Shown: positions 1 to 34,708 of the stretch, piece after piece
Numbering within the stretch: position 1 is the first letter of the stretch
How the letters are laid out: the number at the start of each line of letters is the position of its first letter
From: a virus
IMG/VR virus record: IMGVR_UViG_3300042945_001694
Coordinates: 1 to 34,708 of that record
Reading direction: 5' to 3' (one strand)
DNA: 34,708 bases
Made by a program: the position numbers and the translations under genes
Notes under the pieces: model-generated
What the model saw: the letters and a program-made list of their open reading frames with translations, nothing else
Database searches by the model: none
Told to the model about the DNA's origin: nothing

Positions 1-2
1 AA

Positions 3-302
3 ATTTGCGATGTTTCGGGAAACGGAGCATTTCAAAGTTCTGATGTTCCTATACCAAAAATAATAGAACCTTCTCGTATGTTATCGGAATTTTCTTATTG
101 GAAACCACAAAAAGAATTTAGAATTCCACAAAGATATCAAGATCGGGTGGGTAAAGCAATGAAGAATAAAGACTTTACTTTGGTTTGGGAACTAGTAGAC
201 AAAGCATTTAAGAATAGTTTACCGAAAGGCTCTAGTTCTAGCGTACAAGAAGTTGCTGGAACATATTATGTAATTGTTAAAGAACCATATAAAAATGATT
301 GA
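3..302 (+). CDS. Hypothetical protein, 5'-truncated by window edge
   Basis: The reading frame is open from the first complete codon at position 3 to the TGA at 300-302, so this is the C-terminal part (about 99 residues) of a longer gene. An internal ATG at 78 has no ribosome-binding site before it and is unlikely to be the start. The visible part is basic and rich in K, E and aromatic residues (FSYWKPQKEFRIPQRYQDRV), with a hydrophobic end (TYYVIVKEPY). I do not recognise the family. The stop codon shares its A with the ATG of the HNH gene, so the two are probably translationally coupled. Confidence 0.7.
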   Translation: MCDVSGNGAFQSSDVPIPKIIEPSRMLSEFSYWKPQKEFRIPQRYQDRVGKAMKNKDFTLVWELVDKAFKNSLPKGSSSSVQEVAGTYYVIVKEPYKND

Positions 303-886
303 TGATGAAATTTATTGATAGACATAAAGTTTTAATTTTAAATAAAAGTTGGATACCTATTAATACAACTACTGCCAAACATTCTTTTTCTTTGATGTAT
401 TCAGATAATGCAAAGGGAATGATGATAGAAGAAGATAAAATAATTCCATTAGAATGGCATGAATGGGTTTCTTTAAAAGTTCATGAAACAGATAGAAAAG
501 TTAAAACGGTAAGGGGGTTTGTAAAAATTCCTACTGTTATAGTTTTAAATCATTATGATAATATACCAAGACAAACCGTAAAATTCACCCAAAAAAATCT
601 TTGGGAAAGAGATAATTTTACTTGTCAATATACTGGTAAAAAAATAACCAAACTCACAGGTAATATAGACCATGTTATTCCTAAATCACAAGGAGGAAAA
701 ACATCATGGGAAAATTGTGTATTGGCGCATAAAGAAATAAACGCCAGAAAAGCAGATAAGACACCAGAACAAGCAGGTTTGAAATTAATAAAAAAACCAT
801 CTGCGCCTAGATTCATGCCAGTTTCCTTCTATATTAGAAACAAAGACGAAATAGAAGATTGGAATTTATTTTTAAATGTAATTTAA
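302..886 (+). CDS. HNH endonuclease family protein
   Basis: A 194-residue protein of the bacterial/phage HNH family whose N-terminus reads VLILNKSWIPINTTTAKHSF (the usual form is vLN.sy.Pl...). The nuclease core lies at about residues 101-160: RDNFTCQYTGKK, then NIDHVIPKSQGGK with the catalytic DH pair at 123-124, then ENCV...EINARKADKTPEQAGLKL. The second Cys of the usual CxxC is Thr (CQYT) and the downstream CxxC is absent. I believe this variant also occurs in phage and Planctomycetes/Verrucomicrobia members, so it need not mean inactivity. The ATG at 302 is preferred to the TTG at 299 because it overlaps the upstream stop (TGATG). It could be a free-standing homing nuclease or a host-DNA/defence nuclease; the sequence does not decide. 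Confidence 0.85.
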   Translation: MMKFIDRHKVLILNKSWIPINTTTAKHSFSLMYSDNAKGMMIEEDKIIPLEWHEWVSLKVHETDRKVKTVRGFVKIPTVIVLNHYDNIPRQTVKFTQKNLWERDNFTCQYTGKKITKLTGNIDHVIPKSQGGKTSWENCVLAHKEINARKADKTPEQAGLKLIKKPSAPRFMPVSFYIRNKDEIEDWNLFLNVI

Positions 887-889
887 TTT

Positions 890-1174
890 ATGGAAAACAT
901 TATCGAAGAAATTACAACATTGACAGACGAGTGGTATCATTTGATAGGCAAGGATCACCATAAAGATCGAGATTGCCATTGGTATATCGAAACGAAATGG
1001 AGCTACGGCTATCCTCCAGTTTATACTGTTCAACATTATGGTTATATTATTGATAAAATTGAAGAAGAATGCGATTCTTATGAAAAAGCACTGATTGTTT
1101 TGAGAGACATTTTAAAAGAAAGAATAGAAGAAGAGAAAAAATCTAAAAAAGAAAACGAAGAAGATGGATGGTAA
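890..1174 (+). CDS. Hypothetical acidic protein
   Basis: A 94-residue protein starting three bases after the HNH stop. The N-terminal half is rich in Trp, Tyr and His (DEWYHLIGKDHHKDRDCHWY), followed by the segment ALIVLRDILKERIEEEKK, which is probably helical and charged to the end. There is no membrane segment or signal peptide. It resembles the small conserved orphans common in phage accessory operons, with no function I can name. It is followed by a TAATATG junction to the phosphoesterase. Confidence 0.7.
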   Translation: MENIIEEITTLTDEWYHLIGKDHHKDRDCHWYIETKWSYGYPPVYTVQHYGYIIDKIEEECDSYEKALIVLRDILKERIEEEKKSKKENEEDGW

Positions 1175-1175
1175 T

Positions 1176-1880
1176 ATGAAAACACTAAACAAAAACAAAC
1201 CTTTATTATTTTTAGGAGATCACCATGGATCTTGGGGATTATTATTTGAAATTATAAAAGATAAGAATATTGAAAATTGCACCATAATTTCTGTTGGAGA
1301 TCTTGGTATAGGATTTAAATATAAAAAAGAATCAGAGTATTCTCAATCAGAGAAACTTAGCAAAATGTTCAAAGAAAGAAATATTAACTTCTTTGGAATT
1401 AGAGGTAATCACGATGACCCTTATTTTTTTAAAGGAAAAAATAGAATTGTTTTTGAAAATTTTGAACTAATTGAAGATTATACTGTTGCAGAATATGAGG
1501 GTAAAACAATTCAATTTATTGGAGGTGCTGTTTCTATTGATAGAACTTCTCGTAAAGAAGGTGTTTCATATTGGGAAGACGAAGCTGTTAAATTAGATAG
1601 AGATAAATGCAAAGAAGTTGATATTCTTGTAACCCATACTGCTCCGTCTTGGTGTTTTCCACAACAGTTTAATGAAATGGTTTATGGTTGGGCATTGGAG
1701 GACGCATATCTTATAGGAGATCTTAGTAATGAAAGAGTAATAATGGATGAAATTTTTAAACTATGCAAACCAAAACTTCATCTTTATGGTCACTTTCATA
1801 GTTCTTGGACCGAAGAGATTAATGGATGCAAACACAAATTGTTAGATATTAATGAAATTTGGGGGAATACATATGTTTAA
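1176..1880 (+). CDS. Calcineurin-like metallophosphoesterase
   Basis: A 234-residue phosphoesterase with all signature blocks of the calcineurin-like superfamily: GDHHG (residues 14-18, replacing the usual D-x-H-G), GDLG (41-44), GNHDD (77-81), THTAP (153-157) and GHFH (205-208). These residues form a two-metal site. Substrate cannot be read from the sequence: nucleotides, RNA 2',3'-cyclic phosphate and phosphoprotein are all known for the superfamily. I chose ATG 1176 over the in-frame ATG at 1164 because the upstream stop and this ATG form TAATATG, a junction repeated six times in the window. A T4-type RNA ligase lies 2 kb downstream, so a role in RNA end repair is conceivable but unproven. 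Confidence 0.85.
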   Translation: MKTLNKNKPLLFLGDHHGSWGLLFEIIKDKNIENCTIISVGDLGIGFKYKKESEYSQSEKLSKMFKERNINFFGIRGNHDDPYFFKGKNRIVFENFELIEDYTVAEYEGKTIQFIGGAVSIDRTSRKEGVSYWEDEAVKLDRDKCKEVDILVTHTAPSWCFPQQFNEMVYGWALEDAYLIGDLSNERVIMDEIFKLCKPKLHLYGHFHSSWTEEINGCKHKLLDINEIWGNTYV

Positions 1881-2127
1881 TCTAAAAAGAATAAGTAGTA
1901 TTATGACAGATGCATTATCGGCAACGGAATGTTTTTTTTATAATTCTTCCGTTTATAGAGAATTTTTGGAAGAAAGAGAAGAAGTATTAAAACATAAGTG
2001 GTTGGAAAGTGAAAAAAAAGGATATGATATTGGTTACAGTGCTGCTCTAATCGATTGGATTATAAAATATAGAAGACAGTGGAGAAACCATAGAAAAAAT
2101 AAATTGTGTAAATATACATATGGTTAA
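1873..2127 (+). CDS. Hypothetical phage protein
   Basis: An 84-residue protein that overlaps the end of the phosphoesterase by 8 bases. The start at 1873 follows a purine-rich GGGGG stretch about 8 bases upstream; an in-frame ATG at 1852 would add seven residues but has no such site. The core, SEKKGYDIGYSAALIDWIIK, followed by a basic WRNHRK tail, resembles short phage orphans with a conserved GYDIG..AL.DWI pattern. No catalytic motif, signal peptide or membrane span is visible. It ends inside the start region of the first PATR protein (8-base overlap). Confidence 0.65.
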   Translation: MFNLKRISSIMTDALSATECFFYNSSVYREFLEEREEVLKHKWLESEKKGYDIGYSAALIDWIIKYRRQWRNHRKNKLCKYTYG

Positions 2128-3703
2128 AATATACGGAAAATCTCAAATATTCGCTAAGGCATTTTTTGTTCCTGTTCCTATTACGAGTATACCGCAATTA
2201 CCAACTACCATTATTTGGACAGGATTAGGTTCTAGTGATATTTGGAGTATTTCTTCCAACTGGAACACAAGACCACCACAAGCTTATGAAAGCTTCCAAT
2301 TTGCAGGAACTACAAGATTAACACCATTTAATAATCTAACAATAGATACACCTTTTAATGGAATAACCTTTAATTCTGGATCGGGAGCATTTACATTAAA
2401 CGGAAATAGATTTGTTTTAAATTCTGGTAGTATATCAAATAGTTCTATCAACATACAAACCATTAATAACGATATCGTTTTAGGTTCAAATGCAGGAACA
2501 ATAAATTGTGCTACTTCTTCTATTTTTCTTAATGGTAATATAAGTGGTTCTGGTAATTTAACAAAACTCGGAGCATCTACTTTATCATTAAGTGGTAATA
2601 ATACATATACTGGAAATACATATATAAGTGCGGGTATAATCGATATTTTAAACAGTAATCCATTTGGAACTGGTAGTGTTTACCTTTCAGGTCAATCTGG
2701 TGCATTAATCAGAATACCAACAACGGCAGCATCAACAAATACAATTATTAATAATCCAATTAATTTAAATGGCCAAAAAGTGGAAGGTGGTGTTTCTATT
2801 AGAGTAGATAAATCTGCAACATTTAATGGTTTATTAACACTTGGACCCGAAAATTTAACCAATAACATTTACATAGATAATAATGCTACTTTAACATTCA
2901 ATGGTGGCATTTCTGCATTTCCTACGATGGGAAGATTATTTAGAATACTAGGTAATTCAGGATCAGCTAAAACAGGAACGCTGGTTTTAAGTTCTGACCC
3001 TATTATTTTTGATAATACAGCAAGCTCTGGTATATATGCTGATCGAGCTTCGGTTAATGTGGTCGTAGCAGTATCAGGTAATAAATTTACTGCCATAAGA
3101 TTAGGAACTACTTTAAGAACAGATGTTCCATTAGCTATTAACAACGATATCCTAACATTAGGATTTCCTCGTCTTGGCAGCTTGCTGCTGCCTGGTATAG
3201 TTGACTTGAACGGAAACGATCAAATCGTTAATCGTTTAAATATTACAACGGGAACACCGTTTAATGATGTATTAAAAAATAATATTTTTAATAATTCTTC
3301 AACATTTGCTAATTTATCATTAAATAATACCGGTGGTAATTCAACATACACTGGAAGTATTTCTGGTAATATCAACCTTAATAAAATAGGATCCCAAACA
3401 TTAACTCTTTCTGGTAGTACAGCTTTAGGTATTGGACCAAGATACACAGGATTCACTGCAATATCTGCTGGAACTCTCATAAATTATGCATTGTCTTCCA
3501 ATCCTTCCAATAAAGTAAATTTTGCTCAATTTTCTAGAACCGCTTTGACAGTTAATTTTACAACTCCTCCAATTGTGGGTGATTCTTTTATTTTATTACC
3601 AGCAAGAACTGTTAATTTATATCCATCAGTAACATTACAAAATGGTGGTAGTAGAACAGCATCTTATAATTCTTCAACCTCAACTTTATCAATAATTACA
3701 TAA
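2120..3703 (+). CDS. Autotransporter-associated beta-strand repeat (PATR) protein, copy 1
   Basis: A 527-residue protein rich in Ser, Thr, Asn and Gly. It starts with a passenger-type lead-in (IIWTGLGSSDIWSISSNWN, then FAGTTRLTPFNNLTIDTPF) and carries PATR-like units such as ISGSGNLTKLGASTLSLSGN followed by NTYTGNTYISAG, and again INLNKIGSQTLTLSGSTALG. Such units normally build a right-handed beta-helix on bacterial surfaces. Here there is no signal peptide and no autotransporter barrel, so a virion fibre or decoration protein is more likely than secretion. It is a clear paralogue of the minus-strand gene at 7591-9144, with near-identical C-terminal ends (NYALSSNPSNK, VGDSFILLPART). It overlaps the preceding gene by 8 bases. 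TGTAAATA at 2107-2114 is one base off the late octamer. Confidence 0.8.
   Translation: MVKIYGKSQIFAKAFFVPVPITSIPQLPTTIIWTGLGSSDIWSISSNWNTRPPQAYESFQFAGTTRLTPFNNLTIDTPFNGITFNSGSGAFTLNGNRFVLNSGSISNSSINIQTINNDIVLGSNAGTINCATSSIFLNGNISGSGNLTKLGASTLSLSGNNTYTGNTYISAGIIDILNSNPFGTGSVYLSGQSGALIRIPTTAASTNTIINNPINLNGQKVEGGVSIRVDKSATFNGLLTLGPENLTNNIYIDNNATLTFNGGISAFPTMGRLFRILGNSGSAKTGTLVLSSDPIIFDNTASSGIYADRASVNVVVAVSGNKFTAIRLGTTLRTDVPLAINNDILTLGFPRLGSLLLPGIVDLNGNDQIVNRLNITTGTPFNDVLKNNIFNNSSTFANLSLNNTGGNSTYTGSISGNINLNKIGSQTLTLSGSTALGIGPRYTGFTAISAGTLINYALSSNPSNKVNFAQFSRTALTVNFTTPPIVGDSFILLPARTVNLYPSVTLQNGGSRTASYNSSTSTLSIIT
2415..2538 (+). repeat. 124-bp perfect inverted repeat, arm 1 (inside PATR copy 1)
   Basis: Read base by base, 2415-2538 is identical to the reverse complement of 8732-8855. 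Flanking sequence diverges immediately on both sides. The arm encodes about 41 residues near position 100-140 of both PATR proteins. Because the two copies are inverted, homologous recombination between them would invert the intervening 6.2 kb. Confidence 0.95.
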
Positions 3704-3704
3704 T

Positions 3705-3926
3705 ATGATTATACAAAAAAATACAAACAACTGGTCATTTAGTACAGAAGAACAAAACGGTCTTTGGCATTTAATATTCGACAATGATAAAAACGTGATA
3801 ACACTATTTGAATCTATTGGTATTACATCAACTCAAGAAAATCTCTTTGTTGGAACAAAAGAAGAATGCGAACAATACATAATAGACGAAGGACTATATT
3901 ACGCAATAATAGATGAAAACGAATAA
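3705..3926 (+). CDS. Hypothetical small acidic protein
   Basis: A 73-residue protein one base after the PATR stop (TAATATG junction). Sequence such as NGLWHLIFDNDKNVITLFES and VGTKEECEQYIIDEGLYYAI reads like a small globular alpha/beta protein; the KEECEQYI helix resembles orphan phage proteins that align a query-like strand with a following helix. No function can be assigned. Confidence 0.65.
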   Translation: MIIQKNTNNWSFSTEEQNGLWHLIFDNDKNVITLFESIGITSTQENLFVGTKEECEQYIIDEGLYYAIIDENE

Positions 3927-3993
3927 TAAAAAAATACTAGCATTTTTAATTTTAGTAATTTTCAGCGTAGCATATTTTTTATTGACTTTATAG
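3913..3993 (+). CDS. Putative 26-residue single-span membrane peptide
   Basis: A short frame overlaps the end of the preceding gene by 14 bases: ATG at 3913, stop TAG at 3991. The product begins MKTNNKKILAFLILVIFSVA and continues hydrophobic to its end, a positively charged N-terminus followed by one transmembrane helix. The overlap pattern matches other gene junctions here. No ribosome-binding site is obvious and the length is close to chance, so its expression is uncertain. Confidence 0.45.
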   Translation: MKTNNKKILAFLILVIFSVAYFLLTL

Positions 3994-4009
3994 ATATATA
4001 ATCTATCAT
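3982..4009 (+). promoter_or_regulatory. Sigma70-like promoter before RNA ligase gene
   Basis: TTGACT at 3982-3987, a 16-base spacer, then TATCAT at 4004-4009. Only 7 bases separate the -10 box from the ATG at 4017, so the predicted transcript would begin at or within a base or two of the start codon. The same geometry occurs before the genes at 6474, 9225 and 18355. Confidence 0.65.
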
Positions 4010-4016
4010 TAGATTG

Positions 4017-5102
4017 ATGAAAGTTAGTCTTCCTATAGAAGAGGGTTATTTTAATATTACTCCAAATGAATTTTGTGGATTATATTGTTGGCTGATAACT
4101 CCTGAAAGAGATGCAAAATGGAATAAAAACAATCTTTTTTATAGATCTTTAATTGTTGATAGAGAAGGAAACGTGTTGTCTTCTGGTTGGCCTAAATTCT
4201 TTAACTATGAAGAAAAACCAGATTGTTATCCTGATCCTAAAAATTTTAATGATTTGAAATATGAGGAAAAAAAGGATGGTTCCCTTTTAATTGCTGATTA
4301 TGTAAACGGTCAATTCTCTATGAGAACCAGAGGAACTGTTTCTTATAGAACTCAAGAAAATGCAAAAGATTTTGAATTACTTCCGCAAAGATACCCTAAA
4401 GTTGTTGAGTTTTTAAAAGAAAATCAACACCTCACTTTATTGTTTGAAATAGTAACCCCAAGTAATGTTATTGTAATAAGACCACAACAGTTAGAGTTTT
4501 ATTTTATTGGAGCAATAAACAAAAATGGAATGGTAGTAGTTTCATCTGCCGATTTAACCGACATCTGGAGAAAGATCGGGCCGATTCCAATGCCACAATT
4601 TTACAATTTTCTAGATACTAATGATATTTCTAAAATTGCAGAAAATATCAAAAATTGGAAAGGTAAAGAGGGAATTGTAATTTCTTACAATAACAATCAA
4701 AATAGAATAAAATTAAAATCGGATTGGTATCGATTCATTCATACTGTGAAATCTGAATTAAATTCAACGGATAATTTAATTGATTTTTATATAGAAAAAG
4801 AAATTCCTTCTTCGGAAGATTTTTATAAAATAATTGAAACTGATTTTGATTTTGAAATTGCAATTCAATTAAAAGATGAAATAGAAAAAATTTGCGATGC
4901 AGGAGAAAAAGCAAAAAAATATATTGACAATCTTCTCGAAATGATTCATGATATAAGAAAAGTAGAAACCAGAAAAGAACAAGCGGAAATGATAAAAAGA
5001 AATTGTGGTGAAAATTCCGGTTATGCTTTTTCAATTTTAGATAACAAAGAAATAACTAAAATACAGTGGTTTAAAATGATTAAAAAACATTATGAAAGTT
5101 AA
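4017..5102 (+). CDS. T4 Rnl1-type RNA ligase
   Basis: A 361-residue ATP-dependent RNA ligase that would seal RNA 3'-OH and 5'-phosphate ends through a lysyl-AMP intermediate. Nucleotidyltransferase motifs are in order: a pre-motif SLIVDREGNVLSSGWPKFFN (44-63), motif I EEKKDGSL with predicted catalytic Lys85, MRTRGT (102-107), motif IIIa-like LFEIVTP (141-147), motif IV EGIVIS (217-222) and motif V IKLKSDWY (230-237). The C-terminal 120 residues are helical and charged, as in Rnl1. T4 Rnl1 works with a polynucleotide kinase-phosphatase in tRNA repair against anticodon nucleases; no such partner is in the window. The ATG at 4017 is used rather than the TTG at 4014. It has its own promoter-like element and overlaps the next gene by 11 bases. 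Confidence 0.88.
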   Translation: MKVSLPIEEGYFNITPNEFCGLYCWLITPERDAKWNKNNLFYRSLIVDREGNVLSSGWPKFFNYEEKPDCYPDPKNFNDLKYEEKKDGSLLIADYVNGQFSMRTRGTVSYRTQENAKDFELLPQRYPKVVEFLKENQHLTLLFEIVTPSNVIVIRPQQLEFYFIGAINKNGMVVVSSADLTDIWRKIGPIPMPQFYNFLDTNDISKIAENIKNWKGKEGIVISYNNNQNRIKLKSDWYRFIHTVKSELNSTDNLIDFYIEKEIPSSEDFYKIIETDFDFEIAIQLKDEIEKICDAGEKAKKYIDNLLEMIHDIRKVETRKEQAEMIKRNCGENSGYAFSILDNKEITKIQWFKMIKKHYES

Positions 5103-5304
5103 AGAGTTGATAGAAATTTTACAAAAAGAAGATCCAGAAACATTGGTTATCGTTGATGGGTATGAAGGGGATTTTGATACTCCAAGAAACACACATCAAT
5201 TTTACGTCAAAAAACAGGAAGCAGAATGGTATTATGGTGAATATGAACCCTGCCCGAAAGAAGAACCAAGCGCAATAAGAGCAATTTTACTACCAAGACA
5301 ATAA
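5092..5304 (+). CDS. Conserved small phage protein
   Basis: A 70-residue protein of a type common in phage genomes: an N-terminal MKVKELIEILQKEDPETLVI followed by VDGYEGDFDTPRN and an acidic, Trp/Tyr-containing middle. The pattern (K-L-I-x-L-L-x-x-D-P-x-x-x-V) is shared by many uncharacterised phage proteins of 70-90 residues. It overlaps the RNA ligase by 11 bases and is followed by a TAATATG junction. Function unknown. Confidence 0.75.
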   Translation: MKVKELIEILQKEDPETLVIVDGYEGDFDTPRNTHQFYVKKQEAEWYYGEYEPCPKEEPSAIRAILLPRQ

Positions 5305-5305
5305 T

Positions 5306-5581
5306 ATGTATTTTAATTTTACAATAAGGAACTTTTGCAAACCGAGAAAAGAGTTTAAAAAATATTTTTCATTTTATAAACAACTTTCCAAATATAAAAA
5401 TGTAGAATTCGAAATATTTTATTCGGGAGATAACATTTTTCAATTTGAATTAGATTTTGCTCCAATTACAAGAGATCATGGTGGTTTGGGTATAAATTTA
5501 AATTTTTTGGGGTTTGAAGCTGGTTTTAGAATTTACGACTCCAGACATTGGGATTATAAAAATTGGTGTTGGGAAGAATAG
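5306..5581 (+). CDS. Conserved small phage protein (RDHGGL...YDSRHWDY type)
   Basis: A 91-residue protein ending RIYDSRHWDYKNWCWEE, preceded by APITRDHGGLGINLNFLGFE. This end pattern (RDH.GL....G....F..YD.RHWDY....W.) belongs to a widespread family of small phage orphans. It contains beta-strand-like hydrophobic stretches but no catalytic motif that I know. It is the last gene of a four-gene plus-strand run and converges on the homing endonuclease, with only 6 bases between the stops. Confidence 0.78.
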   Translation: MYFNFTIRNFCKPRKEFKKYFSFYKQLSKYKNVEFEIFYSGDNIFQFELDFAPITRDHGGLGINLNFLGFEAGFRIYDSRHWDYKNWCWEE

Positions 5582-5587
5582 TAATAT

Positions 5588-6361
5588 TTAAATTATACCT
5601 TTTATTTTTAATGAATTTAAATGTTTTTTATAATTTCCCGCATTGAAACATTTATTACAATGTTTACACTCAGTAGTAAGTGTTTTGGCTTTTTCTGATA
5701 TTTTTTTTCTAACATCTTTGTTTTTAGCGGGATTTAAATCGCCATTCATTTCTGGTCTTAATCTACCTTTACCAGTAGTTCCGTTTTTTAATTTTGTTTC
5801 TTTTGATTTTAACACCGCGATTTGTATCTGTTCTGGAGTTTTTTTGATATTTGCTATTTTATGTGATTCTGACATTTTTAATAATGTTTCTTTTGTATAT
5901 TTTCTACCTAAACATCGTTTATGTCCTTTAGCTGCTTCTGATAATTTTCTTTTCGTTTCTTCTGTATGTTTTTTTCCGAAAAAGTGATTATTAGGCCCAC
6001 TAATTGTTTTCCTAAATTCTTCACTTCTTATCACACCGCATGGACCCGTTCCCCCATCACATCTATTTCTTAAAATTCCTGTATCATTATCAATTCTACC
6101 CCACCAATTTATTAGTCTTCTTTCTAATGCGAATGCTCCTAACTCTGTTAAATTGTTTTCTAAAATTACTATATATTTTTTATTCGGCATATGTACAGAG
6201 GTATGTTTCCCTTTTCTGTCATTAGTCCATGCTCTTCTACCGCTACCTTTGCCTATATAATATGGTGTTCCAGCCTTGGCAATTTTAGAATTTTTTTCAC
6301 GTATATATGCGTATACGTAAAACCTTAAAGGGTTATTATTGTTTTTCATAGTTTGTCGCAT
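5588..6361 (-). CDS. GIY-YIG homing endonuclease with NUMOD3 repeats
   Basis: A 257-residue free-standing homing endonuclease. The GIY-YIG core has YVYAYI (15-20) and YYIGKG (34-39) as the two signature triads, R42/R43, and Glu80 in ALERRLINWWGRI as the likely metal ligand. DNA-binding NUMOD3-like units follow: GPNNHFFGKKHTEETKRKLS (122-141), then GRKYTKETLLKMSESHK and a weaker third unit near 207-226. The C-terminus has a small zinc-finger-like C232-x2-C235...H247. It lies opposite to its neighbours, as expected of an inserted selfish gene. The start may be Met1 (6361) or Met5 (6349). A hairpin upstream would mask GGTGGAG, its best Shine-Dalgarno. Confidence 0.9.
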   Translation of the reverse strand: MRQTMKNNNNPLRFYVYAYIREKNSKIAKAGTPYYIGKGSGRRAWTNDRKGKHTSVHMPNKKYIVILENNLTELGAFALERRLINWWGRIDNDTGILRNRCDGGTGPCGVIRSEEFRKTISGPNNHFFGKKHTEETKRKLSEAAKGHKRCLGRKYTKETLLKMSESHKIANIKKTPEQIQIAVLKSKETKLKNGTTGKGRLRPEMNGDLNPAKNKDVRKKISEKAKTLTTECKHCNKCFNAGNYKKHLNSLKIKGII

Positions 6362-6403
6362 AAATATTTATCTCCACCGTGTTACTTTTTCATAGTTGTC
6401 GCA
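6342..6403. repeat. Imperfect direct repeat over the start of the GIY-YIG gene
   Basis: TTTTTCATAGTTTGTCGCA at 6342-6360 recurs as TTTTTCATAGTTGTCGCA (one T fewer) at 6386-6403, offset 44 bases. The first copy covers codons 1-6 of the endonuclease; the second lies in the loop of the upstream hairpin. It looks like a short tandem duplication of the gene start. Confidence 0.85.
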
Positions 6404-6430
6404 AACTTTTATTTTTAACACGGTGGAGAT
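6370..6430 (-). promoter_or_regulatory. Hairpin masking the ribosome-binding site of the GIY-YIG gene
   Basis: ATCTCCACCGTGTTA (6370-6384) is the exact reverse complement of TAACACGGTGGAGAT (6416-6430): a perfect 15-bp stem with a 31-base loop. On the minus-strand mRNA the start-proximal arm contains GGTGGAG, 10 bases before the ATG, so a transcript that includes both arms would hide it. GATAAATA (one base off TATAAATA) runs from this arm towards the ATG. On the plus strand the stem is followed by six T, so it could also act as a terminator before the 6438 promoter. Confidence 0.7.
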
Positions 6431-6437
6431 TTTTTTA

Positions 6438-6465
6438 TTGACATTTCTATAAAATATATTAATAT
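6438..6465 (+). promoter_or_regulatory. Sigma70-like promoter before gene at 6474
   Basis: TTGACA at 6438-6443, a 16-base spacer, then TAATAT at 6460-6465, 8 bases before the ATG at 6474. It follows directly on the hairpin and T-run at 6416-6437. Confidence 0.65.
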
Positions 6466-6473
6466 TGGTTTAT

Positions 6474-6983
6474 ATGAATCATGAATTAGAACTAAAATTA
6501 TACAATAAATACCCCAAAATTTTAAAAGACTGTGGGAAAAGTCCCATGGAATCTTGTATGGCGTTTTGGATTGAAACAGAGGATGGCTGGTATAATCTTC
6601 TGGATAAATGTATGGAAAAATTGCAATACTTCTGCGATCTTTGTTCAAAGAATGGTGAAGAGGTACAAGTTGTTGCTAACCAAATTAAAGAAAAGTACAG
6701 CACCCTCCGTTTTTACGTAAGTGTCTATGGTGCAAATAGTATTGAAAATGATATTATAGATGACATTATTAATCAAGCAGAAGCAGAGTCCGCTAGAACA
6801 TGTGAAGTGTCAGGAAAATATGGTGAATCTTGCAAACGAGGTGGTTGGTATAAAACTCTCTGTTACGAAGAAGCAAGAAAGCTAGGATATGTAGCTTGTA
6901 ACGAATCAACCGAAGCTTACTGGAAAGAAAAAGACGCAAAAGGAGAAAAAAATGACGACCACGAAGAACTTGGAACAACTTGA
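6474..6983 (+). CDS. Conserved phage protein with Cys-rich C-terminal motif
   Basis: A 169-residue member of a common phage/bacterial orphan family: the N-terminus ELKLYNKYPKILKD, then AFWIETEDGWYNLLDKCMEK, VVANQIKEKYSTLRFYVSVY and a terminal TCEVSGKYGE...GWYKTLCYEEARK. In many relatives the last part is a CxxCG...WxxTLCxxC zinc-ribbon; here the second Cys is Ser (CEVS) and the last Cys is Tyr, so metal binding may be lost. The ATG at 6474 fits the promoter; the TTG at 6465 would lie inside the -10 box. The last 32 bases overlap the next gene. Function unknown. Confidence 0.82.
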   Translation: MNHELELKLYNKYPKILKDCGKSPMESCMAFWIETEDGWYNLLDKCMEKLQYFCDLCSKNGEEVQVVANQIKEKYSTLRFYVSVYGANSIENDIIDDIINQAEAESARTCEVSGKYGESCKRGGWYKTLCYEEARKLGYVACNESTEAYWKEKDAKGEKNDDHEELGTT

Positions 6984-7413
6984 AGAGTTTGCATTTTATG
7001 AAAGTGGATTGTCTGCTGATGGATGTTTAGAAAAAATAGATTATTATACAAACGAAGCCATTAAAAGATACGGTAGAATTCTTGTAGAAAAACAAAAAGA
7101 AAACTTCATAAACGGATTTCAAGGATGTTGCTATACATGCGAACCTGTTGGAATACTTAATCAAAAGCTGGAAGAACAACTTAGAGCAATTGAAGAAGAT
7201 GGCACAGAAGAACATAACAATGCGGTAGAGCTTCGCATGAAACTTGCAGAATCTCTTGTTAAAAATGATGAACTTAAAAAAATAGCTAGAAAACTTTACG
7301 GTACAGTTCTTCATGTATATGAATTAGCCAAAGTAGATCCCTTGGTTGTAATCGGTCCCTCTCTATATAAAGAAGCGGCTGAAGGAGCAAAAGAATATGA
7401 AGATTTTGAATGA
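6952..7413 (+). CDS. Hypothetical protein, helical
   Basis: A 153-residue protein with a clear AGGAG six to seven bases before its ATG, one of the few strong Shine-Dalgarno sites here. It overlaps the previous gene by 32 bases. It is mostly charged helix (LEEQLRAIEEDGTEEHNNAV), with a CCYTCEP cysteine cluster around residue 60 that could bind metal or form disulfides. The hydrophobic segment VDPLVVIGPSLY near the end is too short to be a membrane span. I do not recognise the family. Confidence 0.75.
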   Translation: MTTTKNLEQLEEFAFYESGLSADGCLEKIDYYTNEAIKRYGRILVEKQKENFINGFQGCCYTCEPVGILNQKLEEQLRAIEEDGTEEHNNAVELRMKLAESLVKNDELKKIARKLYGTVLHVYELAKVDPLVVIGPSLYKEAAEGAKEYEDFE

Positions 7414-7573
7414 AATTCTTGAAAAAATTCTATTCTTTTCGGTTATTCTTTTACTGATATTATCTGCTTTTGTTTTTAGTTATTATATTCAAGAACAAAG
7501 CAAATTAGACATGCAAGAACTAGAAGAAATCGTAGAAACGGAAATACAGGAAAATCGTGGAAAAATTAAGTGA
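7397..7573 (+). CDS. Small single-span membrane protein
   Basis: A 58-residue product: MKILNEILEKILFFSV, then a continuous hydrophobic stretch ILLLILSAFVFSYYI forming one membrane helix, then an acidic tail rich in Glu (DMQELEEIVETEIQE). GGAG lies about 12 bases before the ATG, and the gene overlaps its upstream neighbour by 17 bases as is usual here. The topology is small N-terminus, single helix, soluble acidic C-terminus. Spanin, holin-like or inner-membrane effector roles are possible, but there is no lysis gene nearby to support them. It ends 17 bases before the convergent PATR copy 2. Confidence 0.6.
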   Translation: MKILNEILEKILFFSVILLLILSAFVFSYYIQEQSKLDMQELEEIVETEIQENRGKIK

Positions 7574-7590
7574 TTCTTTGTATAATCATA

Positions 7591-9144
7591 TTATGTAATT
7601 ACCGATAAAGTTGATGATGTCGAATTATAAGATGCTGTTCTACCAGAAGCATTTTGTAATGTTACTGCTGGATAAGAGTTAATAGTTCTTGCTGGTAGTA
7701 AGATGAAAGAATCACCAACAATTGGAGGAGTTGTAAAGTCAACAGTTAAAGTAGTGTTAGTAAATCTTGCAAAATTTGCCTTATTGGAAGGATTAGAAGA
7801 TAAAGCATAGTTTGTCAATGTACCATCAGATATAGCAGTAAACCCTGTATATCTTGGTCCAACACCTAAAGCTGTACTACCAGAAAGAGTTAATGTACCA
7901 GTTCCAGTTTTAATTAAATTAATATTACCAGAAATACTTCCAACGTATGTTGTATTGGAAGTATTATTTGCTGTTAAGTTTGCAAATGTTGAAGAATTAT
8001 TAAAAATATTATTACCAGAAATATCAGCAAACGTAAGTGGAGCAGAAGCATGTTGTATATTTCTAAAAACTTGATTATTTCCGTTTAAATTTATTCTTCC
8101 GAATCTAGGAATCGTAGATCTTGCAAAACCTAAACGAACAATATCATTATTAATAGCAAATGGAACATTAGTTATTAAATTGCTTCCTGTAGAAATATCG
8201 TTAAATTTGTTACCTGAAACTGCTATGATTAAAGTTTCAAATCCTGAATCTAAATAAATTGGTCTAGCACCTGAATTATCAAAAATAATAGGAACAGAAC
8301 TAAGAATAAAAGTTCCAACACCACTCATTACTGTGATATTGTTCATTGTTGGACCTCCAGACATACCGCCATTAATTGTCATGGTTGCATAGTTTCCAAT
8401 ACCTATTCTATTTACTCTATTATTAGGGCCAACAGTAATTAGACCATTAAATGTTGCAGATTTTGATACTCGAATATTAGCTAAATTACCTGGTCTTTCG
8501 CCATCTATAAAAATTGGATTATTAATAATTGTATTTGTTGGTGCAGAGATATCTGATATTAGCAACCCACCGTATTGACCTGAAACATAAACACTTCCAG
8601 TTCCAAATGGATTATTATTTAAAACGGAAACTACACCCGAATTTATATATGTATTTCCAGTATAAGAATTATTACCACTCAACGCTAAAGTAGGCGTTCC
8701 GATTTTTATTAGTGAACCAGAACCACTTATCTTACCATTAAGAAAAATAGAAGAAGTAGCACAATTTATTGTTCCTGCATTTGAACCTAAAACGATATCG
8801 TTATTAATGGTTTGTATGTTGATAGAACTATTTGATATACTACCAGAATTTAAAATAAATCTATTTCCGTTCAACTGAAAAGCTATTGCTCCAGCATTAA
8901 ATGATATTCCATTAAAAGGAGTATCGATTGTTAGGTCATTGAACGGAGTCGATCTTGTAGTTCCTGCAAATTGTAATATATCATACGCTTGTGGGATTCT
9001 TATATTCCAGTTAGAAGTTGTGCTCCAATTGTTATTAGTACCCAAACCTGTCCAAATCAAATTTAATGGTATAGGTATAATAAGTATATCATCGAATATA
9101 CTATTACCCAAAAAATTACATTTTCCTTCAATATTTATTAACAT
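7591..9144 (-). CDS. Autotransporter-associated beta-strand repeat (PATR) protein, copy 2
   Basis: A 517-residue paralogue of the protein at 2120-3703, in opposite orientation. It has the same plan: a short unique N-terminus, the lead-in LIWTGLGTNNNWSTTSNWN, FAGTTRSTPFNDLTIDTPF, PATR units (ISGSGSLIKIGTPTLALSGN; INLIKTGTGTLTLSGSTALG) and the terminal domain VGDSFILLPART...STLSVIT. The middle (about residues 170-390) is much more diverged than the ends, as if the exposed part evolves faster. No signal peptide or membrane anchor is seen. A TATAAATA late-type promoter ends 8 bases before its ATG and shares a 15-mer with that of the 1646-residue structural gene, so I infer that this is a late, virion-associated fibre or decoration protein. 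Confidence 0.8.
   Translation of the reverse strand: MLINIEGKCNFLGNSIFDDILIIPIPLNLIWTGLGTNNNWSTTSNWNIRIPQAYDILQFAGTTRSTPFNDLTIDTPFNGISFNAGAIAFQLNGNRFILNSGSISNSSINIQTINNDIVLGSNAGTINCATSSIFLNGKISGSGSLIKIGTPTLALSGNNSYTGNTYINSGVVSVLNNNPFGTGSVYVSGQYGGLLISDISAPTNTIINNPIFIDGERPGNLANIRVSKSATFNGLITVGPNNRVNRIGIGNYATMTINGGMSGGPTMNNITVMSGVGTFILSSVPIIFDNSGARPIYLDSGFETLIIAVSGNKFNDISTGSNLITNVPFAINNDIVRLGFARSTIPRFGRINLNGNNQVFRNIQHASAPLTFADISGNNIFNNSSTFANLTANNTSNTTYVGSISGNINLIKTGTGTLTLSGSTALGVGPRYTGFTAISDGTLTNYALSSNPSNKANFARFTNTTLTVDFTTPPIVGDSFILLPARTINSYPAVTLQNASGRTASYNSTSSTLSVIT
8732..8855 (-). repeat. 124-bp perfect inverted repeat, arm 2 (inside PATR copy 2)
   Basis: The exact reverse complement of 2415-2538. 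The rest of the two genes is similar but not identical, so this block points to recent gene conversion or inversion. Confidence 0.95.
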
Positions 9145-9148
9145 CTAT

Positions 9149-9163
9149 ATAATATTTATACTA
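9149..9163 (-). promoter_or_regulatory. T4-late-type promoter of PATR copy 2
   Basis: On the minus strand this reads TAGTATAAATATTAT, containing the TATAAATA octamer (9153-9160) that defines T4 late promoters. The octamer ends 8 bases before the ATG at 9144. The same 15-mer precedes the gene starting at 26591. Confidence 0.7.
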
Positions 9164-9185
9164 ATAACTAAAAATGCTATTGTGT

Positions 9186-9213
9186 TTGACTTTTTTAAAA
9201 ATTATATTATTAT
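9186..9213 (+). promoter_or_regulatory. Sigma70-like promoter opening the 9.2-18.3 kb operon
   Basis: TTGACT at 9186-9191, a 16-base spacer, then TATTAT at 9208-9213, 11 bases before the ATG at 9225. It is divergent from the late promoter of PATR copy 2. No further gap with a similar promoter was found until 18320, so it may drive about 9 kb of genes. Confidence 0.65.
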
Positions 9214-9224
9214 CTAATAAACAG

Positions 9225-9494
9225 ATGAAAAATACCAAATACAAATTCGTAGAAACAACAGGATGTACAGCATTTAATTTTTCGGTAAATGATAAATCAA
9301 TTTCGGAATTATCCAATGAAGAAATTAATGAAATTCTAGATTACCTTTTTGTTAAAGTTAAAGAAGGTATTAACGATAATACAATACTTTTTACTGATGT
9401 GGTGAAATTGTTCCAACCTGATGATTGGCATTATGGTACAGAAAATTGTGAAACCTGTGGAGATTCTATAGACGATATGACATGGAATATATGA
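9225..9494 (+). CDS. Hypothetical protein with CxxC motif
   Basis: An 89-residue protein and the first gene after the promoter at 9186. The ATG at 9225 is chosen because an upstream in-frame start at 9174 would lie before the promoter. It is acidic; helix SISELSNEEINEILDYLF is followed by a C-terminal NCETCGDSIDD that could bind zinc with another ligand. Function unknown. Its stop overlaps the next start as ATGA. Confidence 0.72.
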   Translation: MKNTKYKFVETTGCTAFNFSVNDKSISELSNEEINEILDYLFVKVKEGINDNTILFTDVVKLFQPDDWHYGTENCETCGDSIDDMTWNI

Positions 9495-9763
9495 TTAAAG
9501 AACTAATATATCAAGTATCTGGATTGCTGATGACTTTTTGTTATTTGATTTGTACAGTACCACAAATAATTAAAACATATAAAACCAAATCAGCTAAAGA
9601 CATATCGGCTGGTTCTTTGGGTTTAGTAGTTTCAGGTCACATATTTTCTATAGTATATGCAACATTTGGAAGCAATAACATTTGGGTTTTTGTTTGTGCA
9701 TTGGGTGGCCTTTTATCTGCGGTTACAATGTTAATTCTTTGGAGCAAATACGGAAAACAATAA
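9491..9763 (+). CDS. SemiSWEET-like PQ-loop membrane protein
   Basis: A 90-residue protein with three predicted membrane helices (about 6-22, 41-58 and 63-84) and the PQ-loop signature CTVPQIIKTYKTKSAKDIS in helix 1 (Pro24-Gln25). This matches bacterial SemiSWEETs, three-helix half-transporters that dimerise to carry sugars down a gradient; distant PQ-loop proteins carry other small molecules. ATG 9491 (ATGA overlap with the upstream stop) is preferred over ATG 9482. It would sit in the host inner membrane. A phage-encoded uniporter could change sugar flux or osmotic balance during infection, which is inference. Confidence 0.85.
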   Translation: MIKELIYQVSGLLMTFCYLICTVPQIIKTYKTKSAKDISAGSLGLVVSGHIFSIVYATFGSNNIWVFVCALGGLLSAVTMLILWSKYGKQ

Positions 9764-9764
9764 T

Positions 9765-10166
9765 ATGAAAATTATAATAGAAGAAGATAACGCACCAGAC
9801 ACATATGTTAAAGAATCATCAATAGAAGGATATGGTTTATTCGCATCTAAAGATTTTAAAAGGGGTGAATTAATTATAGATTATAATTTATTTCCCGAAA
9901 ATTGGTATCAAATGAAATATGTTGATTTATCAGAAGAACAAATAAGAAAAAATTGGTATGTTATGATTGATAATGAAAATTGCATTACTAGTGACAAGTA
10001 TTCAAAATTTTCATATATAAATCATTCAAGAAATCCAAATTGTTTTTGGGATATTAATAAAAGAATTATAATAGCTTATAGAGATATACAAAAAGACGAA
10101 GAACTCTTTATTGATTATCGTTTAGAGCCTAGACCAAATAGAGTAAATTTTCCAGATTGGATTTAA
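9765..10166 (+). CDS. SET-domain protein (putative lysine methyltransferase)
   Basis: A 133-residue, nearly domain-only SET protein. The signature pieces are GYGLFASKDFKRGELI (22-37), the S-adenosylmethionine/knot motif NHSRNPNC (86-93), and DIQKDEELFIDY (107-118) with the catalytic-type Tyr118. Pre- and post-SET cysteine clusters are absent, as is usual for bacterial and viral versions. The predicted reaction is methyl transfer from SAM to protein lysine; the target could be a host or phage protein. It follows the SemiSWEET gene by a TAATATG junction, and the next start is two bases after its stop. Confidence 0.85.
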   Translation: MKIIIEEDNAPDTYVKESSIEGYGLFASKDFKRGELIIDYNLFPENWYQMKYVDLSEEQIRKNWYVMIDNENCITSDKYSKFSYINHSRNPNCFWDINKRIIIAYRDIQKDEELFIDYRLEPRPNRVNFPDWI

Positions 10167-10168
10167 TT

Positions 10169-10831
10169 ATGATTTTAGCACTATCTGACATTCACTTGGG
10201 AAGTCCAATATGCCAAGCTGATTTGACCTTAGAAATTCTTGAAAAAGAAAACTACGATACATTAGTAATTTGTGGCGATTTATTGGATAGTTACAACATT
10301 CACAGACTTTGTAAAAAACAATGGAAGATCTTATCTATCCTCCGAAGAATTTCAAAAAATAAAAAATGTATTTTTATTAAAGGAAACCACGATAAAGATT
10401 TAGAAACTATTTCGGCTCTTCTTGGATTTGAATTTGTTGATGAATATAATGAGTTGATTGGTAAAAAAAGAATTCTATTTACTCATGGAGATAAGTTTGA
10501 TTTTTTTATTACATCAAAACCTTTCTTAACCGAACTTGCCTCTGGTATATATTATATTCTACAAAAGATTGACAAGAAGCAAAAGCTTACAAGAAAACTT
10601 AAAACCAAAATTAAAACATGGCATGGAGCAGCACATGATTTGACAGTTAGAATTGCTCAATATTGCTATAATAACAAATATGATGCCGTTTGTTTCGGTC
10701 ATACGCATGTGCCTAAACAATATTATGTAGGAGGAATAGAATGTGTCAATTTGGGTTCTCAGTGTGATTTACCGATCACCTACGCTATTATTGATAATAA
10801 TGGTAAAATAGAATTAAAAAATTATGAATGA
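10169..10831 (+). CDS. LpxH-like metallophosphoesterase
   Basis: A 220-residue calcineurin-like phosphoesterase with SDIHLGS (6-12), CGDLLDS (35-41), KGNHDKD (71-77), THGDKFD (105-111) and FGHTHVP (176-182). The arrangement, with THGDxFD followed by a helical insert and GHTHxP, is that of the UDP-2,3-diacylglucosamine pyrophosphatase (LpxH/LpxH2-like) group, which in bacteria acts in lipid A synthesis. Similar proteins occur in bacteria and phages without lipid A roles, so substrate is open. ATG 10169 is used because the TTG at 10157 lies inside the SET gene. It is the second phosphoesterase in the window, only distantly similar to the one at 1176. Confidence 0.85.
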   Translation: MILALSDIHLGSPICQADLTLEILEKENYDTLVICGDLLDSYNIHRLCKKQWKILSILRRISKNKKCIFIKGNHDKDLETISALLGFEFVDEYNELIGKKRILFTHGDKFDFFITSKPFLTELASGIYYILQKIDKKQKLTRKLKTKIKTWHGAAHDLTVRIAQYCYNNKYDAVCFGHTHVPKQYYVGGIECVNLGSQCDLPITYAIIDNNGKIELKNYE

Positions 10832-11096
10832 AACATATGAAGAATACAAGTACGCAATTCGTCACAAACCTACTCAAAAATGGGTTAATTTTAAAAACGA
10901 TGATTTGGAATTAACTGCAACCGCTATAGAATTAGTGGATTTCAAGGATTGTTTGGTTGTAGCAGCTAGAGATTATCTTGAACTGTTTTTAAAAAGGAGT
11001 ACATTTAATAATACACCAAATTATGGTAATGAAAATTTTTTAGAATTTGAGCTTGTAAAAGTAAAAACAACATATACAATTGAAGATCATGAGTGA
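10824..11096 (+). CDS. Hypothetical protein
   Basis: A 90-residue protein overlapping the phosphoesterase by 8 bases. It begins ETYEEYKYAIRHKPTQKWVN and continues with alternating strand-like and helical stretches, including LVVAARDYLELFLKRS. It resembles small phage proteins that read as a modified version of a query-strand/helix fold. No known motif. Confidence 0.68.
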   Translation: MNETYEEYKYAIRHKPTQKWVNFKNDDLELTATAIELVDFKDCLVVAARDYLELFLKRSTFNNTPNYGNENFLEFELVKVKTTYTIEDHE

Positions 11097-11355
11097 TTAT
11101 ACACAACCATACACACCAGAAGGAAAACATCCAGAAGACGCAATCTATGAAGTTAAAGAGTTTTTTAGAAAACTACAAGACGTTCAAGAAGATTATTTTC
11201 AAAGATTGTCTAAAGGATTAAAATTAACCGAAGAAGGAGAAGAATATCTTTTTGATTACATTTATAATACATATAATGAAGTTGACGAAATTGACGACTT
11301 TGCACATTATTTGGAAACACTTGGTAGAAACTACAAAGATTTAATTAAAAAATAA
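11089..11355 (+). CDS. Hypothetical acidic helical protein
   Basis: An 88-residue protein. ATG 11089 is chosen over TTG 11080 because it overlaps the upstream stop by 8 bases. Rich in Glu, Asp and Tyr, with helices around EDAIYEVKEFFRKLQDVQED and EEGEEYLFDYIYNTYNEVDE. No motif recognised. A TAATATG junction leads to the next gene. Confidence 0.68.
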   Translation: MSDYTQPYTPEGKHPEDAIYEVKEFFRKLQDVQEDYFQRLSKGLKLTEEGEEYLFDYIYNTYNEVDEIDDFAHYLETLGRNYKDLIKK

Positions 11356-11356
11356 T

Positions 11357-11542
11357 ATGAAAACACAAATTGATCCATTCATTGCAGCTTGTATTTCTTT
11401 TATTGCTCTTAGTTTGGTCCTTATGGGATGTTTGGCGTATACTGATGTGAAAGAAACAGAAATCAAAGCCAATCTAATTAAAGAAGCAATTCAAAAAGGC
11501 TGGACTCCAGAGCAAGTCAAAGAAATCTTAAAAACAAGATGA
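11357..11542 (+). CDS. Small membrane protein, possible lipoprotein
   Basis: A 61-residue protein with one hydrophobic segment (PFIAACISFIALSLVLMGC, about residues 7-25) and a helical basic tail ending AIQKGWTPEQVKEILKTR. VLMGC looks like a weak lipobox, but the Met at -2 and the few N-terminal charges make a plain single-span anchor as likely. The tail pattern (iqkGwtpEqvkeil) resembles short bacterial and phage membrane-anchored peptides. Its TGA overlaps the next ATG (ATGA). Confidence 0.7.
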   Translation: MKTQIDPFIAACISFIALSLVLMGCLAYTDVKETEIKANLIKEAIQKGWTPEQVKEILKTR

Positions 11543-11901
11543 GAAGCATAAAATTTCGTTTCTGGAGTCCGCAAGGAAAAGCATTTGTAGAACAATACAA
11601 ATATAACGGACTTGTTGATGAATTGTTTGATGAAAGAGAGTGGAGTATTCTAGTCCCTTCACAATATACAGGATTAAAGGATGATTTTGGAAATGAAATA
11701 TGGGAAGGCGATATAATTGAATTAAAAAGAAAAGATAGAGAAGGATTACACAGAGCAGAGATTCAATTTGTTGAAGGAGCATATTTGGCAAAATTTATTA
11801 AACACGAAGGAACTCTTAGTTTTTTTTGGTTGCCACATTTAAACGAATATTGTGAAGTAAAGGTAATTGGGAACAAGTTTGCTAATCCAGAATTATTATG
11901 A
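11539..11901 (+). CDS. YopX-family protein 1
   Basis: A 120-residue member of the YopX family of phage proteins. It opens RSIKFRFWSPQGKAF (the K-F-R-x-W start) and has the family core QYTGLKDDFGNEIWEGDIIE at about residues 51-70, then an E-x-x-F segment and VIGNKFANPELL near the end. YopX proteins are beta-rich and oligomeric; their role is unknown. Two further members lie at 13842 and 15195. It is in an ATGA-linked chain with both neighbours. Confidence 0.85.
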   Translation: MRSIKFRFWSPQGKAFVEQYKYNGLVDELFDEREWSILVPSQYTGLKDDFGNEIWEGDIIELKRKDREGLHRAEIQFVEGAYLAKFIKHEGTLSFFWLPHLNEYCEVKVIGNKFANPELL

Positions 11902-12224
11902 AACTCTATTTACCAGAAACATTTCAAGAACTAGGTCATTTCACTTGCAAAGAACCTATCTATTTTGATGTTTATCATGTTGATAGAAAAAACAAAACTG
12001 TATATTTTACATGGGACTTTGGAATGGATTCTTTAATTGGTTTGAATAGTTTCACTTGTAAACATTTAAAAAGATTAAAAGAAAAGATTTACAGGGAAGT
12101 AATTTTTGATCTTGGTCATGCTTTCTTTCATTATGAAGGCGATCCAAATTATACATACTATCATTGGGCATTGAAGGCTTGGTTAAAAGATAGATTAGAA
12201 ACAAAAGGAAAGTGGAAGGAATAA
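11898..12224 (+). CDS. Hypothetical protein
   Basis: A 108-residue protein rich in aromatic residues (YFDVYHVDRKNKTVYFTWDF). The middle contains CKHLKRLKEKIYREVIFDLG and the end HWALKAWLKDRLETK, both probably helical. There is no signal peptide, membrane span or known catalytic motif. It begins inside the YopX stop (ATGA). Confidence 0.7.
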   Translation: MKLYLPETFQELGHFTCKEPIYFDVYHVDRKNKTVYFTWDFGMDSLIGLNSFTCKHLKRLKEKIYREVIFDLGHAFFHYEGDPNYTYYHWALKAWLKDRLETKGKWKE

Positions 12225-12225
12225 A

Positions 12226-12588
12226 ATGAAACAAGATTATACCGAATCAGATTTTGGACCAGACGAAGTAGTTGTAGGGAATAGGAATAATTTTATTTCA
12301 ACATACCCAAGCAAAGAAGATTTGTTAAACTTGAAGCAAAATGTAGAACTATTAGCAAACGATACAAGTAAAGATCTAAATGCATTGCAGTCTGAACTAC
12401 ATTATATTTCAGCTGAAATATATGGAAACAAAGCAATTGCAGATGAACGAATAGAAAAACTACAAAAAGAGTTACAAGAATTTAAAAAAGATACTAATAA
12501 ATTTCTGAGACATTTAATCGATACTTCAATTATTCTGTCTGTTGCTATTGTTTTTATTTTAATTTTAATTATTTTTTATTCCAAATGA
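12226..12588 (+). CDS. Coiled-coil protein with C-terminal membrane anchor
   Basis: A 120-residue protein. Residues 25-95 are predicted coiled coil (LLNLKQNVELLANDTSKDLN; RIEKLQKELQEFKKDTNKF), followed by one membrane helix at the very end (IILSVAIVFILILIIFY). The arrangement suggests a tail-anchored protein with its coil in the cytoplasm, or an i-spanin-like product in the other orientation. No lysozyme or holin lies beside it, so a lysis role is only a guess. It starts after a TAAAATG junction. Confidence 0.72.
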   Translation: MKQDYTESDFGPDEVVVGNRNNFISTYPSKEDLLNLKQNVELLANDTSKDLNALQSELHYISAEIYGNKAIADERIEKLQKELQEFKKDTNKFLRHLIDTSIILSVAIVFILILIIFYSK

Positions 12589-12866
12589 ATACATTTTACG
12601 AAAGAATTGATGATGGTGAATTTTTTGTTTATGATGAAGAAAGCAAAACATTCTATTTGCAAGAGATGAAAAATTTTAAAGACAAAGGGCATTTGATTAA
12701 TGAATATTCAGAAGAAACTTTGGATTTCTATGTGAAAAGAGGTGTGCTTAAAAAACATACTAAAAATCCTGTTGTTATAGCTCAACACGATGTAATTACA
12801 GATCTTATTCTTGAGAATAAAAAGCTCAAAGAAGAAATAGCACAACTTAAAAAAAATGATACCTAA
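12585..12866 (+). CDS. Hypothetical protein with C-terminal coiled coil
   Basis: A 93-residue acidic protein (YERIDDGEFFVYDEESKTFY) whose last 25 residues, ITDLILENKKLKEEIAQLKK, form a leucine-zipper-like helix suited to dimerisation. It is ATGA-linked to the upstream tail-anchored protein and overlaps the next gene by 11 bases. Function unknown; the zipper could pair with the coiled coil of its neighbour. Confidence 0.68.
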   Translation: MNTFYERIDDGEFFVYDEESKTFYLQEMKNFKDKGHLINEYSEETLDFYVKRGVLKKHTKNPVVIAQHDVITDLILENKKLKEEIAQLKKNDT

Positions 12867-13089
12867 AAAATACGCAACATACCAAAACACCAAAGTTGGA
12901 GACAAGATTAGGTTTAGAGAATCTACCATGCATTGGTTTACAAATAGAATTGAGAATGCAAAGAAGCTAGTCTCTGGACAGGTTTATACTGTAAAGAAAA
13001 TTAGTGTTGCTTCATCTTCAACTGGTGTTATACTTGAAGAAACAAATGAAGAAGTAGAACTAACTTGGTTTGATATTATTGAAGATTGA
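12856..13089 (+). CDS. Hypothetical small beta-rich protein
   Basis: A 77-residue protein. Segments KVGDKIRFRE, SGQVYTVKKISV, GVILEETNEEVELTWFDII alternate as short strands, the pattern of a small SH3-like barrel (compare phage proteins with KVGDxVrv...G..YtV). No catalytic residues stand out. The start overlaps the previous gene. Confidence 0.66.
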   Translation: MIPKKYATYQNTKVGDKIRFRESTMHWFTNRIENAKKLVSGQVYTVKKISVASSSTGVILEETNEEVELTWFDIIED

Positions 13090-13091
13090 TT

Positions 13092-13268
13092 ATGAAAGCA
13101 GAATATTGGGAAAAACAAATTGTAGAAGTTTGTAAACAATACTTTTATCTTCGGGAAATATTAAATGAAATTGTTATTGCTCCCTCCGATAAGGAACCAT
13201 TTAATAACATAGAATGGTATAAAAATGTTGCAAAAAGAGCATTGGAAGAATCTTCATTAAATGAATAA
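13092..13268 (+). CDS. Hypothetical small helical protein
   Basis: A 58-residue protein. ATG 13092 is used rather than the TTG at 13086, giving two bases between the upstream stop and this start. Mostly helical: WEKQIVEVCKQYFYLREILN and YKNVAKRALEESS. No motif is visible. Confidence 0.6.
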   Translation: MKAEYWEKQIVEVCKQYFYLREILNEIVIAPSDKEPFNNIEWYKNVAKRALEESSLNE

Positions 13269-13605
13269 CGAATATTGTCCAGACAAATGGTTAGTCGTTA
13301 AGATCGAAGGAAAAGAATATCCTTTGACCTATAAAGTATTTGCTTGTTGGCATGGTGGATATTTGGATGGAGATTCTTGGAAACTGAATAGCGGAATTAC
13401 AAAAGTTACAAAAGAAGAAAATTTCTATATGTTTGAAGGTTATTCTGGTTCTGTTTATGCCTGTAACGAAAAACGTTATGGTTCCACTGCATATGGTTAT
13501 GGTGTTTTACATAACATTATAGAAAAATCCAAAGAAGCTGGAGTAAATGTAGAAAAAATGCCAGACGATACGAATTGGCTTGACTTGAAATATGACGAAG
13601 AATAG
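13261..13605 (+). CDS. Conserved phage protein (CPDKW...WKLNSGITKV type)
   Basis: A 114-residue member of a phage orphan family recognisable by CPDKWLVVKI, YKVFACWHGGYLDGDSWKLN, SGITKV and GYSGSVYACNEKRYG. It is beta-rich and found repeatedly in unrelated phage accessory regions. No function is established to my knowledge. It overlaps the genes on both sides (8 and 14 bases). Confidence 0.8.
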   Translation: MNNEYCPDKWLVVKIEGKEYPLTYKVFACWHGGYLDGDSWKLNSGITKVTKEENFYMFEGYSGSVYACNEKRYGSTAYGYGVLHNIIEKSKEAGVNVEKMPDDTNWLDLKYDEE

Positions 13606-13858
13606 TTTAGGTGGAAAGAACAACCATGGACGCATGAGTGGCGCACGTTCGAGTCGTGCTTCTTCGACCATTTTTAAAAAATTACAGAAGTTAGATAGAG
13701 AAATCTCAAGGCTTTATAAAATTATAACTCCTTTTAGTATTCGATATTTTGATTTCGGAAAATATCCAAATAAAAAAATTATGGATAAGATTAAAAAACT
13801 TGACATGCAGAGAAAAGAAGTTAGACTTGAAAGAAAGAAATATGCAAAGAGAACTTAA
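13592..13858 (+). CDS. Hypothetical basic protein
   Basis: An 88-residue, strongly basic protein. The Gly/Ser/Arg-rich N-terminus (GGKNNHGRMSGARSSRASST) is probably disordered; the rest is Lys-rich helix (KLQKLDREISRLYKII; IKKLDMQRKEVRLERKKYAK). The composition suggests nucleic-acid binding, but no defined domain is seen. Its last 17 bases overlap YopX protein 2. Confidence 0.65.
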   Translation: MTKNSLGGKNNHGRMSGARSSRASSTIFKKLQKLDREISRLYKIITPFSIRYFDFGKYPNKKIMDKIKKLDMQRKEVRLERKKYAKRT

Positions 13859-14300
13859 ATTCCGCGCTTGGGATAAACTAGAAAAACAATTCACCTATCC
13901 AGATAAAGGATATCAAGGACATTATGTTCTTACCTTAAATGGACAATTTCAAAACCTTCAGAATGGTTCTGGTGGGGATGAATATGTTGTTCAGCAATGG
14001 ACCGGACTTTATGACAAGAATAAAAAACCAATTTATGAAGGTGACAGAGTAAGATTTGGCTATACTGGAAAGGTAGACTTCTTTGGTGAAGTTATATGGC
14101 TTGACGACAGAGCATCTTTTGGAGTTAGAAGTAAGAATGCTTTTGAAACTTTTGAAGACCTGATGGATTACATGAAATACTTTGAAGTAGTTGGAAATAT
14201 TTTTCAATTGCCTTGTAATCCAGATCATAATGGAGAATGTTTGGTTTGTGATTGTTGGTTGAGCGATTGTCAGTTTATTAAAAAAGACAATGTCGTTTAA
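13842..14300 (+). CDS. YopX-family protein 2 with Cys-rich tail
   Basis: A 152-residue YopX-like protein. It starts MQRELKFRAWDKLEKQF, the family's canonical opening, so ATG 13842 is right and the in-frame extension back to 13749 is read-through of another gene. The core QQWTGLYDKNKKPIYEGDRV is followed by FEVVGNIFQ. Unlike the other two copies it ends in a Cys-rich tail (CNPDHNGECLVCDCWLSDC, five cysteines) that may bind metal. It overlaps the genes on both sides. Confidence 0.85.
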   Translation: MQRELKFRAWDKLEKQFTYPDKGYQGHYVLTLNGQFQNLQNGSGGDEYVVQQWTGLYDKNKKPIYEGDRVRFGYTGKVDFFGEVIWLDDRASFGVRSKNAFETFEDLMDYMKYFEVVGNIFQLPCNPDHNGECLVCDCWLSDCQFIKKDNVV

Positions 14301-14589
14301 ACAAAAAATAGTATCTCGCGTTATAGTAGGTGGTTTATTCAGACTTTCTGAATTTATTGCAAATATAATCATGTGGTTGATGAGGTTGTTTAAGACCAGA
14401 AAGCCTCATTATCTTTATGTATACTTGAAATACGAACAAGACTTTCTTTATCCTCTTGCAGAAAAAATTTGCTATTGCTTGGGTCTTAAAAAAGAATGGG
14501 ATGTTCATCAAGAGGGTTTGGATAGATTGGAAAAATTAATTTTTGGAGAAGATGTAAAAAAGATTGACGTTTACGAAAATATTCTCTAA
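14290..14589 (+). CDS. Hypothetical protein with hydrophobic N-terminal helix
   Basis: A 99-residue protein. Residues 7-33 (VSRVIVGGLFRLSEFIANII, then MWLMRLF) form a long amphipathic or membrane-associated helix, followed by a soluble part with aromatic residues (HYLYVYLKYEQDFLYPLAEK). It may sit on the membrane surface. Family not recognised. Confidence 0.66.
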   Translation: MSFKQKIVSRVIVGGLFRLSEFIANIIMWLMRLFKTRKPHYLYVYLKYEQDFLYPLAEKICYCLGLKKEWDVHQEGLDRLEKLIFGEDVKKIDVYENIL

Positions 14590-14602
14590 TATCGTTTCTA
14601 GT

Positions 14603-14881
14603 ATGAATAAAACATATAAACAACCTAGTAAAATCAAAATCTCTTTTGAGATGAAAGAAGACCTTCTTGACTTGCTTGATACAACTCTCCATGACATCGC
14701 AAATGACAACTACACAGAACCTAAGTCTTTTATTAGTACTTCTCATCATGAAAAAGTATTAGACTTGAATGACTTATATAGAGAAATTCTAGGCGCGGAC
14801 TATCTTATTAAGCAACTACAAAAGATTAAAATTGAACGAACTAAAGAAGCCAGTAAATTGCTGAAACGAATCAATAATTAA
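14603..14881 (+). CDS. Hypothetical helical protein
   Basis: A 92-residue protein. ATG 14603 is chosen because the in-frame TTG at 14564 lies within the previous gene without a ribosome-binding site. Helices: FEMKEDLLDLLDTTLHDIAN and YREILGADYLIKQLQKIK. The acidic first half and basic second half give it a bipolar charge pattern. Function unknown. A TAAAATG junction follows. Confidence 0.62.
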   Translation: MNKTYKQPSKIKISFEMKEDLLDLLDTTLHDIANDNYTEPKSFISTSHHEKVLDLNDLYREILGADYLIKQLQKIKIERTKEASKLLKRINN

Positions 14882-14882
14882 A

Positions 14883-15194
14883 ATGAACAACCATACAACT
14901 TTTGATGAATATATAGCATTTCCTACAAAGGAATACGACGAAGTATTGTTTTCAAACTTAATAAAACTCCTTGGGGGTGTTGATAGGTTTGAACTGTGCT
15001 TTGAATTGGAATTTCCTATGATAAAAAATGGTTCAGAAATACTCAACGAACCACCAACGCCTTTTGAGTCTCCAGAACCTTTAAAATCTGGAAAAAATTA
15101 TAGATTCACGATTAAAGTTAATGATGAAGACGAAATAATTTTTTTTATAAACGGTAAAGAAAGGTCCAGAAAAACAATACAGGATCTAAAGTAA
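14883..15194 (+). CDS. Hypothetical protein
   Basis: A 103-residue protein. The first half is helical and acidic (DEYIAFPTKEYDEVLFSNLI); the second is strand-like (GKNYRFTIKVNDEDEIIFFI). The linker NEPPTPFESPEPLKSG is proline-rich. No family recognised. The next gene starts directly after its stop. Confidence 0.66.
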   Translation: MNNHTTFDEYIAFPTKEYDEVLFSNLIKLLGGVDRFELCFELEFPMIKNGSEILNEPPTPFESPEPLKSGKNYRFTIKVNDEDEIIFFINGKERSRKTIQDLK

Positions 15195-15563
15195 ATGAAT
15201 AATAAAAAATTTAGAGTTTGGGATAACATTCAGAAAAAGTTTGAATATTTTGAACTTGGTAATATTACTGTTCCTGATCGTTTGCTTTCTCAGCATTCAT
15301 GTTCGGTTCAGCAATTTCTTGGAATTCTGGACAAGAATATGAAAGAGGTTTATGAGGGAGACGTAGTAAAAGGAACATACGGCTTAGAAGGAATTGATAT
15401 ACTTGGAGAAGTAATATATAGCTATGATCTTTGCTGCTATGTTGTAGATTGGTATCATGAAATTTCTAATATAGCAATTGACTCTTTAGAAATTGTTGGT
15501 AATCTTTTTGAAGATTATATGTATGATGAAAACGGAGAATTAGTAAAAAATGAAAACGAATAA
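15195..15563 (+). CDS. YopX-family protein 3
   Basis: A 122-residue YopX-like protein with the opening KKFRVWDNIQKKFEYF, core QFLGILDKNMKEVYEGDVVK and the GEVIYSYDLCCYVV...LEIVGNLFED end. It is the third member within 4 kb. The three differ strongly in sequence, so they are old paralogues or independent acquisitions rather than recent duplicates. It overlaps the next gene by 14 bases. Confidence 0.85.
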   Translation: MNNKKFRVWDNIQKKFEYFELGNITVPDRLLSQHSCSVQQFLGILDKNMKEVYEGDVVKGTYGLEGIDILGEVIYSYDLCCYVVDWYHEISNIAIDSLEIVGNLFEDYMYDENGELVKNENE

Positions 15564-15855
15564 AAAATACAAAGTCTGTGAGTACAACCATAAACCCGAT
15601 ATGTACACTTATGTCAACGAAGACAGTACAAGTCCTCTTGATGGATGGACAACTAGTGTGCCTATGTGCAAAAAAGAATTTTCGAAACTAATAGAAAAAC
15701 CAACTCCAATTAAATATTTTTCTACAAAGTCAGAAGCAAAAGAATATCTTGACATTGTTAAAAAATTCTGGAATAATGATTGGGATAAGAACCAACATAT
15801 CTATATGATCAATGGTTACAAGAAACCACAATGGAAAATTTACGAGGAAAAATGA
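15550..15855 (+). CDS. Hypothetical protein
   Basis: A 101-residue basic protein with Trp-rich segments (SPLDGWTTSVPMC; FWNNDWDKNQHIYMI; KPQWKIYEEK). The end reads like a small beta-hairpin domain in which the strand PIKYFSTKSEAKEYLDIVKK leads into a helix. No known motif. It overlaps its upstream neighbour by 14 bases. Confidence 0.66.
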   Translation: MKTNKKYKVCEYNHKPDMYTYVNEDSTSPLDGWTTSVPMCKKEFSKLIEKPTPIKYFSTKSEAKEYLDIVKKFWNNDWDKNQHIYMINGYKKPQWKIYEEK

Positions 15856-16160
15856 AAACACCAACTCTTAGACAAAAAGTAGATCAATACGAGTCTTTCT
15901 TACATAAGATTAATATGTGCTGTATTTCTGGTAATAATGATGGCATTAGAGAGTTAGTCGAGAATGCGGACATTTGGAGTTACATGCACCGAATTGGTAA
16001 CGGAGAGCTTTCTGAGAAAAAACAACAACAAGCAATCAATAATGCATTCTGGAAGCTTTGCGATACACCCAAAGCAGATAAAGACGCAGAGGAAAGACAA
16101 AAATTTTGGGCTGAAGCAAAGGATAGAATATTGAAACAAAAAGAAAAAATTTTAAAATGA
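15852..16160 (+). CDS. Hypothetical helical protein
   Basis: A 102-residue protein. ATG 15852 is preferred over 15831 because GAGG precedes it and it makes an ATGA overlap with the upstream stop. Helical throughout, with a basic C-terminus (ERQKFWAEAKDRILKQKEKI). No motif recognised. Confidence 0.66.
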   Translation: MKTPTLRQKVDQYESFLHKINMCCISGNNDGIRELVENADIWSYMHRIGNGELSEKKQQQAINNAFWKLCDTPKADKDAEERQKFWAEAKDRILKQKEKILK

Positions 16161-16654
16161 GTAAGACACCAGAAACAGATAAGTTTAATAGCAATTGGGA
16201 CTTTTACAGGGAGCCATGGAGAGCTATAGAATTTGCTAAAGATCAGGAAATGAAACTTAACGAGGCAAGAGTATTATTATCTGAAAAGACCATACAATAC
16301 GAAATTACTCAAGAAGAGTTAGAGTTCGTAAAACGTATAAGGTGTGATGCAATTACAATAGAAACTGATCGTCTTGCTGAAGAGTTCAAGCGTAATACTT
16401 TACCTGATGATGTTAAGTTAGATATATTGTTTGGTTTTACTCGTAAACTTGAACATGCGCTTGACGAATTACAAGAAAAATACGATACACTTGCAGTAGA
16501 AAACATGCTGGAAGTAAACGAGATATGTAAACAACGAGACGCAGCAATAAAAGAATTAAAAGAAGCTTGGCTTGCTATGGATGAAATTGAAGGTACGGAT
16601 AGAATAAACGAATGGCAAAACAAAAATGCACATTTTCTTAATACAGACACATGA
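16157..16654 (+). CDS. Coiled-coil phage protein (SKTPETDKF type)
   Basis: A 165-residue protein beginning SKTPETDKFNSNWDF, an opening shared by many phage proteins (xxTPrTDaf). The rest is long charged helix (ALDELQEKYDTLAVENMLEV; CKQRDAAIKELKEAWLAM) that should form a coiled coil. No catalytic residues are evident. It is ATGA-linked on both sides. Members are usually accessory and uncharacterised. Confidence 0.75.
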   Translation: MSKTPETDKFNSNWDFYREPWRAIEFAKDQEMKLNEARVLLSEKTIQYEITQEELEFVKRIRCDAITIETDRLAEEFKRNTLPDDVKLDILFGFTRKLEHALDELQEKYDTLAVENMLEVNEICKQRDAAIKELKEAWLAMDEIEGTDRINEWQNKNAHFLNTDT

Positions 16655-17061
16655 GTCCAGAACTAATCAAAATAATTAAAAAAGTAGATTCTTTTAGAGA
16701 AGTTTTAAAGCAAAATGGCTTTGAGATTCTTCAATGCTTTTGGTATTCTGATGGTCGTTATTGTGGCAACTGGAAGGATATGTCGGTTGCTAAAGAAAAA
16801 CCAGATATAGAAGAAGCTTTAACATTTTGGCAATTTAGTTTTAGGAGTCACAACGAAAAGAACAAAAGAATTCATCTTGAAGCCATCATGCCAGTGTTTG
16901 AAGATTATTTTACCTTTGATTTGAGATACTATCCAGAAGTAAAATTGCATGACAGAGAAGGTTATTCTGGACCAACAGCAAAATTAGAAGTTTGCGGAAT
17001 TCTAGAAAAAGACTTGACTAATCTTCAAAAACATATAAACTATTTATTAAACCTAAAATAA
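16651..17061 (+). CDS. Hypothetical protein
   Basis: A 136-residue protein with a mixed alpha/beta pattern: helix ELIKIIKKVDSFREVLKQNG, strand FEILQCFWYSDGRYCGNW, then HLEAIMPVFEDYFTFDLRYY and a final helix. The composition fits a small globular enzyme or binding protein, but no signature is present. It lies two bases upstream of the next gene. Confidence 0.68.
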   Translation: MSPELIKIIKKVDSFREVLKQNGFEILQCFWYSDGRYCGNWKDMSVAKEKPDIEEALTFWQFSFRSHNEKNKRIHLEAIMPVFEDYFTFDLRYYPEVKLHDREGYSGPTAKLEVCGILEKDLTNLQKHINYLLNLK

Positions 17062-17063
17062 AA

Positions 17064-17681
17064 ATGAACGAAGAAAAATTTATAGCTAAAAATCACTGTT
17101 TAAAAGATTTTCCTGAAAAACCAAAAACACTATTTGGAGTAGTAAGAAGTTATTTTTTTGAAAAATATGGCATTTGGGACTTGTTTGATTTGTTTCCATA
17201 TGGGTGGAGAATGACTTATTATGAGAAGATTAAACCTATCTTTAAGCCAAGTAATAGTAGAATCCGTAAAGCAATTCCTAGACAATACAGCGATATAACT
17301 GGTCTGATTGTTGACGTAAATTTTGAATTTATTAAAGCATTTTACGAAGACGAATACAAAGCAGATATCGTAGATTGGGAAGCAACAGAGCAACATAATG
17401 AATTTGCAAAATGGTTGGAGCTTTCTTATAAATGGATAACTCAAAGAAGACCACAACTGCAAAAAGATTTGGAAAATGCCTATCCTCAACATTTAAGCAT
17501 TGAAAGTTTGTTTGAGCTTAAAACTGATGAAAACGGAAGAAGGCTTTTTGAGTTTAAAGATGATGGAGTTCCGTATGAAGTAAAATACGCGGAGGTAAAT
17601 CGTATTGAAGAATTGATTGATAATAAAGATACTGAAATTTTAACCGAACTTGTTAAACGCAGAAACTATTTCTGGACATGA
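17064..17681 (+). CDS. Conserved phage protein of unknown function
   Basis: A 205-residue protein resembling phage proteins of similar length with an FPYGWRM...YY element near residue 45 and a central WEATEQHNEFAKWLELSYKW that begins a long helix. The pattern TQRRPQLQKDLENAYPQ and ELVKRRNYFWT at the end suggest a helical, basic C-terminal half. I cannot assign a function. It is ATGA-linked to thyX, so it may be co-translated with nucleotide metabolism. Confidence 0.75.
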   Translation: MNEEKFIAKNHCLKDFPEKPKTLFGVVRSYFFEKYGIWDLFDLFPYGWRMTYYEKIKPIFKPSNSRIRKAIPRQYSDITGLIVDVNFEFIKAFYEDEYKADIVDWEATEQHNEFAKWLELSYKWITQRRPQLQKDLENAYPQHLSIESLFELKTDENGRRLFEFKDDGVPYEVKYAEVNRIEELIDNKDTEILTELVKRRNYFWT

Positions 17682-18316
17682 TTAAATTAATATCACTCAC
17701 ACAACCTAATATAGAAGGACTAAAAACCGCCGAAGATTTGATATCTTATTGTGCAAGAGTTTCCAATCCTTCAAATCAACTAAATACTGAAACTGCTCCG
17801 AAGCTTTTAAAGTATCTAATCACTCATAAACATTTCAGTCCATATGAGATGGTCAATATGTGCGTAGAGATAAAAACTTCTAGAGCTATCGCAGCACAGA
17901 TTCTTCGACACAGGAGCTTTAGTTTTCAAGAATTTTCACAAAGATATTCCCAATCAACTTCTTTTGAAGATATTGAATGGAGAATGCAAGGTAAAACAAA
18001 TAGACAAGTCGGAGACGATGAAGTAGATCTATCACCAGAACTAAAAGATGAAGTCGATACTACTCTGGCTACTTGCAAGGAGCTTTACGATAAACTTATT
18101 GAAAAAGGTTTAGCTAAAGAATGTGCAAGAATGATTCTTCCTCTAACAACATCCACTACGATATTTATGTCCGGAACAATTCGTTCATGGATACATTATT
18201 TGAATCTAAGAACAGAAGAAGACACTCAAAAAGAACATAGAATTATTGCGGAAGAGATTAAGAAGATTTTCATTAAAGAATTTCCAGTTACTTCTTGTGC
18301 TTTAAATTGGTTATAA
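17678..18316 (+). CDS. thyX: Flavin-dependent thymidylate synthase ThyX
   Basis: A 212-residue ThyX: converts dUMP to dTMP with methylene-tetrahydrofolate as carbon donor and FAD/NADPH as reductant. The signature RHRSxSxQxxSxRY is intact (residues 77-90, RHRSFSFQEFSQRY), preceded by THKHFSPYEM (49-58), which holds conserved substrate-contact residues, and followed by RMILPLTTSTTIFMSGTIRS in the second half. Length matches the family. It supplies dTTP for phage DNA replication. ATGA overlap with the upstream gene; a promoter for the next gene begins four bases after its stop. Confidence 0.95.
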   Translation: MIKLISLTQPNIEGLKTAEDLISYCARVSNPSNQLNTETAPKLLKYLITHKHFSPYEMVNMCVEIKTSRAIAAQILRHRSFSFQEFSQRYSQSTSFEDIEWRMQGKTNRQVGDDEVDLSPELKDEVDTTLATCKELYDKLIEKGLAKECARMILPLTTSTTIFMSGTIRSWIHYLNLRTEEDTQKEHRIIAEEIKKIFIKEFPVTSCALNWL

Positions 18317-18319
18317 TAC

Positions 18320-18347
18320 TTGACAATATAAAATAATAAAATATAAT
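18320..18347 (+). promoter_or_regulatory. Sigma70-like promoter before gene at 18355
   Basis: TTGACA at 18320-18325, a 16-base spacer, then a perfect TATAAT at 18342-18347, 7 bases before the ATG at 18355. It is the best consensus match of the four plus-strand promoters. Confidence 0.75.
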
Positions 18348-18354
18348 AAAACCT

Positions 18355-18948
18355 ATGGGAATGTTTTCATATATAAAATGCAAGAGAGAATTACCACTAA
18401 CAGATGAACTAAAGAATCTTTCTGTAAAGTGGGATGAAACACAATTTCAAACTAAAGATTTGGATAATTGTTTAGAGACTTATATTATTTCAGAAGATGG
18501 AGAACTATTGGAAGAGGTAATAGAGTATGAGTATACATATTACACTGAAGAAGAAAAAAAGCACAAAGATCACAAACCTTGGAATATTGTTAAAGATCAA
18601 AAGGTAGTAAAGCAAGAAACAAAGAAAGTAGATTTTCATGGTAAAATTGTTTTTTATGAGACTCTTGACTTAAATGATGAAGAATCTATTTGGGTGGATT
18701 TTGATGCGTATTTTGTTTATGGTAAGCTAGATAAACTAGAATTAGCTAAAGTAGAAAAATACGAAAACCATAAAATTAAAATGGATGAGTATTGGAAAAC
18801 TTACGAGAGTAAACAAAATAGTTTTTCATACAAACTTAAAAAATACTCTGGATGGTTTTGGTTGTGGAAAAAAATAGAGAAAATTTGTTATTCTTTGTCT
18901 AGGTTTTTTGATACTATTCGATATTATATTATTAGAAATATACTATGA
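18355..18948 (+). CDS. Conserved phage protein (MGMFSYIKC...FQTKDLDN type)
   Basis: A 197-residue member of a very common phage orphan family: GMFSYIKCKRELPL at the start, then TQFQTKDLDNCLETYIISED. The middle is acidic and strand-rich; the C-terminus is basic and aromatic (YSGWFWLWKKIEKICY), longer than usual for the family, and could lie on a membrane. It leads the 18.36-21.65 kb operon, driven by the adjacent TTGACA/TATAAT promoter. Function unknown. Confidence 0.82.
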   Translation: MGMFSYIKCKRELPLTDELKNLSVKWDETQFQTKDLDNCLETYIISEDGELLEEVIEYEYTYYTEEEKKHKDHKPWNIVKDQKVVKQETKKVDFHGKIVFYETLDLNDEESIWVDFDAYFVYGKLDKLELAKVEKYENHKIKMDEYWKTYESKQNSFSYKLKKYSGWFWLWKKIEKICYSLSRFFDTIRYYIIRNIL

Positions 18949-19202
18949 AACTTATAGTCGCCTTACTCTTAATAAATGTTAATATTAGTTTTGCTCAGAT
19001 TAGTTTCAATGGTAATGTAAATTACCTAAAACAAGACTCTGAAAATCTAACATCAAAGAATAATATAGCATACAAGTTTAAACTGTATGAAGACCACAAA
19101 TACATTGTTAGCTTATCTAATGCATTGAGCGTGGACTTAGACGCTTTTAAGAACGAAATAAAAGAAACAAATGTATTCACAACACTACAAATAGAATTTT
19201 AA
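18945..19202 (+). CDS. Small exported protein with signal peptide
   Basis: An 85-residue protein with a good Sec signal: KLIVALLLINVNISFA followed by Q, cleavage after SFA at residue 17. The mature 68 residues have alternating strand-like segments (ISFNGNVNYLKQ; NNIAYKFKLYEDHKYIVSLS) and end in TTLQIEF. A C-terminal Phe is typical of outer-membrane barrels, though this is too short to make one alone. It is the only predicted exported small protein here. It might act in the periplasm or at the outer membrane, for example in superinfection exclusion, which is speculation. Confidence 0.7.
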   Translation: MKLIVALLLINVNISFAQISFNGNVNYLKQDSENLTSKNNIAYKFKLYEDHKYIVSLSNALSVDLDAFKNEIKETNVFTTLQIEF

Positions 19203-19203
19203 T

Positions 19204-19515
19204 ATGGAATACAAACAATTCGAAAAGTTAATCAAAAACTTAGAAAAAGGCAGAGAACGATCTCATTCTTTGTATCAGTTGGGTATAAATTTGATAGACT
19301 ATGATGAAATTTATCAAGAAGTAATTGGAGCTTTAATGCTATCTACTTTCAACGTAGAAGGTAAAGATTGGATAGATTGGTATCTTTATGAAAGACCGAG
19401 TTTTAATGGAAAAGAACCACTAAAAGCCTTTGATGTAGATGGTACAGAGATTTGTCAAAACATAGAATCACTTTGGGAAACAGTTAAGGAATACATGAAT
19501 GAAAAAAACAACTAA
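19204..19515 (+). CDS. Conserved phage protein (GKDWIDWYLYERP type)
   Basis: A 103-residue member of a recognisable phage/bacterial orphan family: RSHSLYQLGINLIDYDEIYQ near residue 19, then GKDWIDWYLYERPSFNGKEP, and AFDVDGTEICQNIESLWETV at the end. Likely cytoplasmic, helical; function unknown. The start is in a TAATATG junction and the last 17 bases overlap the next gene. Confidence 0.8.
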   Translation: MEYKQFEKLIKNLEKGRERSHSLYQLGINLIDYDEIYQEVIGALMLSTFNVEGKDWIDWYLYERPSFNGKEPLKAFDVDGTEICQNIESLWETVKEYMNEKNN

Positions 19516-19840
19516 ACCAGCACAACAAGAAGAAGCAACTTACTATTCAGATTTTTCTGGAAAATGTTTTGGAGAAATGCACCCACCTGTAGAATTAATA
19601 CTTGATTTTGGTTACGGATCAAAGTATGATGGTAGTAAGTTGAGATTTGATTTGGACGACAATGACATAGAAGATATTCTGGCTCTTTTAAAATCCAAAT
19701 TGAGTAACGATTCAAAAAAAGCATTGAAGACTATGTATACAATTTTAGACGACAAATATGAAAACAGCGTTCAATCTAGAGATTGGGATGATTGTAGATT
19801 TACATGCAACGAACAAGATTTACTAAAAAGACTTATATGA
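19499..19840 (+). CDS. Hypothetical acidic protein
   Basis: A 113-residue protein: a short basic N-terminus, then acidic strand/helix segments (PVELILDFGYGSKYDGSKLR; DDNDIEDILALLKSKLSND). The G-Y-G-S-K-Y-D-G...L-x-x-D-L-x pattern suggests a small conserved phage fold. No catalytic motif known to me. Confidence 0.68.
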   Translation: MKKTTKPAQQEEATYYSDFSGKCFGEMHPPVELILDFGYGSKYDGSKLRFDLDDNDIEDILALLKSKLSNDSKKALKTMYTILDDKYENSVQSRDWDDCRFTCNEQDLLKRLI

Positions 19841-20112
19841 TTAAAAAAACTATAGAACCAACGGGAGATGTCTGTGTTAAATTCACAGAAGAAGAACTTG
19901 AAAAATTAAACATTAAACAAGGTGATAAATTTTCTATTAAAGAAACTGATGATGGAATTTTACTTGAAAAATTTTCTACGGTTGATATTGATTTGTCAGA
20001 ATTTGAAAGAGAACTTTTAGAATTTCTTATTCAAGAGTCTTGTGATAAAGATATTTCAATTAATGATGTTATTTCAAATATTCTGGAGAAAGGTCTTGAA
20101 CAATATAAATGA
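19837..20112 (+). CDS. AbrB/MazE/SpoVT-like DNA-binding protein
   Basis: A 91-residue protein. Residues 2-46 match the swapped-hairpin AbrB/MazE fold: IEPTGDVCVKFTEEELEKLN, then IKQGDKFSIKETDDGILLEK, with the usual K-x-G-D turn. Residues 50-91 add a helical extension (FERELLEFLIQESCDKDISI; NILEKGLEQYK) for dimerisation or a partner. Such proteins are repressors or antitoxins. The following 50-residue gene would sit where a toxin might be but looks unlike MazF or PemK. ATG 19837 is preferred (ATGA overlap). Confidence 0.78.
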   Translation: MIKKTIEPTGDVCVKFTEEELEKLNIKQGDKFSIKETDDGILLEKFSTVDIDLSEFERELLEFLIQESCDKDISINDVISNILEKGLEQYK

Positions 20113-20261
20113 AAATATATCACAAAGATGTTTGGGGGTTTTGGTTTTTTAAACGTTATTCATTCTATTTAGAGGATGAATCAGAAGGATTAACCGAAAT
20201 TTTAGTTGACAAAAATACATGGATGCGTTATAATGTAGGAAACTTTTATGAAATACCTTGA
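20109..20261 (+). CDS. Small Trp/Phe-rich protein
   Basis: A 50-residue protein, ATGA-linked to the AbrB-like gene and overlapping the next gene by 14 bases. It begins MKIYHKDVWGFWFFKRYSFY and ends NVGNFYEIP; the middle is acidic. Its small size, aromatic content and place right after a MazE-like gene make it worth noting as a possible partner, but there is no recognised toxin motif. Confidence 0.62.
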   Translation: MKIYHKDVWGFWFFKRYSFYLEDESEGLTEILVDKNTWMRYNVGNFYEIP

Positions 20262-20895
20262 ACAAAGAGTAGAAGAATTGGAATTAGAAGTTAAACTTCT
20301 TAAAGCTAAAAACAAATTAAACGACACATCTAGTTATTTAAATAACTACCCGCCATATGATAATCCAAATTCACCGGATTATATGTATAATCCTAGTATC
20401 AATTTAATGTCGGAATCAGATTTGAAAACGGCTTTCGCTAGTCCTTGGGATTCTTCTGAATTGCAAAAAAATCCTTTAGATACAATTACGGTAAATTTAA
20501 GTTCTATTGTGGATGATAATTTTCCAAATACAGATTTTGTAGATTCTTTTGATCTTCCGGAATACTGTCCTCCTTATCCTGATATAATTGGTTCTTGGGG
20601 TGTTCATTCAGAATTTGATAAACAAGATAAAAACTTTTTGGAATATTTAAATTCTACTGAAAGAAAGATAGAAAAAGATTTCGGTAAAATTATTTCTAAA
20701 TTTAAAATTTTATCACATGAATGGGAAATGGATGGGTATGGTTATATAGTTAGCGATATAGAATATAATAAAAACATAATTGTTACTAATCATGGTAAAC
20801 CTATGGTAGTTAATAAGAGTTATTTAAATGATGTTATTTCAACATACAAAGAAACAATTCAAGAAACTGAGAGAGCTTTATTTTTAATAAAATGA
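20248..20895 (+). CDS. Hypothetical protein with N-terminal coiled coil
   Basis: A 215-residue protein. Residues 1-26 (YLEQRVEELELEVKLLKAKN) form a leucine-zipper coil. A long low-complexity segment rich in Asn, Ser, Pro and Tyr follows (YLNNYPPYDNPNSPDYMYNP) and then a globular part with WEMDGYGYIVSDI. The arrangement suggests a structural or adaptor role rather than an enzyme. ATGA overlap with the next gene. Confidence 0.7.
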   Translation: MKYLEQRVEELELEVKLLKAKNKLNDTSSYLNNYPPYDNPNSPDYMYNPSINLMSESDLKTAFASPWDSSELQKNPLDTITVNLSSIVDDNFPNTDFVDSFDLPEYCPPYPDIIGSWGVHSEFDKQDKNFLEYLNSTERKIEKDFGKIISKFKILSHEWEMDGYGYIVSDIEYNKNIIVTNHGKPMVVNKSYLNDVISTYKETIQETERALFLIK

Positions 20896-21092
20896 ATAAT
20901 TGGATGAGCGTTTTGGAAAATTTATCTTTACAAGGTAAAGAGATAAAAGAAAGCGAAATTCTTTTTAATTTACCCCAAAATTTACACAATGAATGGGATA
21001 ATTTTATGAGAGGTAAAACTTGTCCTATTCTTGATAATGGAGATCATGGTGTGTATAGTTGGGATCTCAATCAGTTTTTAAATAGATTTTAA
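20892..21092 (+). CDS. Hypothetical small protein
   Basis: A 66-residue protein: helix MSVLENLSLQGKEIKESEIL followed by LPQNLHNEWDNFMRGKTCPI and a Trp/Phe end. The second half resembles a short recognition domain but no family is recognised. A TAAAATG junction leads to the phosphatase gene. Confidence 0.65.
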   Translation: MNNWMSVLENLSLQGKEIKESEILFNLPQNLHNEWDNFMRGKTCPILDNGDHGVYSWDLNQFLNRF

Positions 21093-21093
21093 A

Positions 21094-21648
21094 ATGATTA
21101 ACGGTGTTATAATCACTGATCTTTCAACAGCAGTTTCAAATTCTTTTAAAGAATGTCTTCAGAATGTTTGGATTTCTGCTGTAGATGAAGCAGATAAAAA
21201 CAAAATTCGAATGATCAAGAAAAATTTTGCATCAAGAGGCATTCCACATTTTGCACAGTATTTTTACGATTGGTCTGATGAAGACAATGATCCATATATT
21301 CAAAAAAATTTAGAAGAGCAAGGTCCACAAGAACAACATGTCAATAATATTATTTCTTTTTTACAACCAATTGTGGAGTCTGATAAAGTTTATAATCTTG
21401 GTGTTAATTGTTTTGCTGGCGTGTCGAGGTCCACAGCAATAGGAATTATTGCTTGGGTTATGCAAGGTAAAAGTCCACAAGAAGCATTGGATGAGATTAT
21501 TAAGGTTCGTTATCAGGCTTGGCCAAATCTTCGTATACTTCGTTTTGCATCACAGAGACTAGGAAAAGATCTGGTACAACCAGTGAAAGTTTGGAAGATA
21601 CAAGAAGGATCTTATATTTTTAAACCAAAAGCAGGTTGGGTTTGGTAA
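21094..21648 (+). CDS. Dual-specificity-phosphatase-like protein
   Basis: A 184-residue protein with the Cys-based phosphatase loop NCFAGVSRSTAIG (Cys106, Arg112), the Cx5R(S/T) signature of the PTP/DSP superfamily. The usual His before the Cys is Asn. An upstream YDWSDEDND (residues 58-66) could provide the general-acid Asp. After the loop, a long helix and the LRILRFASQRLG segment match the DSP core. Activity on phosphoprotein, nucleotide or RNA 5' phosphate cannot be decided. It is the last plus-strand gene, and its stop is 2 bases from the stop of the convergent 1646-residue gene. Confidence 0.82.
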   Translation: MINGVIITDLSTAVSNSFKECLQNVWISAVDEADKNKIRMIKKNFASRGIPHFAQYFYDWSDEDNDPYIQKNLEEQGPQEQHVNNIISFLQPIVESDKVYNLGVNCFAGVSRSTAIGIIAWVMQGKSPQEALDEIIKVRYQAWPNLRILRFASQRLGKDLVQPVKVWKIQEGSYIFKPKAGWVW

Positions 21649-21650
21649 TA

Positions 21651-24600
21651 TTATAAATTGGTACTATGTGGAATCAATCTACTAGATTTTTTTATTCCAT
21701 CGTTTATAGTAACTTGGTTATTTAAAATTTGTTGTATTTGACCAAAGGTTCCTAAATCCAATAAATTATTACCAGCATTTAATTCAAAAATAGTTAATAA
21801 TACACTTGATGAAATAACGGCTCTGGCATATTGAATTCCTTGTAATATAACCCCTCCACTCACAGTTGATCCATATTTAAATCTATAAATTGAAGAAGTT
21901 ATTTCCGGACCTTTATTTGTATTGGCATCTCTATTAGCAAGGCTTGAGTATAAGGTAATTTTATCAACACCTATAAGTTCCAATTCGCTATCAATATTTG
22001 TAGCTCTAATTTTTACATCTTGGGATATATCAACATTAGTTGTAAAATCATCAGATAAATAAATTGTTATTTCTTCGTTTAATCCAGAAGATTTTACTGT
22101 TAAAATATTTGATGATATATCTACAATAGAAGTTGCTGTGTTATCAAGGGTTAATCCTGTTGTTAAAATAATAGATCCTATAGCGCGATTTGATATTGTA
22201 CCATTTCTTATACCATCACTAGTGGTTTTATAATATGATAAATAATCATATATTTTTCTTGATGTATTTAAATCTGTATAAGCTATTACTGTATTAACAT
22301 TTGCTTCTGTAATAGATGAATCAATAACAAGTGTTGGATTTATATTATTAACTGATGATATATCCTTATCGATAGTGAAACTAGTAGTATATAATACATG
22401 TCCATATTTTGCTACTTTACATGTCCAGTTTCCGGTTACTGCATCTCCACCCAATAAAAGGGTTTTATTTCCACTTCCATAATAATATTCACTTTCATCT
22501 GGTTTATATATGGCAACATATGTGTCGGAATCAACTGTTATGTTTATTGAAATTGGAACAACTGTTTCTACTTCATCATCAGTTTCGTTTGTTATAATGG
22601 AATTTATTCTTGTTATAGTGACAAGAGAATTTCCATCATTAATTACATTGTTAACATTACAATTAGTATAGGTTATACTTGTTGGTGTATTTACATAATA
22701 TCTAATTGTTCCATCTACTGTCATTCCATACAAATTAGATATAATTTCTTGATTTATACTTCCTTGTACACTCATGTTTTTGAGTGTTGAATTGCCAGAT
22801 AAAAATACCTTATTTGTTGTTTTTAATGAATTTACAATAGAACCATCACCAGCAGATAATGAATTAGTGCTTAATGTTATACTATTTGATGTCACAGATA
22901 ACAATAATGGTGATGAGATGTCTAAAATTAAAGATCTATTACCTATATCCAAAATACTTCCTACGTTTGTTAAATCACCAAAATCAATACCATTGGTTGT
23001 AGTCTTATAATATGACATATAATCATATATCGACTGAATTGATGTAAATGTACTATAAGCAGATACAGAATTTGCTGTATTAAGAATATTAATATCCGGT
23101 TGGAATGTTGGTGTTATATCAAAAGTATTACCAATAACTCTATTTACTGTAAAATTACCTTCCACTGTTCTTTGACCATATCTTGTTACTCTATATGTCC
23201 ACTGTCCATCAGCTTCATATGGCAATTCTATTATTTGATTAGTAGATATAAAATATTGTCTAGTTTGGGTGTCATCATATATTGCTATTGTACCAGCATT
23301 TAATGATAGATTTAAAAACGTAGGATAATAATCTTTTATTTCATCGTCTGTACCATCGGTAATAGTGCTATTTAATTTCTTAATGAAGATATCACCACTA
23401 CCAATATTTTCTACTTTATCGACAATACAATTTGTATAAACAATCGAAGATGATGGGGTATTAGTATTATAAACAATATTAGAAGCAGCATTTACTGATT
23501 TGAGATCAAATAATGTTTCTGAATTTATCGTGTTTGATATTATGTTTATAGAAGATAAAGATGCAGAACCAGAAAGATATATATTACCAGTAGTTTCTAC
23601 CCCCTTAACAATAGAACCATTTTCTAAATTTTGAGATTTAATTGTAAATGTCGTGCCATCATATTCAAAAGGAATAGATGCACTTGGATTTAAAATTAAA
23701 TTTTTATCGGTTATATCAAGTATTGTTCTATAATTGTAGAATTGGGGATATGACAATGCGGCAGATGTTGTCATATAATACGAGAAATAATCATATACTT
23801 GCTGCGTATTTCTAAATGTATTATATGCGCTTGCTACGGTCACATTTGTTTCAACATTCAAGTCTTGAACATATGAAGGATTTATATTAACTGTACCACC
23901 GATGCTAAATGAACCTGTTATTAATCTAGATTGAAATCTACCTACTTTATATGTCCATGTTCCGGTAGAACCATTAGGTAATATTATTTGATCATTACTA
24001 TTCGTATAATATCTTAATGTACCAGTATTATCAAAAATAGCAAGCCAACCACCATTAAGAGTTGGATTTATATATGTTGGATTATCCAATAAGACTATAT
24101 TATTTCCTGCTACATCAACATTTGAATTTAATCTATTAATAGTGACAATACCAGAACCATTATTTTGCACAGTTCCAATATTACAATTTGTATATGCAAT
24201 AAGAGTGTCAACGTTAGTATTATAGGTTAAAGTACCATCTATAATAACGCCATTTAAGTTTCTTGCTGTAGTTCCACTAACACTTCCGATTAATGTAATA
24301 TCGGATATATTTGAATTATCGTTAACAGTTATACCACCTGTTGTTTGTATTGCATTGAAATTATTTCCAGCTGATAGATTAAATGTACTTAAAGTTAAAA
24401 TATTCGTATTTGAATCAAAATTTAAGGATGACAATGCTGCGCTATTTAATAAAATACCTTTATTTGAAAAATCTAAAGTTGTACCTACATTATTTACCAA
24501 ATCAATATAAGAAGATGTTGGATTAGTAACTGTCCAATATCTTGATTCATCATAAACATAATCAAGGTTGTTTATATATGGATAAGCTGATACTTGGTTT

Positions 24601-26591
24601 TCTGTTAATGTTGTATTATCATCAATAGTTCTGTAAGAATTTTTATCTACTTCAAAACCATACCATCTTACATCAGTAATAAAAGGATCTAAAATTAAAC
24701 CATCAAGATAAACAAAGCCATTTGTATTTGTGCTTTGTCCTGTTATTTTCATCTCTATAACACCTGTAGTATTTGGCGTTAAGTCATATTCAAAACTATG
24801 CCATGTATCTACAACTGCTGGACATGTAAATGTAGTATTAGCAACCGCATTTCCAAATGTAATTGTGGGTGGAGTAGCAGATCCATAATTTGAATCAAAT
24901 CTCAAATTACCTTTAATTTTTTGAGTGACGCCCTGAGTAGCAGGTATAGTAAATATTTTTTCAAACCTTACGTTTGCTATTCTTGGCGTAAATGAAAGCG
25001 ATCTAATACCATTTTTTCTTACAGAAGAATTTGCTTCTGCATAGTGAAAACTGTTATATGTTCTAAAAGAATTATCGTTATTTGCATTAAAAATATTGAC
25101 ATCTGCAATCCTAATTGTTCTTTGTACTGTAGTACCACTATAAGGAGCAAGATTGTTAGGGTTATTAGAAGAGAGTGTACAATTTCTTAAAGTAGAAACA
25201 CCGAATGCATTCGCAACAGGAGCAAAAAGACCAGTGAGAGGTCTTGTTGTTATGTCACAATTTACATATTCAACATTTACAAGATTGTCTAACAAACTAA
25301 AAGCAAGATTTGACTTAAATTTGCAGTTATTAAATGTAAGGGATGTCATAGCCGCAGCAGGAGCAGCAGGAGCACCTATACATATGTTTTCTGAATTTAA
25401 GTAACTATTATTTACGGTTATTTTATATCCACCTTGAGGATAAAAGGCATTATAAGATCTATAACAAACATAGTTATTCAATGTTGCAATAGAGTTATTT
25501 CCAAATCGTATACCAGAACATAAATTACCAGTAGGAATACCATAAAATGCAACATCTTCAATTATGTTTTCCTCTGTACCGGGATTTGCTATATAAATAG
25601 GCCCAATGTTACTTTGAGATGGGTTTCTCGTCATTATACATGCAATTCCTTTAAAAACTGGTTGTGTTCTATTGTAAAAAGCATCATAGGATATTGAACC
25701 TAAACTAGTACTAAGAACATTAAGATTTATATTACTTGTATCTCTCCAATATTGACAAAAATCCTTTACTGTAATGTTGCTGAATTGGTAAATTCCGTTC
25801 GCAAGACCCATTACATTAATACCGAATGTTGCTACAGATGAAGGAACTGTTTCTAAAAATACTGTACTTGTAAAATTACCTACTCTTGTTCCTGATAATC
25901 TTGCAAAGTTTAAGGGTGGAGTTATTGTAATAGTTTTATCGACAACATTTGTTATTCTTACACCACTTAATGCTCTAGACGTGGCAATTGTATCAGATTC
26001 AATAAACAATTCATCATCAATCTTCCAATTAAATGCATTATCTACAGTAATAGTATTAGAACCAGCATCAGCAGATAAAGTTAAAAATGTATTTTTTGTT
26101 TTTTCTAATCCACAAAAACAAGCAGAATTTGTAGTTATTATGGATGAACCACCTCTTACAAGTATAGCTGCGCTAGTAAAACTTGATAAAGAAATAGATG
26201 CAGTAACAGCTGATACAGGATCATTAAGAGTTCCCCAATCCCAAAAACTATTAGTTGTAGTAACAGAATCACCACCTACCCACACAAGACCGATGGCTGT
26301 TAATGCAGTATTTTGTGTTCTGGATGCTCTTAATCTACCACCGCTTAATATAATAGAAGCGGTGTTTATGTTTGTGGTGATAGTACCTGCATTATTTCCA
26401 TTTCCCCCATCACCAAATACACCGGAAGTATCATATGTAACAGTATGAGGGTTTTTTATGATGATTTTATCTAAACCAAAAGATTGAGGAGCCTGACCCG
26501 CAGGGGCAGTTGGACCAGTAATAGTCGCCGCTGTTAACCAAGTAGATCTTGAACTCCAATCTCCTGTTTGTGCCGAAATATACGTTGCCAT
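21651..26591 (-). CDS. Very large G8/beta-helix-type virion protein
   Basis: A 1646-residue protein. The N-terminal part (about 1-230) reads like a G8-type domain followed by a beta-helix edge: SAQTGDWSSRSTWLTAA, DKIIIKNPHTVTYD, then FNWKIDDELFIESDT and ITNVVDKTITITPPLNFARL. Residues about 230-530 look like a right-handed beta-helix; 555-640 resemble a jelly-roll carbohydrate-binding module. From about 800 to 1560 there are three diverged repeats of about 250 residues, each with a YTNC.v..V...G.. start and a KIYDYLSYYKTTS segment (four copies of the latter). Likely a tailspike or fibre that contacts host polysaccharide; this is inferred from architecture. A TATAAATA promoter precedes it. No signal peptide is present. 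Confidence 0.82.
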   Translation of the reverse strand: MATYISAQTGDWSSRSTWLTAATITGPTAPAGQAPQSFGLDKIIIKNPHTVTYDTSGVFGDGGNGNNAGTITTNINTASIILSGGRLRASRTQNTALTAIGLVWVGGDSVTTTNSFWDWGTLNDPVSAVTASISLSSFTSAAILVRGGSSIITTNSACFCGLEKTKNTFLTLSADAGSNTITVDNAFNWKIDDELFIESDTIATSRALSGVRITNVVDKTITITPPLNFARLSGTRVGNFTSTVFLETVPSSVATFGINVMGLANGIYQFSNITVKDFCQYWRDTSNINLNVLSTSLGSISYDAFYNRTQPVFKGIACIMTRNPSQSNIGPIYIANPGTEENIIEDVAFYGIPTGNLCSGIRFGNNSIATLNNYVCYRSYNAFYPQGGYKITVNNSYLNSENICIGAPAAPAAAMTSLTFNNCKFKSNLAFSLLDNLVNVEYVNCDITTRPLTGLFAPVANAFGVSTLRNCTLSSNNPNNLAPYSGTTVQRTIRIADVNIFNANNDNSFRTYNSFHYAEANSSVRKNGIRSLSFTPRIANVRFEKIFTIPATQGVTQKIKGNLRFDSNYGSATPPTITFGNAVANTTFTCPAVVDTWHSFEYDLTPNTTGVIEMKITGQSTNTNGFVYLDGLILDPFITDVRWYGFEVDKNSYRTIDDNTTLTENQVSAYPYINNLDYVYDESRYWTVTNPTSSYIDLVNNVGTTLDFSNKGILLNSAALSSLNFDSNTNILTLSTFNLSAGNNFNAIQTTGGITVNDNSNISDITLIGSVSGTTARNLNGVIIDGTLTYNTNVDTLIAYTNCNIGTVQNNGSGIVTINRLNSNVDVAGNNIVLLDNPTYINPTLNGGWLAIFDNTGTLRYYTNSNDQIILPNGSTGTWTYKVGRFQSRLITGSFSIGGTVNINPSYVQDLNVETNVTVASAYNTFRNTQQVYDYFSYYMTTSAALSYPQFYNYRTILDITDKNLILNPSASIPFEYDGTTFTIKSQNLENGSIVKGVETTGNIYLSGSASLSSINIISNTINSETLFDLKSVNAASNIVYNTNTPSSSIVYTNCIVDKVENIGSGDIFIKKLNSTITDGTDDEIKDYYPTFLNLSLNAGTIAIYDDTQTRQYFISTNQIIELPYEADGQWTYRVTRYGQRTVEGNFTVNRVIGNTFDITPTFQPDINILNTANSVSAYSTFTSIQSIYDYMSYYKTTTNGIDFGDLTNVGSILDIGNRSLILDISSPLLLSVTSNSITLSTNSLSAGDGSIVNSLKTTNKVFLSGNSTLKNMSVQGSINQEIISNLYGMTVDGTIRYYVNTPTSITYTNCNVNNVINDGNSLVTITRINSIITNETDDEVETVVPISINITVDSDTYVAIYKPDESEYYYGSGNKTLLLGGDAVTGNWTCKVAKYGHVLYTTSFTIDKDISSVNNINPTLVIDSSITEANVNTVIAYTDLNTSRKIYDYLSYYKTTSDGIRNGTISNRAIGSIILTTGLTLDNTATSIVDISSNILTVKSSGLNEEITIYLSDDFTTNVDISQDVKIRATNIDSELELIGVDKITLYSSLANRDANTNKGPEITSSIYRFKYGSTVSGGVILQGIQYARAVISSSVLLTIFELNAGNNLLDLGTFGQIQQILNNQVTINDGIKKSSRLIPHSTNL

Positions 26592-26597
26592 GTTATG

Positions 26598-26612
26598 ATA
26601 ATATTTATACTA
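26598..26612 (-). promoter_or_regulatory. T4-late-type promoter of the 1646-residue gene
   Basis: Reads TAGTATAAATATTAT on the minus strand, with TATAAATA at 26602-26609, 10 bases before the ATG at 26591. It overlaps the stop of the upstream gene and is identical over 15 bases to the element before PATR copy 2. Confidence 0.7.
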
Positions 26613-27228
26613 TAATTTTCTTTTTTGCTACTAAATCTGATAATATTCCACCAGAAAAAGTTCCATAATATGCATCTTCACTTCCATCGGTTGCTATGTA
26701 ACGATAATATGTTTTATCACTTGGAGAAGATTCATATACATATGTATAAACATCACCACCAGCAATTGTTGAATTAAAAGTTGGTTCTGTTTTAAATCCT
26801 CTTGTCAATGTCATCCAATCAATAATTGTACCCCTATAAAAATTAGCAGAAACTGTATTTGTAACAGTTAAATTATTATATACAAATATATTAGAAGCGG
26901 ATAAGTTTATAGAATTTGAATTTACATATTCATATGCAGTTTGCCAATTAGCGGAATTGCTACTAACAGTTGTATATGTAGATTCCCAGTTTGAAGATAC
27001 AGAATTTAAAAATGTTGATGTTTCTCCACCTATTTCAATCCAACTATTAGTATCTGTACTCAACTGATAACATTTTTGTGTTTCTAAATCAGATACTAAC
27101 TGACCAGCATATCTAATAGGGTCAGTTAAAAAAGATAATCTAGCACTGGTTGTGTTAAATACGATATCAACATCTAATGGTGCTGCATATTGTCTTTTAA
27201 ATTGAAGTGGAAATTCGAATTGTGCCAT
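26605..27228 (-). CDS. Tail-fibre-associated protein
   Basis: A 207-residue protein. The N-terminus (PLDVDIVFNTTSARLSFLTD, then YAGQLVSDLETQKCYQLSTD) resembles the attachment part of marine-phage fibre proteins. Residues about 72-110 hold two or three copies of the window's 14-residue unit (SSNWESTYTTVSSN; SANWQTAYEYVNSN), and a small C-terminal domain (TYVYESSPSDKTYYRYIATD) completes it. The shared unit suggests it trimerises alongside the larger fibres. It follows the 758-residue fibre gene by 6 bases. Confidence 0.75.
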   Translation of the reverse strand: MAQFEFPLQFKRQYAAPLDVDIVFNTTSARLSFLTDPIRYAGQLVSDLETQKCYQLSTDTNSWIEIGGETSTFLNSVSSNWESTYTTVSSNSANWQTAYEYVNSNSINLSASNIFVYNNLTVTNTVSANFYRGTIIDWMTLTRGFKTEPTFNSTIAGGDVYTYVYESSPSDKTYYRYIATDGSEDAYYGTFSGGILSDLVAKKKIIV

Positions 27229-27234
27229 AAAATA

Positions 27235-29511
27235 TTATATCGTTACTGTATAACTATAATTAGGGGTTTGTATTGGATTCGGTGGTTGAAATCTATATAC
27301 TTTATATGATATATCGGTATAACCATTGCTACCAAAAACGTTTACGTTATAAGGTGACCCAAACGATGCTTTAATATCTGAATTCAGTACAGATTCTCTA
27401 ACTTCTGTTACATTTCTCAAAGATTCTGGATAAGCAAATACTATACTGGTTGTACCTACTGGTATAGATATTGTAAATGTAGTACCATTTTGTGGATTTA
27501 AAAGATGAGTTAAATTTCTCAATTGAACACTCGTAGAACCAGCAGAATTAATACCATAAAATGCTTTTCTTCTACCTGTTACAATTAACGATGGTGAAAT
27601 TGATCCTGATGCTAAAGGAGAATTGAAATTATTATTTTTACTGTCTACTGGTTGTGGTCCAGTATCATAATCTACGGTTGCTGTAAATGTATTTGTTCCA
27701 TCTATTACAACAGCATTAGCTGATGTATAAGCTGTTGTTGTTCCATTATCAATATTAAAAATAGTGTATTTTGTAGCATCGCCCGATCTGCTATTTTGAA
27801 ATAAAGTTGGTTGCCAAATACCGTTAAGTGATTTACCTATTATTGACCCTTTATTTAAATTTACAGTTAGTGTTATACCAGTTGTTCCCGATTCAACAAT
27901 AGAAGCTAAATTACTTGTTAATGTAGCACTTGGTAAAGTAAAGGTTGGATAAAATACTTTCGTTATTAATTTTTCGGCAAAAATTTGAAACGTTGTACCG
28001 ATATCAAAAACTTGTCCAGCTGTTATAGCACCAACATTTAAATCTGATGTTAATGTATCTGTTAAAGAGCCAGTAAATGTTGCACTTGCATTTTTTACAG
28101 TACTATAAACAGAATCCCAATTACCAGAAGTGTTTAAAACTGATGAATATACAGAATTCCAATTACCGCTTGTGTCTTTTACCGAAGTATAGACAGAATT
28201 CCACAAATTCGAATTACCATTATTAGCATAAACAACAGAATTTGAACTTATTGTTCCATATACGGTAACTTCATTTTGTTTTACATTTAATGTTAAATTA
28301 CCACTACCAGCTTGTAATGATGATAACATTACAACTGGACCAGTAACAGTACCTCCACTTAAAGGCAAGAAGCTATTATTTACATATTCGTATTTTGTAT
28401 ATTCGGAACTGTTTTTATTATATGTGGTATAAACAGAATCCCAATTACCAGACGTATTTAAAACTGATGAATATACAGAATCCCAATTAGCACTTGTGTC
28501 TTTTACTGAACTATAGACACTGTCCCAGTTAGCAGAAGTGTTTTTAACAGATGTAAACGTAGAATCCCAATTAGCACTTGTGTCTTTTACTGAAGTATAT
28601 ACCGAATCCCAATTTGCAGAAACTTTGTTAATCGAAGTGAATCCAGAATTCCATTGTGTAGAATTTCCATCTCTGTCGTATATTATATTATTAGAACTAA
28701 TTTCACCGTTTACTGTAAAATCTACATTTGGTGTGCTAGTTTTAATTCCAACATGGGGGTATGCTCCATCATGTCCTCCTATATGTAGCATTTCTATATT
28801 TTGATCTAAATCATAGAACGATGCTATATCTCCTGTTCCTATGCTACCAACATATAATGCTGGACCTGATCCAACATGTACAACACTTATTGCACTGGTT
28901 GTTGAATAGATAGTATTTGAGAAAAACGTTCCACCTGTTGCAGAAAGAACACCCCAAATTGTTACATTATTATTGAATTGTGTTATTCCAGTAACAGTTC
29001 CACCACTCAAAGGTAAGAAATTGTTATTTACATATTCATATTTTGTGTAATCGGCACTGTTTTTATTATATGTACTATAAACAGAATCCCAGTTTGCTGA
29101 AGTGTTTTTTACCGAAGTATAAACACTATCCCAATTGGCACTTGTGTTTTTAACAGATGTAAACGTAGAATCCCAATTTGAGGAAGTGTTTTTTACTGAA
29201 CTATAAACCGAATCCCAATTTGCGGAAGCTTTACTTACTGATGTGAAACCAGAGTTCCACATGGTAGAATTCCCAACTTCGTCGTATATTACTTTATTAG
29301 AACTTATTTCACCATTTACTGTAAATTCTACATTTGGAAATTGTGTATTTATTCCTACTGTTGAATTAGTTACATATAATGTTGTATGTGAATTATTTGG
29401 TTGAACTTCTAATGAAGACAATACAGTTAATGAATTGTTAATATTGGTTTCACCGTCAATATTAACAGCAGTTAAAAAATTAACTATATTTTTAAAAAAT
29501 TCGTTCAACAT
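27235..29511 (-). CDS. Tail fibre with 14-residue repeats and FLPLSGG modules
   Basis: A 758-residue fibre. The first 60 residues are followed by three blocks of the SANWDSVYTSVKNT-type unit (about 4, 5 and 3 copies). Blocks are separated by modules starting YEYVNNNFLPLSGGTVTG, a motif typical of phage fibres, and ending in NGEISSN.IIYD. The last 280 residues form a unique C-terminal region (SASLTSN-type strands, SGTTGITLTVN, SYKVYRF...YSYTVTI) that is a candidate receptor-binding end. In the 14-mer, W, V, V and T fall at heptad a/d positions, so trimeric coiled coil is plausible. No chaperone domain is visible. Confidence 0.82.
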   Translation of the reverse strand: MLNEFFKNIVNFLTAVNIDGETNINNSLTVLSSLEVQPNNSHTTLYVTNSTVGINTQFPNVEFTVNGEISSNKVIYDEVGNSTMWNSGFTSVSKASANWDSVYSSVKNTSSNWDSTFTSVKNTSANWDSVYTSVKNTSANWDSVYSTYNKNSADYTKYEYVNNNFLPLSGGTVTGITQFNNNVTIWGVLSATGGTFFSNTIYSTTSAISVVHVGSGPALYVGSIGTGDIASFYDLDQNIEMLHIGGHDGAYPHVGIKTSTPNVDFTVNGEISSNNIIYDRDGNSTQWNSGFTSINKVSANWDSVYTSVKDTSANWDSTFTSVKNTSANWDSVYSSVKDTSANWDSVYSSVLNTSGNWDSVYTTYNKNSSEYTKYEYVNNSFLPLSGGTVTGPVVMLSSLQAGSGNLTLNVKQNEVTVYGTISSNSVVYANNGNSNLWNSVYTSVKDTSGNWNSVYSSVLNTSGNWDSVYSTVKNASATFTGSLTDTLTSDLNVGAITAGQVFDIGTTFQIFAEKLITKVFYPTFTLPSATLTSNLASIVESGTTGITLTVNLNKGSIIGKSLNGIWQPTLFQNSRSGDATKYTIFNIDNGTTTAYTSANAVVIDGTNTFTATVDYDTGPQPVDSKNNNFNSPLASGSISPSLIVTGRRKAFYGINSAGSTSVQLRNLTHLLNPQNGTTFTISIPVGTTSIVFAYPESLRNVTEVRESVLNSDIKASFGSPYNVNVFGSNGYTDISYKVYRFQPPNPIQTPNYSYTVTI

Positions 29512-29529
29512 TTTATTAATGATTAAATA

Positions 29530-29700
29530 TTATTTTTCTTCTATAGTCCATTCAATATTATTCCATTTGGGAATTTGTGTTTTTGCGTCATATGATGGAC
29601 ACGGAACTGTTGTTGATGAATATTCATCATCATCTATTTGTGAAATTCCAGAACCAGCAAATCTTCCTGTTTTTAATTCGTAACAATAATATATAGTCAT
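29530..29700 (-). CDS. Small tail-fibre-assembly-like protein
   Basis: A 56-residue product between two fibre genes, running from ATG at 29700 to TAA at 29530. It reads YYCYELKTGRFAGSGISQID, then acidic residues, TTVPCPSYDAKTQIPKWNNI and EWTIEEK. The pattern (Y..tG.f.G.g....D......T..P.......P.WN...W...E) resembles the short N-terminal part of tail-fibre assembly/cap proteins that follow fibre genes in many phages. That similarity, and its place directly after the propeller fibre gene, support the call. The stop is 18 bases from the next gene's ATG. Confidence 0.65.
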   Translation of the reverse strand: MTIYYCYELKTGRFAGSGISQIDDDEYSSTTVPCPSYDAKTQIPKWNNIEWTIEEK

Positions 29701-29704
29701 AATT

Positions 29705-32700
29705 TTAAAATTTATTATAATATGCGCTTATACCTCTCTTCAAAGGAATAATTTCATTTGAACTAACATCTTCGTTAATTATCAATATTTCAGTTGAATC
29801 ATATGGTACACCATAAATTTTTCCATTTATTGATAAAACACCAGAAGACCATTTAGTAGATCCGCTCAAATTTTCTCCAAGAGATGTTTTCTGTTGTGTA
29901 TTTGTTATTGGATCTAAAATCAAAATGTCAGTCGAGTCTAAAGGAAACGCATATATTTTACCATTTAATCCTAATGTTCCACCCGACCATTTAGATGTTC
30001 CTAATAAAGCCGAACCATTCATATTGCTTCTTTCTGCTGTATTAGTAACAGAATTTATTATTAATATATCAGTAGAATTATATGGTATACCATAAATTTT
30101 TCCATTAGACGAAACAACACCACCAATCCATTTTGATTGATCTGTTAATGTTGCATTCATGGTATTTGTTGTTGCTGTATCAGAAACAGGATCAATTATT
30201 AAAATACTGGTTGAGTCGTATGGTATTCCATATATTTTGCCGTTTGGTGCTAATGCTCCACCCATCCATTGTGCAGTATTTGTTAATGTTAATCCCATGG
30301 TATTGGTTGTTGCTGTGTTAGAAACAGTATCTATTACCAATATTTGGTTGGAATTGTATGGAATGCAATAAATCTTTCCATTTGGTGCTAAAACACCACC
30401 TACCCATTTTGAAGTTCCTGCTAAATTAGCACCCATCGTTGATGTTGTTGCTGTATCAGTAACAGGATCAATTATTAAAATACTGGTTGCATTGTATGGA
30501 ATTCCATATATCTTGCCATTTGGTGCTAATACACCACCTTGCCAATTATAGGTTCCTGTTATAGACAAACCATAATTTGATCTATTTGATGTATTTTTAA
30601 CGGTGTCTATAACCAATATATCAGGAGAATTTGTTGGCATACAGTAGACTTTACCATTTGGTGCTAAAACACCACCATAAAATTTATCTCCATCATTTAA
30701 AACAGATCCTAAATTGTTTTTTGATGCGGTTTGATTTATTTGTAAATCATAAAAATTATAAATATAATCGTGTGTTTTATCCCAGTCTGCGCTGGTATCT
30801 TTCACCGAAGTATAAACAGAATCCCAGTTTGCGCTAGTATCTTTCACGGAAGTATATACAGAATCCCAATTAGCAGAAGTGTTTAATACACTAGTATATA
30901 CAGAATCCCAGTTTGCGCTAGTATCTTTCACGGAAGTATATACAGAATCCCAATTTGCACTGGTATCTTTCACGGAAGTATATACAGAATCCCAATTTGC
31001 ACTGGTATTTTTTACAGAAGTATAAACCGAATCCCAATTTGCGCTTGTATCTTTTACAGAAGTGAATGTAGAATTCCAATTTGCGGATGTATTCGAAACT
31101 GAAGTATAAACCGAATCCCAATTAGCAGATGTATTTAAAACTGAAGTATAAACCGAATCCCAATTTGCGCTTGTATCTTTTACAGAAGTGAATGTAGAAT
31201 TCCAATTTGCGGATGTATTCGAAACTGAAGTATAAACCGAATCCCAATTTGCAGATGTATTTAAAACTGAAGTATAAACCGAATCCCAATTTGCGCTCGT
31301 ATTTTTTACAGAAGTGAATGTAGAATCCCAATTTGCACTTGTGTTTTTAACTGAAGTAAATGTAGAATCCCAATTTGCAGATGTATTTAAAACTGAAGTA
31401 TAAACCGAATCCCAATTTGCGCTCGTATTTTTTACAGATGTATAAACAGAATCCCAGTTAGCGGATGTGTTTAATACGGAACTATAAACCGAATCCCAAT
31501 TTGCAGATGTGTTTTTAACTGAAGTAAACGTAGAATCCCAGTTAGCGGATGTGTTTAATACGGAACTATAAACCGAATCCCAATTTGCGCTCGTATTTTT
31601 TACAGAAGTATATACAGAATCCCAGTTTGCGCTTGTATCTTTTACAGAAGTGAATGTAGAATTCCATTCTGATGAATTTCCAGACTTATCATATATTGTA
31701 TCATTTGAACTAACCGAACCATTTATTGTTAAAGAGGTATTCGGTGTATCTGTATTGATTCCAACGTATCCATTATTTTTTAATATTAAAATAGTGTTTC
31801 CATCATCTATAAATTTAGCAATATCAGCATTTCCATTTTGTGTTACTGATAATGCTGGTCCTACTCCAGTGTTTATTATATTTAAAGCACTAGTAGTACT
31901 AATTATTGTTTCTATTAAAGTAGAATTACCCAAAATAGATAAATCTCCTGTTATTCTCAAATCTCCACTTATTTCTCCTCCAGTTAAAGGAAGAAAATTA
32001 TTTTGAACAAAATTTATAGTTGAATATGTAGCACTATTTTTATTATACGTAGAATAAACAGAATCCCAGTTAGCAGAAGTGTTTAAAACAGAACTAAAAA
32101 CAGAATCCCAATTAGCACTGGTATTTTTTACAGAAGTAAATGTAGAATCCCAATTTGAACTCGTATCTTTTACCGAAGTATAAACCGAATCCCAATTAGC
32201 AGAAGTATTTAAAACAGAGCTATAAACGGAATCCCAATTACCACTAGTATCTTTTACTGAAGTATAAACACTGTCCCAATTAGCAGAAGTGTTTAATACA
32301 CTAGTATATACAGAATTCCAGTTTGCGCTGGTATCTTTTACAGAAGTATAAACAGAATCCCAATTAGCAGAAGTGTTTAAAACAGAACTAAAAACAGAAT
32401 CCCAGTTAGCAGAAGTTTTTAAAACGGAATTAAATACAGAATCCCAGTTAGCAGAAGTTTTTAAAACGGAATTAAATACGGAATCCCAATTAGCAGAAGT
32501 GTTTAAAACGGAATTAAATACAGAATCCCAGTTAGCACTCGTATTTTTTACAGAAGTAAATGAAGAATCCCAGTTAGCAGAAGTTTTTAAAACGGAATTA
32601 AATACAGAATCCCAATTTGCACTTAAATTTTTTAAATCGGTTCCTTGATAAGAATATTTGAGAAAATTTTCTACTAAAATTTTCTTTGTATATCCTGCAT

Positions 32701-32776
32701 TAACTACTGGTAAAACATCAATGGAAGGATTTATATTAGTAGTTTCAATTAATTGAGAAATTGTCAAATTTGCCAT
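29705..32776 (-). CDS. Giant tail fibre: 14-residue repeats plus seven-unit propeller tip
   Basis: A 1023-residue fibre. The N-terminus (NLTISQLIETTNINPSIDVL, PVVNAGYTKKILVENFL) matches the attachment end of phage fibres. Block 1 has 14 copies of SANWDSVFNSVLKT-like units (about residues 54-250); a FLPLTGGEISG module and a sugar-binding-like insert follow (250-365); block 2 has about 21 units (366-665). The C-terminus (about 690-1015) has seven repeats of about 46 residues, each GGVLAPNGKIYGIPY...ILIIDPV, which fits a seven-bladed beta-propeller. A chaperone domain is not seen. TATAAATA boxes lie just upstream. Likely the main receptor-binding fibre, by architecture. Confidence 0.85.
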   Translation of the reverse strand: MANLTISQLIETTNINPSIDVLPVVNAGYTKKILVENFLKYSYQGTDLKNLSANWDSVFNSVLKTSANWDSSFTSVKNTSANWDSVFNSVLNTSANWDSVFNSVLKTSANWDSVFNSVLKTSANWDSVFSSVLNTSANWDSVYTSVKDTSANWNSVYTSVLNTSANWDSVYTSVKDTSGNWDSVYSSVLNTSANWDSVYTSVKDTSSNWDSTFTSVKNTSANWDSVFSSVLNTSANWDSVYSTYNKNSATYSTINFVQNNFLPLTGGEISGDLRITGDLSILGNSTLIETIISTTSALNIINTGVGPALSVTQNGNADIAKFIDDGNTILILKNNGYVGINTDTPNTSLTINGSVSSNDTIYDKSGNSSEWNSTFTSVKDTSANWDSVYTSVKNTSANWDSVYSSVLNTSANWDSTFTSVKNTSANWDSVYSSVLNTSANWDSVYTSVKNTSANWDSVYTSVLNTSANWDSTFTSVKNTSANWDSTFTSVKNTSANWDSVYTSVLNTSANWDSVYTSVSNTSANWNSTFTSVKDTSANWDSVYTSVLNTSANWDSVYTSVSNTSANWNSTFTSVKDTSANWDSVYTSVKNTSANWDSVYTSVKDTSANWDSVYTSVKDTSANWDSVYTSVLNTSANWDSVYTSVKDTSANWDSVYTSVKDTSADWDKTHDYIYNFYDLQINQTASKNNLGSVLNDGDKFYGGVLAPNGKVYCMPTNSPDILVIDTVKNTSNRSNYGLSITGTYNWQGGVLAPNGKIYGIPYNATSILIIDPVTDTATTSTMGANLAGTSKWVGGVLAPNGKIYCIPYNSNQILVIDTVSNTATTNTMGLTLTNTAQWMGGALAPNGKIYGIPYDSTSILIIDPVSDTATTNTMNATLTDQSKWIGGVVSSNGKIYGIPYNSTDILIINSVTNTAERSNMNGSALLGTSKWSGGTLGLNGKIYAFPLDSTDILILDPITNTQQKTSLGENLSGSTKWSSGVLSINGKIYGVPYDSTEILIINEDVSSNEIIPLKRGISAYYNKF
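29810..30690 (-). repeat. Seven tandem propeller-blade repeats (about 139 bp each)
   Basis: Seven units of about 46 codons spaced 135-141 bases, at about 30676, 30536, 30397, 30259, 30121, 29981 and 29843 (approximate). The conserved core is (W/F)xGGVLAPNGKIYGIPY; the last three blades are the most diverged (GGVVSSNGK, GGTLGLNGK, SGVLSINGK). Confidence 0.8.
30770..31670 (-). repeat. 42-bp tandem repeats, block 2
   Basis: About 21 full units of 14 codons (SANWDSVYTSVKNT and variants). At 31021-31123 and 31147-31249 about 103 bases are identical with a 126-base offset, so a three-unit segment has been duplicated recently. Confidence 0.9.
32045..32625 (-). repeat. 42-bp tandem repeats, block 1
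   Basis: Fourteen units of 14 codons, mostly SANWDSVFNSVLKT or SANWDSVYTSVKDT. Units near the N-terminal end (32400-32610) are more alike at DNA level than those further in, which suggests recent local expansion. Confidence 0.9.
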
Positions 32777-32782
32777 ATATTA

Positions 32783-32796
32783 TATTTATATTTATA
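32783..32796 (-). promoter_or_regulatory. T4-late-type promoter of the 1023-residue fibre gene
   Basis: Two overlapping TATAAATA octamers on the minus strand (32783-32790 and 32789-32796) lie 6 and 12 bases before the ATG at 32776, in the 29-base gap after the upstream stop. Confidence 0.65.
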
Positions 32797-32805
32797 TTTT
32801 AATAA

Positions 32806-33201
32806 TCACAGTAATATATAATTTCCATATTCGTCTATTATTAAATCACCATTTTCAATAGCCCAATAATGATTAAGATCATACAATCTTATTAATTTTA
32901 TATTTCCATTTACTAAAATTTTTAAAAAATTATTATCATTTAATACGTAAACTAGATCTTCTTCTTTTAAAATTTGATCTGTGAAAGTAATTATATTATC
33001 TTTTTGTATAGTTAATGTAGAAGATACTGATAAACTACCAGTTAAAGATCCACCACTTAACGGTAAAAAATTAGTATGAACATAATTAGTAGTGGCGTAT
33101 GATGCACTATTTGCACTATATGTAGTATATGCAGAATTTCCCTTTTTTGTAGATGGGGGATTTTCTATATCTCCGGTAAATGGATTAAAAATAAATGCCA
33201 T
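32806..33201 (-). CDS. Small fibre-like protein with FLPLSGG motif
   Basis: A 131-residue protein: the N-terminal FIFNPFTGDIENPPST is a short attachment-like segment, then SANSASYATTNYVHTNFLPL and SGGSLTGSLSVSSTLTI, the fibre motif. The C-terminal 60 residues (ILKEEDLVYVLNDNNFLKIL, then YWAIENGDLIIDEYGNYILL) make a small domain. It has no long repeat block. It follows the 18-residue-repeat gene by 3 bases and probably attaches to or caps that fibre; function inferred only from context. Confidence 0.75.
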   Translation of the reverse strand: MAFIFNPFTGDIENPPSTKKGNSAYTTYSANSASYATTNYVHTNFLPLSGGSLTGSLSVSSTLTIQKDNIITFTDQILKEEDLVYVLNDNNFLKILVNGNIKLIRLYDLNHYWAIENGDLIIDEYGNYILL

Positions 33202-33204
33202 AGG

Positions 33205-34708
33205 TTATATTGTTTTTTTGATTTTAACACATAAAGCATCATCATCAGTTGGTGGATTTGGATAATATGTAAAGGATAATGATAAAACTATAGTGGAACT
33301 ATTTAAATATGTAACAGTTTTTATATTATTTGTTGGGGTTATATAATCAACGGATATTTCATCATATGGGGGAATGCTAAAACCTGCTATTTTTTGATTA
33401 GATGCTGTTAAAGCATTTAAATAACTATTATTAACTTCTATTAAAGATTCTAAACCGTCTGTGTTAATTTCTAAAGTGTCGGTGTTAATATCAACTTCTA
33501 AAACCTTTGCTGTTAAACTGTGCAATAAACCAATAACTTGATCTTGTTTATCGACTTGAATGCTTGTTAATGATTCTAATAATACTTGAGTTTCATTAAA
33601 TTCTTTTTGTGTAAGAGAAGTTAAAGAGTCTAAAAGTGTTTCTACACCGTCTGTATTAATTTCTAGGTTATCTAGATTGATTTCTAATTCATCAGTATTG
33701 GCTGTTAATTGATGAAGAAGAGTTATTATTTGGTTTTGTTTATCAACCTGTATACCAGTTAAAGAATGACCTAAACCAATTAACTGATCTTGTTTATCGA
33801 CTTGTATTGATGTTAAAGAATGTCCAAGAGAAATCAACTGGTCTTGTTTATCAACCTGTATTGATGTTAAAGAATGTCCAAGAGAAATCAACTGGTCTTG
33901 TTTATCAACCTGTATTGATGTTAAAGAATGACCCAAATCAATAATTTGATCTTGTTTATCGACTTGTATTGATGTTAAAGAATGTCCAAGAGCAATTAAC
34001 TGATCTTGTTTATCAACCTGTATTGATGTTAAAGAATGTAAAAGTTCTTCTAAATCATCTATATTAAATTCTAATTCATCAGTATTGGCTGTTAATTGAT
34101 GAAGAAGAGTTATTATTTGGTTTTGTTTATCAACCTGTATACCAGTTAATGAATGACTTAAAACAATTAACTGATCTTGTTTATCAACCTGTATTGATGT
34201 TAAAGAATGACCTAAACCAATTAACTGATCTTGTTTATCGACTTGTATTGATGTTAAAGAATGTCCAAGAGCAATTAGTTGATCTTGTTTATCTATAATA
34301 ATATCTTTTACTATATTAAGTAATGAATATAACTCATCTTGCTTTGTAGCGGTTGAATAATCCCAACCAATTATTATATTTAAATAATCATTAGTTGCTA
34401 TTATTAAATTTTCCAAATGATCCGTATTAGAATCTATTCTATTTGAAATACTAGTTAAAGAATGACTTAAAGCAATCAACTGATTTTGTTTGTCAACCTG
34501 AATACCAGTTAAAGAATGTAAAAGTCCTTCTAAATCATCAGTATTGATCTCTAATTCATCTGTATTTGCGGTTAATTGATGAAGAAGAGTTATTATTTGG
34601 TTTTGTTTGTCAACCTGAATACCAGTTAAAGAATGACCAAGATTTATTATTTGGTTTTGTTTGTCAACCTGAATACCAGTTAAAGAATGACCTAAACCAA
34701 TTAATTGA
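33205..34708 (-). CDS. Fibre-like protein of 18-residue repeats, 5'-truncated by window edge
   Basis: The minus-strand frame stays open to the end of the window (the TTG at 34479 is internal), so at least 500 C-terminal residues of a larger protein are present. They consist of SLTSIQVDKQDQLIALGH-type units of 18 residues, interrupted by segments such as LTANTDELEINTDDLE, and end in a roughly 60-residue domain (FSIPPYDEISVDYITPTNNI, TVTYLNSSTIVLSLSFTYYP). Leu and Ile in the unit are spaced as in an extended 7+11 coiled coil, which would make a long helical stalk. Its place upstream of the fibre genes suggests a virion stalk or fibre. Confidence 0.78.
   Translation of the reverse strand, partial: QLIGLGHSLTGIQVDKQNQIINLGHSLTGIQVDKQNQIITLLHQLTANTDELEINTDDLEGLLHSLTGIQVDKQNQLIALSHSLTSISNRIDSNTDHLENLIIATNDYLNIIIGWDYSTATKQDELYSLLNIVKDIIIDKQDQLIALGHSLTSIQVDKQDQLIGLGHSLTSIQVDKQDQLIVLSHSLTGIQVDKQNQIITLLHQLTANTDELEFNIDDLEELLHSLTSIQVDKQDQLIALGHSLTSIQVDKQDQIIDLGHSLTSIQVDKQDQLISLGHSLTSIQVDKQDQLISLGHSLTSIQVDKQDQLIGLGHSLTGIQVDKQNQIITLLHQLTANTDELEINLDNLEINTDGVETLLDSLTSLTQKEFNETQVLLESLTSIQVDKQDQVIGLLHSLTAKVLEVDINTDTLEINTDGLESLIEVNNSYLNALTASNQKIAGFSIPPYDEISVDYITPTNNIKTVTYLNSSTIVLSLSFTYYPNPPTDDDALCVKIKKTI
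33510..34708 (-). repeat. 54-bp tandem repeats (LGHSLTSIQVDKQDQLIA units)
   Basis: At least a dozen in-frame copies of an 18-codon unit, interspersed with a second recurring element (QIITLLHQLTANTDELE) seen at about 33700, 34090 and 34570. Several units are nearly identical at DNA level. The array continues past the window end. Confidence 0.88.

Follow-up and report, generated by a model that had tools for sequence, protein, structure and literature searches.

How might a phage control a homing endonuclease gene that lies antisense among its neighbours? The question is raised by a viral stretch of 34,708 nucleotides (IMG/VR record IMGVR_UViG_3300042945_001694, positions 1 to 34,708; hereafter the window), in which a perfect hairpin stands ahead of the start of such a gene. 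Hairpins of this kind have a precedent. For the T4 endonucleases I-TevI, I-TevII, I-TevIII and SegB, and for MobE of phage Aeh1, early transcripts carry a stem that conceals the ribosome-binding site (RBS), which is freed when a late promoter inside the region is used; I-TevI moreover binds an operator similar to its homing site and so represses its own late promoter (PMC2988022, PMC3014915). A preliminary description of the window had proposed that its hairpin works in the same way. We therefore examined the cassette that carries the gene, the hairpin, the late promoter and the translation signals of the group (Table 1).

A mobile endonuclease cassette

The endonuclease gene lies between two genes, A and B. 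The gap between them is 892 nt in the window versus 37-51 nt in the empty alleles, which are the usual state among relatives; at least 18 of these are distinct, and their short gap holds the gene B promoter. The additional DNA comprises the endonuclease gene and the hairpin, so the hairpin arrived with the cassette. Cassette and hairpin are also present in L002 (identical) and in L003 and L004 (86% protein identity). Having many empty and filled alleles at one site makes the cassette boundary unusually clear.

The A-B site is a hot spot for insertions. Seven contigs have a cassette there that is about as long as the window's, and in six of six checked it is a LAGLIDADG-type endonuclease cassette (L086, L092, L106, L110, L112 and L146), the type being assigned from the motif seen by eye in the translation and from a PHROG endonuclease match. 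Small inserts are seen at the site in L073, L107 and L150. In two endonuclease-free phages (L122:3944 and L095:3942), a single hairpin arm with the T run sits beside the B promoter, where it may be a target-site copy or a scar.

Wider searches added little. A relaxed hairpin scan of viral contigs found no further cassettes, the remaining hits being chance matches or a tmRNA-linked endonuclease gene. Single-arm scans with late-promoter or T-run context gave mostly chance matches beyond the window lineage and L122, a GTDB genome scan gave short NUMOD3-like matches only, and a blastn comparison of the region with named phages turned up nothing beyond weak AT-rich matches. In L192 (2105-2700), L193, L195 and L197, a phage tmRNA is directly followed by an endonuclease-like ORF. 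Close to its start this ORF has GTGGAGGC, which is able to pair with GCCTCCACC at the 3' end of the tmRNA or with a second copy of that end close by.

The endonuclease gene and its hairpin

The ORF encodes a homing endonuclease. It matches Pfam NUMOD3 (7.8e-07) and a PHROG homing endonuclease family (4.9e-08), it conserves the invariant GIY-YIG residues, and its dN/dS against L003 is about 0.09. In the cyanophages L313 (S-SRM01), L318 (B23) and L321 (Sf-CH5), GIY-YIG endonuclease genes bear the annotation translation initiation factor 2, a wrong label that has apparently been passed on from record to record.

Ahead of the gene, in minus-strand order, ATCTCCACCGTGTTA (6430-6416) pairs with TAACACGGTGGAGAT (6384-6370) at 15 of 15 positions across a 31-nt loop, and GGTGGAG (6378-6372) lies inside the 3' arm, ten bases ahead of the ATG at 6361. 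The minus-strand fold has an energy of -33.1 kcal/mol (z -6.3), and none of 200 shuffles was as low; the plus-strand fold has -26.8 kcal/mol (z -7.7). This is the sole perfect inverted repeat in the window with arms of at least 12 and a loop of at most 60, and no perfect repeat with an arm of at least 13 and at least six G/C arose in 200 first-order Markov sequences. The stem is far above chance expectation. An Rfam search of 6250-6550 returned no match to a curated RNA family up to E=1.

The loop repeats the gene start in degenerate form (GCGACAA-CTATGAAAAA versus GCGACAAACTATGAAAAA), including an exact 12-nt direct repeat (6342-6353 and 6386-6397). The preliminary description had named the enzyme as GIY-YIG, the perfect 15-bp stem with GGTGGAG ten bases before the ATG, and the gene-start copy in the loop. 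All of these are borne out, and the RNA folding that it proposed as a check agrees with the stem. The loop copy also forms a mini-ORF of three codons, ATG AAA AAG TAA (window 6382-6393), which is kept in L003; the 3' arm begins with its stop codon.

Table 1. Features of the endonuclease locus and of the R1 leader found in related genes
Feature	Position	Strand	Basis or remark
Flanking gene A, no function assigned	5306..5581	(+)	ORF and relatives
Mobile cassette, about 855 bp, lacking in empty alleles	5582..6436		A-B gap of 892 nt set against empty-allele gaps of 37-38 nt
Free-standing GIY-YIG/NUMOD3 homing endonuclease ORF	5588..6361	(-)	Annotated start ATG 6361, likely ATG 6349
Predicted late transcription start (6359) and 10-nt leader to ATG 6349	6349..6359	(-)	Predicted from T4 geometry and spacing statistics
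Late promoter octamer GATAAATA	6372..6365	(-)	Enrichment before ATGs; also before the LAGLIDADG endonuclease at the A-B site
Hairpin 3' arm	6370..6384	(-)	Contains GGTGGAG; the late octamer begins within its last three bases
Hairpin loop	6385..6415	(-)	Degenerate promoter/start copy; 31/31 aligned bases same in L003
Hairpin 5' arm	6416..6430	(-)	Alone in the endonuclease-free phages L122 and L095
Run of seven T, terminator-like, right after the stem	6430..6436	(+)	Sequence
Gene B promoter (TTGACA, 16 nt, TAATAT)	6438..6465	(+)	Kept in nearly all empty alleles with the same neighbour pair
Flanking gene B, no function assigned	6474..6983	(+)	ORF and relatives
R1 leader, 56 nt	L266:2923-2979, L207:2922-2978, L201:2941-2996, about 60 others		Predicted mRNA 5' end
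R1 leader	L003:6541-6606; W02 86004-86058; W08 56143-56205		GIY-YIG and HNH endonuclease types

Late promoter and translation signals

Which part of this region would a late transcript contain? In 275 kb of relatives plus the window, 10 of 20 copies of GATAAATA lie 3-24 nt ahead of an ATG (0.24 expected), as do 18 of 60 copies of TATAAATA (0.71 expected). Judged by this enrichment, GATAAATA is a genuine late promoter here, and the phage lineage is T4-like to judge by the T4-type Gp23 encoded by a 203-kb relative. TATAAATA is found upstream of the window minus-strand genes starting at 9144, 26591 and 32776. Late structural genes at 29705-32776 and 33205-34479 are made of many near-identical short repeats (SANWDSVYTSVKNT; LTSIQVDKQDQLIGLGHS).

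T4 late promoters carry their octamer at -13 to -6. The distance from octamer end to ATG is usually 6-10 nt in the window genes and a G001 contig, and the late mRNAs of the group look near-leaderless, with transcription probably beginning on the start codon or a few bases upstream of it. The first ATG of the endonuclease gene (6361) is 3 nt past the octamer, versus 5 nt or more in every other late-promoter gene of the set. Because it is closer to the octamer than in any other gene, the second ATG (6349) is the likelier start and probably the true one. A transcript starting at 6359, as predicted, would lose the first ATG and therefore use the second. Since the 3' arm shares its last three bases with the octamer, the late mRNA would by T4 rules exclude both the stem and GGTGGAG.

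These phages hardly use Shine-Dalgarno (SD) sequences. GGAG, AGGA or GAGG occurs 4-20 nt upstream of 29 of 249 genes versus 16-18 in control windows, and near -3 the upstream regions of the group's genes are enriched in A and depleted in G. The same pattern upstream of starts has been described for Bacteroidota (PMC3155529; PMC6847099). The translation signals of the phages appear Bacteroidota-like, which may point to a host from that group. Low SD usage makes a buried ribosome-binding site in the classical sense unlikely.

Three claims of the preliminary description meet different ends here. Its late octamer is indeed near the ATG and enriched there, but rather than following the 3' arm it overlaps it. 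The idea that the late promoter skips a hairpin arm agrees with a predicted late mRNA that lacks the hairpin. The central claim, a buried RBS that is later exposed as in I-TevI, finds no support as worded, given the scant SD enrichment and a predicted late start past GGTGGAG.

The start codons themselves may be occluded instead. On a long RNA of the window, the flanks are predicted to pair as well, lengthening the hairpin to about 32 bp so that it covers both ATGs; 2 of 500 flank shuffles were as stable. Predicted accessibility of the two ATGs is 0.34 and 0.23 on this RNA versus 0.72 on the late RNA, the value for the second being at the low extreme of 71 control ORFs. The start region on the long RNA of L003 is near average (0.43 and 0.42 versus a median of 0.48), and flank pairing over the start codons is predicted to be weak in that lineage.

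Conservation of the stem

Between the window and L003, the region 6362-6430 differs by one substitution, which breaks a pair at the stem base, and one indel. The loop is as conserved as the stem, more than a plain stem would require. Compensatory stem changes, which the preliminary description had thought worth seeking in relatives, are absent from the two lineages compared. High conservation would fit a DNA-sequence constraint equally well as RNA structure. Against L003, dS is 0.22 in the first 20 codons, 0.7-1.5 in the middle and 0.12 in the last 77 codons. The cassette thus appears mosaic, and recent exchange is possible because its ends are generally more similar than its middle.

More distant relatives lack the window hairpin and have a different leader instead. 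We compared 75 distinct endonuclease starts. In most of them a late-type octamer precedes a leader, here called R1, that consists of a hairpin of two helices in which CRC and TCTA are conserved, followed by a stretch with an SD sequence and by CAGC where the start codon lies. Over 29 sequences, ten pairs of this strongly covarying leader show 96.5% standard pairs and 79 double changes, and none of 500 shuffles reached as high a covariation. The R1 model has 64 distinct copies, including one in L003; a copy stands ahead of an HNH endonuclease on that contig, and others occur in Variovorax phage V45v66 and Pseudoalteromonas phage vB_Psh_XG4. In 35 of the 64, R1 follows at exactly four bases from the end of the octamer, or of a shorter TAAATA match, which would put the start of the first helix on the predicted +1.

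No Rfam family covers R1 in seven loci searched up to E=1, nor in twelve loci at the gathering cut-off, and we found no description of it in the open-access literature. A sub-threshold ROSE_3 match in L241 lies away from R1. R1 appears to be a separate, undescribed RNA element and is possibly a new RNA family. We rejected the window hairpin as a relic of R1, the match not being credible (4.3 bits, E 0.14 over 221 bases).

Discussion

We propose that the region is the late-promoter control region of a mobile endonuclease cassette and that its hairpin silences longer sense RNA, restricting the endonuclease to late expression. We give this reading a probability of about 0.38. The gene would be transcribed from its own late promoter, with a start beyond the stem, and the working late mRNA would have a short leader, no hairpin and no dependence on SD sequences. 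On a longer sense transcript, the flank-extended stem would fold over the start codons and keep the gene silent, and the endonuclease would then be produced late only. The proposal builds on the cassette, the hairpin, the enrichment of the late promoter, the low SD use and the occlusion predicted in the window lineage; it postulates the transcription start, the longer sense RNA and the silencing. Retention of the stem in a lineage with a mid-gene dS of 0.7-1.5 and the T4 and Aeh1 precedents favour it; the broken pair and the near-average start accessibility in L003, the lack of compensatory change and the conserved loop count against it.

Since the hairpin is off the late mRNA, silencing is possible only on read-through RNA. 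Where would such RNA come from? The gene is antisense to the plus-strand block around it; a source of sense read-through is therefore hard to see, and the silenced RNA is uncertain. Only one minus-strand gene (7591-9144) lies close by on the upstream side; a late promoter of its own drives it, and L003 lacks it at this place. A search of the locus showed no early promoter on the minus strand that is conserved, and there is no clear candidate for an early sense transcript that the hairpin could silence. As such a promoter we discarded a -10-like TATAAT at 6497 within gene B, which is not kept in L003. The LAGLIDADG endonuclease at the A-B site also speaks against the lock: it has GATAAATA five bases ahead of its ATG, and its cassette folds into no hairpin (z 0.3-1.2). 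The 7591-9144 protein, in which PATR autotransporter-type repeats were detected, is a paralogue of the one encoded in the opposite orientation at 2120-3703 (+).

A DNA binding site and a plus-strand terminator are serious rivals to the lock. The arms may be putative protein-binding sites, one an operator on the late promoter and start that serves autorepression, the other on the homing-site side at the gene B promoter, with the hairpin as a by-product. The 3' arm overlaps the late octamer, and the identical 15-bp site adjoins the conserved B promoter, where it occurs alone in L122 and L095. The likeness of the two copies reaches past the arms (TTTAT..GACA..CTAT; flank pairing 2/500), the start-region motif is repeated in the loop, and the loop or spacer is conserved as much as the stem; similarity of operator and homing site is established for I-TevI (PMC2988022). 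However, the arm is missing from most empty alleles and is therefore not a general target, the spacing inside the extended similarity differs by 2-3 bp, and L122 may be the scar of a lost cassette, its other end resembling the LAGLIDADG cassette junction. On balance we hold this explanation to be doubtful. The hairpin could also be an intrinsic terminator for plus-strand transcripts that run from gene A through the antisense endonuclease gene, ending them just before the B promoter. Like such terminators it has a G+C-containing stem followed directly by plus-strand T, a run retained in L003 (six T); only two window hairpins pass a stem-plus-T filter, and gene A and its neighbours are transcribed toward this one. 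Its 31-nt loop is long, though, when the terminator-like hairpins of a relative have loops of 5-12 nt and the filter maximum is 12. The T run remains in one-arm alleles that have no hairpin, and empty alleles do without a terminator between A and B, which leaves termination unlikely.

The palindrome may have no regulatory role at all, being a scar left at the hot spot by template switching or an inverted duplication, with its near identity between lineages due to recent exchange of cassette ends. The site does host several cassette types and small inserts, the cassette is mosaic (dS 0.22, up to 1.5, and 0.12), one-arm alleles are found and the promoter/start region is duplicated; but the noncoding control region 6362-6430 is more alike than the adjoining codons, and we regard a mere scar as quite unlikely. 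Least probable, in our judgement, is a double role in which the same inverted repeat would be both DNA operator and RNA lock on the start codons of a near-leaderless late mRNA that does without SD pairing. The control region would then hold several copies of the sequence that the enzyme recognises, one of them in common with the early promoter beside the insertion.

How does the lock compare with known systems? Like I-TevI, the window gene belongs to the GIY-YIG family and has a stable hairpin upstream of its start; its late promoter likewise leaves out the 5' arm, and the site overlapping the promoter resembles another nearby site. I-TevI, I-TevII and I-TevIII, however, are intron-encoded and in sense with early or middle transcripts, whereas the window gene is free-standing and antisense. 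The late mRNA of I-TevI keeps an SD sequence about 8 nt before the AUG (PMC2988022), whereas in the window the SD-like sequence precedes the predicted late start. Free-standing phage endonuclease genes with a late promoter and a hairpin where translation begins are also known from T4 (segB) and Aeromonas phage Aeh1 (mobE), but their RBS is used, unlike what is predicted for the window, and MobE is an HNH enzyme whose gene sits inside one for ribonucleotide reductase. In seg43(25) of Aeromonas phage 25, too, a very stable hairpin lies upstream of the endonuclease start; its stem ends before the RBS and causes no sequestration (PMC2988022), whereas the SD-like bases of the window are inside the stem.

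A late transcript that keeps a usable RBS, a feature of the I-TevI/SegB/MobE class, is thus not what the predicted start site yields here. We regard the window element as a variant that may work like this class, rather than as a proven member, and that would hide the start region. Of the T4-style control first suggested for it, the endonuclease, the late promoter and the predicted absence of the hairpin from the late mRNA hold up; RBS exposure is not supported, and an early sense transcript is not evident.

If the arms bind protein, the locus would offer a natural example, beyond the T-even phages, of an operator that doubles as a homing site. Should the lock work, control by a hairpin that permits late expression only would reach to T4-like phages that hardly use Shine-Dalgarno sequences, and what is hidden would be the start codons rather than a ribosome-binding sequence.
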